Origin: Candidatus Binatia bacterium
GTDB lineage: Bacteria; Desulfobacterota; Binatia; Bin18
DNA: 64,000 nucleotides
Direction of reading: 5' to 3'
Assembly: GCA_951812575.1 (NCBI GenBank)
Contig: OX638322.1
Coordinates: 1,084,850 to 1,148,849 of the forward strand
This document shows, in pieces, positions 1-64,000 of the stretch; position 1 is the stretch's first letter, and each line of letters begins with the position of its first letter. The notes under the pieces are model-generated. The model saw only the letters and a program-made list of their open reading frames with translations, was not told where the DNA came from and made no database searches. Position numbers and translations under genes: made by a program.

Positions 1-427
1 GCGGGGGTTTTCCCAGGAGGCGAAACCCCCGGTTCGGACCAAAACCGGGGATTTGATCGGGCAGCCCAGGGAGGCGGCCCCCGGCGTCGTTGCCGAACTC
101 GTTGTCATTCATGTCGTAGACCCCATCGTAGAAGAACCGACCGTCAAAGAAGACGGTCCAGAAGGCAATGGAGTCCCAGTTGTCCAGCAGCTCAATATCG
201 ACCTCGAGTTCGGCCGTGTTCCGGTTCTGTGTGAGCTCGGGACTTTCGTTAAAGTCTTCGGAACGGAAAATATTCAGAGACTCGACGAAGCCATTCACCC
301 TGACAGATTTCCCGGCGATCGTCGTCTCAATAGCCCAGACGACCGACGGCTTGGCTCCCAAAGTGATTCCCAAGAAGAACGTGGTTAGTACGAGCGGCCA
401 AAGGCTCGCCCTTCTTCTGATACTCAC
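1..427 (-). CDS. DUF1302-like outer-membrane protein, N-terminal part
   Basis: The gene starts at a GTG (427) with an AGGAGG ribosome site seven bases upstream and runs off the left edge, so about 142 residues are visible with no stop. The first 32 residues form a signal peptide: SIRRR, a hydrophobic core, then VVWA. The mature part is rich in aromatic and acidic residues and begins with a G-x-V-x-G-F-V-E-S-type strand, as expected of an outer-membrane barrel. The DUF1302 assignment rests on this start and on the YCF48 and RND genes upstream, a known neighbourhood for that family. It is probably the last visible gene of the operon that begins at 7163. Family call moderate; gene call good. Confidence 0.7.
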   Translation of the reverse strand, partial: MSIRRRASLWPLVLTTFFLGITLGAKPSVVWAIETTIAGKSVRVNGFVESLNIFRSEDFNESPELTQNRNTAELEVDIELLDNWDSIAFWTVFFDGRFFYDGVYDMNDNEFGNDAGGRLPGLPDQIPGFGPNRGFRLLGKPP

Positions 428-541
428 TGTGGTCCCTCCTTCCCCTGACAGTGTTGAGGGCTAAGTCAAACCGAGTCTCTTCGTCTGACTCCGGACGCTA
501 TCCGACTCGACCCCGTGTTTATTCCCCACTCCTTGCCGCGG

Positions 542-2956
542 CTAACGTATCCCTCCTGCCTCTTGTGTTGACAGCGTGTCGACGCTGCCCTTCCCTTTTT
601 CGCTGACGTTTCCGGCCCGGACGATAAACGCGGGCCGCACCAGGACGGTCAGCGCCGGTAAGAGGAGCATCGCGCCGATCATATTCGCCACCATCAGAAT
701 CGATAACAACAGGCTCATCTCGGCCTGAAAGCGGAGGCTCGACAGAAACGCCCAAAAAATGATCCCACCCACCAGGGTACTGGCCGTGAAGGTGACGGCC
801 ATCCCCGCAGTGGAGATCGCCTCCTGGGCCGCAGCCTGGAGGTCGCCTAAGCGGGTGTACTCCTGCTTTATGCGATCCATCAGATAGATCGCATAATCAA
901 CGCCCACGCCGATACCCACCGCGATGACCGGCGCGGTGTTGACGTTGAGGCCAACCCCCATCAGGGCCAGAAATGCCTCCCCGGAGATCGTCGCCAGGGC
1001 GAGCGGGGCGGCAACTAAAACCGCGGCCACCAATGATCGGTAACCGGCAGTCATCAGGCAAAAGACCGCCACAAAGACGAGCGTCGTGATCGTGAGGTTG
1101 GACGCGATGATTTCTTCATTCATGGCCGCCGTGACGCCCATCAGCCCACCGGCTAGACGCAGCGTCACGCCGTCCGGCGGGAAGGCGGTGAGAAAGGCGT
1201 TGACCCGCTCAATCGCCCGGGCGATGGTTGGGCCCCGATGGTCTTTATAGTAGAAAACAACATTCGCCCGGCGCTCATGGGCGTCAATGTACTCGTCCAG
1301 GCTGCCCGGAATGGGCGCCGAGGCCATATAGGAAAACAATACGCCGCCCACAAACGCGGCATCGTGGGGAATCTGGGCCCACTTCGGGTCGTCGTGGTGG
1401 TTGATCTGGTTGACCAGTTTGACCAGATCGACAATGGATTTCGTACCACCCACCTCGGGGTCGTCCAGCATGTACTGCTGGAACTCCTCCAGATAGCGCA
1501 AGACGCGGGGGTCTTTGATATTGCCCTGCTGAGGCGTTTCCACGACCACGAACAACTCTTCGGAGCCGGGAAACTCCCGGTTAATCATCGCTGCCGACAC
1601 GTTATAGTCCGCGTCCGGATAGAGGATGGGCGAACCGGGCCGCGCGGTCCCCACCACAAGCCAGGAGCTCGCGTACAACCCCAGCACGAGTAGCACGGCC
1701 GACAGCCCGACAATCACTTTCGCCGCGCCCCGCTGCGTACACACCCGGGCAATGGCTGGCAGTATCCGCCGCAGGGCATTATGCTTCAGCCGCAGGTCTC
1801 GCGGCAGGGGCAAGGAGACCAGCAGCAAGGGCACCAGCAGGATGACCGTGGCGGCGATGCTCGCCGCCCAGAAGGTACTGTAAAACGCGAGTTTGGTGTT
1901 GAGCGGAAACGCTCCGACCGCAATCAGCACCAAACCAGTGGCGTCGGTCACCACACCGAGTAAGCCGGGCAGACACATTTCGGCCATTGTCGCCCGACTT
2001 GCCGCTTCCCGATCCCTCAAGTGCTCCAGCTCTTCGTAAAAGCGCTCGACAAACTGCACGGCGTGGCTGATGGCCCGCGCGGACACCAGCACCGGGATAA
2101 CCAGAGTGAGAGGGTCGAGGTTATAACCCATGAAGGCACAAAACCCGAGTCCCCAAATGGCGCTCAGCGTGGCGCACAGCAAGGGTACCAATACTCCGAA
2201 GAGACGACGAAAATAATACGTCAGCAGCGAGATGATGACGGCACCAGTCAGCGAGAAGATAAGGAGCAGTTCATCCAGATAGTAATACACCCAGCCCATC
2301 AGGACAGGCTGACCAGTCGCATAGATCCGTATCCCGGGCTGGCTGTGTTGGGAGCGAATCTTTTGCAGGCCGGCAAAAATCTGTTCGTAATCAAGCTGGC
2401 CTTCATGAAAATGGGCGGTTACCAAGGCCGAGCGCAAATTGGGCGCAACCAAGCGCCCATACACGCGCGGACTCGAAACGACGTCCTCGCGCAGCCGTTC
2501 GAGCGCGTCCCCTTGAGGAGGATCCTGCGGCTCGTAGAAAGACTCGGACAGCACCATGCCCGTATCCGTAATCCAAATCTTGCGGACTTTTTGATGCGTT
2601 AGGGAAGCGATCTGGTTGTGGTCCACCCCAGGCAGAAGATCGACCTCTTGGGTAATCTGGTACAGCGTTTCCAGCACCTCAGGCTGAAAGATATCACCGC
2701 TTTCGACCTCGACGGCCAAAAGCACGATATTGGCGCCGCCAAAGATATTGCGCACCTCGTTATGGAGTTGGATGTAGGCATGGTTCTGCGGCAGCAGGTC
2801 GTTGAATTCACTATACATCCTGAGGTGTGGCAGCTGTGCGGCAAAGAGGGCTGTCAGCGCAAAAATCAGCCCGATGATGAGCAGTCGGTAGCGCATGAGT
2901 GCGCCGACAAAGCGCGGCTCGGTCTGCCGATGGATACCGGATTCCTGTGCAGACAT
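542..2956 (-). CDS. RND superfamily (MMPL-type) exporter
   Basis: This is an inner-membrane transporter of 804 residues with two repeats of one membrane helix, a periplasmic loop and five helices. The first helix lies near residues 21-40. A motif typical of the family, GIGVGVDYAIYLMDRI, sits in the second half. I chose the ATG at 2956 because a GAGGAGGGG ribosome site precedes it; an upstream extension to 3031 lacks one. RND proteins of this branch, next to YCF48 and DUF1302 proteins, are thought to move lipids or other hydrophobic molecules using the proton gradient. The substrate cannot be read from the sequence. Confidence 0.92.
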   Translation of the reverse strand: MSAQESGIHRQTEPRFVGALMRYRLLIIGLIFALTALFAAQLPHLRMYSEFNDLLPQNHAYIQLHNEVRNIFGGANIVLLAVEVESGDIFQPEVLETLYQITQEVDLLPGVDHNQIASLTHQKVRKIWITDTGMVLSESFYEPQDPPQGDALERLREDVVSSPRVYGRLVAPNLRSALVTAHFHEGQLDYEQIFAGLQKIRSQHSQPGIRIYATGQPVLMGWVYYYLDELLLIFSLTGAVIISLLTYYFRRLFGVLVPLLCATLSAIWGLGFCAFMGYNLDPLTLVIPVLVSARAISHAVQFVERFYEELEHLRDREAASRATMAEMCLPGLLGVVTDATGLVLIAVGAFPLNTKLAFYSTFWAASIAATVILLVPLLLVSLPLPRDLRLKHNALRRILPAIARVCTQRGAAKVIVGLSAVLLVLGLYASSWLVVGTARPGSPILYPDADYNVSAAMINREFPGSEELFVVVETPQQGNIKDPRVLRYLEEFQQYMLDDPEVGGTKSIVDLVKLVNQINHHDDPKWAQIPHDAAFVGGVLFSYMASAPIPGSLDEYIDAHERRANVVFYYKDHRGPTIARAIERVNAFLTAFPPDGVTLRLAGGLMGVTAAMNEEIIASNLTITTLVFVAVFCLMTAGYRSLVAAVLVAAPLALATISGEAFLALMGVGLNVNTAPVIAVGIGVGVDYAIYLMDRIKQEYTRLGDLQAAAQEAISTAGMAVTFTASTLVGGIIFWAFLSSLRFQAEMSLLLSILMVANMIGAMLLLPALTVLVRPAFIVRAGNVSEKGKGSVDTLSTQEAGGIR

Positions 2957-3051
2957 GCGTTCCCCTCCTCGCTGCCCGTTGTCTGAATCAGTAGCCTGCG
3001 GCAACCAGTCCCGGCGGCGGCCCTGCCTCACGCTTTTACTCTGATGACCAG

Positions 3052-4128
3052 CTATACCCCTGTCCCAACTAGCGTGCCCTGCGTGCCAACGAAGAAGGGT
3101 TCATCTTGTCCGGGAAAGAGCAAATCGCGGAGATACGAATAGACAGGCCTGGCCAGGCTGACTTTGCTCCACGTATTCCCAGCATCAGCCGACTGAAGCA
3201 CCAGCCCCCTGCCACCACAGGCGTAGAGCGGACAGGTGGGACACGCAGACCCGACAGCGAAAAGCGGCGCCTCATAGCCGGTCTGTCGTACCTCCCAGTG
3301 TCGCCCGCCATTCGCGCTCAAAAAAATCCGACCTCCCGTAGACGGTGCCCAGCCCCGCTCCTGGTCGGCAAAGTAAACCCCAAAGAGAATATCTTCCTCC
3401 CCCAGGCCTCCCAAGGTTACGGTACTCACCCCCCCGGCACCGATATCGTCGGCCGCCATGAGTTCTTCCCAGGACAATTCCTCTCCACCGACGTCTGGGA
3501 TTTGGCCGGCGACCTGTTCCCACGTCTGCCCACCGTCCAGCGTTTTCAACACCGCTCCATACTCTCCCACAACCCAGCCGGTCTGGTCATCGAGAAAATA
3601 CAGCGCGTTGAGATTGACATCCTGCCCCAGGGAACGATCCTGCCAGTGTTGCCCGCCATCTTCCGTTTTCAGCATCACGCCCGCCGCGCCAACGACCCAG
3701 CCCTGGCGCGCATTCAGAAAAGCAATCCCAAACAGATTGTGTTCCGTCCCGCTCTGTTGCACGGACCAGGTCGTACCGCCATCGGTCGTGTGAAAAATGC
3801 TGCCACCCGCCCCGATCACCCAGCCATCCTGCGCTGTCGTAAAGCTCACCCCAAAGAGTGACTGGGCGGTGCCGGCAGACTGGAGAGACCAGCTCTGGCC
3901 CTGATCACGGCTCAAGACGATCTTGCCGTTTTGTCCGACGGCAACAATCTGGTCGGCTGCCAGGGCGGTTGCGGCAAAGTATTGATCGTAGCGTGAGATG
4001 GTGTGTTTTGCGGCCTGCTCCCGGACCGGTATGCCCGTTGTGCCAACTGACTGACAGCCGAGGAGTGCGACCAAGCAGCACGCGCTGAGCAGCACTTCTT
4101 TTCCGGCTCCTCCTTCCATGGCCTCCAT
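3052..4128 (-). CDS. YCF48-like beta-propeller lipoprotein
   Basis: The 358-residue protein starts with a lipoprotein signal ending in LVALLGC, so it is probably lipid-anchored and exported. The rest is a series of about six Asp-box-like turns (DQGQSW, DGGTTW, DGGQHW, DGGQTW, NGGRHW, DAGNTW), each after a 'GWVVG'-type strand. This is the pattern of the YCF48/BNR beta-propeller named after a photosystem II assembly factor. In non-photosynthetic bacteria such genes recur beside RND exporters and DUF1302 proteins, as here. It begins 16 bases after the GldG-like gene and is probably co-transcribed with it. The start could be ATG 4128, ATG 4119 or a GTG further in. Confidence 0.88.
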   Translation of the reverse strand: MEAMEGGAGKEVLLSACCLVALLGCQSVGTTGIPVREQAAKHTISRYDQYFAATALAADQIVAVGQNGKIVLSRDQGQSWSLQSAGTAQSLFGVSFTTAQDGWVIGAGGSIFHTTDGGTTWSVQQSGTEHNLFGIAFLNARQGWVVGAAGVMLKTEDGGQHWQDRSLGQDVNLNALYFLDDQTGWVVGEYGAVLKTLDGGQTWEQVAGQIPDVGGEELSWEELMAADDIGAGGVSTVTLGGLGEEDILFGVYFADQERGWAPSTGGRIFLSANGGRHWEVRQTGYEAPLFAVGSACPTCPLYACGGRGLVLQSADAGNTWSKVSLARPVYSYLRDLLFPGQDEPFFVGTQGTLVGTGV

Positions 4129-4144
4129 TCCTACTCTCGTCGTC

Positions 4145-5614
4145 TTAGATGCGACCTCTTCTCCATAACATAATCAGGCTCAGAACCAAAATGAGTTCCG
4201 GCGGGAATAAGACCAGTAATACAAAGGTGTCCTCAAGCGACTCGGGCGCAACGATCATCTGCGTTGGTGTCCGCGTTTGCCGCACAATGCGCACTCCCCC
4301 CGCATCCTGTGTAAGCCACCGCATACACCCGACCACCACGTCCTGATTCGCCAGACGCGACAGCCCGGCGTTGGTCACAAAGCCCTGGCTGCCGAATATG
4401 GCCAGGCGCGTCGGGGTGGGCGCCTGGGGGGCGGGGTATTCTCCGGTTATACCGAATATGAGAAATCCCTGACCGGAAGCTCTCGCGGCGGCCAGGGCGG
4501 GAGCCAGGGCCGGAGAGAGCTGAGCAGACTCATCACTGACCAATGCGGGCCGGACCTCAGCTCCCTGAGGCAGCTCACCCCAGACCCGGAGCGGGAAAAA
4601 GCCGGACAGCAGAGCCACACTATTGCGGGGCACGACCTGAGCAAGGGGATGACCGATGACTGGACGGGCAGCGACACGCTGAGTCCGCCACTGGGTGTCC
4701 CAGACAATACCAAGCTCGGCAAACAGCTCCTGCCAAACTGTCGCCTGAGCCGAAGAGAGAAAGAAAAGGACCCTGCCGCCGGAGCGCAGATACCGGGCGA
4801 CTTCGTCCTGCTCCTCCACCAGGGGGGCTGTGGTACCGGACGGTACCACGAGGAGGTCGGCATCAGTCGGTATCGCCAGCGTGCTGACCAACACCAGACG
4901 CCGCGGCTGGTAACGCTCTTGCCGGAGGACGGCGGCGAGTTGGGCAAAGCCCGCCGGGCCAGAGTCATCAAGGGCCGGCTCACCATGTCCGGCCAGGATA
5001 TAGACACGCTTCGGTGTGGTCAGACGCAGGCGTCCAAGGGCATTGGTGACCGCCTCCTCGGTCACGCTCGACAGAAATTCCGTGCGCTCACCCATACGCA
5101 AAAGGACGCCTTCTCCAGGCAGCGCGACCTCGGCTGTGGCGTGCTCAGGGTCACCCCAGCCCCTGATCTGGATAAGGTCTGAGGCGCGGCGATAGCGCTC
5201 TAACACCGCCAGCGCTGCGGTTTCCCGTCGAGCGGACAGGTTCACCACGACCTCGACCGGTTGTGACACAGTCCGCAGGGCGGCCAGACTGGCCGGGGTG
5301 AGGCTGTGCACTTGGTCGGGAGTCAAATCGAGCCAGACTTTCCGGCCACTCAGCATCACCACCACTACGCCCAGAATGGACACCCCGGCCCACACCAGGC
5401 GGCGCGGCCAAAAAAAAGGGGAGAGCCGTGCGGAGCGGTCTCGCCGGACAAGCCATTGTCCCCAACTCCAGCCACATACGCCGACAGCGGCCAGACCGGC
5501 GTGGAGGAGGACAAAGAGGGTGGGGCCACCCATGAGATACCAGCCCACCCCGGCAAACAGACCAAAGAGCACTCCGAGCAGCCCGAGCAGGCGTATCCAG
5601 CGTATCTGGCTCAT
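4145..5614 (-). CDS. GldG-like ABC transporter auxiliary protein (operon 1)
   Basis: This 489-residue protein has helices at the N-terminus (two pairs within the first 110 residues), a large extracytoplasmic region and one helix near the C-terminus before WRRGRI. The soluble part carries the family's GHGEPALDD segment and the 'DLLVVPSG' region of the GldG/ABC_transp_aux domain, which resembles a periplasmic binding or IFT52-like fold. GldG-type proteins act with a small ATPase and a permease (GldA, GldF). All three are present here in the order ATPase, permease, GldG, with only three bases between permease and GldG. A paralogue lies at 51900-53450. Confidence 0.85.
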   Translation of the reverse strand: MSQIRWIRLLGLLGVLFGLFAGVGWYLMGGPTLFVLLHAGLAAVGVCGWSWGQWLVRRDRSARLSPFFWPRRLVWAGVSILGVVVVMLSGRKVWLDLTPDQVHSLTPASLAALRTVSQPVEVVVNLSARRETAALAVLERYRRASDLIQIRGWGDPEHATAEVALPGEGVLLRMGERTEFLSSVTEEAVTNALGRLRLTTPKRVYILAGHGEPALDDSGPAGFAQLAAVLRQERYQPRRLVLVSTLAIPTDADLLVVPSGTTAPLVEEQDEVARYLRSGGRVLFFLSSAQATVWQELFAELGIVWDTQWRTQRVAARPVIGHPLAQVVPRNSVALLSGFFPLRVWGELPQGAEVRPALVSDESAQLSPALAPALAAARASGQGFLIFGITGEYPAPQAPTPTRLAIFGSQGFVTNAGLSRLANQDVVVGCMRWLTQDAGGVRIVRQTRTPTQMIVAPESLEDTFVLLVLFPPELILVLSLIMLWRRGRI

Positions 5615-5617
5615 GTG

Positions 5618-6406
5618 CTATCCGGCCCGGCTCAGGAGGAGGCTGCCTGAGGTCAGAAAAAGGAAGAAGCACGTGGCTGCGACAAAATAGGTCATATCCT
5701 GCCCGCTCAAAACTCCCTGGGCAAAACTTTCCATATGGCTCGACAATGCCAGCCACTCCAGCCTGCGCGCTCCTGCTGTTGTGACAAAATTGTACGCCCA
5801 GGAGAAATCATACCACACCACGGCACCCATATAGGCCAGCAGCACAGCCACGCTCTGACGGGCAGTCAGGGATGAGCAAAAAAGCCCAAGCCCAACCAGG
5901 GCCATCCCGACACAGACCAGACCGACAAACACGCCCAGCAGGGGTCCGACCGCGATGCCAACCTTCCAAGACAGGGCCAGCGGAAAGCCAAAGGCGATGA
6001 CGATCATCACATTCAGAAACGACCAGCAGGCAAGGAATTTGCCAAGCGCAAGCTGACCGGCGGTCACCTGGCTGGTAAAGAGTAGCGCCAGGGTCCCCGT
6101 GCGTTTTTCTTCGGCCACGGTCCGCATCGTCAGTATGGGCACGAATACCGTTAGGAGCAGTACCAGTTGAAACAGAAAGGGGGTCAGGAGTTGGTCCTCG
6201 ACATTCAGCTCAGGGGGTAAGGTTCCGGACAAATCGGGTAAGACCAGCTGCATCTCGGCCCGGAACAGCAACTCGTTATAGCGCTGGACGCGGTCAAAAA
6301 AGAACACTCCTGCCATGAGCCAGAATCCTCCGCTCACGCTCAGCACCGTTGCCGAAGAGAAGAAGACCTGCCATTCCTTGCGGTATATCGCTAAAATTTT
6401 GCGCAT
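5618..6406 (-). CDS. ABC transporter permease, GldF-like (operon 1)
   Basis: The 262-residue membrane protein has about six helices. It starts MRKILAIYRKEW, the usual 'K-E-x' entry of ABC-2 permeases, and carries the conserved segment MRTVAEEKRTGTLALLFTS after the second helix. I chose ATG 6406 because homology starts there; the frame opens 27 codons earlier but that stretch overlaps nothing recognisable. It forms the membrane channel of a Gld-type exporter with the ATPase at 6453-7163 and the GldG-like protein at 4145-5614. Its paralogue is at 53455-54225. Confidence 0.87.
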   Translation of the reverse strand: MRKILAIYRKEWQVFFSSATVLSVSGGFWLMAGVFFFDRVQRYNELLFRAEMQLVLPDLSGTLPPELNVEDQLLTPFLFQLVLLLTVFVPILTMRTVAEEKRTGTLALLFTSQVTAGQLALGKFLACWSFLNVMIVIAFGFPLALSWKVGIAVGPLLGVFVGLVCVGMALVGLGLFCSSLTARQSVAVLLAYMGAVVWYDFSWAYNFVTTAGARRLEWLALSSHMESFAQGVLSGQDMTYFVAATCFFLFLTSGSLLLSRAG

Positions 6407-6452
6407 CAGTCCTCGGTCCGTATGCCTCCGTTGGGGATAGACTGGAGACTGG

Positions 6453-7163
6453 TTATGGAGTCCGTTGCCATAACGAAAGCACGTCATGGGCGGCCATGTT
6501 TTCCTCCAGCCGTTCGTCAGCGATCATTTCACCGGACTGCAAGAACACCACCCGCTGACACCAGTCGGCCACATCCTGCAACATGTGGGTGCTCAGCACG
6601 GTCGTCTGTCCGGTGCTGACTTTTCGAAATGTCTGGGCAACGGCTTCTCCCTCCACCGGATCCAGTCCATTCGTGGGCTCATCAAGGATGAGCAGGTCGG
6701 GTTCATGCAGCCGCGCCTGGGCCAAAGAGACTCGTTGACGAAAGCCGAGGGACAAGGTGCGAATGACCTGAGCAGTCACCGCTCCAAGCTGGCACTCTTC
6801 CACAACCGCCGCAATCCGCTCGGCCAAACGCGCCTGGAATAACCCTTGCAGGGTCCCCATAAAGCCGAGATACGCCTGCACGCTTAAATCCTCATACAGC
6901 GCCGGTTGTTCAGGCACCAGTCCGATACGGGTCTGCACCCGATCTCGTTGGCGGTAGAGGTCCACGGTCCCAAGCAGGACTCGGCCGCGGGTCGGGGCCA
7001 AATTGCCGGAGAGGAGGCGAAGTAAGGTCGTCTTTCCCGCACCGTTGGCTCCGACCACGGCGACAACTTCACCCGGCATGATATCGAGGCTGATGTTACG
7101 CAGACACCAACGATCACCCAGGAGTCGAGAGACATTTTCGAGTTTCAGCAGAGGGGGTCGCAT
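6453..7163 (-). CDS. ABC transporter ATPase (operon 1)
   Basis: This 236-residue nucleotide-binding subunit has Walker A GANGAGKTT at residues 38-46, a signature of the form LSLGFRQRV in place of LSGGQ, and Walker B LLILDEPTNGLDP. The 'GFRQRV' signature is typical of the GldA/CcmA-like branch. I set the start at ATG 7163 (MRPPLLKLENVS), where the ATPase fold begins. It is the first gene of a minus-strand operon that continues through the permease, GldG-like, YCF48, RND and DUF1302-like genes. It powers export across the inner membrane; the substrate is unknown. Confidence 0.92.
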   Translation of the reverse strand: MRPPLLKLENVSRLLGDRWCLRNISLDIMPGEVVAVVGANGAGKTTLLRLLSGNLAPTRGRVLLGTVDLYRQRDRVQTRIGLVPEQPALYEDLSVQAYLGFMGTLQGLFQARLAERIAAVVEECQLGAVTAQVIRTLSLGFRQRVSLAQARLHEPDLLILDEPTNGLDPVEGEAVAQTFRKVSTGQTTVLSTHMLQDVADWCQRVVFLQSGEMIADERLEENMAAHDVLSLWQRTP

Positions 7164-7296
7164 TGTGAGGTCTTCGCAACAGGAAGGTAAAAAGAACGCC
7201 CTCCCAGGCGCGACTATTCGCCTCTGGTGGTAACTCCTTCCCTCAGAGACTGTCAAGTTATGCTCATACCTAGAGCAGTACAGTCTCGCGGTTCAA

Positions 7297-9786
7297 CTAA
7301 GGCAGGAAGGTCTCAACCCGATAACTCTTCCCATCGCTCCGCACCGTTACCGTTCCCACCTGGTCCGTTCTGAGCAATGCCGTGCCCTGCCGCTCATAGC
7401 GGTCCACTACTTCTGGGGCCGGAAAACGGAAGCGGTTCCGGTAGCCGAGCGAGGCGATCGCGACCTGAGGGGACACGGATTCGAGAAAGGGCAGAGTACT
7501 TGAGCTGCGGCTGCCGTGATGGGGGACTTTGAGAATCTCGCTCTCAAGCTGGACCGGTGTCGCAAGCAGACTGCCCTCCCCTGCTCTCTCGATGTCCCCG
7601 GAAAACAGCATATCCACCTCCCCGTGACTGAGACGGAGCACGAGGGAGGCGTCGTTTGTATCCAGTCCGGTCTGGCCACAAGGTGGATGCAGGATGTGGA
7701 CCTGCACTCCACCGATTTCCCGGTTCGGCGTATCGCGGCACCAGGTGTGAGTCTGGATACCGCTCTCTTGCAACGTGGTCATCAGCCGCTTGAAGCGCCG
7801 GCTGTCTGGCCGCTCTTCACCGTTGAACCAGAAGGAGTTGACGCCAAAATGTTTGGCCAGAAAATCTAGCCCGCCGTAGTGGTCAAGGTTGGGGTGGCTG
7901 AGGACCAGCGTGTCTATGCGTCCGATTTTCCGCTGCCATAAAAAGGGCGCGACGATAGCCCGACCCGAATCAAACGTCTGACTCATGAATCCGCCCGCGT
8001 CAATGACCATGACGTGGGAGCCGGGAAACTCGACCACGGCCGCATCACCCTGTCCGACATCGAGAAAAGAGACCCGCAGCTCAGTCTGAAAATAGCGCTG
8101 GGTGATCCAGTACAGACTGTCAAAGAGCACGAGACTGAACAAGCAGGAGAAAAAGACCCGCCGTAACCAGGGAGGCTGGAAGTGTGAAAAGAACAGGAGG
8201 GAAACACATAAAGTATAAAATAGAATAAGTTCAAAAAGCGTTGGCGTCACAAAGTGGACGGCGGCAAAGGGCAAAACGGCAATGGCTTCGACCACCCACA
8301 CACCGAGCGAGACCACGGCTCCGGCACACCACACGACCAGAGTCGCAGCTCCCGTGTGAATAAACACCAGCGCTGTCGTAGCCAGACCTAACACAACGGC
8401 GGCACTTCCCAGGAAAGGCACGACTAGCAGGTTGGCCGCAAATCCAACCAGCGGGACAGTATGAAAATAGGTCGCGACGAGCGGAAGCGTCCCAACTGTC
8501 GCACTCAGAGAGACCAGGCCATAGAGGATCGCCCAGCGACGGAGTCGCCGTCGCCACGGGGAGAGGTGGACTGCGTGCGTTTCGTCCCGATTATCCCACC
8601 AGGCTCGGAAACGATGCAGGCCGAGAAAGATGGCCAGGACAGCCACAAAAGAAAGCTGGAAAGACACATCAAAGACGGCTCCCGGCCAGATCAGTGACAC
8701 CATCAGGGCGGCAAGGGCGAGGCTGCGGAAGACTTCCTCCTTTTGGTCAAGCAGCAGCGCAGTGAGAAAGACCGCAACCATAATGACCGCTCGCAAGGTC
8801 GAAACACTGCCGCCCGCAAGTCCGGCGTACAGCAGCACGACCGGCAGCGTGAAGAGCGCAGCCAATTTGGGTAGCGACCACATCAACAGCACATACTGGC
8901 TCCGTGCCAGGAGCCACCACCAGGCCCCATACGCCAGCGTTGCAACCAAGCCGATGTGGAGCCCGGAAATGGCAAGGACGTGGGCAACACCCACTCGCGT
9001 AAAGCTGTCGCGCAACTCCGGATCGAGGCGACTTTTATCGCCGATAATCAACGCGCGGAGAATGGCGGCCGGTATAGTGGACAGGTGCATGTCAAAGAAT
9101 GCGCCGACTGTCCGACGGATGTTTTCAATCCGGTGGCGGAGCTCCGTTCCGGTCAGCCCGACCTTTTCGATGTTCTTGTCATCCCACACAAAGGCGGTGA
9201 GATAGATGCCCCGCCGGGCCAGATAGCCCGCATAGTCAAAGCTGCCCGGCGTCTGAAAATTGCGCGGGGTGCGGAGTTTGAGCGAAAGCCGCAGCACATC
9301 ACCGTACTGCCAGGGGCCTTGCAGATGTCGCACTGTGACGAGGACCTTGCCCGTTGCCGGCCGGGACTGCCCGTCTTGCCAGACCCGTTGCGCCTCAAGA
9401 TACAACCGGCCACGTCCCGGACCACGCTCCGGCTCCTGGAACAGCCAGCCTTCGAGGACGACTTTCTGCGGTAAAGCAGGCTGCCGGAGGTGGTGCGCGG
9501 GAAAATCAGGAGCGTAGACTCGGTGGAGGGTGAAATTGCCGATCAGGAAAGCGCCACTCAGTAGACTGACCACAACGGCCAGACGGAGTCCGCCGACGAT
9601 CCAGCCGGCCACGCTGAGGGTCAACAGTCCGCCCAACCAGAGGGGAGCAGCCGCCTGCCAACCCCAGGCCACACCGGCTTGGCCCAAGAGATACACCAGG
9701 GCGAGATGAATGAGGATCGACCGCTCAAGCAGACCCGTCAGGCGAAGACATGCGAGAGACGCTTGCCAGGACGGCTGATGAGACAT
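7297..9786 (-). CDS. comEC: ComEC/Rec2-type DNA uptake channel
   Basis: The 829-residue protein has the three-part ComEC architecture. The N-terminal region holds helices and an OB-like DUF4131 segment (VVLEGWLFQEPERG). The central competence domain carries VAHVLAISGLHIGLVA and many helices. The C-terminal metallo-beta-lactamase-like domain carries FLDVGQGDAAVVEF, VIDAGG and LSHPNLDHYGG. ComEC passes single-stranded DNA across the inner membrane during transformation. A ComEA-like DNA-binding protein is encoded two genes upstream and a PilT-like ATPase lies at 30050, so much of an uptake apparatus is present in the window. It follows uvrC by 26 bases. Confidence 0.93.
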   Translation of the reverse strand: MSHQPSWQASLACLRLTGLLERSILIHLALVYLLGQAGVAWGWQAAAPLWLGGLLTLSVAGWIVGGLRLAVVVSLLSGAFLIGNFTLHRVYAPDFPAHHLRQPALPQKVVLEGWLFQEPERGPGRGRLYLEAQRVWQDGQSRPATGKVLVTVRHLQGPWQYGDVLRLSLKLRTPRNFQTPGSFDYAGYLARRGIYLTAFVWDDKNIEKVGLTGTELRHRIENIRRTVGAFFDMHLSTIPAAILRALIIGDKSRLDPELRDSFTRVGVAHVLAISGLHIGLVATLAYGAWWWLLARSQYVLLMWSLPKLAALFTLPVVLLYAGLAGGSVSTLRAVIMVAVFLTALLLDQKEEVFRSLALAALMVSLIWPGAVFDVSFQLSFVAVLAIFLGLHRFRAWWDNRDETHAVHLSPWRRRLRRWAILYGLVSLSATVGTLPLVATYFHTVPLVGFAANLLVVPFLGSAAVVLGLATTALVFIHTGAATLVVWCAGAVVSLGVWVVEAIAVLPFAAVHFVTPTLFELILFYTLCVSLLFFSHFQPPWLRRVFFSCLFSLVLFDSLYWITQRYFQTELRVSFLDVGQGDAAVVEFPGSHVMVIDAGGFMSQTFDSGRAIVAPFLWQRKIGRIDTLVLSHPNLDHYGGLDFLAKHFGVNSFWFNGEERPDSRRFKRLMTTLQESGIQTHTWCRDTPNREIGGVQVHILHPPCGQTGLDTNDASLVLRLSHGEVDMLFSGDIERAGEGSLLATPVQLESEILKVPHHGSRSSSTLPFLESVSPQVAIASLGYRNRFRFPAPEVVDRYERQGTALLRTDQVGTVTVRSDGKSYRVETFLP

Positions 9787-9812
9787 AGTGCGCGGGCGAT
9801 GGGTCGGCTCTG

Positions 9813-11732
9813 TTAGCGTGGAGCGGGATGTGCCCGTAAGTGCTGGTGTATTTTTTCCGCGAGGGCCGGGGTAATTCCCGCGACTTGGCCCAGTGCTTCG
9901 GGTGCGGCGGCGCGCACGCGCTTGAGGCTGCCAAAATGCCGTAAGAGTGCTTTACGTTTGGCCGGGCCAACGCCGCTAATCGCATCGAGCGGCGAACTGA
10001 GGCGCTCTTTTGCCCGCAGGTTCCGGTGATAGGTAATGGCAAAACGGTGGGCCTCATCCCGGATGCGTTGCAGGAGGAAGAGCGCCGTGGCGTTGGGCTT
10101 GAGCACGACCGGATTCTTGCGTCCGGGCAGAAAGACGCGCTCAAAGGAATGGGCGACTTCTTCGGCAAACGGGTCTCGCTCGGTCCGCATCTTGGCCAGG
10201 CCAATGACATCGACCTCAGCAATCCCCAACTCTCGCAGCACAGTGACGGCGACGCCGAGTTGGCCTTTGCCGCCATCTACCATGAGGAGGTCTGGCAGGT
10301 CGTGTTCCGCTAAGGCACGCTGATAGCGGCGGGTGAGAACTTCATACATCATGCCGAAATCGTCTGCTCCTTGGACGGTTTTGATGCGGAACCGGCGGTA
10401 GCGGCTCCTGTCCGGCTCGCACTCGTCAAAGACGACCATGGAACCGACAGAAAGATTGCCCTGGGTATTCGAAATGTCGAAACACTCAATGCGTTTTGGC
10501 GCGTTTTGCAGATGCAGCGCACGGCGGAGGCTCTCCAGCGTCTTCTCTTTGTGCTCTTCTCCTCGCCGCTTTTCGACAAAGCTGTGCCGCGCATTTTCCT
10601 GGGCCATTTCCACCAGCCGCAGCTTGGCTCCGCGCTGCGGACAGAGCAGGCCGATCTTCTTCCCTTTGCGTTCCGAGAGGAGTTCCGCCCGGATATCGGC
10701 ATCGTCGAGCACAACCGGGACAAGAATCTCGTCGGGCACAAACCGGCCACCCTGGTAGAATTGGCTCAGGAATTCAGCCACGACCCCAGTGTCGGGAAAC
10801 TCATTGTCAGTAAAGCTATAGGCCAGGTTGCCAACCAGTTTCCCACCGCGCACAAACAGAACCTGTCCTTCGATCAGCCCGCCTTCGCGATACAGGCCGA
10901 ACACGTCCTGGTCGTTCCCCAGGGGGGTGGCGACCTGCTGCTGCTCCGCGGTTTTTGTCATGGCCTGGATTTGGTCCCGCAGCCGGGCGGCTTCTTCAAA
11001 ACGGAGGGCGTCAGCGGCCTCGTTCATCTGCCGGGTGAGGCGGTCTATCAGCTGCCGGCTTTTCCCTTCAAGCAGCAGCAGGGCATTTTTCAGTTGGTGC
11101 TGATAGTCTTCGGGATCGACCGGCAGGGTACAGGGACCGAGGCAGCGCTTGATCTGATATTCCAGGCACGGCCTGGTGCGGTTACGAAAGACGGTGTCGG
11201 TACAGGTCCGCAGGGGGAAGACTCGGCGAATGATTTCCAAGGTCTCCTGAACTGCCGTGCTGGAGTGGAACGGTCCCAGATATTTACTGCCGTCCTTCGC
11301 AATTTGTCGGGTCAGGAGGAGACGCGGCCACTGGTCATGCTGGGTGACCTTTACGTGCCAATAGGAGGTATTGTCCTTGAGCCGAATATTATACCGAGGC
11401 CGGAATTGCTTAATCAGGGTGTCTTCGAGCAGCAGCGCCTCTTTTTCGGTTTGGGTAACAATGACCTCGACATCGGTCAGTTGGGCGAGGAGAAAACGGA
11501 TTTGTGCCCGGCCGTCCCCGCCGCGGGCGTATTGTCGGACCCGGGCGCGCAGATTGTTCGCTTTCCCGACGTAGATCACGGTGCCGGTGTGATCCGTGAA
11601 CTTATAGACGCCGGGACTGGTTGGCAGAGTTGTCAGCTTGGCTTCGAGTTCGGCGTTACGGGAGAAAGGGTAAACGTGTCCAACTTTTTTGTCTGGTTGG
11701 AGGACAGGTTTACTCTTTAAGGCATTCGCCAC
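9813..11732 (-). CDS. uvrC: UvrABC excinuclease subunit C
   Basis: UvrC makes both incisions in nucleotide excision repair. In order: a GIY-YIG nuclease domain (GVYKFTDHTGTVIYVGKA), a Cys-bearing middle (CLEYQIKRCLGPC), a UVR motif (RFEEAARLRDQI) that binds UvrB, an RNase H-like domain (ECFDISNTQGN) and a C-terminal helix-hairpin-helix pair (ISGVGPAKRKALL). I place the start at GTG 11732, six bases after GAGG; a TTG at 11744 is possible but lies in the T-tract of a terminator. Residues about 5-22 are encoded by a 54-bp palindromic repeat, with no ATG, GTG or TTG between it and the GIY-YIG domain. The length is 639 residues, slightly long for the family. Confidence 0.95.
   Translation of the reverse strand: MANALKSKPVLQPDKKVGHVYPFSRNAELEAKLTTLPTSPGVYKFTDHTGTVIYVGKANNLRARVRQYARGGDGRAQIRFLLAQLTDVEVIVTQTEKEALLLEDTLIKQFRPRYNIRLKDNTSYWHVKVTQHDQWPRLLLTRQIAKDGSKYLGPFHSSTAVQETLEIIRRVFPLRTCTDTVFRNRTRPCLEYQIKRCLGPCTLPVDPEDYQHQLKNALLLLEGKSRQLIDRLTRQMNEAADALRFEEAARLRDQIQAMTKTAEQQQVATPLGNDQDVFGLYREGGLIEGQVLFVRGGKLVGNLAYSFTDNEFPDTGVVAEFLSQFYQGGRFVPDEILVPVVLDDADIRAELLSERKGKKIGLLCPQRGAKLRLVEMAQENARHSFVEKRRGEEHKEKTLESLRRALHLQNAPKRIECFDISNTQGNLSVGSMVVFDECEPDRSRYRRFRIKTVQGADDFGMMYEVLTRRYQRALAEHDLPDLLMVDGGKGQLGVAVTVLRELGIAEVDVIGLAKMRTERDPFAEEVAHSFERVFLPGRKNPVVLKPNATALFLLQRIRDEAHRFAITYHRNLRAKERLSSPLDAISGVGPAKRKALLRHFGSLKRVRAAAPEALGQVAGITPALAEKIHQHLRAHPAPR
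11665..11718 (-). repeat. Palindromic repeat PR54, copy A (inside uvrC 5' end)
   Basis: The element is 54 bp with 17-bp arms. On the minus strand it begins AAAGAGTAAACCTGTCC and ends GGACACGTTTACCCTTT. The loop is about 20 bp. It matches copies at 13702, 24321 and 27212 in arm sequence, length and the start of the loop (TCCAAC). Here it is read in frame as part of the UvrC N-terminus, encoding roughly LKSKPVLQPDKKVGHVYPF. Confidence 0.85.
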
Positions 11733-11741
11733 ACGAATCCT

Positions 11742-11773
11742 CAAAAAAGAAGGGCGGCCCCGAAGGCCGCCCT
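11742..11773 (-). terminator. Rho-independent terminator of the comEA-like gene
   Basis: On the minus strand the 9-bp stem AGGGCGGCC/GGCCGCCCT, with a 5-base loop, is followed by CTTCTTTTTT. It lies about 50 bases downstream of the ComEA-like stop codon and directly before uvrC. Transcripts from the comEA-like gene should therefore largely end here, and uvrC would need its own promoter or read-through. Confidence 0.85.
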
Positions 11774-11820
11774 GACAGCAGTGTTCAGCGGCACTGCTAT
11801 TCCGTCGCAGATGCCGCCGG

Positions 11821-12159
11821 TTATTCGCTGGCCCCTACGGTGATTTTCTCTTTCAGTTTCTCGAGCGTCTTCTCGCCAATGCCCTTGACGTTTTTCAGAT
11901 CGTCTACAGTTGCAAACGGACCGTTTGCTTCGCGATGGGCGATAATGTCCGCGGCTTTTGTTTCACCGATACCGGGCAGAGTCTGCAAGGCGGCAGCGTC
12001 CGCCATGTTGATGTCAATCGGCCCGGTGGCCTCGGGCATCGTCTCCTCAGCAGCTTCAGCCGTCTCAGCCGCCTCATGGCTATCCGCCCAGACGGGTGTC
12101 CCCATAAAACAACCGACTGCAAAAACTCCAAGTGCCAACCAGAGAAATTTCTGTTTCAT
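11821..12159 (-). CDS. ComEA-like helix-hairpin-helix DNA-binding protein, exported
   Basis: The 112-residue protein has a signal peptide (MKQKFLWLALGVFAVGCFMGTPVWA), then an acidic Glu/Ala-rich linker of about 25 residues, then a helix-hairpin-helix pair: INMADAAALQTLPGIGETKA and LKNVKGIGEKTLEKL. That is the ComEA DNA-binding unit, which captures double-stranded DNA outside the inner membrane. The start at ATG 12159 has a GGAGGAAAT ribosome site. An upstream in-frame ATG at 12195 would spoil the signal peptide. Its gene ends at a strong terminator. Together with comEC it suggests natural transformation, which is inference. Confidence 0.88.
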   Translation of the reverse strand: MKQKFLWLALGVFAVGCFMGTPVWADSHEAAETAEAAEETMPEATGPIDINMADAAALQTLPGIGETKAADIIAHREANGPFATVDDLKNVKGIGEKTLEKLKEKITVGASE

Positions 12160-12330
12160 ATTTCCTCCGTACAAAAATAGAATAGGAGAACACACTAGGT
12201 CTGCAATCGATATCTGTCAATACGTCATCAAGGAGAGCCCGGTCGCGTTGACCGAACAGGGTAAACCCGTTAGATGAAGGGCTGATACCCTGTAGCTATT
12301 GACTCGCTTGCAGAAGGAGAACCGTTCAGT

Positions 12331-13701
12331 ATGGCGACAATGATCACCGAGGACTGCATTAACTGCGGGGCGTGTGAGCCCGAGTGTCCCAATACCGCCA
12401 TCTATCAAGGCGGGGTAGAGTGGGAGTTTAACGGCGCCCAGCATCCGGCCATCGATGACGACCTTTTCTATATCGTGCCGGACAAATGCACGGAGTGCGT
12501 GGGGTTTTTCGATCAGGAAGCCTGTGCGGCCGTGTGTCCGGTGGACTGCTGTCTGCCCAACCCGGACATTGTCGAGACAGAAGAGGTGTTACTGGCGCGG
12601 GCCAAGGAGTTACATCCCGAGCAGACGTTTGGGGAGGACTTCCCTTCCCGCTTTAAGGGCGAAGGTGGAGAAGCCGCACCGGCTCCGGTTGAGGCCGAGG
12701 CCCCGGCGGCGAATGGCGCGGCGGCAGCCGCACCGGCACCAGCCGCAGCTCCGGCTCCGGTAGCACCCGTCGCCGTAGCACCAGCAGTGACGGCACCGAC
12801 ACCCAAACCGGTGGCACCCAAAAAGGTCGTGGAAGAAAAAGTCTTTGAAGGCGAACTGGCCGGCACCTACGCCCAAGCCCTTGCCCGAGTCCAGCCAGCG
12901 CAAAACAATTCCATTCTGGGGACGCTGCTTGCCTCGGCCCAGCCCATCCTTGGCGCGCTACCGCTCTCAACCAAGCGCGCCCTGGAACAAGCTGTTGGGG
13001 ATACGCGTTATTTTCATGTCGGGACGGCGACCAGCCTGAATATCCTGTTCAATATGGTCCTGTACCCGATTATTCTCCTGGCCGTCTATAGCGCTGTTTT
13101 AGGGGGGGAACTCTTCAGTCAGGCGGCGAATAAATTTATCTTTCTTGGTATTCTGATTGCCTCGGTCGAAACCTTAATCCGCCTGCGCGAATCTTTCTTT
13201 CAGGGCGTTCCAACCGAAGACACTCCGTTGCGTGGGACCTTCTACGGTCTCCCCCTTGCTCCGGCGATGGCTCCTTTTCTCGGTGTTTCCGGCGGACGGA
13301 CCCCCGATAAGGGCGACCAGCCGATTGAGGGTTATTACACGCCGGAGTTTGATGAGAAGACCGAACGTTCGCGTCGTTATGGCGAGCGATATACGGTCGA
13401 AGAACAGGGCAACGCCTACATCCTGCGCATGGAATTCCCGCGTCGCGTCCCGGTTTCCGCTGCCAAGCGGGAAATGGGCATTGGCGATGAAATGCCCGAC
13501 TACGAGTATGCGCTCTCTCTGAAGGACGGCAATTTTCTTGTACGCGGCAGTGTTGATGACCCCGATATCCGGACACTCGCCGCGGTCTCGTCCGCATTTC
13601 CCCCTGACTTTAACAAACGTATTGATGTGCGTGGTGGGATATCGAGTTTTAAGCACCGCTATAGCGATAAAACGCTCGAAGTTGTGCTGTTCAAACGCTA
13701 A
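12331..13701 (+). CDS. Ferredoxin / membrane / Hsp20-like fusion protein
   Basis: The 456-residue protein has an unusual order. Residues 1-85 are a YfhL-type dicluster ferredoxin with CINCGACEPECP and CTECVGFFDQEACAAVCP. Residues about 110-165 are an Ala/Pro-rich linker. Two hydrophobic helices follow near 230-285 (NILFNMVLYPIILLAVYSAV and FIFLGILIASVETLI). The last 100 residues (from YTVEEQGNAYILRMEFPRR to DKTLEVVLFKR) look like an Hsp20/ArsA-type beta-sandwich. It may tether an electron carrier to the inner membrane. No partner is adjacent. The ferredoxin call is firm and the C-terminal call moderate. A palindromic repeat starts at the base after its stop codon. Confidence 0.85.
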   Translation: MATMITEDCINCGACEPECPNTAIYQGGVEWEFNGAQHPAIDDDLFYIVPDKCTECVGFFDQEACAAVCPVDCCLPNPDIVETEEVLLARAKELHPEQTFGEDFPSRFKGEGGEAAPAPVEAEAPAANGAAAAAPAPAAAPAPVAPVAVAPAVTAPTPKPVAPKKVVEEKVFEGELAGTYAQALARVQPAQNNSILGTLLASAQPILGALPLSTKRALEQAVGDTRYFHVGTATSLNILFNMVLYPIILLAVYSAVLGGELFSQAANKFIFLGILIASVETLIRLRESFFQGVPTEDTPLRGTFYGLPLAPAMAPFLGVSGGRTPDKGDQPIEGYYTPEFDEKTERSRRYGERYTVEEQGNAYILRMEFPRRVPVSAAKREMGIGDEMPDYEYALSLKDGNFLVRGSVDDPDIRTLAAVSSAFPPDFNKRIDVRGGISSFKHRYSDKTLEVVLFKR

Positions 13702-13755
13702 AAAGAGTAAACGTGTCCTCCAACAACATGCCGCTGCTGGACACGTTTACTCTTT
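13702..13755 (+). repeat. Palindromic repeat PR54, copy B
   Basis: This is the best-preserved copy: AAAGAGTAAACGTGTCC and GGACACGTTTACTCTTT are perfect 17-bp inverted arms around a 20-bp loop. It starts at the base after the TAA of the ferredoxin fusion gene. A transcript would fold into a strong hairpin, so it may protect or end the mRNA, although it lacks a clear T-tract of its own. Confidence 0.9.
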
Positions 13756-13818
13756 CAGGTAGGGGTCACGCCTGCGTTATCCCTACGGGGTGTAGGGTCG
13801 CCCCATAAGCAAAGAGGT

Positions 13819-16800
13819 ATGCCTCAAAAGCGAGTATTCATCTCCGACTCGCTTGCCATCCTGCAAGAGGCGCTTGTTGCCGCTGTCCACACGCTCAAAG
13901 CGGCCGACTCGCTGACTCCGCTCACGATTATTGTTCCCAGTGATGTCGTTGGTTCACAGCTCAGCAACGCCATTGCCAAGGCTGGTAACGGGCATATCGG
14001 CCTGCGATTTACAACGCTGCTCGACTATGCGGTACGCCTGACCGAAGCGCCACTGAGGCAGGAGGGGAAACGTCGCGTCTCAGCCGCGCTGGTTCCGCTG
14101 CTCGTGAAGCGTCTCTTACTGGAACAGGCCCGGCAGCCTCGGTTTCCCAAGTTCGTGAGCGAGACGCTGTCAGACCTCAAGCAGGCGGACGTCCAGCCCC
14201 ACCATCTGCACTTGTTGTATACTCGGATTCCTGCGCAGGAGGTATTATATCGAGGGAAAATACGTCAGCTGCTGGACCTCTACACGCGCTATGAAAAGAG
14301 CTTGGACGAACGGCAGCTCGTTGATGACGCCAATCTGTTCACTGTCCAGGTCCAGGCAGCACTGCGTGACGGACCGCTACTGGTGTATGGCGGTCTTGAG
14401 TATACCGCACGCCAGCAGCGTTTTTTGGAAACGCTCTTCACGCAGAGGGATACCCTGGTCTTTCTTCCCTGGCGACCCGGTTCGGCCTATGAAGCCGCGA
14501 CGCCCACATTGAGTTGGCTCACCGGGCTCGGCTTTCAGTCGTCTCCATTAGCCCGTCCGCAGGCCCCGTCCTGCTCTCTTGCTCAGGTCCAAGCCCGGCT
14601 TTTTGAACGAGCCGGGGAAACGCCCCAGCGACCAGTCTCAACGCGCCCGGATGCCTCGCTTCACATCATTTCTGCACCAGATCAAACCCAGGAGGCGCGT
14701 GAAATTGCAGGCACGATCTTCTCGCTGGTCAGAGAGCAGGATTATGCGTTTGACGAGATTGGCGTGCTCCTCACCGAGTCAAACACCTATGGTCCGTTAT
14801 TGCGGGAGACGCTCTCCCGCCTGGGGATTCCGTGCACCTTTGTTGCAGAGCAGCCCTTGCTGGCCACGCGACAGGGGAAAGTCGTGCAGGCGCTGTGTCA
14901 GCTCTTGTCTGAAAACTGCTCGCGGCAGCGCCTTTTCGCCTTTCTCAGGCTGGCTCGCCCCCCGTTTCAAGACCTGATTGGGGAAGCCGTCTCTCGGGCG
15001 CATATCGCCCAGTGGGAAGCCCTTTGTCTGGAGGCCGGGATAGGACACGGAGGCCAGGAATGGCACGTTCGCCTCGCCGCGCTGGAAACACGCTACCAAA
15101 GCCCATCGGAGGGACAAGCCGAACGGTTGGCACCCGCGCTCCGTTTGCTTGTCAGGTTTATGGACCGTTTGCTGACGGACGTGAAGATGGTTCAAGACCA
15201 ACACACCTGGGAAGGCTGGCTAATCCACTTCCTGCGGATGTATGCAGACTATGTGTCCGGTGAGGTCTCGTGGAGTGACGAGGAACCAGACCAACAAGGC
15301 ACGGGTGAGCAGAGTCTGAATATTGGGGAGACCCTCCGGAGTCTCTCCCCACTTTTGGCTGAAACAACTCGCCCTGCGGAGTGGGTTGAGGCTGTTCTGG
15401 GCTGCCTTGCCTGGGGAAAGGTGCAACCCCGAAAAACGCACACGACCGGCGTCTTTCTCGGTGAGGTGACCCAGGCGACCGGTCTCTGCTTTCGAGCGGT
15501 CATCCTGCCGGGCCTAGCGCAAGAGTCCGGGGCTCGCCTCGCCTCTCAGGACCCTATTTTATCTGATGCCGAGCGCCAGCATCTTGCTGAAGTACTGACC
15601 ATGGACGTACCGGTCCGTCGCCAGGCAGTTGAACGCCGACAGCTCCTTTTCATGCTGGCGACTCAGAGTGCGCAGGAGATGTTATGTCTGACCTACCCAC
15701 GCACTGTCCAGGGAGCCGCTCGCCCGCCCGCCACACCCCTCTTACAGACGATCAGTGTGCTGTGTGGCCGTCAGGCAACACCGGCAGACCTGCAACACAG
15801 CAGCCGGTGGGTATCGGCGGCTGGAGGATACGCGCAGAGTACCCGGCCTGCGGTGGATGCGCTGGAGTTCCACCTGGCCTATGCTTTTAGCCATGCTCAG
15901 CAGGTCGCTGAGCATACGGTTCAGCCCGGTCTACAGACGCTACCGTTCTTTGTTCCCGCCGCGCGCGCGCTGGAGCAACGTTGGGAGCGTCCCTACCTCA
16001 CGGCCTTTGACGGCTGTATGCAAGCGGAAAGCGTCAAGAGCACACTGCGCCGGTACCTCTTCCCGCAGGGGCTGCATTTGTCCGCGAGCAGCCTGGAAAC
16101 ATATGCGCGCTGTCCGTTTCGTTATTTTCTGGAGACCGTGCTTGCTCTCAAGCAGTGGGAAGAGCCGGAACAGATTCTGGCCCTCCTGCCACGCGACCGG
16201 GGTGTGTTGGTGCATACCATCCTGCACGATTTTTTCTCCCGTCTCCAACAGACGGACCAGCTACCCCTGTCCACGAAACGTGCTGATGACGAGCGACGAC
16301 TGCTCACCCAGGTAGCGGAGGAACAGTTTGCGGTGTTTGCGCAGACACGGCGGGTTGGACTGCCCCTGCTCTGGGAATGTGAGCGCGAACACCTGCTGCG
16401 GCGTTTACACGCCTTTCTCCAGCGCGAACGCCAAACGACGTGCGATTTTTATCCAGCGGCGTTTGAAGTGTTTTTTGGCATCGGAACAGAGGAGACCAAC
16501 CAGGGGATAGGGATTGGGGAATCGGAGCGAACCCCTACCCCTCCATTCCTGACCCCCAATATTCCCGTTCCCTTTCGCCTCGATACGGGGGAAGAGGTTC
16601 AGCTTCGAGGCCGGATTGACCGGATTGATATTTCGACGGAACACATTGACCTTGTACAACCCAGGCAGGCCCGCATTCTTGACTATAAGACGGGCCGGAC
16701 ACCAGCCCAGGGCTTTGCGGGTGGAACCACGCTCCAACTGGCCCTCTATCTCTATGCCGCCCAGCAGCTCCGCCCGGACCTGGACTGGGTCGGAGCGGAG

Positions 16801-17061
16801 TATACGAGCGTGGACGGGACTGCTCAGCCCGACAAAAAGTCCCTGACGACGGAGACCCAAGCTGCCAGGCTCGGAACCTTACGGACTATCATCACCCGCC
16901 TGGCCGAGGGCATCACTGCTGGACTGTTCTTTCCTGCTCCGGATGCCTGCCAATCCTGTGCGTTTCCTGCAATCTGCTCTACGCACGGCGCTGAGTGGGC
17001 GACACAGAAACTGCACGATCCCCACACAACGGCGTGGCGCTGGGTACGGTCACAGACATGA
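13819..17061 (+). CDS. addB: AddB-type helicase-nuclease subunit
   Basis: The 1080-residue protein is the AddB-like half of a double-strand-break resection enzyme. The C-terminal third has the PD-(D/E)XK nuclease: a GRIDRIDI strand, the DYKTGR catalytic pair and the LQLALYLYAAQQL helix. Around it are four cysteines for an iron-sulphur staple, one in ARCPFRYF and three in CQSCAFPAIC (C-x2-C-x5-C), as in AddB. The N-terminal region has a superfamily-1-like fold but no Walker A motif, so its helicase is probably inactive. The stop overlaps the start of addA in ATGA, so the two subunits are translationally coupled. Confidence 0.9.
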   Translation: MPQKRVFISDSLAILQEALVAAVHTLKAADSLTPLTIIVPSDVVGSQLSNAIAKAGNGHIGLRFTTLLDYAVRLTEAPLRQEGKRRVSAALVPLLVKRLLLEQARQPRFPKFVSETLSDLKQADVQPHHLHLLYTRIPAQEVLYRGKIRQLLDLYTRYEKSLDERQLVDDANLFTVQVQAALRDGPLLVYGGLEYTARQQRFLETLFTQRDTLVFLPWRPGSAYEAATPTLSWLTGLGFQSSPLARPQAPSCSLAQVQARLFERAGETPQRPVSTRPDASLHIISAPDQTQEAREIAGTIFSLVREQDYAFDEIGVLLTESNTYGPLLRETLSRLGIPCTFVAEQPLLATRQGKVVQALCQLLSENCSRQRLFAFLRLARPPFQDLIGEAVSRAHIAQWEALCLEAGIGHGGQEWHVRLAALETRYQSPSEGQAERLAPALRLLVRFMDRLLTDVKMVQDQHTWEGWLIHFLRMYADYVSGEVSWSDEEPDQQGTGEQSLNIGETLRSLSPLLAETTRPAEWVEAVLGCLAWGKVQPRKTHTTGVFLGEVTQATGLCFRAVILPGLAQESGARLASQDPILSDAERQHLAEVLTMDVPVRRQAVERRQLLFMLATQSAQEMLCLTYPRTVQGAARPPATPLLQTISVLCGRQATPADLQHSSRWVSAAGGYAQSTRPAVDALEFHLAYAFSHAQQVAEHTVQPGLQTLPFFVPAARALEQRWERPYLTAFDGCMQAESVKSTLRRYLFPQGLHLSASSLETYARCPFRYFLETVLALKQWEEPEQILALLPRDRGVLVHTILHDFFSRLQQTDQLPLSTKRADDERRLLTQVAEEQFAVFAQTRRVGLPLLWECEREHLLRRLHAFLQRERQTTCDFYPAAFEVFFGIGTEETNQGIGIGESERTPTPPFLTPNIPVPFRLDTGEEVQLRGRIDRIDISTEHIDLVQPRQARILDYKTGRTPAQGFAGGTTLQLALYLYAAQQLRPDLDWVGAEYTSVDGTAQPDKKSLTTETQAARLGTLRTIITRLAEGITAGLFFPAPDACQSCAFPAICSTHGAEWATQKLHDPHTTAWRWVRSQT

Positions 17062-20000
17062 CCCAAGCTCCCCTTTCGGACAACGGCGCTCAGCGGCGTA
17101 TCGTCTCGGATTTTCAGACGACGTTTTTACTGGAAGCCGGAGCGGGAACAGGCAAGACGCAACTGTTGCTGAATCGTTTGCTGGCCCTGCTGCGAACCGG
17201 CCGGAGTCCGTTGAGCCGGGTCGCGGTTATCACCTTTACGGATAAAGCCGCGGCTGAACTTCGGACACGACTCCGCGCGGCGGTTGAGTCCGCCCTCCAA
17301 ACCGCCCTGCCTGAAGCAGAGCGCGCGGCCTTACAGGCGGTGCTGTCTGAGCTTGACCGGGCGATGGTGATGACCATCCACGCGTTATGCGCGACCCTGT
17401 TACGCGAACGAGCGCTGGAGGTCGGGCTGGACCCGGCTTTTACGGTCTTAAACCAGGCCGGGGTAGGCCTGCTGCACGACCAGGTTTGGCAGACCTGGCT
17501 CACCCAGGAGCTGCAACCTGGGAGCGACAGCGCGACCCTGATACGCCGGGCGTTTCGGGCTGGTCTCTCAGTGACCCATCTCAAGGCGCTGTGCGATTTT
17601 TTAGTCGAACAGCGCGACTGCCTGGACTGGCTGCCCGCGGCGGTCGATTCCGATATCCCGGCATACTGTGCCGAGACCCACCAGGCCGTTGCCCGGCTGA
17701 CGGCTCTACAGGGCCGTTGTCACGACCCAACAGACCCGGCGTTCGAGCAAATCGCGACCCTGACCGACAGCGTTCCAGCAGCCTCCTATCAGGACAATGC
17801 GGAGGCCTGGGAGCACTTTCTGTTACACCGCCTGACAGTACAGCCTCGAAAGGGGAGACGGACAAACTGGCAACCGACCGCTACGCTCGACGAAGTACGG
17901 ACGCTGCTCGCGCAGCTCAAGGCCCTTCACCTCAAGACCCGAGCCGCCTGGATGCATAATCTGGCGGTTGGCCTGGCCGGTTGGCTGAGCGGCTATCTGC
18001 GCACCTATCAGGCCAAGAAACAGCACCAGGGCAGCCTCGATTTTCTGGACCTGCTGGTGCTGATGCGTAACGGACTCAGGCAGAACCGTGAATTGCGGCG
18101 CTATTTTCAACGTAAATTCGACTTCCTGCTGGTTGATGAAGTCCAGGATATCGATCCCTTACAAGCCGAAATTCTATTCTTCCTGGCCGAGGATCAACCG
18201 CAGGCGGAGCGCTGGACACAGGTTACGCTCCGCGCCGGCAAACTGTTTCTGGTCGGCGATCCCCAACAATCCATTTATCGCTTTCGACGAGCCGACCTCG
18301 AAGTCTATCACCTGCTTCGCTCAGCGGTTGAACGACAGGGGAACGTCCTCAGCCTCTCAACGAATTTTCGGATGCGGGCTGCCCTGGTGACACAGATGAA
18401 TGTCCTCTTTTCACGGGTGCTGGACAATGAGGACGACCCGGACCAACCCAGGTATCTGCCCTTGCGCGCGGTGAGCAGTGATAAGGACGAAGAGGGGCCG
18501 AAATTTTTGCTCTTGGATCTGCCTCACGCAGCGCCACACGAACAGGGGAGCCAGGATGCGCTCGAAGCGCGTTGCACGGCACAATTTATCCGTCACAGCG
18601 TTGAGCAGCAGACGCTGACAACACAAGCAGGTCGGCCTCTGAGGTATAGCGATATCGCTATCCTGTGTCGAACGAATCGAGGCGTCGAGCGGTATGAACG
18701 AGCCCTACGGGATGCCGGTATCCCGTACCGGAGCACAAGCGGGCGACGGGTTGCAGCAAGTCAGGAACGGACCGATGTGCAGGCGTGTGTACGGACGCTG
18801 GTCCATCCCGCGGACGCTGCGGCTCTGGTGGCAACCTTGCGCTCGTCACTCTTTGGCTTTTCGGACGAAGAGCTAGCACAATTTCGCTGTGCCGGCGGGA
18901 CCTTCGACTATCTCGACGGAAGAGTCCCCGAACAGCTTCCCTGTGCTGACCGGCTCCATGCCGCTTTTGCGGTGCTGCGTACCCTACACCAGAGACTGTC
19001 CCGTACCGTGCAGAGGGCGCATAGTGTCGGGGCCGGGCTCTCTGCTCTGCTCACCGAACTCTATACCCACACCCCCTTACTCCCGCTGTTTGCCTGTCGA
19101 CCGCACGGACAGCAGCGGCTCCACGCAATGCTTCAACGTGTTGAGTCACTACGCGATATGTCCGGCCAATACGGGACTACGCAGGATTTCTCTCTGGACT
19201 TTTTCGACCGTCTGCTCGCCTCTGCGCTGGATGAATCCGATGAAGGGCAGACCGAGCAAGCGAACGCTCTTGATGAGCCGCAAGACGCGCTTCACATCTT
19301 GACAATTCATAAGGCCAAAGGACTGGAATTTCCGCTTGTCGTGGTGGCGGAGTCTGGAGCGCCACCCAACCGGTTGACCCGTCCCGGCCTGGTGAGACGC
19401 AGAGACGATCGCCTTGAACTCCACCTTGGTCCGCGCTCCCTCCAGTGTTGCACCCTGGGCTGGCAGGAGGCTGAGGCCCGAGAACGCCAGCAGGAAGCTG
19501 CCGAGGAGAGACGGCTCTGGTATGTGGCGGCGACGCGCGCCCGGGAATATGTCGTGTTTCCCGTACCTCCGCCGTCAGAGACGAAAAAAAAAGACACCGT
19601 GCTGCATACGGTCCTGCGCGACCTCTCAGTCACAGAGCGGCAGACTATCCCTCAGAGCGATGTCGGCCAGACGGATCAGCCTCAGATTTCGTCCGGACCT
19701 GAGCTGACTGACTCCCAAGAAGAGCCGGCTGCTGCTGACGCGCAGCCTTCCGATATAGACTGGGTAACGGACAGACGGCGACTCATTGCCAAGGGGCGGC
19801 AAAAGCGACAAACCCAGAAGATACTTCAGCGGGGAAATGTATCGCAGCAACAGACTCAGTTGGATCGTCTTATTCCGCAGACGGTCGTACACCTGAGGCA
19901 AGACCAATCAGTGGAAGCATCTCTCCAGGCGGCATCAGCCGTGCAGGATAATAGCGGCCATACCTCGGGCTCCTCTTTCCCTGACGACGTGCAGCAGTAT

Positions 20001-20351
20001 ATTGCCAGGGCCGCACTCTGGCCACGTATTCGCACTGCCCCCCAATGCATTGTAGACGAGGAATTTGTTCTGCCTGTCGGCAATACACTCCTGACGGGGC
20101 GTATTCCACTGGCGTTTCTCGAAGGCGGGAAATGGGTTATTGCTGACTTTTCCCTGGGAGGGATAGATCTTTCAGGACAAGAGCACAGCGTTGTGTATAC
20201 ACGACTTGGGCCCAGCGCTCTGGCCCTTGAGCAATTAACCCCGTTTCCGGTCCAGGACCTGCTCCTCTTTGTGGTTGATCGACAGCAGGAAATCCGCGTT
20301 GCATGGGGGAGCTCAGGGAAAGACGCTCTCCAAAAACAATTGTTGGGCTGA
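17058..20351 (+). CDS. addA: AddA-type UvrD/Rep helicase with degenerate nuclease domain
   Basis: The 1097-residue protein is a superfamily 1A helicase. Motif I is EAGAGTGKTQ, Ia is ITFTDKAAAELR, II is LLVDEVQDIDP, III is LVGDPQQSIYRFR, V is IHKAKGLEFPLVVV and VI is RLWYVAATRARE. The ATGA overlap with addB fixes the start at 17058. The C-terminal region (about residues 1005-1040) aligns with the AddA nuclease fold, but the expected G-x-I-D is GRIPL and the D-x-K is ADFSLG. Two catalytic residues therefore appear lost, and the complex would cut with the AddB nuclease only. Confidence 0.9.
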   Translation: MTQAPLSDNGAQRRIVSDFQTTFLLEAGAGTGKTQLLLNRLLALLRTGRSPLSRVAVITFTDKAAAELRTRLRAAVESALQTALPEAERAALQAVLSELDRAMVMTIHALCATLLRERALEVGLDPAFTVLNQAGVGLLHDQVWQTWLTQELQPGSDSATLIRRAFRAGLSVTHLKALCDFLVEQRDCLDWLPAAVDSDIPAYCAETHQAVARLTALQGRCHDPTDPAFEQIATLTDSVPAASYQDNAEAWEHFLLHRLTVQPRKGRRTNWQPTATLDEVRTLLAQLKALHLKTRAAWMHNLAVGLAGWLSGYLRTYQAKKQHQGSLDFLDLLVLMRNGLRQNRELRRYFQRKFDFLLVDEVQDIDPLQAEILFFLAEDQPQAERWTQVTLRAGKLFLVGDPQQSIYRFRRADLEVYHLLRSAVERQGNVLSLSTNFRMRAALVTQMNVLFSRVLDNEDDPDQPRYLPLRAVSSDKDEEGPKFLLLDLPHAAPHEQGSQDALEARCTAQFIRHSVEQQTLTTQAGRPLRYSDIAILCRTNRGVERYERALRDAGIPYRSTSGRRVAASQERTDVQACVRTLVHPADAAALVATLRSSLFGFSDEELAQFRCAGGTFDYLDGRVPEQLPCADRLHAAFAVLRTLHQRLSRTVQRAHSVGAGLSALLTELYTHTPLLPLFACRPHGQQRLHAMLQRVESLRDMSGQYGTTQDFSLDFFDRLLASALDESDEGQTEQANALDEPQDALHILTIHKAKGLEFPLVVVAESGAPPNRLTRPGLVRRRDDRLELHLGPRSLQCCTLGWQEAEARERQQEAAEERRLWYVAATRAREYVVFPVPPPSETKKKDTVLHTVLRDLSVTERQTIPQSDVGQTDQPQISSGPELTDSQEEPAAADAQPSDIDWVTDRRRLIAKGRQKRQTQKILQRGNVSQQQTQLDRLIPQTVVHLRQDQSVEASLQAASAVQDNSGHTSGSSFPDDVQQYIARAALWPRIRTAPQCIVDEEFVLPVGNTLLTGRIPLAFLEGGKWVIADFSLGGIDLSGQEHSVVYTRLGPSALALEQLTPFPVQDLLLFVVDRQQEIRVAWGSSGKDALQKQLLG

Positions 20352-20383
20352 GAGGCCTTGTTGAGGAACGAAAAGTAATAGAG

Positions 20384-21535
20384 ATGAAAACCACGCCGCC
20401 TGATTTTTCAACCGCGGAGAGGGATTTCTACCTCAAAGAATTTCGGGAAAAGAGTCTCCTGTTCGCTCTGCGGGCAAAAGATATCACCGCGCCCAGGGAC
20501 CGAGACGCGATCTGGGAAGTCCTGCGCACGCTGGTGTTGAATGAAACCCGAGTGATCCTGCTCGTGGAAACAGACGCCTCCACACCGGAACGCCGGGCTG
20601 TTGAGGGACTGCATATACAGTTGTCTCACACGCTGAACGGCATCCCTGCTCCCGTGCTTCTGTTGCCCGAGAGCGGTGAAGATCAGCGCTGTCTCATCAT
20701 TCTGGAAACCCTGCGGACGGTTCCCGTTTTCATAGGGCTCTGGCCGGCTCGGGCCCGCCTGCCGGCTCTTCAGAACGCACGGCAACTCGCAAATCGTCTC
20801 ACCGTTTATAAGCTCGTGATTCTGGACCCGCGGGGTGGATTAACGGCCAGCGGAGCGCCCTTATCTTTTCTGAACGGTTTGCACCTGGAAGAATTGCGAT
20901 CTCAAGGCACGCGCGGGGAGATACCTCACGGGCGGCACCGGCAACTGGAAACAGCGCGGTTAGCCTTGGAAGGCGGCGTTGCCTCAGTCTCTCTGTGCTC
21001 ACCGGCGAGCCTGGCAAAAGAACTCTTTACCTACGAAGGGTGTGGGACATTTTTTACGCTGACAGACTACTGTCAGGCGGAACGCTTAGCCCTAGATGAT
21101 TTCCCCGAAGCCGAACAACTCATACAGCGAGGCGAACAGGAAGGAGCACTCAAAAAACGAACCTCCTCCGAGATCAGTCAGTTGTTGCTGCACGGCTATG
21201 GTGCGCGGCTTGGGAAAGAGCGCGACCTCGTTGGGTTGTGCGCTCTCTTGCCGTATGCCGATGATAATGCAGGAGAAATAGCTGGGCTCTACACACTCAG
21301 GCGGTTCCACGGCGAAGGAATTGGCAGCCGCTTGGTTGGGAAAGCGATCACTGAAGGGCAGGCACTCGGCCTTGCCTACCTTTTCGCCTGCACAAACCAG
21401 GAGGGCGCACGGCGGCTTTTTGAGCGATTTGATTTTCACCAAGTCATGCCGGATGCAGTCCCAGAGACGAAATGGCACGCCTATGCCCCCGAACGGAAGC
21501 GGGCCGTTAGCGTGTACAAGCGTGAATTGTCGTGA
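20384..21535 (+). CDS. N-acetylglutamate-synthase-like protein (amino-acid-kinase-like plus GNAT)
   Basis: The 383-residue protein appears to have an N-terminal part resembling the inactive amino-acid-kinase domain of ArgA-type synthases and a C-terminal GNAT acetyltransferase. The latter shows YTLRRFHGEGIGSRLVGKAI (acetyl-CoA loop of the R/Q-x-x-G-x-G type) and FACTNQEGARRLFERFDF, a NAGS-like motif. ArgA makes N-acetylglutamate, the first step of arginine synthesis. Start ATG 20384 was chosen over 20303, which lies inside addA. It follows addA by 32 bases. Arginine genes are absent nearby, so the substrate is uncertain. Confidence 0.65.
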   Translation: MKTTPPDFSTAERDFYLKEFREKSLLFALRAKDITAPRDRDAIWEVLRTLVLNETRVILLVETDASTPERRAVEGLHIQLSHTLNGIPAPVLLLPESGEDQRCLIILETLRTVPVFIGLWPARARLPALQNARQLANRLTVYKLVILDPRGGLTASGAPLSFLNGLHLEELRSQGTRGEIPHGRHRQLETARLALEGGVASVSLCSPASLAKELFTYEGCGTFFTLTDYCQAERLALDDFPEAEQLIQRGEQEGALKKRTSSEISQLLLHGYGARLGKERDLVGLCALLPYADDNAGEIAGLYTLRRFHGEGIGSRLVGKAITEGQALGLAYLFACTNQEGARRLFERFDFHQVMPDAVPETKWHAYAPERKRAVSVYKRELS

Positions 21536-21557
21536 AACTGCGGGAAGCACGGCCTGA

Positions 21558-21917
21558 GTGTCCCCTGCACGAATACTCCCCCAGCAGCTTCTTCTCAGGC
21601 TGAATGTTTTGATAGTCGGGCAGGGTTGTTTCCTGCCCGAAAAAAATCCGGAACGTATCGAGTCGTTTCTGGCCGCTATGGCGTGTGTTCCAGTCCCGAC
21701 ACAGATAGCGGACATAGGCGTCCAGCTCTTCGAGCAGTTGGAGGCGGAAGACTTTATCGAAGAAAAGACCCTACACCAAGCGCTGGCCCGCCTGCTGTGG
21801 GGAGCTTTCCTCGAAGCGGGAGTCTACATCTCCCACGCAACCGAGGCCGTCGGGGCTCAGCACGAGATGCTCCAGGGCCTACAGTACTGGCTCGGAAAAC
21901 TACGGATCAAGCATTAG
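21558..21917 (+). CDS. Small protein of unknown function
   Basis: A 119-residue frame opens with GTG at 21558 and ends just before a hairpin terminator. The second half (from about residue 40) is acidic and helical, with segments such as IGVQLFEQLEAEDFIEEKT and EMLQGLQYWLGKLRIKH; the first half is less convincing. An ATG near residue 41 could be the real start. I do not recognise a family. Its place at the end of the addBA cluster and before the terminator supports a real gene. No ribosome site is clear at the GTG. Confidence 0.5.
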   Translation: MSPARILPQQLLLRLNVLIVGQGCFLPEKNPERIESFLAAMACVPVPTQIADIGVQLFEQLEAEDFIEEKTLHQALARLLWGAFLEAGVYISHATEAVGAQHEMLQGLQYWLGKLRIKH

Positions 21918-21953
21918 AGGAGGGGGGAAACTTGCGAGCCTTTCCCCTCCTCT
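21916..21953 (+). terminator. Hairpin terminator after the addBA cluster
   Basis: The purine-rich arm AGAGGAGGGGGGAAA pairs with TTTCCCCTCCTCT across a 10-base loop, and T-rich sequence (TATTTTCTCTT) follows nine bases later. It overlaps the TAG of the preceding gene and lies just upstream of the rpoD promoter, insulating rpoD from the cluster. Confidence 0.7.
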
Positions 21954-21969
21954 ACTCCCCTATTTTCTC

Positions 21970-21998
21970 TTGACTTCCCCTCTCCCTCACCGTAATAT
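21970..21998 (+). promoter_or_regulatory. Sigma-70 promoter of rpoD
   Basis: TTGACT (21970-21975) and TAATAT (21993-21998) are separated by exactly 17 bases, a near-consensus housekeeping promoter. It lies about 200 bases upstream of the rpoD start, leaving a long leader in which no other gene is visible. Confidence 0.75.
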
Positions 21999-22195
21999 GG
22001 GCGGGATTCTTATTTTTTCAAAGCTTCGGCCAAGCTTGTCGGCCTACCTATAAATTCTTTTGGATCAACTAAGCAGAAGCAGTTCTGTCGGAGTAGTCAA
22101 TCCTTTCCCTTGCTTTTTCTATGCGCTGGGATGAAGGAAAAGCCGCGTCCTGTCGTGTTTTGATGCTGTTCATGTAAAGGGGGCTGAAGCGTCTT

Positions 22196-24022
22196 ATGGA
22201 AAAAAAGAAAAACAGAAAAACGGGGACTGTTTTGCAAGCCTCCCAAAAGACATCCGCCCGGACAGCGGCGCAGCAGTCTGAAAAGTCCATGCTCATAAAA
22301 GCCCGGGCCGTCACCCCTGTGTCTTCAACGTCGCAAAGGGAGAAACCGGCACGAGAAACGGAAACCGTCATGTCCATTCTTGAAGATATGGATATTGAGA
22401 CGGTTGATGTTCTTGAGGAAGGAGACTCCACCAGCATTGAAGAAGGGGAGACCGCCGCTCCTGAAACTGTGAAACGGGACGGAGAGAGCTGGGGAGGGAG
22501 TGTGGTAGCGGCTGGAGAGCCTGTAACGGGAGACACTTCAGACCCTGTCCGGATGTACCTCCAGGAGATGGGCAATATCCCACTCCTGAGCCGAGAGGAG
22601 GAGGTTGCGATCGCAAAAGAGATCGAGGCTGGGGAGAAGTGCATTCGCCAGGAAATCTTCTCCACTCCTCTGGCGCTCCAATATATTTTATCTCTGGGAA
22701 GTCGGCTCAAACAGGACGAGACAGAGGCGCGGCGTATTTTTGGCGACGAAGAAGAAGATACGGATACGTCCGGCAAGGAAGACCAGCGGGTTACGCTCTT
22801 TCTGAGTCGTATGGGTCCGCTCAAACGCCTGGCCGGAGAGTGGGAAAAAGCGACCACACTGTCTCGCAAGCGGAGTCCGGTCGCAGAGCGGGAGAAAGCG
22901 CTGAAGCGGCTGGGCGCGCTCCGCGATAAGAGCAGGACTTCACTGGACAGCCTGCCTTTGGGTCGCCGTCATATTACGGTTGTCACCGATAAATTAAAGG
23001 AAGTCGGCGTCATGCTGGACAAGCAGGAACGGACGATCCGCAGACAAGAGTCCCTCCTGAATTGCAGGGCGTCTGAGATTATTACGCTGGCGCGGGCATC
23101 CACATCGAAGAATGGGAGTACCCGTCCGAGAGCGAGAGAGATCGGTGGAAAGGCCCAGGAGCAGAAGCTCCAAGAGGCCAGTCAGCTTATCAAGGACGCC
23201 CGCAAGGAAATTCAGCGCATTGAGAGGCAGCTGGGAACGAATAAGGACGAGCTGCGTCAGGCCCTGCGGACGATCGCGCGGGGAGAGGCACAGGCTCAAG
23301 AAGGCAAGCGCCGTCTCATTGAGGCCAATCTGCGCCTGGTGGTGAGTATTGCCAAACGCTATGTCAACCGTGGGCTGGGATTTCTTGACCTGATCCAGGA
23401 GGGCAATATCGGCCTGATGCGTGCGGTTGAGAAATTTGAGTATCAACGCGGCTATAAATTCTCGACCTATGCAACGTGGTGGATTCGACAGTCTGTGAGT
23501 CGCGCCATCGCCGACCAGGCCCGAACGATTCGGATCCCGGTCCATATGATTGAGACGATCAATAAGGTGCTGCGGACTTCTCGCTACCTGGTCCAACAGC
23601 TCGGCCGGGAACCTTCGCCGGAAGAGATTGCCGCCCAGATGGAAGTACCGGCAGACAAAGTCAGGAAAGTCCTCAAGATTGTCAAAGAGCCCGTCTCCCT
23701 GGAGACGCCGATTGGAGATGATGAAGAAAGCTCGCTGGGAGATTTTGTTGAAGATCGGCAAACCCTCTCTCCGGCAGAAGCCGCAATGGCCCTGAGTTTG
23801 GAAGAACAGACGCGTAAGGTCCTTGCCACCCTGACGCCGCGCGAGGAGCAGATTCTCCGTATGCGGTTCGGCATTGACGAAAAGACAGACTACACGCTTG
23901 AAGAAGTTGGACAGCGCTTTGCCGTGACCCGTGAGCGCATCCGTCAGATTGAGGCCAAAGCCTTACGGAAATTGCGTAACCCGACCCGAGCGAAGAGCCT
24001 GGAAGCCTTCATCGATAGCTAA
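22196..24022 (+). CDS. rpoD: Primary RNA polymerase sigma factor
   Basis: The 608-residue protein carries region 1.2 ([20 protein letters not shown]), a long non-conserved region, region 2 ([59 protein letters not shown]), region 3 and region 4 ([34 protein letters not shown]). This is the housekeeping sigma-70 that recognises -35/-10 promoters. The N-terminal 100 residues are low-complexity and basic or acidic instead of a clear region 1.1. It stands alone between a terminator upstream and an inverted 9-bp repeat array downstream; dnaG is not adjacent. Confidence 0.97.
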
Positions 24023-24023
24023 A

Positions 24024-24113
24024 TTGAGTCGGTTGAGTCCTTTGGGTCCTTTGAGTTGATTGAGTCCGACCCAACAGACCCCATAGACCCAACAGACCCC
24101 ATAGACCCAATTG
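24024..24113. repeat. Head-to-head array of 9-bp units (locus 1)
   Basis: After the rpoD stop come about five units of GRGTCNNTT (GAGTCGGTT, GAGTCCTTT, GGGTCCTTT, GAGTTGATT, GAGTCCGAC), then about five of the reverse orientation (GACCCAACA, GACCCCATA, twice, then GACCCAATT). The two halves are complementary and can fold into a long imperfect hairpin. A similar array occurs at 60600-60679. It ends at the ribosome site of the next small gene. Confidence 0.8.
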
Positions 24114-24122
24114 GAGGAACGC

Positions 24123-24305
24123 GTGAATTCGAAAGACCTGGAACAACAACTCAGACAGTGGCGGGAGGAACGTGGCCGCAAGCCAGTCCAACAGTCTTCT
24201 CCTACCGCAGATAAACGGACCGTTCGAGTCAACGGCCAAAATGTGGTTGTTGTGAAGCGCTCCCGGAGCAAATCCTCGGGACAAGTTCCCGCTCAAACGT
24301 CGTAA
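24123..24305 (+). CDS. Small basic protein of unknown function
   Basis: A 60-residue protein starts at GTG 24123 with GGAGG five bases upstream. It begins NSKDLEQQLRQWREERGRKP, an amphipathic charged helix, and ends in a Lys/Arg/Ser-rich tail after VRVNGQNVVVVKRSRSK. Charge and size suggest a nucleic-acid-associated or ribosome-associated protein, but I recognise no family. It lies between the 9-bp repeat array and palindromic repeat copy C, downstream of rpoD. Confidence 0.6.
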   Translation: MNSKDLEQQLRQWREERGRKPVQQSSPTADKRTVRVNGQNVVVVKRSRSKSSGQVPAQTS

Positions 24306-24320
24306 GAGCCGGTGTGCTCT

Positions 24321-24375
24321 CAAGAGTAAGCGTGTCCTCCCAATAGACAGGCAGATGCTGACACGTTTACTCTTT
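24321..24375 (+). repeat. Palindromic repeat PR54, copy C
   Basis: The left arm CAAGAGTAAGCGTGTCC and the right arm ACACGTTTACTCTTT flank a loop containing TAGACAGGCAGATGCT; total 55 bp. It sits between two convergent genes, and its right end supplies the last base of the stop codon of the minus-strand dehydrogenase. It could serve as a two-way transcript end. Confidence 0.85.
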
Positions 24376-25448
24376 TAGCCAAAGAGTACGTTTTGGACTG
24401 CAGCACAGAACGTTGTTGTTGAGGCGGACCCGCCTTGGTCAGGCGGAAGGGTCTCGCCGGCGGCGTATACCTGCGCGATTGCGTCCTCAAGGCGCCGGGC
24501 CTCGCCGGGCCAGCCGAGATAGTCGAGCAGCAGCGCGGCGGAGAGCAGGGTTGCGGTCGGATTAATGATGTTCTGGCCGGCAATATCGGGTGCGGAGCCA
24601 TGGACGGACTCAAAATAGGCATAGGTGTCGCCGTAGCACCCGCTCGGCGCAAGTCCGAGGCCACCAATGGTGCCGGCAGCCACGTCGGACAGGATATCGC
24701 CGTACAAATTCGGCATGACAACGACGTCAAATTGCGACGGGCTGGCGACGAGACGCCGCGCAAAATCATCGACAATGTATTGCTCATAGCCCAGGTCGGG
24801 ATATTCTTTGGCCGTTGCTTCGACAACTTCACGGAATAGCCCGTCACTTTTCCGCAGCATATTATACTTGCTGGTACAGGTGACGAGCCCCCTTCTACCT
24901 TGGGCCTTGCGCTTGCGCGCCAGTTCGAAGGCGAAGCGGGCGATGCGGCGGGAGCCGTGCTCGGTAATCGCTTTGATGGCAAACAGGCCCGGCGCTGTAG
25001 TATCGAGCGGTTGACGCGTAATCGCACTCGTCAAGCCGAGCGGCGCAAGCGTATTCAGGTCGCCCTCAACCCCCATATACAGGTCTTCCAGGTTTTCTCG
25101 GACCACAACAAAATCAATGGCTTCCGGGTTTTTGAGCGGGCTCCGAAATCCTGGTCGCCAGCGGGCCGGGCGGACATTGGCATACGTCTGCTTTCCCCAG
25201 CGGAGATAGCCGATCCCGCCGGTTGTGCCATTAGTCGAGCCAAAGAGGGTCGAGTCCGATTGGTCTATCGCCGCACGCAGCGCTCTCTCAAATTCCTTCC
25301 GTGAGCCGTACTGCTTCACGCCCTCTTCACCTGATGAAAACTCGGTGAAGCGCAGGTCCAGCGCAAAGTTTTTCAGGATTTCAACCGTTGGCGCCATTGC
25401 CTCGGGTGCCGCATCATCACCGGGAATCACCACAACACGCTTTGCCAT
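24375..25448 (-). CDS. Isocitrate/isopropylmalate-family dehydrogenase
   Basis: The 357-residue protein belongs to the decarboxylating beta-hydroxyacid dehydrogenases. It begins KRVVVIPGDDAAPEAM, has the substrate-loop Arg residues in YANVRPAR and VVVRENLEDLYMGVEG, the metal-binding VDDFARRLV and NLYGDILSDVAAG, and the nucleotide-site ESVHGSAPDIAGQ with NPTATLLSAALLL. The length fits isopropylmalate or NAD-type isocitrate dehydrogenase. Which acid it uses cannot be settled by eye. The start at 25448 gives this N-terminus; the frame also stays open through the anmK gene. It follows anmK by 16 bases. Confidence 0.88.
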   Translation of the reverse strand: MAKRVVVIPGDDAAPEAMAPTVEILKNFALDLRFTEFSSGEEGVKQYGSRKEFERALRAAIDQSDSTLFGSTNGTTGGIGYLRWGKQTYANVRPARWRPGFRSPLKNPEAIDFVVVRENLEDLYMGVEGDLNTLAPLGLTSAITRQPLDTTAPGLFAIKAITEHGSRRIARFAFELARKRKAQGRRGLVTCTSKYNMLRKSDGLFREVVEATAKEYPDLGYEQYIVDDFARRLVASPSQFDVVVMPNLYGDILSDVAAGTIGGLGLAPSGCYGDTYAYFESVHGSAPDIAGQNIINPTATLLSAALLLDYLGWPGEARRLEDAIAQVYAAGETLPPDQGGSASTTTFCAAVQNVLFG

Positions 25449-25464
25449 ATTGTTGTCCTCTCTG

Positions 25465-26646
25465 TTAGCGCAACCGCACATCACGGTAGTTCTTACCAGG
25501 AACGATTTTTCCAAGAACAGCCGGCAGCCGCGCGCCGGTTGCACTCGGCACGTTCGAGGGCAGGCCGTACACGGTCGCATAGGCGAGAACGGCAAACGCC
25601 AAGGCTTCCAACGACTGGCTCTCATAGCCGGTCTCTTCGAGCAGTCGGACGCGGACATCCGGCAGGGCCTGAGCGAATTGCGCTCGCAGAGTCGGGTTGA
25701 GTGCTCCACCACCGGTGAGGTAGACCTCAACGAGCGGGCCGTGCGGCAGGATAAAGTCGTGATACGCGCGAGCCATGCTCGTGGCGGTGACGGCGCTTGC
25801 CGTCGCCACTTGGTCGTTGGGGGATAGCTTGAGTTGGGCCGCGCGTTTGAGAAACCGCTCGGCAAACGGCGCACCGAATTCTTCCCTGCCGGTCGACTTG
25901 GGCGGACGCCGGGCAAAATACCGATGCCGGAGCAGTTCGTCCAGGAAACGTGCGTGCACGCTCCCGGCTTTGGCCATCCGGCCGTTCCGGTCGTACCACT
26001 GCTTGCCCTGAGTAACCGTATGGACAACGGTGTCGATCAACATATTCCCAGGGCCGGTATCAAAGGCCAGCAGATCTTGTTCTGCCGAACGAGGCGGCAG
26101 GTAGGTGAGGTTGGCAATCCCGCCGATATTATGCACGGCGACCGCACGGCTGGGCTGTTGAAACAGAAACGCATGCACATAGGGAACGAGCGGCGCCCCC
26201 TCTCCTCCCAGCGCCACGTCTGCCGGCCGAAAGTCGGCTATCGTCGTAATACCAGTCCGCTGCGCAATGACGGCAGGTTCTCCGATCTGGAGGGTTGAAC
26301 CCGGTCCGGGTCGCTGGTGAGGGTTGTGATAAACAGTATGTCCGTGGGAGCCGATGGCATCGACCTGCTCCCACGAGACGGCTGCACGTTCGCACAGCTT
26401 GCGCACCGCCCGGGCAAACAGCTCACCGAGAAGAACATTGACTTGTGAGACTTCGCCGGCATCAATCCGGGCTCCCTGGCTGACGCTCAACAAACGGGCT
26501 CTCACCGGTCGGGAGTACGGGAATGAGCGGAATGCCCGTTGTTGAATCCGGAAGCGGCCCCTGACGCGGGCAATATCGACCAGCACGGCATCAATCCCAT
26601 CATGAGACGTGCCCGACATCAGGCCGATAACCGTCCGTTTTGACAT
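25465..26646 (-). CDS. anmK: Anhydro-N-acetylmuramic acid kinase
   Basis: The 393-residue kinase phosphorylates and opens 1,6-anhydro-MurNAc during recycling of peptidoglycan. The N-terminus has the ATP-loop VIGLMSGTSHDGIDAVLVD. Further on come IGSHGHTVYHNP, the catalytic-site region LQIGEPAVIAQRTGI and TIADFRPADVALGGEGAPLV, and AFDTGPGNMLID. The C-terminal GGGALNPTL is typical of the ASKHA fold. The full length is as expected. It precedes the dehydrogenase on the same strand. No other recycling genes are adjacent. Confidence 0.95.
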   Translation of the reverse strand: MSKRTVIGLMSGTSHDGIDAVLVDIARVRGRFRIQQRAFRSFPYSRPVRARLLSVSQGARIDAGEVSQVNVLLGELFARAVRKLCERAAVSWEQVDAIGSHGHTVYHNPHQRPGPGSTLQIGEPAVIAQRTGITTIADFRPADVALGGEGAPLVPYVHAFLFQQPSRAVAVHNIGGIANLTYLPPRSAEQDLLAFDTGPGNMLIDTVVHTVTQGKQWYDRNGRMAKAGSVHARFLDELLRHRYFARRPPKSTGREEFGAPFAERFLKRAAQLKLSPNDQVATASAVTATSMARAYHDFILPHGPLVEVYLTGGGALNPTLRAQFAQALPDVRVRLLEETGYESQSLEALAFAVLAYATVYGLPSNVPSATGARLPAVLGKIVPGKNYRDVRLR

Positions 26647-26753
26647 GCGGGTTCCTACGGGAGGATATGGTCATTCCAGCGGGACACGGTGGCGAGGCAC
26701 TGGAGAACCGAGAGAGAAGAGTCCCTCCTCCCTGGATGTGAGCAGTATGGTGT

Positions 26754-27092
26754 TCAGTCGGTCAGATCAAACTGAAAGACGGCATCCATGCCCTTGGCTG
26801 CCTCGGGGTTGAACCCCTCCGGCATGCCGTCAATGACTTCCTGTACGGTTTCCAGCGGCGGGCTGCCGGCCTCCGGCGGCGAAAAGAGGTTTTGGAGCCT
26901 GAGCGCCAGACCCATATCTCCGGCAATTTTCAGCTTGCCGCTCATGAACGCCATTTGGCCGTTGAGTTTACCGTTGATCATATCCAGGTAATCACTCTCC
27001 TTCATGGTGAGAGTAATGTTCGGGGACGCATGGGTGCCCATCTGCACCTCGATACTTTCGTTCGCGATATGGAAATGGTACTGGGTGGCCAT
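26754..27092 (-). CDS. SCP2 sterol-binding-like protein with circularly permuted order
   Basis: The 112-residue protein contains every part of a bacterial SCP2 domain, in swapped order. It starts with the second strand ([19 protein letters not shown]), continues through [17 protein letters not shown] and [20 protein letters not shown], then a Pro/Gly linker ([11 protein letters not shown]). It ends with what is normally the N-terminus: [14 protein letters not shown] and [15 protein letters not shown]. The start has a strong GAGGAGGAAG site and the stop follows DLTD directly, so it is not an edge artefact. SCP2 domains bind lipids in a hydrophobic pocket. The ligand is unknown. Confidence 0.88.
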
Positions 27093-27190
27093 CGCGGCTT
27101 CCTCCTCATAAGTTCAGAATACAGATACGCTACCATAGATCATTGCACTGAGAAACTATAGATCGTGTTGTTGTATAGAGAGAAGAAGGC

Positions 27191-27733
27191 ATGAACATGA
27201 CACAATGTGACAAAGAGGGAACGTGTTCTTCAACAGATAGACAGGAGGCGACACGTTTCCTCTTTACGGTATGGAAACGTCGCTGGGCCGGGCTGGTGCT
27301 CCTTTTTGGAAGTCTGTTTATAGGAATGTCCAGCTACGCTCAGGAGAGCGGACTTCAGAATGATCTGGCCCAGGTCGCCAATGAATCAACGCTCGAAATC
27401 ACGACTATCGGGCGCAAAAGTGGCAAGCCGCGGACCAAACCGATCTGGTTTGTCTACGACCAGGGAGCGTTGTATATCCAATCGGGAAAAGACGGAAAAA
27501 CCCATTGGTATCGCAACCTGCAAAAAAATCCGCAGATGCAGTTAAAAATCGGCCAACTCTCCCTCACTGGAAGAGCACAATTTGTGACAGACTTGGCTGA
27601 GAGCGAACGGGTCCACGATCTTTTTCGCTCAAAATATTCTCTCGCGCGGGTGGCCGGACTTGTCGGGTCCTCAATCGGGCATGGCAAGGTCGTTCTGGTT
27701 GAGCAATTGGCTGAATTCACGGCGCAGGAGTAG
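27191..27733 (+). CDS. Deazaflavin-dependent nitroreductase-like protein, membrane-anchored or exported
   Basis: The 180-residue protein has a split-barrel domain of the DDN/DUF385 type: LEITTIGRKSGKPRTKPIWF, then ALYIQSGKDGKTHWYRNLQKNPQ and GRAQFVTD. Such enzymes use cofactor F420 or related flavins, or bind lipids. It is preceded by a hydrophobic segment (WAGLVLLFGSLFIGMSSYA) that reads as a signal peptide or anchor. Residues about 8-25 are encoded by palindromic repeat copy D, so the N-terminus is repeat-derived. The start at ATG 27191 has only a weak AGAAGAAGG site. The next gene, ispD, starts seven bases after its stop. Confidence 0.75.
   Translation: MNMTQCDKEGTCSSTDRQEATRFLFTVWKRRWAGLVLLFGSLFIGMSSYAQESGLQNDLAQVANESTLEITTIGRKSGKPRTKPIWFVYDQGALYIQSGKDGKTHWYRNLQKNPQMQLKIGQLSLTGRAQFVTDLAESERVHDLFRSKYSLARVAGLVGSSIGHGKVVLVEQLAEFTAQE
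27212..27265 (+). repeat. Palindromic repeat PR54, copy D (inside a coding frame)
   Basis: The arms AAAGAGGGAACGTGTTC and GACACGTTTCCTCTTT flank a loop with CAACAGATAGACAGGAGG; total 54 bp. Changes from copy B in one arm are partly matched in the other (GGGAA with TTTCC), keeping the stem. The element is translated in frame near the start of the deazaflavin-type reductase. Confidence 0.8.
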
Positions 27734-27740
27734 GCGTCGT

Positions 27741-28442
27741 ATGCACGTCAACGTGGTCATTGTTGCCGCGGGAAAAGGGACGCGGCTGCAAAGCGAGCTG
27801 CCCAAACCTTTTCTGTCTATTGCCGGTAGTCCGATTCTCGTGCATACCCTGCGGCGTTTTGCCCCCATTGAGGCGATCCGGCGCATGGTCGTTGTCGTTG
27901 CTGCCGAACGCGAGGCTCTTTGCCAGGAGGTACTCCACACGCACGGCCCCTGGCCACAACCGATTACCGTTGTCCACGGGGGAGCGGAACGGCAGGATTC
28001 GGTCCGGAACGGCCTGGCCGCGCTTGAGACGCAGTGCGAGGTCGTGGTGATTCATGACGCGGCTCGGCCGTTTATCAGCGTTGAGGTAATTCAGCGCAGT
28101 ATTGACGCGGCGACCGAAGCGGGCAGCGCAGTTGTGGCGACTCCTGTCCGCGACACCATTAAGCGGGCCGACGCGCAGCACACGATCCGTGAGACGGTCT
28201 CCCGGCAGGACTTGTGGCTGGCGCAAACCCCTCAGACATTCCAGGTCGAAGTAATCCGAGCCGCCCACCGCTGGGCGCAGCAACGGGGTATGGCGGGAAC
28301 GGACGATGCCAGCCTGGTTGAGCAAATGGGTCGGCCCGTCCGCATCGTTCCCAGCGACGCGCTCAATTTCAAGATCACAACACCGGACGATCTGGCTCTC
28401 GCCCAGGCAGTACTCCAGGCACCAAACGGTGTGTGGCAGTGA
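27741..28442 (+). CDS. ispD: 2-C-methyl-D-erythritol 4-phosphate cytidylyltransferase
   Basis: The 233-residue enzyme joins CTP and MEP in the non-mevalonate isoprenoid pathway. Motifs are VVIVAAGKGTRLQ with the later Lys in ELPKPFL (CTP-binding loop), VVIHDAARPFI, ATPVRDTIK, RQDLWLAQTPQTF and TDDASLVEQMG, with NFKITTPDDLALA at the end. The start ATG 27741 fits the family N-terminus. ispF is not in the window. Its last 50 codons and the bases after the stop have a diverged second copy at about 29103-29300. Confidence 0.96.
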   Translation: MHVNVVIVAAGKGTRLQSELPKPFLSIAGSPILVHTLRRFAPIEAIRRMVVVVAAEREALCQEVLHTHGPWPQPITVVHGGAERQDSVRNGLAALETQCEVVVIHDAARPFISVEVIQRSIDAATEAGSAVVATPVRDTIKRADAQHTIRETVSRQDLWLAQTPQTFQVEVIRAAHRWAQQRGMAGTDDASLVEQMGRPVRIVPSDALNFKITTPDDLALAQAVLQAPNGVWQ

Positions 28443-28544
28443 TAAGAGAGATTGATACCGTGTAGCCAGTCGGGTGCAGTTTATTGATTTTGAAATTCCT
28501 ACTGAGACGATCACAAATTTCGTATAACCTGTAAAGAATTCCTG

Positions 28545-28784
28545 ATGGCTCCCACCATTCACAGAGAACGAGGGTTCCGGTTCTTTTTCTTCTCCCGAGA
28601 GGAGCCGCGGATACATGTTCACGTTATCCGCGCGGAAGGTGAGGCCAAGTTTTGGCTGGAACCGGAGATTGAACTTGCGAGGAACTATGGATTGTCACGT
28701 ATCCAATTGAAGGAAGCAGAAGAGATTGTAGAGGAGCGTCAAAATGAGTTCCGAGCCGCTTGGCATGAGCACTTCGGAAGTTGA
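28545..28784 (+). CDS. DUF4160 protein, probable toxin-antitoxin member
   Basis: The 79-residue protein matches DUF4160: MAPTIHRERGFRFFFFSREE, then IHVHVIRAEGEAKFWL and LARNYGLSRIQLKEAEEIVEE. It overlaps the following DUF2442 gene by 41 bases. DUF4160 and DUF2442 proteins occur together as paired small genes that have been predicted to be a toxin-antitoxin-like module; which is which has not been settled from sequence. The pair lies between intact ispD and its duplicated 3' end, in a low-density accessory patch. Confidence 0.85.
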   Translation: MAPTIHRERGFRFFFFSREEPRIHVHVIRAEGEAKFWLEPEIELARNYGLSRIQLKEAEEIVEERQNEFRAAWHEHFGS

Positions 28785-29013
28785 GATTACGAGTATCTCT
28801 GCGCACGGCGTCTGGCTGCTCGCCGGCGAAGAGGAACTTTTCCTCCCTTATGATGATTTTCCATGGTTCAAAGATGTTTCCGTGGGGAAAATCCTGAACG
28901 TGAGGGAACCAACTCCCGGTCACTTTTATTGGCCCGAGCTAGACGTTGATCTCGGGGTGGAAACCATTCGCCATCCCGACCGTTTTCCACTTCGAGCTCA
29001 ACGTGATACTTAG
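28744..29013 (+). CDS. DUF2442 protein, partner of DUF4160
   Basis: The 89-residue protein has the DUF2442 pattern: ITSISAHGVWLLAGEEELFL, YDDFPWFKDVSVGKILNV, then FYWPELDVDLGVETIRHPDRF. The start ATG 28744 lies inside the DUF4160 gene, and an ATG at 28765 is also possible. Overlap implies coupled translation. The function is inferred only from pairing with DUF4160. Confidence 0.85.
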   Translation: MSSEPLGMSTSEVEITSISAHGVWLLAGEEELFLPYDDFPWFKDVSVGKILNVREPTPGHFYWPELDVDLGVETIRHPDRFPLRAQRDT

Positions 29014-29102
29014 CCCGGCGCGCGTAGCAGTGCACTAAAACGCACGGTCGAATTCTATCTCAGTATTCATGAGGCAGGTGACATGACAGGCCATTGGATC
29101 GT

Positions 29103-29276
29103 GGGGGCGTCGTGGAAACGGACGCTGCAACCTTGATTGAGCAAATGGGCCGACCCGTCCGCATCGTTCCCGGCGACACACTCAATTTCAAGATTACGAC
29201 ACCAGATGACCTGGCTCTCGCCAAGGTAGTGCTGCAAGCGTCCCAACCGGGTATGGTCGGAATGACGAAGAATTGA
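29103..29276 (+). pseudogene. Diverged second copy of the ispD 3' end
   Basis: The segment encodes IEQMGRPVRIVPGDTLNFK and ITTPDDLALAKVVLQA, close to the last 50 codons of ispD (VEQMGRPVRIVPSDALNFK, ITTPDDLALAQAVLQA). Similarity continues past the stop, where TTGATGGTGTATAGTCAG resembles TTGATACCGTGTAGCCAG after ispD. The upstream nine-tenths of the gene is absent. It may be the displaced end left when the DUF4160/DUF2442 segment entered ispD, or the trace of a partial duplication. Confidence 0.75.
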
Positions 29277-29376
29277 TGGTGTATAGTCAGTTGGCTACAG
29301 ATTCATTATGGAGGATCGTTATTCTATATTGTTGGTGGCGATATCTGCATAGGTAAGCGCTACTTGGAGAAAGTAC

Positions 29377-29715
29377 ATGAGAGAATATCTATCTTACTTG
29401 ACCGCATTGGGAGCGATGGTCGCTTTTCTCTTCTCCGTATATCAATACATTGACACAAGACGAGCGGCCGAAAGAAACCATAGGTTTGATCAGTTCCATC
29501 GCGTATTCGGGTGGGTAGCAGGCCGAACTCCAGATGGTCAGCATCTAGTCGACACGCAGCAGGCCATGGCCGTGTATGAACTCTCTGAATTTCGGGAGTA
29601 TTGAGATTTGAGCTTACCTATCATCAATTATTATCTCATGAAGACTGAAGGTGAGAAGGATGATTCCCTCTTTCGAGGAGCACTGCTTTACACAAAAGAT
29701 AAGCTGTCCCAGTGA
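29377..29715 (+). pseudogene. Small membrane-anchored protein gene with an in-frame stop
   Basis: From ATG 29377 the frame encodes 75 residues with an N-terminal helix (YLSYLTALGAMVAFLFSVYQ) followed by a charged region ending ELSEFREY, then TGA at 29602. The same frame continues without another stop to 29713 as DLSLPIINYYLMKTEGEKDD and SLFRGALLYTKDKL, which reads like genuine protein. A nonsense mutation is the simplest explanation; readthrough or a working short form are alternatives. I do not recognise the family. Confidence 0.5.
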
Positions 29716-29845
29716 GATCACGAACGGACAGGCGGACATAGCTATAGGCGCCAGCCGACCGCTAACGCTATAGCTGAACTCGGCTCTATGCAGTCATATG
29801 AGATTCTCATAGACATCCCCAACGGCGAAACGAATTGTGAATCAT

Positions 29846-30044
29846 ATGTTCGACCTTCTTCGGGCGCTGATATCCGAGGGCAGTATCCGACTTTCGGAGC
29901 ACAGATACGATAAGAAGGGTCTCCGTGCTTGCTCTTAAAGGCGCGTATCGTCTTGACGATGTCCGGGAGGCTCTTCGTCGAGGTGACGTGAAGACCGCTG
30001 CAAAATATGCGCGCGTGTTCAGTCTCACGCCTGTTGCTGTGTAA
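29846..30044 (+). pseudogene. Decayed small gene(s), DUF4258-like start
   Basis: ATG 29846 opens a frame for MFDLLRALISEGSIRLSEH, like the start of DUF4258-type small proteins, but it stops after 30 codons. A second frame from GTG 29925, shifted by one base, encodes 39 residues (LDDVREALRRGDVKTAAKYA, RVFSLTPVAV). They may be two parts of one frameshifted gene or two fragments. The rest of 29716-29845 shows nothing recognisable. Confidence 0.35.
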
Positions 30045-30049
30045 GATCG

Positions 30050-31120
30050 CTATCTGCGCAGGACTGTACGCCCAGCCTGACCAAAGAGATTCGGGGTCGG
30101 GCTCTTGGCTTGGGCCTCTTGCTGCGTAATAAGCCCTCGCGTAGCGAGGTCAACAAGCGCCCGGTCCATGGTCTGCATCCCATCCTTTTGGCCGACCTGG
30201 AGAGCCGAAAGAATTTGGTGGCCCTTGCCCTCGCGGATCAGGGTGCGGACTGCCGGACTGCCCACCAGGATTTCCAGAGCCGGGACTCGTCCCCCGCCTT
30301 TCTTTTGACACAGAGTCTGGGTGATAATGGCTTCGATTGCGTCGGCGAACTGGGTCCGAATCTGGGTTTGTTGAGCGGCTGGAAAGACGTCGATGATCCG
30401 GTCAACGGCCTGCGCCACGCCTGGCGCATGTAGGGTACTCAAAACGAGATGGCCGGTTTCGGCGGCGGTGAGAGCGAGTTGGATGGTTTCCAGGTCGCGC
30501 ATTTCGCCAACCAGAATAATGTCGGGGTCTTCGCGTAAGACCGCTCGCAACGCATTGGCGAACGAGTGAGTATGGACACCGAGTTCACGCTGATTGACGA
30601 GGCATTTCCTGGACTGATGAGTGAATTCGATGGGGTCTTCAATCGTGACGATATGCCCTGCGACCGTCTCATTGAGATGGTTGACCATGGCGGCCAGGGT
30701 GGTTGATTTTCCACAGCCGCTTGGACCGGTCACCAGGATCAACCCTTTGCTCCGCGTACACAGTTGGCTGAGAATCGGCGGCAGCCCAAGTTCCTCGAAC
30801 GAGGCAATCTTCGTTGGGATGGCCCGAAACACCACGCCCTCGCCGTGTTGCTGCATGAAGACATTCACCCGAAAGCGCCCCGCGTCACCCAGGTCACAGG
30901 AGAAGTCGAGTTCGAGACCCTCCTCAAACGCCCTTCGCTGATCCTCATCCATAATGTTGTACACCAGGGTATGGACCTCATCCCGGGACAGCGGGGTCTG
31001 ATCAAACCGTTTCATGACCCCGTCGAGCCGAATCATGGGTGGTGCTCCACTGCTGAGATGGATGTCAGAAGCGCCCGATTGGACAGCGCTGGTGAGGAGT
31101 GCGGTTACATCCGTTGACAT
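30050..31120 (-). CDS. PilT-like type IV pilus retraction ATPase
   Basis: The 356-residue ATPase has Walker A VTGPSGCGKSTTLA, the Asp-box region TIEDPIEFTHQ, Walker B DPDIILVGEMRDLETIQLAL with the His box ETGHLVLSTLHAP, and the C-terminal PALEILVGSPAVRTLIREGK typical of PilT/PilU. These hexamers pull pili back, driving twitching motility and DNA uptake. It stands alone; no other pilus genes are in the window. Paired with comEC and the comEA-like gene, it is consistent with natural competence. Confidence 0.92.
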   Translation of the reverse strand: MSTDVTALLTSAVQSGASDIHLSSGAPPMIRLDGVMKRFDQTPLSRDEVHTLVYNIMDEDQRRAFEEGLELDFSCDLGDAGRFRVNVFMQQHGEGVVFRAIPTKIASFEELGLPPILSQLCTRSKGLILVTGPSGCGKSTTLAAMVNHLNETVAGHIVTIEDPIEFTHQSRKCLVNQRELGVHTHSFANALRAVLREDPDIILVGEMRDLETIQLALTAAETGHLVLSTLHAPGVAQAVDRIIDVFPAAQQTQIRTQFADAIEAIITQTLCQKKGGGRVPALEILVGSPAVRTLIREGKGHQILSALQVGQKDGMQTMDRALVDLATRGLITQQEAQAKSPTPNLFGQAGRTVLRR

Positions 31121-31317
31121 GGGGACCTCCGGCTGCGGAACAACAGAACACGATTACGCTCGCATCTATACTGCGACTGTACGCAGAAGAAGAATACGGA
31201 ACAAGGATGATTGCTGGCGGGTGAAGCTGACCAGCCATTTGTCTCTATGCACTCGTGGTCGCCTGTGGTAAGCCAGACCTTCTATTCTCCCTCCCAGCAG
31301 GAAAAGGAGAGCGCACG

Positions 31318-32133
31318 ATGGGATATGAGACTATTATCTACGAGCAGGTAGAAGACAAGATTGTCCGCGTGACGCTGAATCGTCCGGAGAAACTGAACGC
31401 CATGAGTCGCCAACTCTTGTCCGAGTTGGACGCGGCCCTGGAGGAGTTTGAAGCGGATAATGATGCCAGTGTCCTGATTATTCGTGGGGCCGGGCGGGCC
31501 TTCTGCGCCGGGTATGATCTCCAGCCGGTCTCGGGGCCGGGGGGAGGCTTTACTGTCACCAGTGACCGCTGGGGACTGCGCAAGCTTGTCGCCCGCTGGC
31601 AGCGTCTGTGGAATCTGTCCAAACCAACCATTGCGCAGGTCCACGGCTATTGTTTGGCCGGAGCGACAGAGTTTGTCGGGCATTGCGATCTGGTCTTTGC
31701 GGCCGACGATGCCCAGTTCGGCCATCCTGCCGGACGTTCGCTCGGAGTGCTCCCGTCGTTGGCCATGTGGCCCTACCTGATGGGGATGCGCAAGACCAAA
31801 GAGTTTCTCTTTACTGGGGATTCCATGACTGCGGCTGAGGCGCTGGAGAACGGCCTGATTAACCACGTCTACCCGAAACAACAACTGGAGGACGAGGTGC
31901 TGCGCTACGCCCGTCGCGTTGCCGCGGTGCCGGTTGACCTGTTGACGCTCCATAAGGCGGCGACCAATCGCTTTTTTGAGGCCATGGGCCTATATGCGGC
32001 TGAACAGTCGGCAACGGAATTTGACGTAATCGCTCATCAAACCGTGACGGTCAAAAATGAGGTTAAAAAAATGATGGAACGCGGACTCAAAGAAGCTCTG
32101 CGTGAGCGTGACAAGCCGTTTGCCAAGAAATAG
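31318..32133 (+). CDS. Enoyl-CoA hydratase/isomerase family protein
   Basis: The 271-residue protein is a crotonase. It starts YETIIYEQVEDKIVRVTLNR with the PEKLNAMS segment, and has the oxyanion-hole strand IIRGAGRAFCAGYDL and the second motif VHGYCLAGATEFVGHCDLVF, then FGHPAGRSLGVLPS. The usual catalytic Glu positions are occupied by other residues (ATEFVG; RSLGV), so it may be a variant hydratase, isomerase or hydrolase. The ATG 31318 has GGAGAGCGCACG before it. The substrate is unknown. It is followed two bases later by a histidine phosphatase gene. Confidence 0.9.
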   Translation: MGYETIIYEQVEDKIVRVTLNRPEKLNAMSRQLLSELDAALEEFEADNDASVLIIRGAGRAFCAGYDLQPVSGPGGGFTVTSDRWGLRKLVARWQRLWNLSKPTIAQVHGYCLAGATEFVGHCDLVFAADDAQFGHPAGRSLGVLPSLAMWPYLMGMRKTKEFLFTGDSMTAAEALENGLINHVYPKQQLEDEVLRYARRVAAVPVDLLTLHKAATNRFFEAMGLYAAEQSATEFDVIAHQTVTVKNEVKKMMERGLKEALRERDKPFAKK

Positions 32134-32134
32134 C

Positions 32135-32842
32135 ATGAAAAAAGGACTGATGGACGGACGCCGCATCTACCTGATGCGCCATGGGGAAACCCTGTATCAA
32201 CGTGTGGCAAACGAGGGGGCGCTGGGTAATGGAGCCCTGACCGAGCGGGGGCAAGAGCAGACCGCGGCGGTCGCCTTGCTCTTTCGGGGAGTGCCGCTTG
32301 ATGCGATTTACGCCAGTCCGCTTGAACGGGCGTATGAAACCGCCCAGATCATTGCCAAAGAAAAAGCGCTGGACATTCAGGTGGCGCCGGAGCTGAGCGA
32401 GATTATCCCGAGCGATACGGTCTTAGCCCAAAAAAGCCTGACCGATATCTTTAAGGAGATTCAGGAGTTCTTTAAGAGTACGGACTCTGACTGGGACGAA
32501 TCCTACCTGGGCGGAGAGAGTTTCCGTCAGGTCTATGCCCGTGCCGGGCGCCTCCTACAGGCCCTCTTAGCCAAAGATGATTGGCAGACCGTCCTCCTTG
32601 TTGCGCACGGGGGTGTGAACAACGCTTTTTTGGCCCATGCCACGGGAATGACCCAGGGGCGGATTTTTAATGTTGAGCAGGACTTCGGCTGTATCAATAT
32701 TATTGACTTTGTTCACGGCCGTCCCTTTCTTCGCCTCGCCAATTTTACCCTCTACGATCAGCTCAAGATTCACCTGCGAGAGCACAGCTTGGATATTATT
32801 CTCAATTTGTTGCGAGGGCGTGGAATTATTGATGCTGATTGA
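32135..32842 (+). CDS. Histidine phosphatase (phosphoglycerate-mutase-like) protein
   Basis: The 235-residue protein has the catalytic loop YLMRHGETLYQ near residue 17, the second part YASPLERAYETAQII, a Glu-bearing LSEIIPSD segment and the second catalytic His in LLVAHGGVNNAFL. The family removes phosphate from sugars, nucleotides or cofactors. The start is ATG 32135 or ATG 32150; the latter has AAGGA four bases upstream. It probably shares a transcript with the crotonase gene. The substrate is not predictable. Confidence 0.88.
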   Translation: MKKGLMDGRRIYLMRHGETLYQRVANEGALGNGALTERGQEQTAAVALLFRGVPLDAIYASPLERAYETAQIIAKEKALDIQVAPELSEIIPSDTVLAQKSLTDIFKEIQEFFKSTDSDWDESYLGGESFRQVYARAGRLLQALLAKDDWQTVLLVAHGGVNNAFLAHATGMTQGRIFNVEQDFGCINIIDFVHGRPFLRLANFTLYDQLKIHLREHSLDIILNLLRGRGIIDAD

Positions 32843-32910
32843 TCCTGAAGGGCCTGGCTTTTTCTTAAAGATAAAAATTTTTCATCGTCGAAAAAAGAAC
32901 GACAAACTTC

Positions 32911-32953
32911 TTGACTTGAAGTCTCATTTCCCTTAGTTAGTCTGGTTAAACTA
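32911..32953 (+). promoter_or_regulatory. Promoter and possible operator of the padR-exbBD operon
   Basis: TTGACT (32911) and TAGTTA (32934) are separated by 17 bases. The region from TAGTTA to TTAAACTA (32934-32953) is an imperfect dyad overlapping the -10 and the transcription start, where a PadR-type repressor would block its own operon. The regulatory role is inferred. Confidence 0.5.
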
Positions 32954-32970
32954 GTTTATGGAGGTGTGAC

Positions 32971-33573
32971 ATTAGCGTTCAACTCGTCATTTTAGGGCTG
33001 TTATCCGAGAAGCCGTTTCATGGCTATGAACTGCGGCAGGAAGTCGAGCACCGGCTGTACGCCAAGTATATCAACCTGAGTGGTGGCTCGCTCTACTATA
33101 ACCTCGGGCAGCTTGAACAGGCCGGCTATGTGGAAAAGACCAAAGTCGAGCAAAAGGGCAATTATCCGGCCCGGCAGGTCTACCAAATCACGCCGGCCGG
33201 CCACGACTATTTACAGGTTGAGTTGCGCCGTCAACTGTTCGACACCAAAGAGCGAACCAAAGTCTTTGACCCCTTGAACGCCGCCCTCGCCTTTAGTCAT
33301 CTGCTTGACAACTCAGAGCTGCGTGAGGCACTCCAGAGTCAACTTGAGTGGACCCACAGCCGTCTGGCCTGGGTCACTGAGCAGCAGGCCTACTGGAATG
33401 AGCAGGGTGTAACACTCCCACAAGCCCAGATTATTACGCATGGATTGGCGTATTTGAAAGGGGAAATTTATTGGCTTGAGGAATTCCTGGCCACGATCGA
33501 TGGACAGAATGGTCAAGGATTGAAGGCCGATGGACCAACCGGCGTCTCTTCTTCGGAGAGAGAAGCGATATAG
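32971..33573 (+). CDS. PadR-family transcriptional regulator, apparent ATT start
   Basis: The 200-residue protein has a PadR winged helix (VILGLLSEKPFHGYELRQEV, then GGSLYYNLGQLEQAGYVEK and YQITPAGHDYL) followed by a long helical C-terminal domain. The only start that keeps the whole winged helix is ATT at 32971, six bases after GGAGG. An in-frame stop lies at 32947 with no ATG, GTG or TTG between; the next GTG (33130) would cut the domain in half. It lies 41 bases before exbB and probably controls that operon and itself. Confidence 0.85.
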   Translation: MSVQLVILGLLSEKPFHGYELRQEVEHRLYAKYINLSGGSLYYNLGQLEQAGYVEKTKVEQKGNYPARQVYQITPAGHDYLQVELRRQLFDTKERTKVFDPLNAALAFSHLLDNSELREALQSQLEWTHSRLAWVTEQQAYWNEQGVTLPQAQIITHGLAYLKGEIYWLEEFLATIDGQNGQGLKADGPTGVSSSEREAI

Positions 33574-33614
33574 GAAAAAACGTAGAGACATCCCACACAA
33601 GAGGAGGGTTCAGA

Positions 33615-34259
33615 ATGGAAGGTTTAAGTGTTCTCGATATGATCCAGCAGGGGTGGTATATCACCTATCCCCTGATCATAATGTCGGTGGTTGTCATCAC
33701 TATCATCTTTGAACGGATAGTTGCCCTGCGCGGATTGATTGGGGGGACCTTGCAGATTGCCGGCGGTCTGGTTGGCGTCTTACAGAAGGGTGATTTTCAA
33801 GCAGCGATCACCTCCGCCGAGGAGCAGGCGGATAAACCGGCGGGCCGGATATTTCGTGATGTCCTTGCTCAACAAGAGGGCGAATCGCTCGAGTATTTGT
33901 CTGAAATCATTGAAGACCGCCGCTTCGAGGAAATCGAGGCGCTCAAAGGCAGCATCTGGATCCTGGGAACAGTCGGCGTGAGTGCGCCCTTCATTGGGCT
34001 GCTCGGCACTGTCATCGGGATTATCAAATCCTTCACAAATATGGCGGTTGAGGGCAGTGGTGGTTTTGCCGTGGTTGCCGGTGGTATTTCTGAGGCCCTG
34101 GTTGCAACGGCTCTTGGTCTCGCAGTCGGGATCGTTGCGGTGGTCTTCTATAACTATTTTCATACCAAACTTGAGCGGATCGAGGCGGCCACAACGATCA
34201 GCTCAGACCGTGTCCTCGAAGCAGTCCGCCTGGGGAGGAAAGCTCATGGGAATGACTAA
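33615..34259 (+). CDS. ExbB/TolQ/MotA-type proton channel (pair 1)
   Basis: The 214-residue membrane protein has a first helix near residues 15-35, a cytoplasmic loop, and the two long helices that line the channel: GTVGVSAPFIGLLGTVIGII and ISEALVATALGLAVGIVAVV. Five ExbB subunits surround an ExbD dimer and pass protons to do work on a periplasm-spanning partner. It overlaps the exbD gene by 14 bases. The partner here appears to be the TonB-anchor/VWA protein two genes on. Confidence 0.93.
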   Translation: MEGLSVLDMIQQGWYITYPLIIMSVVVITIIFERIVALRGLIGGTLQIAGGLVGVLQKGDFQAAITSAEEQADKPAGRIFRDVLAQQEGESLEYLSEIIEDRRFEEIEALKGSIWILGTVGVSAPFIGLLGTVIGIIKSFTNMAVEGSGGFAVVAGGISEALVATALGLAVGIVAVVFYNYFHTKLERIEAATTISSDRVLEAVRLGRKAHGND

Positions 34260-34665
34260 CCCACGCAAGAAGAGCGGGAGTGGATCCGATATTATGGCCG
34301 AGATCAATATCGTTCCCTTGTGCGACATCTTTTTGGTGCTACTGATTATCTTTATGGTGACCAGTGTGGCGATGGTTCAGTCCGGAGCGGAAATTAACTT
34401 GCCCGAGGTGCAGGAAACCGACTCGGAGCCACGGCAGATTGTGATTACGGTCACCCCCCAAAAGGAAATCTTTGTGAACGCCAGACCGGTGACCATGGCC
34501 GATCTTGAGGTGGCCATTCGGCAGCAGGTCACGGCCAAGCCGGACGTGCCGGTTGTCCTCGAAGGGGATAAGGATGTCATTTTAGGAGAGGCGGTAAAAA
34601 TTCTCTCCATTGCCCAACGGGCCGGAGCGGCTCAGGTCGCGATTGCGGCCAGACAGGCGGGGTAA
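34246..34665 (+). CDS. ExbD/TolR-type protein (pair 1)
   Basis: The 139-residue protein has the classic ExbD start INIVPLCDIFLVLLIIFMVT, with the proton-carrying Asp at residue 27 in the single helix, followed by a periplasmic domain (INLPEVQE, VPVVLEGDKDVILGEAVKI). ATG 34246 is used, inside the end of exbB. It completes the proton motor with the gene before it. A more divergent paralogue is at 43728. Confidence 0.93.
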   Translation: MGMTNPRKKSGSGSDIMAEINIVPLCDIFLVLLIIFMVTSVAMVQSGAEINLPEVQETDSEPRQIVITVTPQKEIFVNARPVTMADLEVAIRQQVTAKPDVPVVLEGDKDVILGEAVKILSIAQRAGAAQVAIAARQAG

Positions 34666-34700
34666 GCGGTCCGTCGTAATCGCTAAAGGAGGGGAGGGCC

Positions 34701-35942
34701 ATGGCTTCACCCGAAGACAATACAACAACATCCGAGAGCACTTCAGTCGAGCGTAAAATCCAAGAGGATTTGTGGCTGTATCGAGGCGGGGGCTTTGGCA
34801 GAAATGCACGTTGGTTCGCCTTCTCGACGGCGGCTCATATTCTCATTTTGTCCATCTTTGCCACCACGGCAGTGACCATCATGAAAGAGCCGGAAATGGT
34901 CCGGGTCAACGCATTGCCGCTCACGCAAGAAGAACTGGACGCCATGGCGGAAGAGGAGATGCCGGACGATTGGGAGGGTGAACCCTCGCTGGAGGATATT
35001 CCGGGTATCCTGACCATGGAAGACCTCGCGCCGAATAGAGCGCGCCCGACTGGCCCAGCGTCAACCGGTCCGCTCCAGGCCCCTATCCAACGGGCGGCCA
35101 TTCCAGTCTTCTCGGGTATCGGGCCGGTGACGATTGAAGTCCAGCGCGCCGACAGTAGTTTTTCTGGTATCGACGCCCAGCTCAGCGGTCTGGTTGGCGC
35201 TGGAGACCTCGGCGGGGGCGGGGGCTTTGGCGACTATGGTCGCGGGCTGCGTAAGGTTGGTCTGGATGTCGCCCTGGTGATTGACGCAACTGACAGCATG
35301 CAGTTTGTGATCGATTCGGTTCGTGACCGCTTGACAAAGCTGGTGACGCTGTTGCGCAAGCTCGTCCCGACCTCACGGATCGGGGTTGTGGCCTATCGTG
35401 ACAGGGGCGAAGAATATGTCACCAAGTGGGTTGACTTGAGTTTTTCCACACCCAAGCTCAAAGGCTTTTTGGCCAATCTGCACTCCGACGGGGGTGGCGA
35501 TTGGCCGGAAGCGGTGTATGAAGGCATGGACGCGGCCATGAACGACTTGAGCTGGCGGAAACGCTCCCGTCGGGTGGTGATTCTCGTGGCGGGTTCGCCG
35601 CCTCATCCGGAGAGCATGAGCAGCGTGCTGGGCTTGGCCCAAGGGTTCCAGGCGCGCGGTGGGGTGGTCAGCGTGATGGACCTGGCCGATAAGATGCACG
35701 AGGACTTTGAGTACGCGCTCTGGGAGCAGAGCGGGAAGATTATGAATGTCGCCTTTACGCCAACGCCGCTACCGAGTTTCTACCGCGAATTCCGGCATAC
35801 CATGGCGTCTGTGGCCCGAGCCGGCGGGGGGGACTTTATCCCGCTGACTGAGGAAAAGGCGTTGACCAAGAACATCATTATTATGACCTTTGGTTCGCGC
35901 TGGGAAGTGGAGATGGCAAAATACTTGCGGGACTTGGAGTAG
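34701..35942 (+). CDS. TonB-type membrane anchor fused to a von Willebrand A domain
   Basis: In the 413-residue protein, residues 38-61 form one helix, WFAFSTAAHILILSIF, with Ser42 and His46 spaced S-x3-H, as in the TonB helix that contacts ExbB/ExbD. An acidic, Pro-rich stretch and a Gly-rich hinge (GGGGGFGDYG) follow. From about residue 193 comes a VWA domain: VALVIDATDSM (metal site D-x-T-x-S), RIGVVAYRDRG, GGGDWPEAVYEGMDAAM and VVILVAGSPPHPES. The Asp often found in that last loop is Gly here, so metal binding may be weak. A TonB C-terminal domain is absent. AGGAGGGGAGGG precedes the start. Confidence 0.85.
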   Translation: MASPEDNTTTSESTSVERKIQEDLWLYRGGGFGRNARWFAFSTAAHILILSIFATTAVTIMKEPEMVRVNALPLTQEELDAMAEEEMPDDWEGEPSLEDIPGILTMEDLAPNRARPTGPASTGPLQAPIQRAAIPVFSGIGPVTIEVQRADSSFSGIDAQLSGLVGAGDLGGGGGFGDYGRGLRKVGLDVALVIDATDSMQFVIDSVRDRLTKLVTLLRKLVPTSRIGVVAYRDRGEEYVTKWVDLSFSTPKLKGFLANLHSDGGGDWPEAVYEGMDAAMNDLSWRKRSRRVVILVAGSPPHPESMSSVLGLAQGFQARGGVVSVMDLADKMHEDFEYALWEQSGKIMNVAFTPTPLPSFYREFRHTMASVARAGGGDFIPLTEEKALTKNIIIMTFGSRWEVEMAKYLRDLE

Positions 35943-36083
35943 AATGCAGTATAGTGGTCAAATAGCATGATACCAGAGAACCCTGTGGGTCAGCGTTTCT
36001 CTTCGTGCAGGTGGGGATGGACGGCGGGAGCTTTGAACGCAAGGCCATGACGTAAAGGGCAGGGTCGAAAAAGGAGTGCAAGC

Positions 36084-38504
36084 GTGCGGCGTCTGGTTTC
36101 CATTATCGGTATGATCTCTCTGAGCCTGAACCTGGGTTGGTTGAACTCCGAGGTCGAGGCGGCGTCTATTGCTGAACTCTCTGCCCGGGCGAAGCAGGCC
36201 CGGAGCAAGGCCAATGCACTCAAACAGGGGAGTTGGGATGCGCAAGCCAAGCTGCAAGCCATTCAAATCCTGGGCCCGGTTGCCTTAGAATTTGTTGCCC
36301 TCCCCAATTTGGCCCAATCAGTTAAAACTCCGTCGAGCAAAAAAGCCATCCGTGGCATCTACGAGACGCTCCAGGGTCCGCTCAACGATATCTATACCGG
36401 CAGTTTCAAGCGGGTTGACCAGCTGACGCAGGATGTCATTGCGCGGGATGGCGACCTGGAGGCCGTGCAGGACTCACAGGAATACCGCGCGGAACAAGGA
36501 GTGGCAGCGCGGGCCTTATATTTCTTGAACTGGCTGAACTACATCGGCTCGTTCACGTTCGATGAGAAGAAAAAAGAAACCCTGCTGACGAAAGCCATGA
36601 ACGGCTTTGGTGAATTCGCGGTTGGCGATCAGGCCTCACGGCTCAAGAACGAGAGTCTGTTCGGCCGAGCGCTGAGCGAGCGTGAACTTGAGAAGTTTGA
36701 CTGGGCCATACGAGATTTTGAACTGCTGCTCAAACAGCCCGGCGTGTCTACCGATATGAAACGGAAGGCTCAGAGGGCTCTGGAGCAGACCCGGCGCTAT
36801 GCTAAGCGTGGCGGGAAAACCCAGCCTTCTCCGACGGAATTGGCGCAAGCCCAATTCCAGCAGGCAAAAAATATTGCCAAGCAGAGTAGACAGGCGAGTG
36901 GCAAGAAGCGCAGCCAACTGCGCGGTCAACTCCTCGGATTGATTCTTGAACTCCGCAAGGCCGGCGGGAAGTGGCAGGATCGAGCCGATGCGTTAATACA
37001 GGCAGAGCTGACACGCGAGGAAGAACTCGTCATCGCAGAGCAGGAAAACCCGTTTCCACCCTGGTTAAAAGCCAAGGAGCACATGCAGAAACGGCGCTTT
37101 GCCAAAGCGGTCCCTTTTCTTGAGGAAGTCATTGCTTCAAACGATCCCAACGCGGCCGTGTATCAGACAGACGCGCAATACTACCTTGGCGTTGGGCTGT
37201 ATGAACAACGTCGCTATCGACAAGCCATCAATACCCTGGACACCTTCCTCAGCAACGGGGGGGCAAAGACCAAGCATGCGGCTGATGCGGAATACTTTCA
37301 ATTCAAGTCGGCTGAGTCGTTATACGCACGGGACCAAAGCGCGCAGAACGGGAAGCTGTATGTCCAGGCGATTCGCGATTTCGCGCGGAAATACCCCAAG
37401 CATCGGTCCATCTACGAAGCCCATTTCCGGCTGGGTGAGTATTACCAAGAGCAGGAAGAGTATTTGAAGGCGGCCGATGCGTACAGAAAGGTGCGGGGCG
37501 CGCCGGCGTTCCGGGTGCGCGCCGACTATGCCACGCTCCAGGCATACTTCGAGGTCCTGCACGCGATTGAAGACGGCGATACCGGTAGCGGGCTGAGTGA
37601 AGACGCTATCCGCCAGCGGGACGCTATCCGCCAGCGGATTGGGGCCAGTCTGGACGCCTACTGGAAGAACAGTGCTAGGTTGACCAAGAGCAATCCCAAA
37701 CTGGTGAAGCGGAACCCCTATCGTGAATATCCGGGCAAGGTCAGTGTGATGCACGCGGTCTATTTGAGCCACGATATGGACACGAACGCCGAACAGATTG
37801 TCTCTTTTCTGGAAGGCTTTGAAGAGAAATATCCGAAGCAGCCCGAGGCGTTTGAAACCGTTGCCCGTACCCGGCTGGTCGCCCTGCAAAAGACCGGACG
37901 CTATGCCGAGCTCGCAAGAGACGTGGATACGATTTTAGAGCGCTATCAGCCCGACAAACAAGAGGAGCTCCTGGCCGGCCTGTCTGGCGTGCTGGAAAAA
38001 GACATCCGTAAGCTCCGCCGTCAGAATGATACAGACAACGAACTTATTGCCAAGCGGACGCTGGTACGTCTGCATGAAGTATGGCTCAAGAACGATGGCG
38101 AATTTGCGGAGGATCAGTCTCCGGATCGCTTCCACTATGACTTGGCCCAGCTCTATCTCGATACCAAGCAATACGACAAGGCCGAGCTTATCTATAAAGA
38201 CCTTGAGCAAAAGCAGGGCGCCTATGCGCTGGTCGCCATTGTCGGCTTAGCCCAGGTCTCTGAGGTGCGAGGAGATAAAAAGCGGGCGCTCTCCCTGTGG
38301 GAGGCCATGCTCAAGGGTACCCAAGTCGGTGACCCGCTGTGGTTTCGCGGGACGTTTGAAGTCGCCCGTCTGAATGACACCCTCGGCAATGCGGACCAAG
38401 CCTGTAAGACGGTCAGTAGCGCTCAAAGAATGCTGAAACGACTCGGTGATGCCAGTCTCAAGACCAAAATTCAGGACTTTGCCAGCCAAACGTGTGGGGC
38501 CTAA
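36084..38504 (+). CDS. Large periplasmic TPR-like repeat protein
   Basis: The 806-residue protein starts at GTG 36084 with a signal peptide (MRRLVSIIGMISLSLNLGWL, cut near VEA). The rest is nearly all helical repeat, with TPR-like units such as AQYYLGVGLYEQRRYRQAI, AHFRLGEYYQEQEEYLKAAD and LAQLYLDTKQYDKAELIY. Near residues 507-518 DAIRQR occurs twice from an 18-bp tandem duplication (37602-37637). It is the last gene of the exbB-exbD-VWA group and would act as a scaffold in the periplasm for that machine. The role is inferred from position. Confidence 0.85.
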   Translation: MRRLVSIIGMISLSLNLGWLNSEVEAASIAELSARAKQARSKANALKQGSWDAQAKLQAIQILGPVALEFVALPNLAQSVKTPSSKKAIRGIYETLQGPLNDIYTGSFKRVDQLTQDVIARDGDLEAVQDSQEYRAEQGVAARALYFLNWLNYIGSFTFDEKKKETLLTKAMNGFGEFAVGDQASRLKNESLFGRALSERELEKFDWAIRDFELLLKQPGVSTDMKRKAQRALEQTRRYAKRGGKTQPSPTELAQAQFQQAKNIAKQSRQASGKKRSQLRGQLLGLILELRKAGGKWQDRADALIQAELTREEELVIAEQENPFPPWLKAKEHMQKRRFAKAVPFLEEVIASNDPNAAVYQTDAQYYLGVGLYEQRRYRQAINTLDTFLSNGGAKTKHAADAEYFQFKSAESLYARDQSAQNGKLYVQAIRDFARKYPKHRSIYEAHFRLGEYYQEQEEYLKAADAYRKVRGAPAFRVRADYATLQAYFEVLHAIEDGDTGSGLSEDAIRQRDAIRQRIGASLDAYWKNSARLTKSNPKLVKRNPYREYPGKVSVMHAVYLSHDMDTNAEQIVSFLEGFEEKYPKQPEAFETVARTRLVALQKTGRYAELARDVDTILERYQPDKQEELLAGLSGVLEKDIRKLRRQNDTDNELIAKRTLVRLHEVWLKNDGEFAEDQSPDRFHYDLAQLYLDTKQYDKAELIYKDLEQKQGAYALVAIVGLAQVSEVRGDKKRALSLWEAMLKGTQVGDPLWFRGTFEVARLNDTLGNADQACKTVSSAQRMLKRLGDASLKTKIQDFASQTCGA

Positions 38505-38533
38505 GCGCCTCTTTGTTCTTCACCGCTTTCTGA

Positions 38534-38553
38534 GGGGTACGCGAGCGTACCCC
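38534..38553 (+). terminator. Hairpin after the exbBD-VWA-TPR operon
   Basis: GGGGTACGC and GCGTACCCC form a perfect 9-bp stem with a very short loop, followed by TTGGCTCTTCTGTCTC. It lies 30 bases after the TPR gene stop and 35 before the molybdoenzyme gene. It probably closes the operon; the T-tract is weak. Confidence 0.6.
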
Positions 38554-38587
38554 TTGGCTCTTCTGTCTCAGAGGAAAATCCTGACCC

Positions 38588-40912
38588 ATGAAAATCGCTG
38601 ACAACACTGCAAATCCACGTTCGGCCTTTCACTGGGGTGGCTATGCGCCTCGGGTCACACAGGGTCGTTTGGTCGCCATGGATGCCACGCCTGAGGACCC
38701 GGACCCCTCTCCTCTCGGGCGCTCCTATGTAGAGGCAGTCAATGACGATCTCCGCATCCGCCAACCCATGGTACGAGAAAGCTGGCTCGGGAACGGCCCG
38801 GGCAGTGGCACCCGTGGGGGCGAGCCTTTTGTCGCGCTCAGTTGGGAGCGGGCGCTTGATCTTGTTGCCGCCGAACTCGAACGTATCCGGAGCACGTTCA
38901 GCAACCGGGCGATTTATGCCGGTTCATACGGCTGGGGCAGCGCCGGTTCCTTTCATTTTCCTCAGGGTCAGTTGCATCGCTTCCTCAATCTCTTTGGTGG
39001 CTTTGTCCGTTCCATAAACACCTACAGCCATGCCGCGGCCGATGTGGCCATGCCCTATATTGCCGGGAACTTTTTTCGTTTGCTGGTCGAGCAAGCCTCG
39101 TGGCAGACGATCGCTCAACATTCCGAACTGGTGGTGGCGTTTGGCGGCATGCCCCTCAAAAACGCGCAGGTGGCCTATGGCGGAGTGGCCCGGCATCGCA
39201 CCCGAGCGGGCCTTGAGGCCTGCCGGCAGGCAGGGGTCGAATTCCTGAATATCGGTCCGGTGAAAAACGACACAGCCGACTTTCTACGGGCCGAATGGCT
39301 GACCCCGCGCCCCAATACCGATATGGCGCTGATGCTCGGTCTGGCTCATACCCTGGTCACAGAGGGGCTGGCCGACCTCGAATTCCTGGCTCGGTACTGC
39401 GTTGGCTTTGAGCGGTTTCAACCGTATCTCATGGGCGAAAGCGATGGCCATCCCAAGGACGCGCAGTGGGCGGCCAATATTACCGGCCTGAAGGCTGAGA
39501 CGATTACCACGCTGGCCCGGCGTATGGCCACCAAACGCACGCTGATCACGATAGCCTGGTCCCTCCAACGGGCGGACCATGGCGAGCAGACCTATTGGAT
39601 GGCCATCACCCTGGCCGCCATGCTGGGGCAGATCGGCCTCCCCGGCGGAGGGTTTGGCTATGGCTACTCTTCCGTCGCTACGGTCGGAAACCCGTCCTCT
39701 CGCATTCCCTGGGCCACACTCGACCGCTGTGCCCACCCGGTTGAGGATGTCATTCCGGTTGCCCGAATTGCCGACCTGTTACTGAATCCGAACACGGAAT
39801 TCGACTATAACGGACGCCGGGCGACCTATCCTGATATTCGCCTGGTCTACTGGGTCGGCGGTAATGTCTTCCATCACCATCAGGATTTGAACCGCCTGTT
39901 ACGGGCCTGGCAAAAGCCGGAAACCGTTATCGTCCATGAGCCGTGGTGGACGCCCATGGCCCGCCACGCGGATATCATCCTCCCGGCGACGACCCCGCTC
40001 GAACGCAATGATATGGTCTGCACGCCCCGCGACAGCTTTGTGGTGGCCAATAAACAGGCAATGGAGCCGGTCGGCGGAGCGCGGAACGATCATGATATTT
40101 TTGCCGACCTGGCCGAGCGTCTTGGCTTTCGGGAAGGGTTTACCGAAGGACGGGACGAAGCGGGTTGGCTGCGCCACCTCTATGCCCTCTCCCGCGAACG
40201 GGCGAGCGAGCGTGGTTTTGCTTTGCCTGACTTTGAGCAGTTTTGGGAAGACGGTTATTTTGAACTGCCGCTCCCGTCTGAGCCCCAGCCTTTTCTGTCC
40301 GCTTTTCGGACCGATCCCCACACTCATCCGCTGGACACGCCATCCGGGAAAATCGAGATCTGGTCAGAGCGGATTGCGTCCTATCGCTACGACGATTGTC
40401 CGCCTCACCCGACCTGGATGGAACCGGCCGAATGGCTGGGGAGCGAGAGAGCCGTGCACTACCCCCTCCACTTGACTTCTAATCAGCCGGTCGGCCGTCT
40501 GCACAGCCAACTCGATCAGGGATCGGTCAGTCGCAGCTTAAAGGTCGCCGAACGCGAACCCCTGTGGATTCATCCGGCCGATGCCCAGGCGCGAGGGCTG
40601 AGCGAGGGCGATATTGTTCGGGTCTTTAATGACCGGGGCCAATGTCTGGCCGGTGTGCGCATTACCTCCAACATCCAGAAGAGCGTAGTCCAGCTTCCCA
40701 CGGGCGCGTGGTATGATCCGCTCGAACCGGGAGTGCCGGGGTCATTGGAAAAACACGGCAACCCCAATGTGCTTACTTTGGACAAAGGCACCTCAAAGCT
40801 GGGTCAGGGACCCAGCGCGCATACCACCCTGGTTCAGGTCGAACGCTACCAGGGCGACCCACCGCCCGTGACCGCGTTTGTTCCGCCGGAGATTCGTCAG
40901 GACGACGCTTGA
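38588..40912 (+). CDS. Molybdopterin oxidoreductase of the BisC/TorZ/DMSO-reductase branch
   Basis: The 774-residue enzyme binds bis-MGD and matches the length of biotin sulfoxide reductase. The N-terminus has SAFHWGGYAPRVTQGRL, then YGWGSAGSFHFPQ and NTYSHAAADV, in which the Ser probably ligates molybdenum as in this branch. Later come VYWVGGNVFHHHQDLN, HADIILPATTPLERNDM and the C-terminal cofactor-binding LHSQLDQGS and DRGQCLAGVRI. No Tat signal and no FeS motif are seen, pointing to a cytoplasmic reductase for S- or N-oxides. The acceptor is unknown. Confidence 0.88.
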   Translation: MKIADNTANPRSAFHWGGYAPRVTQGRLVAMDATPEDPDPSPLGRSYVEAVNDDLRIRQPMVRESWLGNGPGSGTRGGEPFVALSWERALDLVAAELERIRSTFSNRAIYAGSYGWGSAGSFHFPQGQLHRFLNLFGGFVRSINTYSHAAADVAMPYIAGNFFRLLVEQASWQTIAQHSELVVAFGGMPLKNAQVAYGGVARHRTRAGLEACRQAGVEFLNIGPVKNDTADFLRAEWLTPRPNTDMALMLGLAHTLVTEGLADLEFLARYCVGFERFQPYLMGESDGHPKDAQWAANITGLKAETITTLARRMATKRTLITIAWSLQRADHGEQTYWMAITLAAMLGQIGLPGGGFGYGYSSVATVGNPSSRIPWATLDRCAHPVEDVIPVARIADLLLNPNTEFDYNGRRATYPDIRLVYWVGGNVFHHHQDLNRLLRAWQKPETVIVHEPWWTPMARHADIILPATTPLERNDMVCTPRDSFVVANKQAMEPVGGARNDHDIFADLAERLGFREGFTEGRDEAGWLRHLYALSRERASERGFALPDFEQFWEDGYFELPLPSEPQPFLSAFRTDPHTHPLDTPSGKIEIWSERIASYRYDDCPPHPTWMEPAEWLGSERAVHYPLHLTSNQPVGRLHSQLDQGSVSRSLKVAEREPLWIHPADAQARGLSEGDIVRVFNDRGQCLAGVRITSNIQKSVVQLPTGAWYDPLEPGVPGSLEKHGNPNVLTLDKGTSKLGQGPSAHTTLVQVERYQGDPPPVTAFVPPEIRQDDA

Positions 40913-40919
40913 GAGCAGT

Positions 40920-41264
40920 TTACGAAAATCGCTCCCAGGCGGCTTGCCGGCTCACACCGAGGGCCTTTCCGATTCGCGTCCAGGTGATGCCTCTCTTACG
41001 CAGGCTCTGTACCTGCTGCTTGAGGGTGTCTGCTACTGAGCGAACGGTGGCAGCCGCCGGGCGTAATATGCGCAGGAGTTCATCATCGGTGAGGGCATCC
41101 CAGCCCGGAAAGGCTGGGGTTGGTTCGCCAGCCAATATCTTATTACACACCTCCACACACCCATCGCAAATATAGACCCCCGGCCCACCTATGAGCTTTG
41201 CGACAACGTCAGAGTCCTTCCGGCAAAACGAACAGAAAAGAAGATCTTTCCTAGTGCTTTCCAT
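40920..41264 (-). CDS. ClpX-type zinc finger with C-terminal helix-turn-helix
   Basis: The 114-residue protein begins with a stand-alone ClpX C4 zinc finger, [17 protein letters not shown] to ICDGCVEVC (C-x2-C, 18 residues, C-x2-C). A linker follows, then a C-terminal DNA-binding helix pair ([20 protein letters not shown]). No AAA+ ATPase is attached, so it is not ClpX itself. It overlaps the upstream 62-residue finger gene by 14 bases and lacks a clear ribosome site, so translation is probably coupled. It may regulate its own operon through the palindromes at 41463-41507. Confidence 0.8.
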
Positions 41265-41439
41265 GACAGTCGCTGGGATGGGACGCTGCGGTCTTGCCGT
41301 CCAGGATCTTGTTGCACACACCCACGCAGGCGTCACAAATATAGACCCCTGGCCCACCTATGAGCTTGTTCACAGTCTCCGAATCCTTTCGGCAGAAGGA
41401 GCACAAAAGAATCGGTTTCTTTTTTACACTTACTCGCAT
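41251..41439 (-). CDS. Stand-alone ClpX-type zinc finger protein
   Basis: The 62-residue protein is only a ClpX-type C4 finger: [19 protein letters not shown], then [15 protein letters not shown], with a His/Cys-bearing tail (HPSDCHGKH). It is a tandem duplicate of the finger in the next gene (both share CSFCRKDS and [12 protein letters not shown]). The start ATG 41439 has AGGAGG five bases upstream. Fingers of this type dimerise and bind clients or adaptors in ClpX. A role as an adaptor or a partner of the HTH version is possible. Confidence 0.8.
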
Positions 41440-41462
41440 AACGGCCTCCTCATGGTGCGTAT

Positions 41463-41507
41463 GTCAAGGATGCCTTGACGCCCAGACTTTGTCAAGGATG
41501 CCTTGAC
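41463..41507. promoter_or_regulatory. Twin palindromic operators upstream of the zinc-finger operon
   Basis: GTCAAGGATGCCTTGAC occurs twice, at 41463-41479 and 41491-41507, with centres 28 bp apart (close to three helix turns). Each is a perfect 7+3+7 inverted repeat. They lie 24 to 68 bases upstream of the 41439 start, overlapping TTGACA-like promoter elements on the minus strand. The HTH protein two genes down is an obvious candidate to bind them. Confidence 0.7.
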
Positions 41508-41607
41508 ATAATTCTACCGTTTTACACCGGTATGCCTGTGACAGGTTTTCGGCGTGCTGCCACCGAGAGTCCTGGTACGGTCGAAGCACAGGCCCACGGA
41601 CCAGACC

Positions 41608-42171
41608 TTAGAAGTCTACGCTGAAGCCCTCGTTCGCCTGAGTACGCTCTTCAATGAGAAAACCCCGTGCGCCGGTATAGGAGCCAGGCGGGAAAGAGAG
41701 ATAGCCACGGACCTCCGCGCCGGGCGCAATGGTCTGATCCGTGAGGACAGGAGTCGGACTCTCTTCGTTTGCTTCCAGCGGTCTCACCCGCTCGCCGGAC
41801 TCGGCTCGTAACGAGACCTTATTGGCCTTGATCAGATAGGCGCGGTCGGTCCCATTGTGAATCTTCACTTCCACCACAAAGTTTTCACTGTCCCGGGCGC
41901 GCTCCCACCTGTCGTCCGCGGCTCTGCGCATGTCGTCCGTGGTCCTGCGCATAGCGGACGAACCTCTGCCCGGCGGGACGACGATCTCCGGGGCTATTGC
42001 GTTTAATGGCCGAACCTGCACGTCCACATTCTGCGGCTGAGCCTGAAGAAAATCTTCTGGAAAAACAGACAAAACGCAGCCCCCGAGGACGATCAGACAA
42101 GAGCGGTAGACAAAACGCCAGCGGAAAAGCCTGGCCGTGATTGAGCGGGGATTTTTCGGAGGGTTTCTCAT
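41608..42171 (-). CDS. Exported protein of unknown function
   Basis: The 187-residue protein begins with a basic stretch, a hydrophobic segment (FVYRSCLIVLGGCVLSVF) and FLQAQ, which reads as a signal peptide. The mature part holds a beta-rich domain (FVVEVKIHNGTDRAYLIKAN, then GAEVRGYLSFPPGSYTGARG) resembling DUF4352/Ig-like exported domains. ATG 42171 has AAGGA seven bases upstream; ATG 42228, with GGAGG, would add 19 residues. No partner is obvious. Confidence 0.65.
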   Translation of the reverse strand: MRNPPKNPRSITARLFRWRFVYRSCLIVLGGCVLSVFPEDFLQAQPQNVDVQVRPLNAIAPEIVVPPGRGSSAMRRTTDDMRRAADDRWERARDSENFVVEVKIHNGTDRAYLIKANKVSLRAESGERVRPLEANEESPTPVLTDQTIAPGAEVRGYLSFPPGSYTGARGFLIEERTQANEGFSVDF

Positions 42172-42325
42172 CGAAGCGTCCTTTATCACGTGATTATCAA
42201 GAAGAAGACGACATTGCTTCCTCGTCATGTATCCTCCCGAAAGAGAGGTGCTGTTGTCTGAATCACTTGCGGAACACCATTGTCGTGAAACCACTTGAGG
42301 GCTGAGACGTCAATCTCGTATACGT

Positions 42326-42820
42326 CTACGATCCCCGAGAAGTGCGCCGCAGGCTTTCCCTTCTCCACAGCGTCTCTGGAAAGAATTCAGCATCGAGAAT
42401 TTCTTCCAAGCGAAAAGGGCAGGATGCGGGAAAGCGCGCAACTGTCAAACCGGTTTGGTTGGCGGCGCTCCGGCGGGCGCGGGGGTATTGCCGCTTGACA
42501 AATTCTGGGAGCTGGGGGCGGAGACTGGGGCTGTCTTGGAGCAAGTCGGCAAGCGCATCTCGTGCATTGTCAATACTGTCTCGCCAGCTTCCTGAGCGAC
42601 GTTGTTTTTGCTTGGCCCATTTCAAAAGGTGGATGAGCAAATTCTTCAGATGGCTTTCGGCTGCGCGCCGTTCACCCCGCCCCATGTCTTCCAACTCCTC
42701 CGCGAGCACCTCATAATCAATCTGGTCAAACCGACGAGCCCGAAGACGGGCCGCCTGTTCGAGGAGCCACGCATGGTAGTCGTGCTCGGAGAGTGGTGGT
42801 TTTGCTGCTGGAACAGCCAT
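42326..42820 (-). CDS. DUF29 family protein
   Basis: The 164-residue protein matches DUF29: HDYHAWLLEQAARLRARRFD, then QIDYEVLAEELEDMGRGERR and LKNLLIHLLKWAKQKQRRSG, with WRDSIDNARDALADLLQDSP after it. The family is helical, common in cyanobacteria and some proteobacteria, and its function is unknown. The start ATG 42820 has AGGA in front. It stands alone, with exbB pair 2 starting divergently about 200 bases away. Confidence 0.88.
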   Translation of the reverse strand: MAVPAAKPPLSEHDYHAWLLEQAARLRARRFDQIDYEVLAEELEDMGRGERRAAESHLKNLLIHLLKWAKQKQRRSGSWRDSIDNARDALADLLQDSPSLRPQLPEFVKRQYPRARRSAANQTGLTVARFPASCPFRLEEILDAEFFPETLWRRESLRRTSRGS

Positions 42821-43027
42821 GGCATTTCCTCATTCAAATCGTTTCGCGCTATTCTACATATTTTACCGGGACTAACCTATTGCGCCTATTCTTCCCACCA
42901 CGTATTAACTCCTGGCAGTTCTCTGCGGCTTACCAGTCGAATAAAAAAAAGGAAAGGTCTCAGCCGGGCTTTTCCTCTCGCCACTACCCTTCCCCTCGGA
43001 GGGGAACTCCGCTACATATACCGCGCT

Positions 43028-43738
43028 ATGCCAACACAGGTGGATTCGCCAGGAATTGTGTATTTTATCGGCCAGGGCGGGAATATCATGTATCTCATCA
43101 TCGCCCTGTCTATTTTCGCGCTGGCTATTGTCCTTACGAAGTTTTGGGGCTTGGCGCGATTTCGATCGCAGCTCAATCGGCTGTGCGAGCGTCTGCACCT
43201 CCTCATTCAGGGAGGGCATCTCGACCAAGAGGGTACCCTGAACGCGGCGCTCCAAGTCTGCCGCGAGCACAACACGCCGCTCGGCCGGCTGTTCGAGACG
43301 GCCTTCCTGTATCGCTTTGAGAAGCGAACGGAGCTGACGCGACGCCTGGAACGATTCGGAGGCGAGGTGGTGGCCGGGCTGGAGGCGTATATGACGGCCC
43401 TGGCAAGTGTGGTCGGGGTCGCGCCCATGCTGGGCTTCCTGGGTACGATTATTGGCCTGGTCGAAGCCTTTATGAGTTGGGAGACGCTGGGCGACCAAAT
43501 TACCGTTGGCGTTCTGGCCGGTGGTATTTATAAGGCCATGTTGACCACGGCGGCAGGGCTGGCGGTCGCCATCCCTTACTATCTTTTGTACAACCACCTG
43601 ACCTCACGCATACAGCGTTTGACCCGTCTGACCGAGACGCGTACCGAAGAACTCCTCGATGCACTGACCGGGACGACCGCGCAAGAAGCCCTCCCGGAGG
43701 CCGTGCCGCTACAGGAGCCAACTCGTCATGCAGTTTAA
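43028..43738 (+). CDS. ExbB/TolQ/MotA-type proton channel (pair 2)
   Basis: The 236-residue membrane protein has a first helix near residues 18-38 (NIMYLIIALSIFALAIVLTK) and the channel helices VVGVAPMLGFLGTIIGLVEA and MLTTAAGLAVAIPYYLLY. The start ATG 43028 was chosen from homology; the frame is open upstream but that part overlaps the DUF29 gene. It overlaps the following exbD by 11 bases. It is only distantly similar to the pair at 33615. Its energised partner is not visible nearby. Confidence 0.92.
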   Translation: MPTQVDSPGIVYFIGQGGNIMYLIIALSIFALAIVLTKFWGLARFRSQLNRLCERLHLLIQGGHLDQEGTLNAALQVCREHNTPLGRLFETAFLYRFEKRTELTRRLERFGGEVVAGLEAYMTALASVVGVAPMLGFLGTIIGLVEAFMSWETLGDQITVGVLAGGIYKAMLTTAAGLAVAIPYYLLYNHLTSRIQRLTRLTETRTEELLDALTGTTAQEALPEAVPLQEPTRHAV

Positions 43739-44147
43739 GCGCAAAGCGAAAATCTTGACGAGTATGGAGCCGCTGGCGCTCACTGATATCATCATCAATA
43801 TGTTCATCTTCTTCTTCATCACCTTCAGCTTTCTGGCAACCTTTCAGAAAACACGCGAAGGCCAGGTCGACGTGAGCCTGCCCAAGGCCGCATCGGCAAA
43901 ACCTCCGGCTGAAAAAAAACGCCTGAGCGTGAGCCTAAAGAAGGATGGTCAACTCTTCTTGGGTGAGACACCGACGACTATTGCCGAACTCGAAGCCCGC
44001 TTTAAGGCCGAAAAGAGCCAAGGCGCAGACGTGACACTTGTTATTCGGGCGGACGGCGATGTCACCCATAATCGAGTCGTTCAGGTCATGGACCTGGCTC
44101 GCACCGAAGGGCTCGGTCGTTTGGCTATTGCGACCCAGAGCAGGTAG
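43728..44147 (+). CDS. ExbD/TolR-type protein (pair 2), divergent
   Basis: The 139-residue protein has one helix with Asp20 (MEPLALTDIIINMFIFFFIT), equivalent to the proton-carrying Asp of ExbD, then a periplasmic domain (VDVSLPKAASAKPP, DVTLVIRADGDVTHNRVV). The region ahead of the Asp differs from the usual INVTPLVD pattern, as in AglS- or TolR-like variants. It forms a motor with the gene before it. A spermidine-synthase-like gene follows by about 60 bases. Confidence 0.88.
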   Translation: MQFKRKAKILTSMEPLALTDIIINMFIFFFITFSFLATFQKTREGQVDVSLPKAASAKPPAEKKRLSVSLKKDGQLFLGETPTTIAELEARFKAEKSQGADVTLVIRADGDVTHNRVVQVMDLARTEGLGRLAIATQSR

Positions 44148-44209
44148 GAGCTAGGGAAGATACGGTCCGGCCTGAGCTCGAATAGCCAATATCCAGACCC
44201 CACTCAGGT

Positions 44210-45085
44210 ATGTCCCCCTGGCAAGAACACAATCTGGCGGCAATCACCCGTCGCCTTGCCCCACTCCGTCGCTCCCCACAGGGCGTCCTCTTTGAGCGAC
44301 GATCTGCCTACAACCATGTCGTCGTCCGCAGAAAGCACAATCAGCTGCTGCTGTGCTATCGACACCAGCAGAGTCGCGTTGAAGAAGTCCAATCCCGGCT
44401 CGACCCCCGCTCTCCCTTGGACCTCCTCTCCCCTTACACCCAGGCTATGGTGTTAGCCCTGGTGTGGTGTGCTCAGCCACGGCGTATTCTTTTGATCGGC
44501 CTTGGGGGCGGGCGGCTGCAAATGGTATTGCACCATGTTTTTGAAAACGCGCAACTCGATAGCGTTGAACTTGATCCCCTCGTTGTTGACATTGCTACCC
44601 GCTTCTTTGGGTTTTTCCCGGACGAGCGTCAGCACGCTGTGATTGCCGATGGCAGGTCGTATGTACGCGCACGAGCGGCTGGGACGACCTACGACCTTAT
44701 CATGCTGGACGCCTACCGAGCCGAAGGGGTTACTCCCCATCTTTTGACCTACGATTTCTACGCCGAATGCCGTGCGTGCCTGGGTCCCTACGGGCTGGTC
44801 GTTTCCAACCTGCACTCTTCTACACCAGTGTATGATGCCGCGCGCAGGACGTTTGCCGCGGCCTTCCGGTATACGACTGCCTGCTCGGTACCGAGCGGCA
44901 ATGTCGTTGTGATGGGCAGTGATACGGTTTCCCTGGACCCCAGGATGATGCGGAATCGAGCCGCTCTGGCAGAGCGCTCCGGGACAAGCGGTCTGCCGCT
45001 TGCAGCCTGGGCGAAGCATGTCTCTTTCCGCGCCCCCTACCGGAGGAGGGCATCTATTCTGCGGGATAGCGGGCTTTCGGCGTGA
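44210..45085 (+). CDS. Spermidine-synthase-like (PABS) protein
   Basis: The 291-residue protein has the aminopropyltransferase/methyltransferase-like Rossmann core: RRILLIGLGGGRLQMVLHHV, LDSVELDPLVVDIATRFFGF, and IADGRSYVRA with YDLIMLDAYRAEGVTPHLLT. The N-terminal half is a short beta domain. The Asp in VELDP and the DAYRAEG segment fit the polyamine-synthase family, but many relatives have no proven polyamine activity. The start ATG 44210 lies 62 bases after exbD. No speD or speB is in view. Confidence 0.8.
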   Translation: MSPWQEHNLAAITRRLAPLRRSPQGVLFERRSAYNHVVVRRKHNQLLLCYRHQQSRVEEVQSRLDPRSPLDLLSPYTQAMVLALVWCAQPRRILLIGLGGGRLQMVLHHVFENAQLDSVELDPLVVDIATRFFGFFPDERQHAVIADGRSYVRARAAGTTYDLIMLDAYRAEGVTPHLLTYDFYAECRACLGPYGLVVSNLHSSTPVYDAARRTFAAAFRYTTACSVPSGNVVVMGSDTVSLDPRMMRNRAALAERSGTSGLPLAAWAKHVSFRAPYRRRASILRDSGLSA

Positions 45086-45194
45086 ATCGTCGGCGTGGAC
45101 CTCGCTGTCGCTTTTTCATCACTTACTTCCATCGCTACGTGTTTTCAGCTACAACCCTTGCAAACGTAATCTGACTTGCCCGTAAGGCTGCCGC

Positions 45195-45527
45195 ATGTCT
45201 GCCAAACACCGTTTGTATCTCCGGGTTGGAGATTATGTGATCCATCGCCACTATGAAGAATGGGGGACGGGTGAGGTGGTTGAGGAAATGACCTCGGTCC
45301 TGGAAGGGGGGACCTGCTTAGCGCGGGTGAACTTTGAGGATGGTCAGCAGCGCACCTTTGATAATAACCTCGATAGCCAGTCCTGTTGTTATTTTTTTGG
45401 GATACGTCTCCACCAGCACCCGTTGTTAGCTCCAGACGGTGACCCTGATTTCGCCGTGGCGTCTCAGAAGCCTGTGAAGCGACGTCAACGGCCAAAGCCT
45501 ACAGCCAAGCGTCTCTCCCGAGGCTAG
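45195..45527 (+). CDS. DUF3553-type small tudor-like protein
   Basis: The 110-residue protein has DUF3553 features: VGDYVIHRHYEEWGTGEVVE, then CLARVNFEDGQQRTFDNN. This fold also ends UvrD/PcrA helicases, where it binds RNA polymerase. Alone it may interact with the transcription machinery. A basic tail (KRRQRPKPTAKRLSRG) follows. It faces the small gene at 45533 on the other strand with five bases between stops. No other helicase gene is adjacent. Confidence 0.75.
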   Translation: MSAKHRLYLRVGDYVIHRHYEEWGTGEVVEEMTSVLEGGTCLARVNFEDGQQRTFDNNLDSQSCCYFFGIRLHQHPLLAPDGDPDFAVASQKPVKRRQRPKPTAKRLSRG

Positions 45528-45532
45528 ACGAT

Positions 45533-45757
45533 TTATTCGTTCGGCTCGGACGCGATTTCGGGCGATACTTCGGCAGCTTCCAGGGCCTCCCCTTTGGGGC
45601 CGGTCCGTCCGACCTGCCTCAGCGCAAGCGTTCTGACGGTATCGGGATTCACCCACGGCAGGCCCATAGCACAGGGTTTTGCCATGCCCTCCTCCTCAAC
45701 CTCCTCGTACTGCGGAAAGCCTTCCTTGCCGAAGTTGACCATCATCCGTTTGCCCAT
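45533..45757 (-). CDS. Small conserved-looking protein of unknown function
   Basis: The 74-residue protein begins MGKRMMVNFGKEGFPQYEEV and ends with an acidic tail (EALEAAEVSPEIASEPNE). GAGGAG lies nine bases before ATG 45757, and a GTG two codons upstream is an alternative start. I recognise no domain. It lies alone upstream of ileS on the opposite strand and converges with the DUF3553 gene. Confidence 0.6.
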   Translation of the reverse strand: MGKRMMVNFGKEGFPQYEEVEEEGMAKPCAMGLPWVNPDTVRTLALRQVGRTGPKGEALEAAEVSPEIASEPNE

Positions 45758-45933
45758 CCGCACGGTCTCCTCTCAGTGTGACGCTTGCAGTCTTCTTTTT
45801 TCTTGATGGTCTATTCATGGCCCTTCTGTGACACAGGGTCAAGTCCGCCCGTTTCGAGTGCCCTCTAGCAAAAAGATAGCCCAATCGGTAGCCTAGACGG
45901 CAAATCTACTCTTCGGGTGAGGAATACGACGCG

Positions 45934-48900
45934 ATGAAACCGGTTGCGGAAAACGTGAAGCTGTCCGAGGTCGAACTGGCAGTGCTACAGGCGTGGGACA
46001 AACACGATATTTTCAAGAAGACCTTGGCCAAAACCCAAGCGCAACCGCCCTTTATTTTCTATGACGGCCCACCCTTTGCGACCGGATTGCCGCACTACGG
46101 GCATTTATTGGCTGGGACGATAAAGGACATTATCCCCCGTTTTTGGACCATGCGCGGGCGGTATGTGGACCGCCGCTTTGGCTGGGACTGCCACGGTCTG
46201 CCGGTCGAGATGGAAATCGAACAGGCTCTCGGGGTGAGTGGCAAGGCCGAGATCGAAAAATTCGGGATTGCCAATTTCAATAATGAATGCCGGAAGATTG
46301 TTCTGCGCTACACTCAGGAGTGGGAAAAAACGGTGCGGCGGATGGGCCGCTGGGTCGATTTCCGGAATGACTATCGGACCATGGACGCCTCCTTTATGGA
46401 GACCGTGTGGTGGGTCTTCCAGCAGATGTGGGACCAGGATTTGGTCTATGAAGGCTATAAGGTCCTGCCGTTTTCCACCCGGCTGGGAACAGTGCTGTCA
46501 AATTTTGAAGCCAATCTGAACTATAAAGATGTTCAAGACCCGGCCATCACGGTTCGCTTTGCCGCCGAAGGCGAAGAGCAGGTCTTTTTTATTGCCTGGA
46601 CCACCACGCCCTGGACCCTGCCGTCGAATCTGGCCTTAGCCGTCGGCTCTGACATCGACTATGTGAAGGTCCGCGACCACGCGGATAAGGTCGGCTATAT
46701 TATGGCCGAGGCCCGGCTCAAGACCTACTTCCCCAAAGAAGACAGCTACACCATTGAGGCCCGCTATCAGGGCAAGGACCTCGCCGGACGGACGTTTACT
46801 CCGCTGTTTCCCTATTTTGTCGACCAAAAGGAGGCGGGCGCCTTTCGGGTCATCGAGTCCGAGCATGTGACCACCGAAGACGGCACCGGCATCGTTCATA
46901 TGGCCCCGGCCTTTGGGGAAGAAGATTTTTATGCCTGCCAAAAGGCGGGCATTCCCTTGGTGAATCCGGTCGATGATGACGGCCGGTTTACCCCGGTCGT
47001 CAGGGATTTTGCGGGCCTGCACGTCAAGGAAGCCGACCCCAAAATCATTCAGCAGCTCAAGCAGGCAAAACAGCTCGTTCACCAGGGCACGATCCAGCAC
47101 AGTTATCCCTTCTGTTGGCGGAGCGAGACCCCACTCATCTATAAGGCCGTCACGACCTGGTTTGTCCGGGTTGAAGCCTTTCGTGAGCGACTGGTGAAAA
47201 ATAATCAGCTGACGACTTGGGTCCCGGATCATCTGCGAGACGGGCGCTTTGGCAACTGGCTGGAGAACGCGCGCGACTGGGCGATTAGCCGCAATCGGTA
47301 CTGGGGGACGCCGCTGCCGATCTGGAAAAACGAGACCGGCTCCGAAGTCGTGTGTTTGGGCAGTATTGATGAACTCGCCGAGCGGACCGGCACGCGGGTG
47401 GACGATCTCCACCGTGAATTTGTCGATGACCTGACATTTCCCGATTCAACCGGGACCGGCGTCATGCGGCGGGTGCCGCAGGTGTTCGACTGCTGGTTCG
47501 AGAGCGGTTCGATGCCCTACGCGCAAATTCACTATCCATTTGAGAACGCAGAACAGTTCTCACGGGTGTTTCCCGCAGACTTTGTTGCCGAAGGGCTGGA
47601 CCAGACCCGAGGCTGGTTTTACACCCTGGTAGTCGTCGCTGCCGCACTGTTTGACAAGCCGGCTTTCCACAACGTTGTTGTCAACGGGATGGTGCTGGCC
47701 GAAGACGGTAAGAAGATGAGCAAGCGGCTCAAGAACTATCCTGAGCCCGAAGAGATTCTGGACGAGCATGGGGCCGATGCCCTGCGCCTCTACCTGATCA
47801 ACTCGCCCCTGGTCCGGGCCGAAGAACTCCGCTTTAGTGAGCGCGGCGTGCGGGAGACGGTCCGCCGCCTGCTTCTGCCCTGGTGGAACGCCTATAAATT
47901 CTTTGTCACGTATGCCTTGGTTGACGAGTGGCGCCCGTCACGCGCGCTGGAGGAGCCATCACCCAATATTCTGGATCGCTGGATTCTTTCGCGCAAACAG
48001 ACCCTCATTCGCCGGGTCAGTGCCGAGATGGAGCAGTATCGGCTGTATAACGTAGTCCCCGCGCTGCTGGATTTTCTCAACGAGTTGACCAATTGGTATG
48101 TCCGTCTCAACCGGCGTCGTTTTTGGAGTGAGGACGATGTGGCTGACAAGCAGTTTGCCTATCAGGCCCTGTACGATGTCCTGTTGACATTTTCCAAGCT
48201 CATGGCCCCGTTTACGCCGTTTCTGGCGGACGCCATTTATACCAATCTGGTTACGCTCCAGGAGGCTGGGACAGAAGAAAGTGTGCATCTCGAACCGTTC
48301 CCCGATTACGATGAAAGCCAGGTGGACACTCGGCTCGAAGATGCCGTGGCTCGGATGCAGCGGGTGATCTTGCTGGGACGGAGTTTGCGGAACGAACGGA
48401 AAGTCAAAGTACGCATCCCGCTCCAAACACTAACGATCCTCCATCGTCAACAAGTGATTCTTGATGAGTTACTTCCGTTGGAAGGCTATATGCAGGAAGA
48501 ATTGAACGTCAAAGAGATCGTGTATAGCACAGCGGAAGCTGAGAAAGTGACGCTCAGTGCGAAGCCAAACGCGCAGCTCCTCGGCCCTCGCTTTGGAAAG
48601 GCGTTTGGTCAGATTCGCAAACGGATTACCGATCTGCCCCTCGATCAGATGCTCATCCTTGAGGCGGGAGAACCGATTCAACTCAATGGTGACGCCTTCC
48701 AACCCGAGGAGATTCAGATCCTGCGCCACGCGCGTGAAGGGCTGCCGGATATCCGTTCGGATCGATTTATCTCTATTGATTTTCCGTGCGAACTGAACGA
48801 TGACCTGATCGTGGAAGGGTTGGCACGTGAGGTTGTGCATTATATCCAACAGCTCCGCAAGGAAGCCGGCTATCAGGTAGAAGACCGCATTGCGGTCACC

Positions 48901-49071
48901 TATGAAGCGGACGGGCGCTTACATGATGCCATTACACAACACAAAACCTATATCCAACAAGAGACCCTAGCCCACGCCCTGGTGCACTGCCAGCCAAGTG
49001 GAGATCAGGTCCAGAGTGTAGAGATTGATGGCGCGCACATGACGGTTGGCGTACAGCGTGAGTCTGCCTAA
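45934..49071 (+). CDS. ileS: Isoleucyl-tRNA synthetase, type 2 (eukaryote-like)
   Basis: The 1045-residue class I synthetase has the first ATP motif FATGLPHYGHLLAGTIKD, the editing domain (TTPWTLPSNLALAVGSD, with GTGIVHMAPAFGEEDF), CWFESGSMPYAQIHYPF and the second motif DGKKMSKRLKNYPEP. PHYGH and KMSKRLKNYP, and the length over 1040, match the IleRS2 type found in eukaryotes and some bacteria and linked to low mupirocin sensitivity; the common bacterial type has a KMSKSLGN motif. No second ileS is in this window. It stands as a single gene. Confidence 0.97.
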   Translation: MKPVAENVKLSEVELAVLQAWDKHDIFKKTLAKTQAQPPFIFYDGPPFATGLPHYGHLLAGTIKDIIPRFWTMRGRYVDRRFGWDCHGLPVEMEIEQALGVSGKAEIEKFGIANFNNECRKIVLRYTQEWEKTVRRMGRWVDFRNDYRTMDASFMETVWWVFQQMWDQDLVYEGYKVLPFSTRLGTVLSNFEANLNYKDVQDPAITVRFAAEGEEQVFFIAWTTTPWTLPSNLALAVGSDIDYVKVRDHADKVGYIMAEARLKTYFPKEDSYTIEARYQGKDLAGRTFTPLFPYFVDQKEAGAFRVIESEHVTTEDGTGIVHMAPAFGEEDFYACQKAGIPLVNPVDDDGRFTPVVRDFAGLHVKEADPKIIQQLKQAKQLVHQGTIQHSYPFCWRSETPLIYKAVTTWFVRVEAFRERLVKNNQLTTWVPDHLRDGRFGNWLENARDWAISRNRYWGTPLPIWKNETGSEVVCLGSIDELAERTGTRVDDLHREFVDDLTFPDSTGTGVMRRVPQVFDCWFESGSMPYAQIHYPFENAEQFSRVFPADFVAEGLDQTRGWFYTLVVVAAALFDKPAFHNVVVNGMVLAEDGKKMSKRLKNYPEPEEILDEHGADALRLYLINSPLVRAEELRFSERGVRETVRRLLLPWWNAYKFFVTYALVDEWRPSRALEEPSPNILDRWILSRKQTLIRRVSAEMEQYRLYNVVPALLDFLNELTNWYVRLNRRRFWSEDDVADKQFAYQALYDVLLTFSKLMAPFTPFLADAIYTNLVTLQEAGTEESVHLEPFPDYDESQVDTRLEDAVARMQRVILLGRSLRNERKVKVRIPLQTLTILHRQQVILDELLPLEGYMQEELNVKEIVYSTAEAEKVTLSAKPNAQLLGPRFGKAFGQIRKRITDLPLDQMLILEAGEPIQLNGDAFQPEEIQILRHAREGLPDIRSDRFISIDFPCELNDDLIVEGLAREVVHYIQQLRKEAGYQVEDRIAVTYEADGRLHDAITQHKTYIQQETLAHALVHCQPSGDQVQSVEIDGAHMTVGVQRESA

Positions 49072-49085
49072 CTGTTGCTCAGTGA

Positions 49086-49160
49086 TTGCTCCCTCTCCTA
49101 TCCATGAGCACGGGATATGAGCCGTAGCATCCGTCGGGTCTACGGCTCTCCTGGGAGCAA
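49086..49160 (+). other. Nested hairpin structure after ileS
   Basis: An outer 8-bp stem, TTGCTCCC (49086) with GGGAGCAA (49153), encloses an inner 9-bp stem, GAGCCGTAG (49119) with CTACGGCTC (49140). No T-tract follows at once. It may end the ileS transcript, protect it, or be a small structured RNA. The rest of 49161-49325 holds the leader of the next gene. Confidence 0.45.
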
Positions 49161-49325
49161 CGAACCCCATATGGACTACATTCTGGCGTCATTCTGCCGA
49201 GTCAGCCGAGAGAGGGCCCTCATGATATTGACCCAATACTAGGGGCCGATTAAGGTGGAAAAGGTAAGGATTTATACCGATATCAGAGAAAGTATAGGAG
49301 AAGATCGGAGTCTGGGAGGTCTGAG

Positions 49326-49670
49326 ATGTATACGAAGAGCGGAATACGATGGGGTGGGGCCTTGGTGCTGGCGGCGTTTCTTGTGAGCGCCTGCTCTCAA
49401 CCACTCTCAACTCGGGAGAAGGGGACACTGGGTGGCGCGGGTCTCGGTGCCGCAACTGGCGCAATTATCGGCGCCGTCGTTGGGAGTCCTGGGGCTGGAG
49501 CCGCCATTGGTGGGGCGCTGGGAGGCGTCACCGGCGCAGTCGTTGGTGATAAAATGCAAAATCAAGAAACTCAGCAGCAGAACCATCAACTTCAGCTTGA
49601 GCAGCAGCGGCGCGAGCTTGAGCAGCAGCGGCAGGAACTCGAAGAACTCAAACGGCAACAAGAATACTAA
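49326..49670 (+). CDS. Glycine-zipper lipoprotein
   Basis: The 114-residue lipoprotein has a signal ending LAAFLVSAC, then a glycine-zipper segment rich in G-x3-G steps (GGAGLGAATGAIIGAVVG, then GAGAAIGGALGGVTGAVVGD), then a Gln/Glu coiled coil. Such zippers insert in or pack against membranes, as in Slp and YMGG-type lipoproteins. The start has GGGAGG six bases upstream. It is a tandem near-duplicate of the N-terminus of the next gene, which adds an OmpA domain. Confidence 0.85.
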   Translation: MYTKSGIRWGGALVLAAFLVSACSQPLSTREKGTLGGAGLGAATGAIIGAVVGSPGAGAAIGGALGGVTGAVVGDKMQNQETQQQNHQLQLEQQRRELEQQRQELEELKRQQEY

Positions 49671-49689
49671 ACCGGAGAAAGTGTTGGCT

Positions 49690-50400
49690 ATGAGAAAGAC
49701 TGTCCTTCCTCTGCTGACGTGCATGCTGGTCTTGATGGTTGGCTGTTCTCAGCCCCTGTCGCCCCGAGAGAGAGCTACGCTAGGGGGTGCGGGTCTCGGG
49801 GCCGCCACCGGTGCGATTATTGGCGCTGCGGTTGGAAATCCTGGAGCCGGGGCTGCCATTGGCGGAGCGCTGGGGGGTGTCACCGGTGCCGTCGCCGGTG
49901 ATCGATTTCAGAAACGTGATACTGAACTTGCAGCGAACCAGCAGCAAATTGAGCGGCAACGCCAAGAGATCGCGCGTAACCGCCAACTCCTAGAAGAACT
50001 CAAACGACGCAATCTTGAGGCGCGTGAGACCGAACGCGGAGTGGTGGTCAATCTTCCGGATGTCCTGTTTGAATTCGGGCGGTCCGATTTGACCGGTGAT
50101 GCGCAGAGTCGAGTCCAGGGCATTGCTGACGTGCTGAATAATCAGGCTCAGGGACGCCGGGTATCAATTGAAGGCCATACCGACGCTATTGGCAGCGAAG
50201 AAGCAAACCAGCTCTTGTCTAAAAGACGGGCGGCCAGTGTCGCCGGTGCCTTGACGACATCGGGGGTCGACCAGGCCCGGGTGACAACAACGGGCTACGG
50301 CGAACGGTATCCGGTTGCGCCCAATACCAACCCCGATGGCTCGGATAACTCAGCCGGTCGAGCCAAAAATCGCCGGGTTGAAATCGTAATTGAAAACTAG
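49690..50400 (+). CDS. Glycine-zipper lipoprotein with C-terminal OmpA domain
   Basis: The 236-residue protein begins as a lipoprotein (CMLVLMVGC), followed by the same glycine zipper as the gene before it, a coiled coil (ERQRQEIARNRQLLEELKRR), then an OmpA/Pal-like domain. The latter shows VLFEFGRSDLTGDAQ, VSIEGHTDAIGSEEAN and RAKNRRVEIVIEN, which bind peptidoglycan. It is thought to link the outer membrane to the wall. The start ATG 49690 gives the signal peptide; GTG 49681 upstream is possible. Confidence 0.92.
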   Translation: MRKTVLPLLTCMLVLMVGCSQPLSPRERATLGGAGLGAATGAIIGAAVGNPGAGAAIGGALGGVTGAVAGDRFQKRDTELAANQQQIERQRQEIARNRQLLEELKRRNLEARETERGVVVNLPDVLFEFGRSDLTGDAQSRVQGIADVLNNQAQGRRVSIEGHTDAIGSEEANQLLSKRRAASVAGALTTSGVDQARVTTTGYGERYPVAPNTNPDGSDNSAGRAKNRRVEIVIEN

Positions 50401-50426
50401 TGGTCTGCTACGAGTTGGGAAATTGC

Positions 50427-51872
50427 TCATTCCAGCAATTCTTCTTGAACGTCTACCTCTTCCTCATGTTCTGAAGCGGGCGTTGCCTCTGCGCTCTCCG
50501 TTTCGGGCTCGGGCTTCTCCCAAAAATCTTCCGGATTCTTATCGAACCGGGAAAAAACATAATCCCGCAGGGTAAAGACGGTCTCTCCCCCTTCCTGCAT
50601 GGCAAAGTGCCTTTCCGTTTCCTCTTGGACTGTCTGGCCGAGCAAAACAGTCGCGAGTTTTTCACCCGCCTCATCTGTAGCGACAAGGGTGAGGACAGGC
50701 TTGTCGAGTCCATACAGACTCAAGTCTTCCGGATTATCGGCGGCGATTTCGAATCCGCGTAGTTCTCGCAGGTCAGCGACAAATTGGCTGAGGGTGGCCG
50801 TCTTGAGCGTCCCTTCAGATTTGCTGTCAATTTCCCACGTGTTCTCTTCCCCTCGCGAGAGCGTAAACCCCTCTCTCCCCTCGTGCGTAACTACGACTTG
50901 GGTGATTTTCCCTTCCGGGATACTGACAACGGCCTTATCCCGAAAATCGGTGACTGACTTACTCAGGTCTTTCAGCAGACCCGCGCGTACAAGATAGAGC
51001 GTTTCTCCGTCGTCACGCTTGAGGTAACGTTGCGTTGTCCCAGCATCCACACTTTTCTCGTCTCCAACAGAGAGTGTCCGTTTTGTGTCTTCCTCAAGGT
51101 AGAGCGAAACGGTCAGTTGAGCTGGATCGAGGCCGAAAGTCGACAGGTCAAGCAGCGGTTGCTCAACGAAATCTTCCGCCCGCATACCTTCCAGGGTCGA
51201 GAGATAGGTTTGGACGGCGGCCGCGTCGACCGCGTGTGAAGCACGGTTTTCAAACGTCCAACCAACATCCGTCTTGGCCAAAACAATACTGGTCTCGGAG
51301 GTATCGATGGCTATCCGAGTGACACTGTCTCTCTCAAACGGTAGCACCGCTTTATCTCTTAGTTCTTTGACGTGTTTGGTGAGTCCTAAGCGAAACGCCT
51401 GACGGGTAAGATGGAGCTGCGGATCACCTTCCTTCTGCACATAGGCAGAAAACCCTACTGGCGTGTCTTTGCCAATCGACACTGTGGGCAGTGTCGTGCC
51501 GTCCTGCAGAGCAATGCGCAGAACGACGGGTGGCTGGGCCAATCCGTACAGGGCGAGATCGACCGGCTCTTCGGGGGTCAGGCTGCGGGTGACCTCTTCG
51601 TCTACTATGGTGGTCAACATATTATTCACCGCGGTATCGTCGGCTTTCGCCCGGATAGGAGCCGTGATGCCCCACTCACCCGCTGCGGTCTGTTGCAGGC
51701 GGATTTCTCGCTCGGGATAGGTCAGGGTCAGCGTATCAACCGACTCCTTCTCAAACGTCAAAACCGTCGGTTTTTCGGCCTCCTGTTTGGCTTTTGGCAG
51801 CTCAACAAAATAGACATACGCCCCCAGGCCCAGGAGGACGACCAGCATGAGAATAGTTCGTGGCACACTCAT
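50427..51872 (-). CDS. DUF4340 protein, partner of Gld-type exporter (operon 2)
   Basis: The 481-residue protein has an N-terminal anchor (ILMLVVLLGLGAYVYFVEL) and repeated DUF4340 units on the outer face, seen as LALYGLAQPPVVLRI, STFGLDPAQLTVSLYL and SLYGLDKPVLTLV. Each repeat has the family pattern of a short turn then a beta pair. The C-terminal 40 residues are Glu-rich. DUF4340 proteins are common partners of GldG-type exporters, and this is the last gene of a four-gene set. Its role is unknown. Confidence 0.88.
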   Translation of the reverse strand: MSVPRTILMLVVLLGLGAYVYFVELPKAKQEAEKPTVLTFEKESVDTLTLTYPEREIRLQQTAAGEWGITAPIRAKADDTAVNNMLTTIVDEEVTRSLTPEEPVDLALYGLAQPPVVLRIALQDGTTLPTVSIGKDTPVGFSAYVQKEGDPQLHLTRQAFRLGLTKHVKELRDKAVLPFERDSVTRIAIDTSETSIVLAKTDVGWTFENRASHAVDAAAVQTYLSTLEGMRAEDFVEQPLLDLSTFGLDPAQLTVSLYLEEDTKRTLSVGDEKSVDAGTTQRYLKRDDGETLYLVRAGLLKDLSKSVTDFRDKAVVSIPEGKITQVVVTHEGREGFTLSRGEENTWEIDSKSEGTLKTATLSQFVADLRELRGFEIAADNPEDLSLYGLDKPVLTLVATDEAGEKLATVLLGQTVQEETERHFAMQEGGETVFTLRDYVFSRFDKNPEDFWEKPEPETESAEATPASEHEEEVDVQEELLE

Positions 51873-51899
51873 ACGCAGCGTAGAGGAAAGACAGACCGC

Positions 51900-53450
51900 T
51901 TACCGCCGTCGCCACCACGTGGCGAGCCCGGCAATGAGCAGTATCTCGGGTAGAATCAGGACGGACAGATAAAAGACCGTCGTTCCTTGATCAGCTGTGA
52001 GCTGAACGCGCGAGGCGCGAATAGTCCGGGGGCGGATGGAAATAAGCTCCTCTTCCCCGACCAGCCAGCTCACGGTGTTCAGTAACAAGTCCCGGTTAAA
52101 ATACTGGCCGATAAACTGATTGTTGGCAAAACCGGCATTGCCAAAGACTACCATCCGGGCGGTATCCTCAAGCTCCTTATCCATTTCTTTCAGCTCCGCC
52201 GTGACTGCCGTAGCCAGCGAGATAGGGCCTTTACGGTCGTGCTCGTCGAGCCGCACGCTTTGGTTTTGGAACACCTCCTCAAGGTCGGTTTCCGCCCAGG
52301 CGTTCGGTCCGGTCTTGACCAAGCTGGTTGGTGTGATTCCCGGCCGGCCGTCGGCGTCCGCTTCAACCGAGCGGGAAATTCCGTAGGTCGTCAGCGCCGC
52401 CGAGCCGCGGCGGCTCAGGTCCGTCGTGATCGGATGTTCCCCATAGGTCTGGGCCAAGGGGGTGAGGGTAAACGTCCGACCGCGCAACAATTGGAGTTGT
52501 TCATCGACGATGACATCGTTACCGACCTGAATCCCCCACTGGGCCAGATACGGAATCAACTCTGGCGTTGCCCGCGGGTTGAGCAGGAAGAGTGCGGCGC
52601 CGGCCTTTTTCAAATAGGCATCGATCAACTGCGTCTCATGCGCGAGGAGGGAACGCTGTGCTCCGGCAACGATCAGCAGATTGGCCTCTTCCGGTACGGA
52701 TGTATCCGGCGCGAGGACCAGCGTGTTGACGGTATAGCCCTCGTTTTCAAGCGCGGTCCTGAGTTGCCCATAACTCCCGGCCTCCTGGAGGTCCTGGCTG
52801 CTGGGCTCGCCATGCCCTTCAAGAAAATAAATGGTTTTCTTGTCTGGACGGGAAATTTTGATAATACCGTTGGTCAGGTCTTCTTCTGTTGTTTTGTTGA
52901 TGAGATTGGTCTGGTCCCCATAGCGCAACACGATGGTTGGAATCGTGTTGACCTGGAATCGCTCGGCCAAATCCGGTCGTTGGTCAGGATCGATGATCTG
53001 CGAGGAAATTTTGTCCGACTCATATTCATAGCTGCTCAGTAGTTCGCGCAGCTGCGGGTCCGAGCCGGCTTGGACAAAAGCGTCAATTTCAAGTTTTTTA
53101 TCCAACTGGCGGAGCACATTCTCTGACTGTGGAGACAGGCTATAGACATTGGCCTCGGTCAAGTCGAAGCGGTGATGGTGACGAGTGGAGAGGTAATTCA
53201 CCAGGATGAGGATGCCGATAAAGAGCAGAGAATAGACCGCGGCGCTAGCTCCGTATTTGGTCGAGCGCTCGCCAAGAAAGGTTTTGACCGACCCTCTGGA
53301 CGAGACGAGGGCACCGATCACGGCAACGAGGCCGGTCAGGGTATGAATGAGGACATAGGCGGAAAAATGACGGGTCAGAAAGTAGGCCACTCCGGCAAAC
53401 AGCAGCAGAATGACCCCAACCACCCCGTAAAACGAACCAAGACGCGCCAT
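51900..53450 (-). CDS. GldG-like ABC transporter auxiliary protein (operon 2)
   Basis: The 516-residue protein parallels the gene at 4145. It has N-terminal helices (FYGVVGVILLLFAGVAYFLT, then LLFIGILILVNYLS), a periplasmic part with YFLEGHGEPSSQDL, ANLLIVAGAQRSLLAHETQL and GNAGFANNQFIGQYF, and a C-terminal helix before WWRRR. ATG 53450 has GGAGG six bases upstream. It starts five bases after the permease stop and precedes DUF4340. It probably acts with those subunits to move a surface component or to modulate the complex. Confidence 0.87.
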   Translation of the reverse strand: MARLGSFYGVVGVILLLFAGVAYFLTRHFSAYVLIHTLTGLVAVIGALVSSRGSVKTFLGERSTKYGASAAVYSLLFIGILILVNYLSTRHHHRFDLTEANVYSLSPQSENVLRQLDKKLEIDAFVQAGSDPQLRELLSSYEYESDKISSQIIDPDQRPDLAERFQVNTIPTIVLRYGDQTNLINKTTEEDLTNGIIKISRPDKKTIYFLEGHGEPSSQDLQEAGSYGQLRTALENEGYTVNTLVLAPDTSVPEEANLLIVAGAQRSLLAHETQLIDAYLKKAGAALFLLNPRATPELIPYLAQWGIQVGNDVIVDEQLQLLRGRTFTLTPLAQTYGEHPITTDLSRRGSAALTTYGISRSVEADADGRPGITPTSLVKTGPNAWAETDLEEVFQNQSVRLDEHDRKGPISLATAVTAELKEMDKELEDTARMVVFGNAGFANNQFIGQYFNRDLLLNTVSWLVGEEELISIRPRTIRASRVQLTADQGTTVFYLSVLILPEILLIAGLATWWRRR

Positions 53451-53454
53451 AGCA

Positions 53455-54225
53455 CTACCTCCAGCGCAGCGATTCAACCGAACGCTGGGTCAAAAATAAG
53501 GACAACAGGATCAGGCTGGCGAAGTACACCAAATCTTGGGTGTCAATGAGACCGTTGACCATTTCGGCAAAGTGTTCGGTGACGGATAAATAGCGCAAGA
53601 GGGGGCCGAGCACCTCACCGGCGGTGTCGGCTGGCCAGCCAATAATATACAGCAGCAGAGTGGCCACCAGCCCGCTCACTGCGGCAATAATCTGGTTTTC
53701 GGTAAATGACGAGGTGAGGAGCCCGACGGCGACAAATGAGGTCGCCAGCAGCAACAAGCCGAGATAGCCGGCGAGCAGGACTCCAATCTCCGGGTTGCCA
53801 AACGCAATCAGCACCGCCGGGTATACCCCGGTCAGCCCAAGCATGATGCAGATGAACACAAACGAGGCCAGGAATTTGCCCAACACAATCTCGCCCGTGC
53901 GGAGCGGAGAGGTCAGGAGGAGTTCGTAGGTGCCGCCCTTTTTTTCTTCCGCATAGGCGCGCATCGTGATCATGGGAACGAGAATGACGAGCACGATAGA
54001 CAGGTTATGCATCAGCGGGGCAATGACAAACTCGTTCAGATTCAGCTGATCGGCCGCTCCCTGCTGGAGCTGGGTATAAATACTGAGCAGCACATTAAAG
54101 CGGGAGAGCAGGTTAAAGAAAAACCAGCCGCCCAGCAAGAGAAATCCAGTCAGGACAACGTAGGCAATGGGCGAGACAAAATACGCCCGCAGCTCTTTGC
54201 GAACGATGGTGAATACGTTTCTCAT
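53455..54225 (-). CDS. ABC transporter permease, GldF-like (operon 2)
   Basis: The 256-residue membrane protein has about six helices. It starts MRNVFTIVRKELRAYFVSPI and has MRAYAEEKKGGTYELLLTSP, the counterpart of the segment in the paralogue at 5618. The stop of the ATPase gene overlaps its start in ATGA, so translation is coupled. It forms the channel with the ATPase and the GldG-like protein. Confidence 0.9.
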   Translation of the reverse strand: MRNVFTIVRKELRAYFVSPIAYVVLTGFLLLGGWFFFNLLSRFNVLLSIYTQLQQGAADQLNLNEFVIAPLMHNLSIVLVILVPMITMRAYAEEKKGGTYELLLTSPLRTGEIVLGKFLASFVFICIMLGLTGVYPAVLIAFGNPEIGVLLAGYLGLLLLATSFVAVGLLTSSFTENQIIAAVSGLVATLLLYIIGWPADTAGEVLGPLLRYLSVTEHFAEMVNGLIDTQDLVYFASLILLSLFLTQRSVESLRWR

Positions 54226-54968
54226 TCCGCGGCCTCCGCCACCGTTTCGGCCGCTCCTGGCTCTTCCTGAGCAATGACTTTGAGAAACACGTCTTCGAGC
54301 GTCTGGTCCTGGGCGAGATTCTCTAGCATATCCTCGGCCACGACTTTTCCGGCGTTAATGATCACGACCTTCTCACACACCTGAGCGACTTCGGGCAGGA
54401 TATGCGTAGACAGGATAACCGTATGTTCGCCGGCAAGCTCTTTAATCAGGGAACGGATACCAATAATCTGCTGCGGGTCGAGGCCAACTGTTGGCTCGTC
54501 CAGAATGAGGACGCTCGGGTTATGGATAATCGCTTGGGCAAGGCCCACCCGTTGCCGATAGCCTTTTGAAAGATAGCCGGTGACACGAGAAGCCACCTCA
54601 GTCAGGCCACAGCGCTCCAGCGCACGGGCCAGGGCGTCCGGGATATCCGCACGCGCCATGCCTTTGATGCGGGCGACAAAACGCAGATACGCGGTGACCG
54701 TCATATCGTTATAGAGCGGTGGAGATTCCGGGAGATAGCCGATCCGTTTGCGCGCCTCAAAGGACTCATCAAAGATATCAAATCCGGCTACTTTGACGGT
54801 TCCCATGGTTGCTGGCATAAAGCCTGTAATAATGCGCATGGTCGTGGTTTTCCCAGAACCGTTCGGTCCGAGAAACCCAAGGATCTGGCCTGACTCAGCC
54901 TGAAAAGAGATGTCAGATACTGCGGTCAGGTCACCATAGCGTTTGGTAAGATTCTGTACTTCTATCAT
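54222..54968 (-). CDS. ABC transporter ATPase (operon 2), GldA-like
   Basis: The 248-residue ATPase has Walker A GPNGSGKTT near residue 37, the signature LSKGYRQRVGLAQA, and Walker B VLILDEPTVGLDP. LSKGYRQRV is typical of the GldA branch. ATG 54968 gives the fold start MIEVQNLTKRYG. It is the first gene of operon 2 and diverges from the ECF sigma gene across 317 bases. It powers the exporter; the substrate is unknown. Confidence 0.93.
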   Translation of the reverse strand: MIEVQNLTKRYGDLTAVSDISFQAESGQILGFLGPNGSGKTTTMRIITGFMPATMGTVKVAGFDIFDESFEARKRIGYLPESPPLYNDMTVTAYLRFVARIKGMARADIPDALARALERCGLTEVASRVTGYLSKGYRQRVGLAQAIIHNPSVLILDEPTVGLDPQQIIGIRSLIKELAGEHTVILSTHILPEVAQVCEKVVIINAGKVVAEDMLENLAQDQTLEDVFLKVIAQEEPGAAETVAEAAE

Positions 54969-55285
54969 GGTTTTGTTGCGCCTGAGAATGGGCAATACAT
55001 AGGATGATGAAAATATACTTTTGGCAGAAATCTTTAAGGCCGGTTTCCCGTCTTGTCAAGTTGACCAAGGGCTAGGGGGAACTGCATCTGCCGCTGTTGG
55101 ACGTAAAAACTCCTGTGCCATTCACACCTCTTTCGTTTTTTCTCCTCCAGTTAGCGGCGAGGGTCTGTTAGGAAAGACGCGTGCCCGATACTATGGCCGG
55201 GGGGTGTACCTCCGTATTTTTTCGCGACTTTGTGCTGAATAGTCATGTCTCCTTTCACGTCTCACCCTAAGGATGCTGGAAAACG
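54969..55285. other. Intergenic region between operon 2 and the ECF sigma gene
   Basis: This 317-base divergent spacer must hold promoters for both directions. A near-palindrome, CTTGTCAAGTTGACCAAG (near 55053), is visible. I see no clear -35/-10 pair and no small gene with a ribosome site. Confidence 0.4.
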
Positions 55286-55858
55286 GTGGAAGTAAGCGAT
55301 TGGGAACTCGTCCGGCGTTGCAAGCAGGATGACCGGCAGGCGTTTCAGGAACTGGTCGAGCGGTATCAGCGAAAGGCTGTCGCAATTGCGCTGGGAATGC
55401 TTCATGACCGGGAAGATGCACTTGAGGTTGCCCAAGAAGCGTTTACCAAGGTTTTTTCGAGTATCAATAAGTTTAAAGAAGAGTCCAGTTTTTACACTTG
55501 GCTTTATCGCATCATTGTAAATCTATCTATTGACCGACAGCGCCAGCGTAGCCGACGATCAATGTTCGAGCGACATCAGTCAAGGGGAGATGACGATGAC
55601 GATTGGATTGAGAGTATTCCAGATACGCAGGGCCTTGATCCTTCAGATCAGGTTGCCGAACGCGAACTTGGACAGCATATCCGGGCTGCTATTGACGAGT
55701 TGACGCCTGCCCATAAAGCGGTCATGTTACTACGGGCAGTCGAAGGGCTGTCCTACGAAGAGATCAGTCAGGTGTTGCAGTGTTCCAGGGGGACGGTGAT
55801 GAGTCGCTTGCACTATGCAAGAAAAAGGCTACAAAAACGCCTAGGGCACGACCTCTAA
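55286..55858 (+). CDS. RpoE-like ECF sigma factor
   Basis: The 190-residue protein has the two ECF domains: sigma-2 (DDRQAFQELVERYQRKAVAI, then REDALEVAQEAFTKVF, FYTWLYRIIVNLSIDRQR) and sigma-4 (LTPAHKAVMLLRAVEGLSYE, CSRGTVMSRLHYARKRLQKR). GTG 55286 is used as the start since no ATG precedes the domain. The anti-sigma gene follows after a 104-base gap. Such pairs answer to envelope stress or redox signals. Confidence 0.93.
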   Translation: MEVSDWELVRRCKQDDRQAFQELVERYQRKAVAIALGMLHDREDALEVAQEAFTKVFSSINKFKEESSFYTWLYRIIVNLSIDRQRQRSRRSMFERHQSRGDDDDDWIESIPDTQGLDPSDQVAERELGQHIRAAIDELTPAHKAVMLLRAVEGLSYEEISQVLQCSRGTVMSRLHYARKRLQKRLGHDL

Positions 55859-55962
55859 CCAGAACTTTCGACCTATGATTCGTATCTCTTGTCAGACACC
55901 GCCTCCCGCCTTTCCCCGCACCGTCAGGTGGGAAGCTCGTTAAGATCGGGAGAGAGCAACGT

Positions 55963-56517
55963 ATGGCGAGCTGTTCTCACCCCTCACGACTCATTTCTCT
56001 TGTGTACGATAACGAGCTTGATGAAGCTCGGCGTTACGAAGCTGCTGCTCAGATCGCCGACTGTCCGGAGTGTACCCACCGGATGCAACGGCTTGAACGC
56101 ACGCACGAGGCGCTGAGTCAGACACTCGACGAGGAAGTCTCGGGTGTTGACTTCTCGGATTTCTGGCCTCGGATTGAGCAGGGAATAGCAGCCCACCCTG
56201 CATCTCTGACGAGTCAGTGGGCGAGTCATTTTCAACTCTGGCGTATGCAGTGGCACCCCCCTTTTTCGTGGCATGTTCCGGCGTGGGCAACGGCTGTGGG
56301 ACTCTTTCTCTTCACTGCGGCTGTCTCCACTCAGCTCCCAACTTCGAGAGGAGCCGTGCAGATACCGGCCGCCAAGAAGCCGGTGATAGTAGCCCTCAAT
56401 AGTCAAGCGCAGATCGAATCTCTCTCCGCGACCTCGACCGTCCTGGTCTGGAATGAGCCGACGAGTAATGCCACCGTCATCTGGGTCGATGAGAGACTAG
56501 GGGAAGAGCTGCCATGA
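55963..56517 (+). CDS. Anti-sigma factor, ZAS-like, membrane-anchored
   Basis: The 184-residue protein has an N-terminal zinc anti-sigma-like fold with Cys4, His6 and DCPECTHRM near residues 33-42, then a membrane helix (WATAVGLFLFTAAVSTQL) and an outer part. In the usual H-x3-C-x2-C motif the His is Gln here (QIADCPEC), so zinc, if bound, may use Cys4 or His6. It is likely to hold the ECF sigma of the previous gene. Its end overlaps the next gene in ATGA, so the three form one regulatory unit. Confidence 0.8.
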   Translation: MASCSHPSRLISLVYDNELDEARRYEAAAQIADCPECTHRMQRLERTHEALSQTLDEEVSGVDFSDFWPRIEQGIAAHPASLTSQWASHFQLWRMQWHPPFSWHVPAWATAVGLFLFTAAVSTQLPTSRGAVQIPAAKKPVIVALNSQAQIESLSATSTVLVWNEPTSNATVIWVDERLGEELP

Positions 56518-57002
56518 ATATGCGTCACCTGTCCTTTTCTGTGCCAGCCGTCTTCGGGTTTATCCTGTGTATCGCCTCAGTTGCCGCAGGAGATATGGTT
56601 CATCTTCGTGTTGAGACCGTCCTGGCAACCGACGCCTCACAAGAATTTGATAATCGTCTGACCGGGATGCGCTCTCAGCTTTTGGCCTTCCGCTATTCTG
56701 CCTATCGCCTGGTTCAGGAGGAGCGTCGCAAAGTCGAGTTTGGTAAGCAGGTAAACTTCTCTTTGCCCGGTGGACGGTTCCTCCAGGTCGTTCCAAAAGA
56801 GTATGTGAATGAACAGATTGCGCTTCACGTGATGCTTGTGGAAGGCGCTTCTCCTTCTCCGTTGATGAGCACACTTCTATCAATTCCGAATCGCGGCATG
56901 CTTTTTGTCGGTGGACGCAAACACCAAGGCGGGACGCTCATTATTCGTATCGGCGCGGCGGCGGACACCCTCCCCCCCACAATCATCAAGACGGAAGAAT
57001 AA
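56514..57002 (+). CDS. Exported protein of unknown function in the sigma/anti-sigma operon
   Basis: The 162-residue protein has a signal peptide (VFGFILCIASVAAG) and a mature part with VHLRVETVLATDASQEFDNR, YRLVQEERRKVEFGKQVNF, SLPGGRFLQVVPKEYV and GGRKHQGGTLIIRI. The pattern suggests a beta-sheet periplasmic domain. It is translated together with the anti-sigma gene through an ATGA overlap, so it may be its sensor, or a partner. I know no family name for it. Confidence 0.75.
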   Translation: MNMRHLSFSVPAVFGFILCIASVAAGDMVHLRVETVLATDASQEFDNRLTGMRSQLLAFRYSAYRLVQEERRKVEFGKQVNFSLPGGRFLQVVPKEYVNEQIALHVMLVEGASPSPLMSTLLSIPNRGMLFVGGRKHQGGTLIIRIGAAADTLPPTIIKTEE

Positions 57003-57028
57003 CCTCGCCTCCCTCCAGACGTAGCGCT

Positions 57029-57042
57029 TCTGGCATGCCAGA
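57029..57042. terminator. Possible hairpin between convergent genes
   Basis: TCTGGCATGCCAGA is a perfect 14-base palindrome (stem TCTGG/CCAGA with a CATG loop) in the 61-base gap between two convergent genes. It is short and lacks a T-tract, so termination is only suggested by place. Confidence 0.35.
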
Positions 57043-57063
57043 GGCTGCTTCACTTGACAACGG

Positions 57064-57876
57064 TTATCTCAGCAGGTGGTAGCCTATACTCACCAGACCA
57101 CCGAGGGGCCATACATACCATGCAAACAGGTGAAACCGCTCTTGTTGGACGAGGCGGAGGATGAGAGCAATCGCCGCATAGCCGACGCTGCCGGCGACAA
57201 CCATCCCCGTGACGTAGGGACCGAGTGGCGGAAGGGCCTGCTCCTCCAGCTTTGCAACTTCCAGCAGGGTTGCCCCAAGAATAGCCGGAATGGATATAAG
57301 CAAAGAGAAGCGCGCCGCGAGTTCTCTCTTGAGGCCCAGGAGAACACCCCCCGTAATCGTCGCCCCAGAACGAGAGAGGCCTGGGATAACGGCAAGGCCC
57401 TGAAGGACACCGATGACGAGCGCGTGGCGCGCGCGCATCTGTGTTGTCGGAGTGCGGGCTCCTTGTCCTTTGCCCCACCAGAGCAAGCAACCCGTCAGGA
57501 GGAGCATGCAACCGACAACATCGGGCCGGAGGAAAAACGGGATGAAGAGGGTGTCGATACACAGCCCGAGGAGTGCGGTCGGAATCAGGGCCAGAACGAT
57601 GTGGAAAACGGTTTGCCTTTCGCGGCCAGAGAAGACGCTCGGCGAAGGAGGCGCGGTGCGGATGAGACCGGTGCACAGTCCGTAAAGGTCGCGACGGAAA
57701 TAGGTCAGGAGAGCGACTGCCGTCGCAACATGCAGGACAATATTGTACAGCAGATCAATTTCTCCTGAACTGCCGAGGAAATACTGGACAAGGACGAGGT
57801 GGCCGGAAGAAGAAACCGGCAGGAACTCCGTTAAGCCTTGCAAAACAGCGAGTAGACAGGCGTCAAAATATCCCAT
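57064..57876 (-). CDS. uppP: Undecaprenyl-diphosphatase
   Basis: The 270-residue membrane enzyme removes a phosphate from undecaprenyl diphosphate to recycle the lipid carrier for wall and surface glycan synthesis. Signature parts are LQGLTEFLPVSSSGHLVLVQ near the N-terminus, then LPGLSRSG-like IPGLSRSGATITGGVLLGL further on, both of which form the active site. ATG 57876 was chosen as the family start; the frame opens 11 codons earlier. It is separate from the rhamnose genes upstream by about 150 bases. Confidence 0.95.
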   Translation of the reverse strand: MGYFDACLLAVLQGLTEFLPVSSSGHLVLVQYFLGSSGEIDLLYNIVLHVATAVALLTYFRRDLYGLCTGLIRTAPPSPSVFSGRERQTVFHIVLALIPTALLGLCIDTLFIPFFLRPDVVGCMLLLTGCLLWWGKGQGARTPTTQMRARHALVIGVLQGLAVIPGLSRSGATITGGVLLGLKRELAARFSLLISIPAILGATLLEVAKLEEQALPPLGPYVTGMVVAGSVGYAAIALILRLVQQERFHLFAWYVWPLGGLVSIGYHLLR

Positions 57877-58024
57877 GGCACATGCTTCCGATAGAGAGAC
57901 CAGCGACAAGAGGGGAAGCTTCTAGGGATATATCAATAAATCCATGGGATGTTGCCTCCCCTTGTTTCGTCCGTTTGGAGGGGAGGGAGGTGGAGCGCGT
58001 GCCCCTGCTCTCAACCGTGCTGTT

Positions 58025-58609
58025 TCAACCCGTTTCTGGCTCTGGCTGTAATAGGGGTAAGGATTCCTCAATGTCCCGAAGGAATGGAGCGGCCAAGTCT
58101 TTTGCTGAGAGCAGTGGCGTCTTCAGCGGCCACTCAATGCCAATGTCTGGATCATTCCAGGCCAGGCAAATTTCATCATTCGGATCATAGAAATCCGTAC
58201 ACTTATAGACAATTTGAGCGCGTTCACTCAGGACCGCAAAGCCGTGGGCAAAGCCGGGCGGAATATAGAGCTGCCGAAAGTTTTTTGCTGAGAGGACGAC
58301 GCTTATCCATTGGGCAAAGGTTGCGGAGCCTCGTCGAATATCCACCGCCACGTCAAAAATTTCGCCCTCCAAGGCCCGTATCAGCTTTCCTTGAGGGTGC
58401 TGAATCTGGGCGTGGAGCCCGCGGAGCGTACCATACGATGATTGAGAATGGTTATCCTGGACAAACGTCGCCGTGATCCCGCCCTCCTCATAGGTACGGG
58501 CGTGGTAGGTTTCGAGGAAGAAGCCGCGTGCATCGTGATGCACATCCGGTTCAATCACCGTAACGCCAGGGAGTCTGGTCGAGAGAAAGCGCATGTCTGC
58601 TCTCTTCAT
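58025..58609 (-). CDS. rfbC: dTDP-4-dehydrorhamnose 3,5-epimerase
   Basis: The 194-residue cupin enzyme epimerises dTDP-4-keto-6-deoxyglucose at C3 and C5 on the way to dTDP-L-rhamnose. Motifs are [57 protein letters not shown] and [16 protein letters not shown]. The start overlaps the end of rfbA in ATGA. It is last of the three rfb genes; rfbD is missing from this window. Confidence 0.94.
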
Positions 58610-59481
58610 TCTGATTCATTCTGAATCAAACGGAAGAGATATTGGCCATAGGCATTGCCCTTCATGCTCTTGGCCTGCCGGAGCACTTCAGCTTCAGAAA
58701 TATACCCCAGGGTATAGGCAATTTCTTCGACACAGGCGACCATCAAGCCCTGCCGGTCTTGCAGGGCTTGAATAAAATTCGAGGCGTGGAGCAGCGTCTC
58801 ATGGGTCCCGGTGTCCAACCAGGCGATTCCTCGACCGAGTTTTTCCACATGCAGACCTCCCAGACGGAGATAGGCCCGATTCACATCCGTGATTTCCAAT
58901 TCGCCCCGGTTTGAGGGCTTGAGGTCGGCGGCAATGGAGACAATCTGGTTGTCATAGAAATAGAGGCCGGTGACCGCGTAGCTCGAGCGCGGTTTGGCCG
59001 GTTTCTCTTCGAGACCGATAGCGCGTCCTTGAGCGTCGAAGTCCACAACTCCGTACTGCTCCGGGTTACGGACTTGATAGGCAAAAATGGTCGCCCCACT
59101 CGTCCGCTGGGTCGCCACGCGCAACGAGTCCGGAAAGCCATGGCCATAGAAGATATTATCGCCGAGAACAAGCGCAACCGCGTCACTGCCAATGAAATCA
59201 CGACCAATCAGAAAGGCTTGAGCAATGCCTTCGGGGCGGGGTTGGGTCGCATAGCTGATATCCATGCCAAGCCACTGACCATCTTTCAGGAGACGCCGGA
59301 AGCCCTCCTGCTCATGGGGTGTGGTAATGACCAGGACCTGACGAATCCCCGCCAGCATCAGCGTGGAGAGCGGGTAATAGATCATCGGTTTATCGTAGAT
59401 GGGCATGAGCTGTTTGCTGACTGCCCGGGTAATGGGATACAGCCGCGTACCAGAACCGCCGGCGAGGATAATCCCTTTCAT
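58606..59481 (-). CDS. rfbA: Glucose-1-phosphate thymidylyltransferase
   Basis: The 291-residue enzyme makes dTDP-glucose from dTTP and glucose-1-phosphate. It begins [20 protein letters not shown], then [20 protein letters not shown], with [12 protein letters not shown] and [20 protein letters not shown] later. Its start overlaps the end of rfbB and its end overlaps rfbC, both in ATGA, giving a tightly coupled set. Product inhibition by dTDP-rhamnose is known in the family. Confidence 0.96.
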
Positions 59482-60578
59482 GATCTATCCTTTGTCAGGG
59501 GCGCAGCACCTAATCCCAGACGCGCTCGGTTATACCTGTCCGCCCCAATAGCTTCGCACCACCGCCGATTGTCCACATACCACCGGACCGTCTGTGCCAG
59601 GCCCTGCTCGAACGTATAGCGTGGCCGCCAGCCGAGCTGGGTTCTGATTTTTGTGGCATCGATGGCATAGCGCCGGTCATGGCCAGGACGGTCGGTCACA
59701 CATGTTACCAGGTCAGCGTAGGCGGTAATGCCTCGCTTCTTGAGAGCCGCATTTTTTAAGGCGGGCAGCAACTCTTCAAGAATCGTACAGACCTGCTCCA
59801 CAACCGCGCGATTGGTCCGCTCACTCCCCCCGCCGATATTATATTGTTCACCACTCTTACCCTGCCGCAGGGCCAGCAAAATGCCCCGGCAATGGTCTTC
59901 AACATGCAGCCAGTCGCGGACGTGTTGCCCATCGCCATAGATTGGGAGAGGTTGGCCCTCAAGAGCGTTCAGAATCATCAGCGGAATGAGTTTTTCGGGA
60001 AACTGATAGGGGCCGTAATTGTTTGAGCAACTCGTAATCACAGTCTGAAGACCATATGTTTCGTAATAAGCTCGGACAAAATGATCGGCGCTCGCCTTTG
60101 AGGCGGAATACGGCGAATTCGGCGTGTAGGGGCTGGATTCGGAAAAGCTGCCCCCAGGTCCGAGGCTGCCGTAAACCTCGTCTGTCGAGACGTGCAAAAA
60201 GCGGAACTGCCCTTGGGCGTCCAGGGAAGCCGCATATTTTCGGGCCGCCTCCAGCAGATAAAATGTCCCGATCAGATTCGTTTCAACAAACGGCCAGGGA
60301 TTGTCAATGGAACGGTCCACGTGGGTCTCCGCAGCGCAGTTCACCACAGCTTGGGGCCGATATGTCCGGAATAATTCCGCCACCGCCGTCTGCTCGGCGA
60401 TATCGGTCCGTGAAAAGGTCACGCGCGGATTGTGGAGGACATCTTCAAGATTGTTCAGACTGCCGGCATACGTCAACTTATCAACAATAACGAGAGAGGC
60501 CGCTGTTTCAGCCAGGGCGAGGCGAACCAGATTACTGCCGATAAACCCTGCCCCACCAGTGATCAGTATGGTCTCCAT
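59478..60578 (-). CDS. rfbB: dTDP-glucose 4,6-dehydratase
   Basis: The 366-residue short-chain dehydrogenase forms dTDP-4-keto-6-deoxyglucose. It starts [20 protein letters not shown] (NAD-binding), with [19 protein letters not shown], the catalytic [12 protein letters not shown] and [15 protein letters not shown], and [18 protein letters not shown]. It is the first gene of rfbBAC. The 9-bp repeat array at 60600-60679 is directly upstream of its start, where a promoter might be expected. Confidence 0.96.
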
Positions 60579-60599
60579 ACGTGCTCATGCCTATGTCTA

Positions 60600-60679
60600 T
60601 AGAGTCTGTTGAGTCAATAGGGTCTATAGAGTCTATTGACTCAATGACCCAAAAGACCCAAAGAACTCAAAGGACCCAA
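60600..60679. repeat. Head-to-head array of 9-bp units (locus 2)
   Basis: Between the TreT-like gene and rfbB, about four units of GRGTCTATT type (GAGTCTGTT, GAGTCAATA, GGGTCTATA, GAGTCTATT) are followed by reversed units (GACTCAATG, ACCCAAAAG, ACCCAAAGA, ACTCAAAGG, ACCCAAGCT). The period is nine bases and the two arms are complementary. The layout matches locus 1 after rpoD. Confidence 0.78.
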
Positions 60680-60689
60680 GCTAAGGCAG

Positions 60690-62054
60690 TTATGGCTGGG
60701 CGGGCGTTGGCAGGAGGCGGGCCAGCACCTCGCGATAGCTGGTTGGGTTCAGGCGAAACATCGGGTGGTCTCGATCAACTCCGGTATAATAGCGGAGCAG
60801 GATCAGGTAGCGCCGAACCAGTTCCGGTAGCAGGAAGTTTTGGCGCACGTGTTCCTGGGCCTGTCGGCCGAGTTGGGCCGTTTGCTCCGGCTCATCGAGA
60901 ATCCGAGCCATTTTCGTCGCAATTGCCTCAACGTCCATGGGTTCGACCAGATAGCCCGTCTTCCCGTCAACAACCTGCTGTACGATCCCTCCGACACGCG
61001 AGCCAATAACCGGGGTGCCTTGCCACAACGCCTCGGACACGACCAGGCCAAAGCCTTCGCGGGTTGAGACGTGGACGAAGCCTCGGGCCAGCCGCATCAG
61101 CGAACCGACGACCTGATCGTTGTTTTCGACATTAACCCAGAAGCGAATATCGGGGTCAGCGCCGGCTTGTGCTTGCAGTTGCTCGAGCATGGTCTCACCT
61201 TCGGGGTCGTCGGTTGCGGTATTGCCCAGAAAGATGAGGTAGGGCGCCGGGTCATAGGTCTTGTGCTGACGCAGGCGTTTGAAGGCGCTCAGGATAGACG
61301 CCTGATTTTTATGGATATCGTAGCGTGAAATGGCAGCGAGAATCGGACGGTCCGGGTCGATCGCATGCTGCCGGAACAGTGGGGTGAGCACCTCTTTGGC
61401 ACGGGTTTCGGTATACTGCCTATTTTTTTCCGCCCGCGGGTCAATGCACGGCGTAATCTGGTAGTGGGGAATCTGTAGTCCCGGTCCGACAAACTCGGGC
61501 ATAGTAAAAATCGCACCCGCATACTGATTGAGGTAGGGAATCAGGAAGCGCCACACCGTCGGGTTCGGCGTTGACGTATCAATATGGCACCGCCACAGCA
61601 CATTACCCACGAGCAGGCCACTCATAATCAGCGCTGCGGGTTGCGGGTCATGGACCACGATCAGGTCGGATTCAATTGCGGGGCTTGTGGCGTGAGCGGC
61701 CAGATTATCCAAATAGGTTTCAAAAAGCTCCTGAAGAGCAATCGGCTGGTCCACGCCCTGGAGTGTATTGTGAAACTTCTTGGTGACGTAAAAAAATGCC
61801 TCGTGGCCCCGGATGGTAAACCAGCGAGCGTGGACGCCGAGCGAGCGGGCCAACGGAATCACGCTCCGCAGCATCTCCGCCACCCCACCGCCCACAAAGG
61901 TCGAGTTGATATTCGCCCAGCCTTTCCCCTCAACGGGGGTGGCAAGCTGCTTGAGCGCATCGACCCGTTCCTGGCCAATATAGGGCTCGTATTCGTCAAT
62001 CGTCTGGAGAGATTCCGGTGCGTATTCTTCCAGCATGGCAGGTCCGTGGCTCAT
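60690..62054 (-). CDS. TreT-like trehalose synthase / GT4 glycosyltransferase
   Basis: The 454-residue protein has the GT-B fold of trehalose glycosyltransferring synthase: NSTFVGGGVAEMLRSVIPLA near the N-terminus, DLIVVHDPQPAALI, WRCHIDTSTPNP, then ISRYDIHKNQASILSAFKRL and the C-terminal STREGFGLVVSEALWQGTPV. TreT joins NDP-glucose and glucose into trehalose. The start is placed at ATG 62054 (MSHGPAMLEEY); ATG 62036 or the frame start at 62171 are alternatives. A DUF4301 gene precedes it on the same strand. Confidence 0.85.
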   Translation of the reverse strand: MSHGPAMLEEYAPESLQTIDEYEPYIGQERVDALKQLATPVEGKGWANINSTFVGGGVAEMLRSVIPLARSLGVHARWFTIRGHEAFFYVTKKFHNTLQGVDQPIALQELFETYLDNLAAHATSPAIESDLIVVHDPQPAALIMSGLLVGNVLWRCHIDTSTPNPTVWRFLIPYLNQYAGAIFTMPEFVGPGLQIPHYQITPCIDPRAEKNRQYTETRAKEVLTPLFRQHAIDPDRPILAAISRYDIHKNQASILSAFKRLRQHKTYDPAPYLIFLGNTATDDPEGETMLEQLQAQAGADPDIRFWVNVENNDQVVGSLMRLARGFVHVSTREGFGLVVSEALWQGTPVIGSRVGGIVQQVVDGKTGYLVEPMDVEAIATKMARILDEPEQTAQLGRQAQEHVRQNFLLPELVRRYLILLRYYTGVDRDHPMFRLNPTSYREVLARLLPTPAQP

Positions 62055-62167
62055 GGTGTCTGTCCTTATGTCAGTCGCAAAAATCCTTCTACCTTGTTCC
62101 GCGTAAATATTGCCCTCATACCGCGTAGAATAGGAGCCAGCCAGAAAATCTGGCGCTATAAAAAGTC

Positions 62168-63778
62168 TCAATTGGGTCGAGTTGTCAATGGGGGAACAGG
62201 GGCGGGCTGATGCTCAGGGCGCAACAGGTCCATCACCGTCTTGACGGGGTGGAACGTACTACCCGGCACTTCCACAAAAACCGTATTCCAGTGCGTCATC
62301 GCACCGTTCCACAGCCCCGGTAATTCCAGGGCGCGCAGAGAACGTCCGTCTTTTGATTTCTCGGAGATCAATCCAGTCGCGGGGTCGGTGAATTGTGATA
62401 GCGGAAAGGGGCGTCCACGGTAATCACGCACACCGCACACGAGATCAACCGGATTGAAGTGCGTGGCCGCTTGCCAGCGTGCGCGTTGCTCCGCGTTTGT
62501 CATATCGACTTGGGCAGACTCGACAATTTGGAGTGAGGGAGCGCCGTTGGCCTGGCTGACCCAGAAAGGCCCTCCCCCCGGCTCTCCGGTATTTTTCACC
62601 ACTCCACACACACGCAACGGCCGATCAAATTGCTCGATGAGAAAATCGCGTTGGGTTGGGATTGGTATGCGCTCAAAGTCTGGCGGCAGGACAAGTGACA
62701 ACTCGTCCTGAGCAAAACGACGGGCGGCCTCAATAGGGATACGCGCGCCGTCTGCTGCACTTGGCTGGGAGGCTTTGAGTTGGGCGATATGAAAGAATGT
62801 CTGTTGTTGGAGGTGGAGCAGATAGCCGCACAGGAGTTTTTTATACCGGTAGGTATCGGGCTTGAGTCGGTCGGGCAGGACATTATCGATATTCTTGATA
62901 AAAATGATATCGCCTTGCAGGTCGGCCAAGTTTTCCAATAAAGCGCCATGCCCGCCGGGACGAAAAACAAGGGCACCACTGCTATCCCTGACCGGGATGT
63001 TGTCCGAGTCCACGGCGATGGTGTCTGTCGCGGGCTTCTGAACGGAATACGAAATATCGAGTTGAGCGCCCCGCTGAGCGTAGCGGTGACGCACGCGGTC
63101 AAGATACGTCTGGATGGCCTGCTGGTGGGACGCAGCAACCGTGAAGTGCAGCCGCGCAACGGCTGCGGCATCCCGGACATACTCCAGCGCTTCAACCAGA
63201 TGTTCCTCAAAAGCAGTCCGGCTATGGTCTCCGTAGGCGTGGAACGGCACGAGTCCTTTGGGCAGGTTGGCGTAGTTCAGTCCCGTTGGTGTGAGGAGAT
63301 AGGTGAGAAGCGTGTAATACTGCTCTTGACTCAGGACTCCCTCTAGCGTGCAGCCGTCTCTACGTAAGACGGCCCGCAGTGCCTGGGCAAAAGCAAAATG
63401 GTCAAGCTGGCCGAGAAAGCGCTGGAAGGTCTGACAGTCGGCATCTCCCTCGGCCGCTCTCCTGGCCAGCGTGCGGTTCGAGAGCAACCCCGGCTGCTGG
63501 AAAAAAGAGAGGGGCAGTTGAAACATCCGGCTGGCCGCACCCGAGGCCGGAACAAACTTGATCAGGCGACCGGCTGCGGCAGCCTCGGCATATAACCGTT
63601 CCAGGCGAGTCGTCTCGGCCGGTATGCGGATAACACCATCACCAAGCGTACACGCTCGCTCCAATTGAACAGGAGGGAGCCCCTGCTGAAACTGCTGAAT
63701 ATAGGTCGCAATCGTCTCGGGTAACATCCCGCGGGCCTGGAGTTCTGTACGGTCCTGAGCCGTCAGCTCATAGTGCAT
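62168..63778 (-). CDS. DUF4301 protein
   Basis: The 536-residue protein matches DUF4301: LIKFVPASGAASRMFQLPLS near residue 70, KGLVPFHAYGDHSRTAFEEH, FRPGGHGALLENLADLQGDI, then IFIKNIDNVLPD. The FVPASGAASRMF and GGHGALL segments resemble nucleotide-sugar pyrophosphorylase motifs, so a sugar-nucleotide role is possible but unproven. ATG 63778 is used since no earlier residues match. It lies 113 bases upstream of the TreT-like gene and may share its transcript. Confidence 0.88.
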   Translation of the reverse strand: MHYELTAQDRTELQARGMLPETIATYIQQFQQGLPPVQLERACTLGDGVIRIPAETTRLERLYAEAAAAGRLIKFVPASGAASRMFQLPLSFFQQPGLLSNRTLARRAAEGDADCQTFQRFLGQLDHFAFAQALRAVLRRDGCTLEGVLSQEQYYTLLTYLLTPTGLNYANLPKGLVPFHAYGDHSRTAFEEHLVEALEYVRDAAAVARLHFTVAASHQQAIQTYLDRVRHRYAQRGAQLDISYSVQKPATDTIAVDSDNIPVRDSSGALVFRPGGHGALLENLADLQGDIIFIKNIDNVLPDRLKPDTYRYKKLLCGYLLHLQQQTFFHIAQLKASQPSAADGARIPIEAARRFAQDELSLVLPPDFERIPIPTQRDFLIEQFDRPLRVCGVVKNTGEPGGGPFWVSQANGAPSLQIVESAQVDMTNAEQRARWQAATHFNPVDLVCGVRDYRGRPFPLSQFTDPATGLISEKSKDGRSLRALELPGLWNGAMTHWNTVFVEVPGSTFHPVKTVMDLLRPEHQPAPVPPLTTRPN

Positions 63779-63990
63779 ATACGACTTCCATCCATAAGAA
63801 ATGTCTCCCCAGCAGGGAAAGGCTTTCCCTTTTCCTTTACAGCCAGAGTCAGGCGGTTCGTCAAGACCAATTGACCCCTTCCTACTAGGCAGTCGGGTTG
63901 GAATATGGTTGCATGCGCAAGCACACTTCCCCGTCTTTCTCACGCAGACGAAGCGATTGAGGGGAAAGGCTGCCCACCAAGGAGAACCGT

Positions 63991-64000
63991 ATGGCCGTCG
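63991..64000 (+). CDS. Start of a gene cut by the right edge
   Basis: AAGGAG (63979-63984) is followed after six bases by ATG GCC GTC. Only three codons (MAV) are in the window, so nothing can be said about function. The 212 bases between this and the DUF4301 start must hold divergent promoters; a GGGAAAGGCTTTCCC palindrome lies near 63815. Confidence 0.5.

Follow-up and report, generated by a model that had tools for sequence, protein, structure and literature searches.

A circularly permuted SCP2-domain protein conserved in one order of Binatia

The permuted gene and its surroundings

The DNA analysed here (the window) is a 64,000-nucleotide stretch from a member of the Binatia order Bin18, an order with a notable association with sponges (PMC8262859). 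It carries a short gene encoding an SCP2-domain protein in which the two parts of the domain occur in reversed order (Table 1). This gene is the sole Pfam SCP2 match in its own genome (5.18 Mb, one contig), and by eye its product has no signal sequence. A preliminary description of the locus had pointed to a strong ribosome-binding site and to a stop directly at the cut, and both are readily recognized: an AGGAGG site precedes the ATG and TGA follows immediately upon FQFDLTD. A longer protein from an upstream start was considered and rejected, as the in-frame sequence upstream is not conserved from genus to genus and the position of the ATG is given by the AGGAGG site.

The divergently transcribed neighbour, coding for an F420H2_quin_red/PNPOx-like protein with a signal-peptide-like start, adjoins the permuted gene throughout the order, wherever the contig is long enough to include it. 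Elsewhere in the window, two small overlapping ORFs at 28545-29013, the second of which encodes a DUF2442 protein (PF10387), possibly represent a two-gene toxin-antitoxin-like pair. Additionally, part of the 3' end of ispD recurs 819 nt further downstream (28285-28420 and 29104-29239; 136 nt, 82% identical), representing a partial and decayed tandem duplication in the vicinity of the SCP2 gene.

Table 1. Features of the permuted SCP2 locus (window coordinates)
Feature	Position	Strand	Evidence or remark
Circularly permuted SCP2-domain gene, 112 aa	26754..27092	-	ATG at 27092; TGA stop 26754-26756
Segment 1, residues 3-71: strand 2 through C-terminal helix of the ordinary SCP2 domain	26880..27086	-	PF02036 positions 33-100; ordinary-relative model 41-109, 116.5 bits
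Variable linker, residues 72-82, old C-terminus to old N-terminus	26847..26879	-	Length about 10-12 residues in every member, low conservation; pLDDT down to 77
Segment 2, residues 83-112: helix 1 and strand 1 from the N-terminus of the ordinary SCP2 domain, C-terminal here	26757..26846	-	Ordinary-relative model 6-36, E 1.8e-8
Ribosome-binding site AGGAGG, 8 nt 5' of ATG	27101..27106	-	Read in the sequence; AGGAGG-type site before ATG in 15/15 copies with readable start
F420H2_quin_red/PNPOx-like flavin- or F420-binding protein, divergently transcribed	27191..27733	+	PF04075, E 4.6e-13; tblastn adjacency
anmK, anhydro-N-acetylmuramic acid kinase	25465..26646	-	PF03702; next gene downstream in this genus and one other genus

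Two swapped segments and their predicted fold

Searched with the protein as encoded, the Pfam SCP2 profile (PF02036; 101 positions) matches residues 3-70 only. The score of 69.8 bits exceeds the curated gathering score of 21.3, placing the protein in the SCP2 family; there is no one-piece match in ordinary order, the start of the domain being located behind the core, at residues 81-111. If the sequence is rejoined in ordinary order, the score rises to 81.5 bits and the match extends over profile positions 13-100. The preliminary description had proposed an SCP2 protein that starts at strand 2 and ends with its N-terminal part, to be recognized by two partial profile matches in reversed order. 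Pfam gives the core only. Such a pair was obtained, however, with a model built from 54 ordinary-order relatives only: the unaltered protein matches it in two segments (Table 1), the second of which (residues 81-111, 30.5 bits) corresponds to the start of the model. Together both segments cover the domain, as in a natural circular permutation. Moreover, when all 112 rotations of the protein were scored, a single peak was found at break points in the linker (about 69-84), with 162 bits compared to 149 bits unrotated. End-to-end alignment with ordinary-order relatives, which the same description had named as counter-evidence, fails, as these align only in two swapped pieces.

Pfam alone reports just the core and nothing in the isolated 30-residue tail, which would fit a truncated SCP2 with a C-terminal extension that resembles an SCP2 N-terminus by chance, a concern raised at the outset. 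When the moved tail by itself is compared with a model of ordinary SCP2 N-termini, however, its score is 60.1 bits, while the best of 1000 shuffles reaches 12.0 bits and the reversed tail 0.8 bits. Furthermore, rejoining lifts the score of the whole protein by 12-14 bits, and 17 of 29 tail columns share the consensus residue of the sister family, about the same as between two ordinary clades (16/29). Chance resemblance is rejected by the shuffles and rotations, and we consider it exceedingly improbable.

Comparison with ordinary proteins locates the cut in the GDGGG turn that links strands 1 and 2 in ordinary domains, in line with the turn originally suggested: ordinary ...QFDLSGDGGG/KWH... 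(the slash marks the cut) has become ...QFDLTD-stop and Met-Ala-Thr-QYH... in the permuted protein. A short linker of variable sequence leads from the old C-terminal helix to the old helix 1 and strand 1, and the protein now begins and ends at the former strand 1-strand 2 turn.

Structure prediction, suggested earlier as a further check, agrees with this arrangement. With 15 sequences, the best AlphaFold2 model of the permuted protein has a pLDDT of 90.9 and a pTM of 0.80 (the other four models have pLDDT values of 89, near 75 in two cases, and 47); for an ordinary sister these values are 90.1 and 0.82. Strands (E) and helices (H) of the permuted model are E3-10, E13-18, E26-31, H32-39, H45-50, E55-58 and H60-69, followed behind the linker by H83-93 and E103-111. 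Those of the sister are H8-18 and E28-36, followed behind the turn by E41-48, E51-56, E64-69, H70-77, H83-88, E93-96 and H98-107. After rotation at the strand 1-2 turn, the nine predicted elements correspond one to one with nearly equal lengths, and all secondary-structure elements of the SCP2 fold are thus present in the prediction. Using Foldseek, which keeps sequence order, the ordinary model aligns with SCP2 structures from rabbit and human along about 105-115 columns (TM about 0.79), whereas the permuted model aligns over only about 55-67 columns (TM about 0.47), as expected of a permutant.

The chain would close into the usual SCP2 fold, with strands 3-10 and 103-111 presumably pairing as the former hairpin, and the new ends may lie near the ligand pocket, as the preliminary description suggested. 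The predictions covered monomers only, and the linker between the core and helix 1-strand 1 would also allow a domain-swapped dimer, whose two chains complete each other's sheets with their tails instead of folding back on themselves. Since linker length is nearly constant and the monomer, strand 103-111 included, is predicted with high confidence, such a dimer appears improbable.

Conservation and origin of the permutation

The permuted architecture is found in all 16 genomes of the order (one family, 7 genera). Fifteen copies are full length and align from residue 1 to 111 or 112 with 68-98% identity; in the remaining one the contig ends at residue 28, with the core-then-tail order still visible. 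Among 148 Binatia genomes scanned at E ≤ 1e-8, these 16 run from core through tail as one chain, while 91 others match the core only, and in every locus of other families with both pieces placed, the tail piece lies upstream of the core. Of the homologues that the preliminary description had suggested looking for, those with the same order exist, but two-domain ancestors were not found in these 148 genomes. Within the order, distant paralogues with an SCP2 domain (L113-L116, L123) have the ordinary arrangement, in one piece. Other genera of the order also encode proteins of about 220-276 aa (L117, L118, L119, L120, L121, L122) with two overlapping SCP2-model matches (about 28-66 and 54-105), as if the domain had received a large insertion or had undergone a diverged duplication. 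Outside the class, no permuted SCP2 was detected in 195, 68 and 95 genomes of three other phyla (those of L092, L076 and L087, respectively) at E ≤ 1e-22, a threshold that can miss divergent permutants; all matches were core only.

A maximum-likelihood tree was constructed from 69 sequences, all written in ordinary order (111 columns). The permuted proteins form one clade (support 100/99), corresponding to one change of state, nested among ordinary-order Binatia proteins as sister to family f9. Because the tree rests on 111 columns, its deeper forks are weak. The permuted form is fixed in its lineage, being present throughout the order within this single clade, and a single rearrangement of an ordinary SCP2 gene of the class took place, no later than the common ancestor of the order.

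Within the genus, dN/dS is 0.05-0.36 for the core and 0.08-0.18 for the moved tail (few substitutions), and the linker is the only loose part of the protein. It had been pointed out that a sequencing error might have split a tandem SCP2-SCP2 gene. Such a gene, broken by a sequencing or assembly error, or a decaying pseudogene fragment, would look alike in having a stop directly at the cut. Against this, the 16 copies come from many separate assemblies, two of them single-contig, and start, stop and length are identical in the 15 complete copies. Purifying selection acts on core and tail, and the 400-nt flanks on either side of the gene contain no SCP2 remnants (best E 6.1). A split or mis-assembled tandem gene is rejected by the conserved architecture across assemblies and the empty flanks, and we attach next to no probability to it. 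The product of the gene is almost certainly a true, working circular permutant of an SCP2 lipid carrier with a single domain, its functional role being a predicted one.

As to how the permutation arose, the preliminary description had invoked tandem duplication followed by trimming, and permutation by duplication is indeed the best mechanism and a likely one, although no fused intermediate was found. Two head-to-tail SCP2 copies would have fused in frame; a new ATG and ribosome site would then have arisen in the first copy at the strand 1-2 turn, trimming the start of that copy, and a new stop would have arisen at the same turn in the second copy, trimming its rest. This model predicts that two copies fuse and that start and stop codons then arise anew at corresponding positions (PMC3320104), and the location of both cuts at the same turn counts in its favour. 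In addition, the linker residues before the moved helix 1 are similar to the leader seen in ordinary proteins (MAEAPTSCKQAF), as would follow from fusion of an entire second copy. A near-perfect tandem duplication in L070, from another family of the class (about 5250-6250 and 6257-7257, period 1007 nt), either real or an assembly artefact, contains a complete ordinary SCP2 gene; unless it is an artefact, such duplications do arise in the class.

On the other hand, neither a fused SCP2-SCP2 gene nor a half-trimmed intermediate was found among the 148 genomes of the class, the only tandem copies being the unfused ones in L070. This lowers the probability of an origin by duplication, which is still the likelier route, and as the flanks hold no remnants of trimmed parts, the duplication step cannot be shown directly. 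The same two observations would suit cut-and-paste, or fission and fusion, a recognized alternative model (PMC3320104); the helix 1-strand 1 piece would then have been excised and re-joined behind the core. This alternative is rather unlikely, since the tail keeps leader-like residues before helix 1, ordinary SCP2 genes do occur in tandem copies within the class, and two cuts at the same turn are simply explained by duplication with a new start and stop. Neighbouring genes mostly differ between permuted and ordinary SCP2 genes, so that a change in place is not demonstrated by synteny. A conserved context shared by both types was looked for and rejected, as only one ordinary locus (L075) has anmK downstream, too little for synteny.

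Inferred function and comparison with known systems

The permuted protein is most likely a cytosolic carrier of a hydrophobic ligand, as SCP2 domains are. Candidate ligands would be an acyl chain, an isoprenoid quinone or a hopanoid precursor rather than a sterol. A sterol is unlikely as native ligand because squalene epoxidase (PF08491) is absent from the genome itself (it is present in 3 of the 16 genomes of the order) and a squalene-hopene cyclase family match is present. The conserved F420H2-quinone-reductase/PNPOx-like neighbour hints at possible work on quinones or other redox lipids.

Natural circular permutations are known, many of them ancient and visible only with structures. A literature search joining circular permutation with SCP2 or sterol carrier protein returned nothing relevant within its coverage, outside which most subscription journals lie, and circular permutation of SCP2 is apparently undescribed in the literature searched. 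It is somewhat more probable than the opposite that this is the first natural circular permutation to be documented for the SCP2 fold, that it became fixed a single time, in the ancestor of an order within a well-sampled class with ordinary sisters, and that the position of its new termini at the hairpin may have altered ligand entry or the binding of partners, perhaps together with the divergent F420H2-quinone-reductase-like neighbour. If so, the natural pair would allow the structural and functional effect of moved ends in a lipid carrier to be measured. The SCP2 permutant is a clean, conserved, lineage-specific natural example, a single event with the cut located to within a few residues, and it constitutes a natural test of the tolerance of a lipid carrier to moved ends. 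It also illustrates that domain searches assuming ordinary order under-report such proteins, as Pfam shows just a truncated SCP2 here.

The closest counterparts are the single-domain SCP2 proteins of ordinary order from other families of Binatia (e.g., L045 and L018), which resemble the permuted protein in domain, length class and predicted elements and are about 60-75% identical to it over the core; the permutation is confined to one order and is visible from sequence alone. They differ in that helix 1-strand 1 comes first, leading through the GDGGG turn into strand 2, and in lacking a linker behind the C-terminal helix. Mammalian SCP2 (1c44, 2c0l) and the SCP2-like domain of human MFE-2 (1ikt) share the fold family, mammalian SCP2 being 43% identical over the matched stretch of the model; unlike the permuted protein, these domains are of ordinary order and are eukaryotic and peroxisomal. 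Among bacteria, UbiJ and UbiT are SCP2-domain accessory factors of ubiquinone synthesis (PMC6747719) and likewise bind hydrophobic intermediates, but they have the ordinary order and another context. The permuted protein is not assigned to UbiT (NF047962), its NCBIfam match of 24.1 bits lying below the curated cut-off of 46.9. Finally, swaposin (the plant-specific insert) and saposin provide a parallel, namely a small lipid-related fold with two natural circular orders, attributed to tandem duplication (PMC3320104). Swaposin, however, has an unrelated all-helical fold and lies within a protease, whereas the permuted SCP2 protein is encoded by a free-standing bacterial gene with close ordinary sisters.
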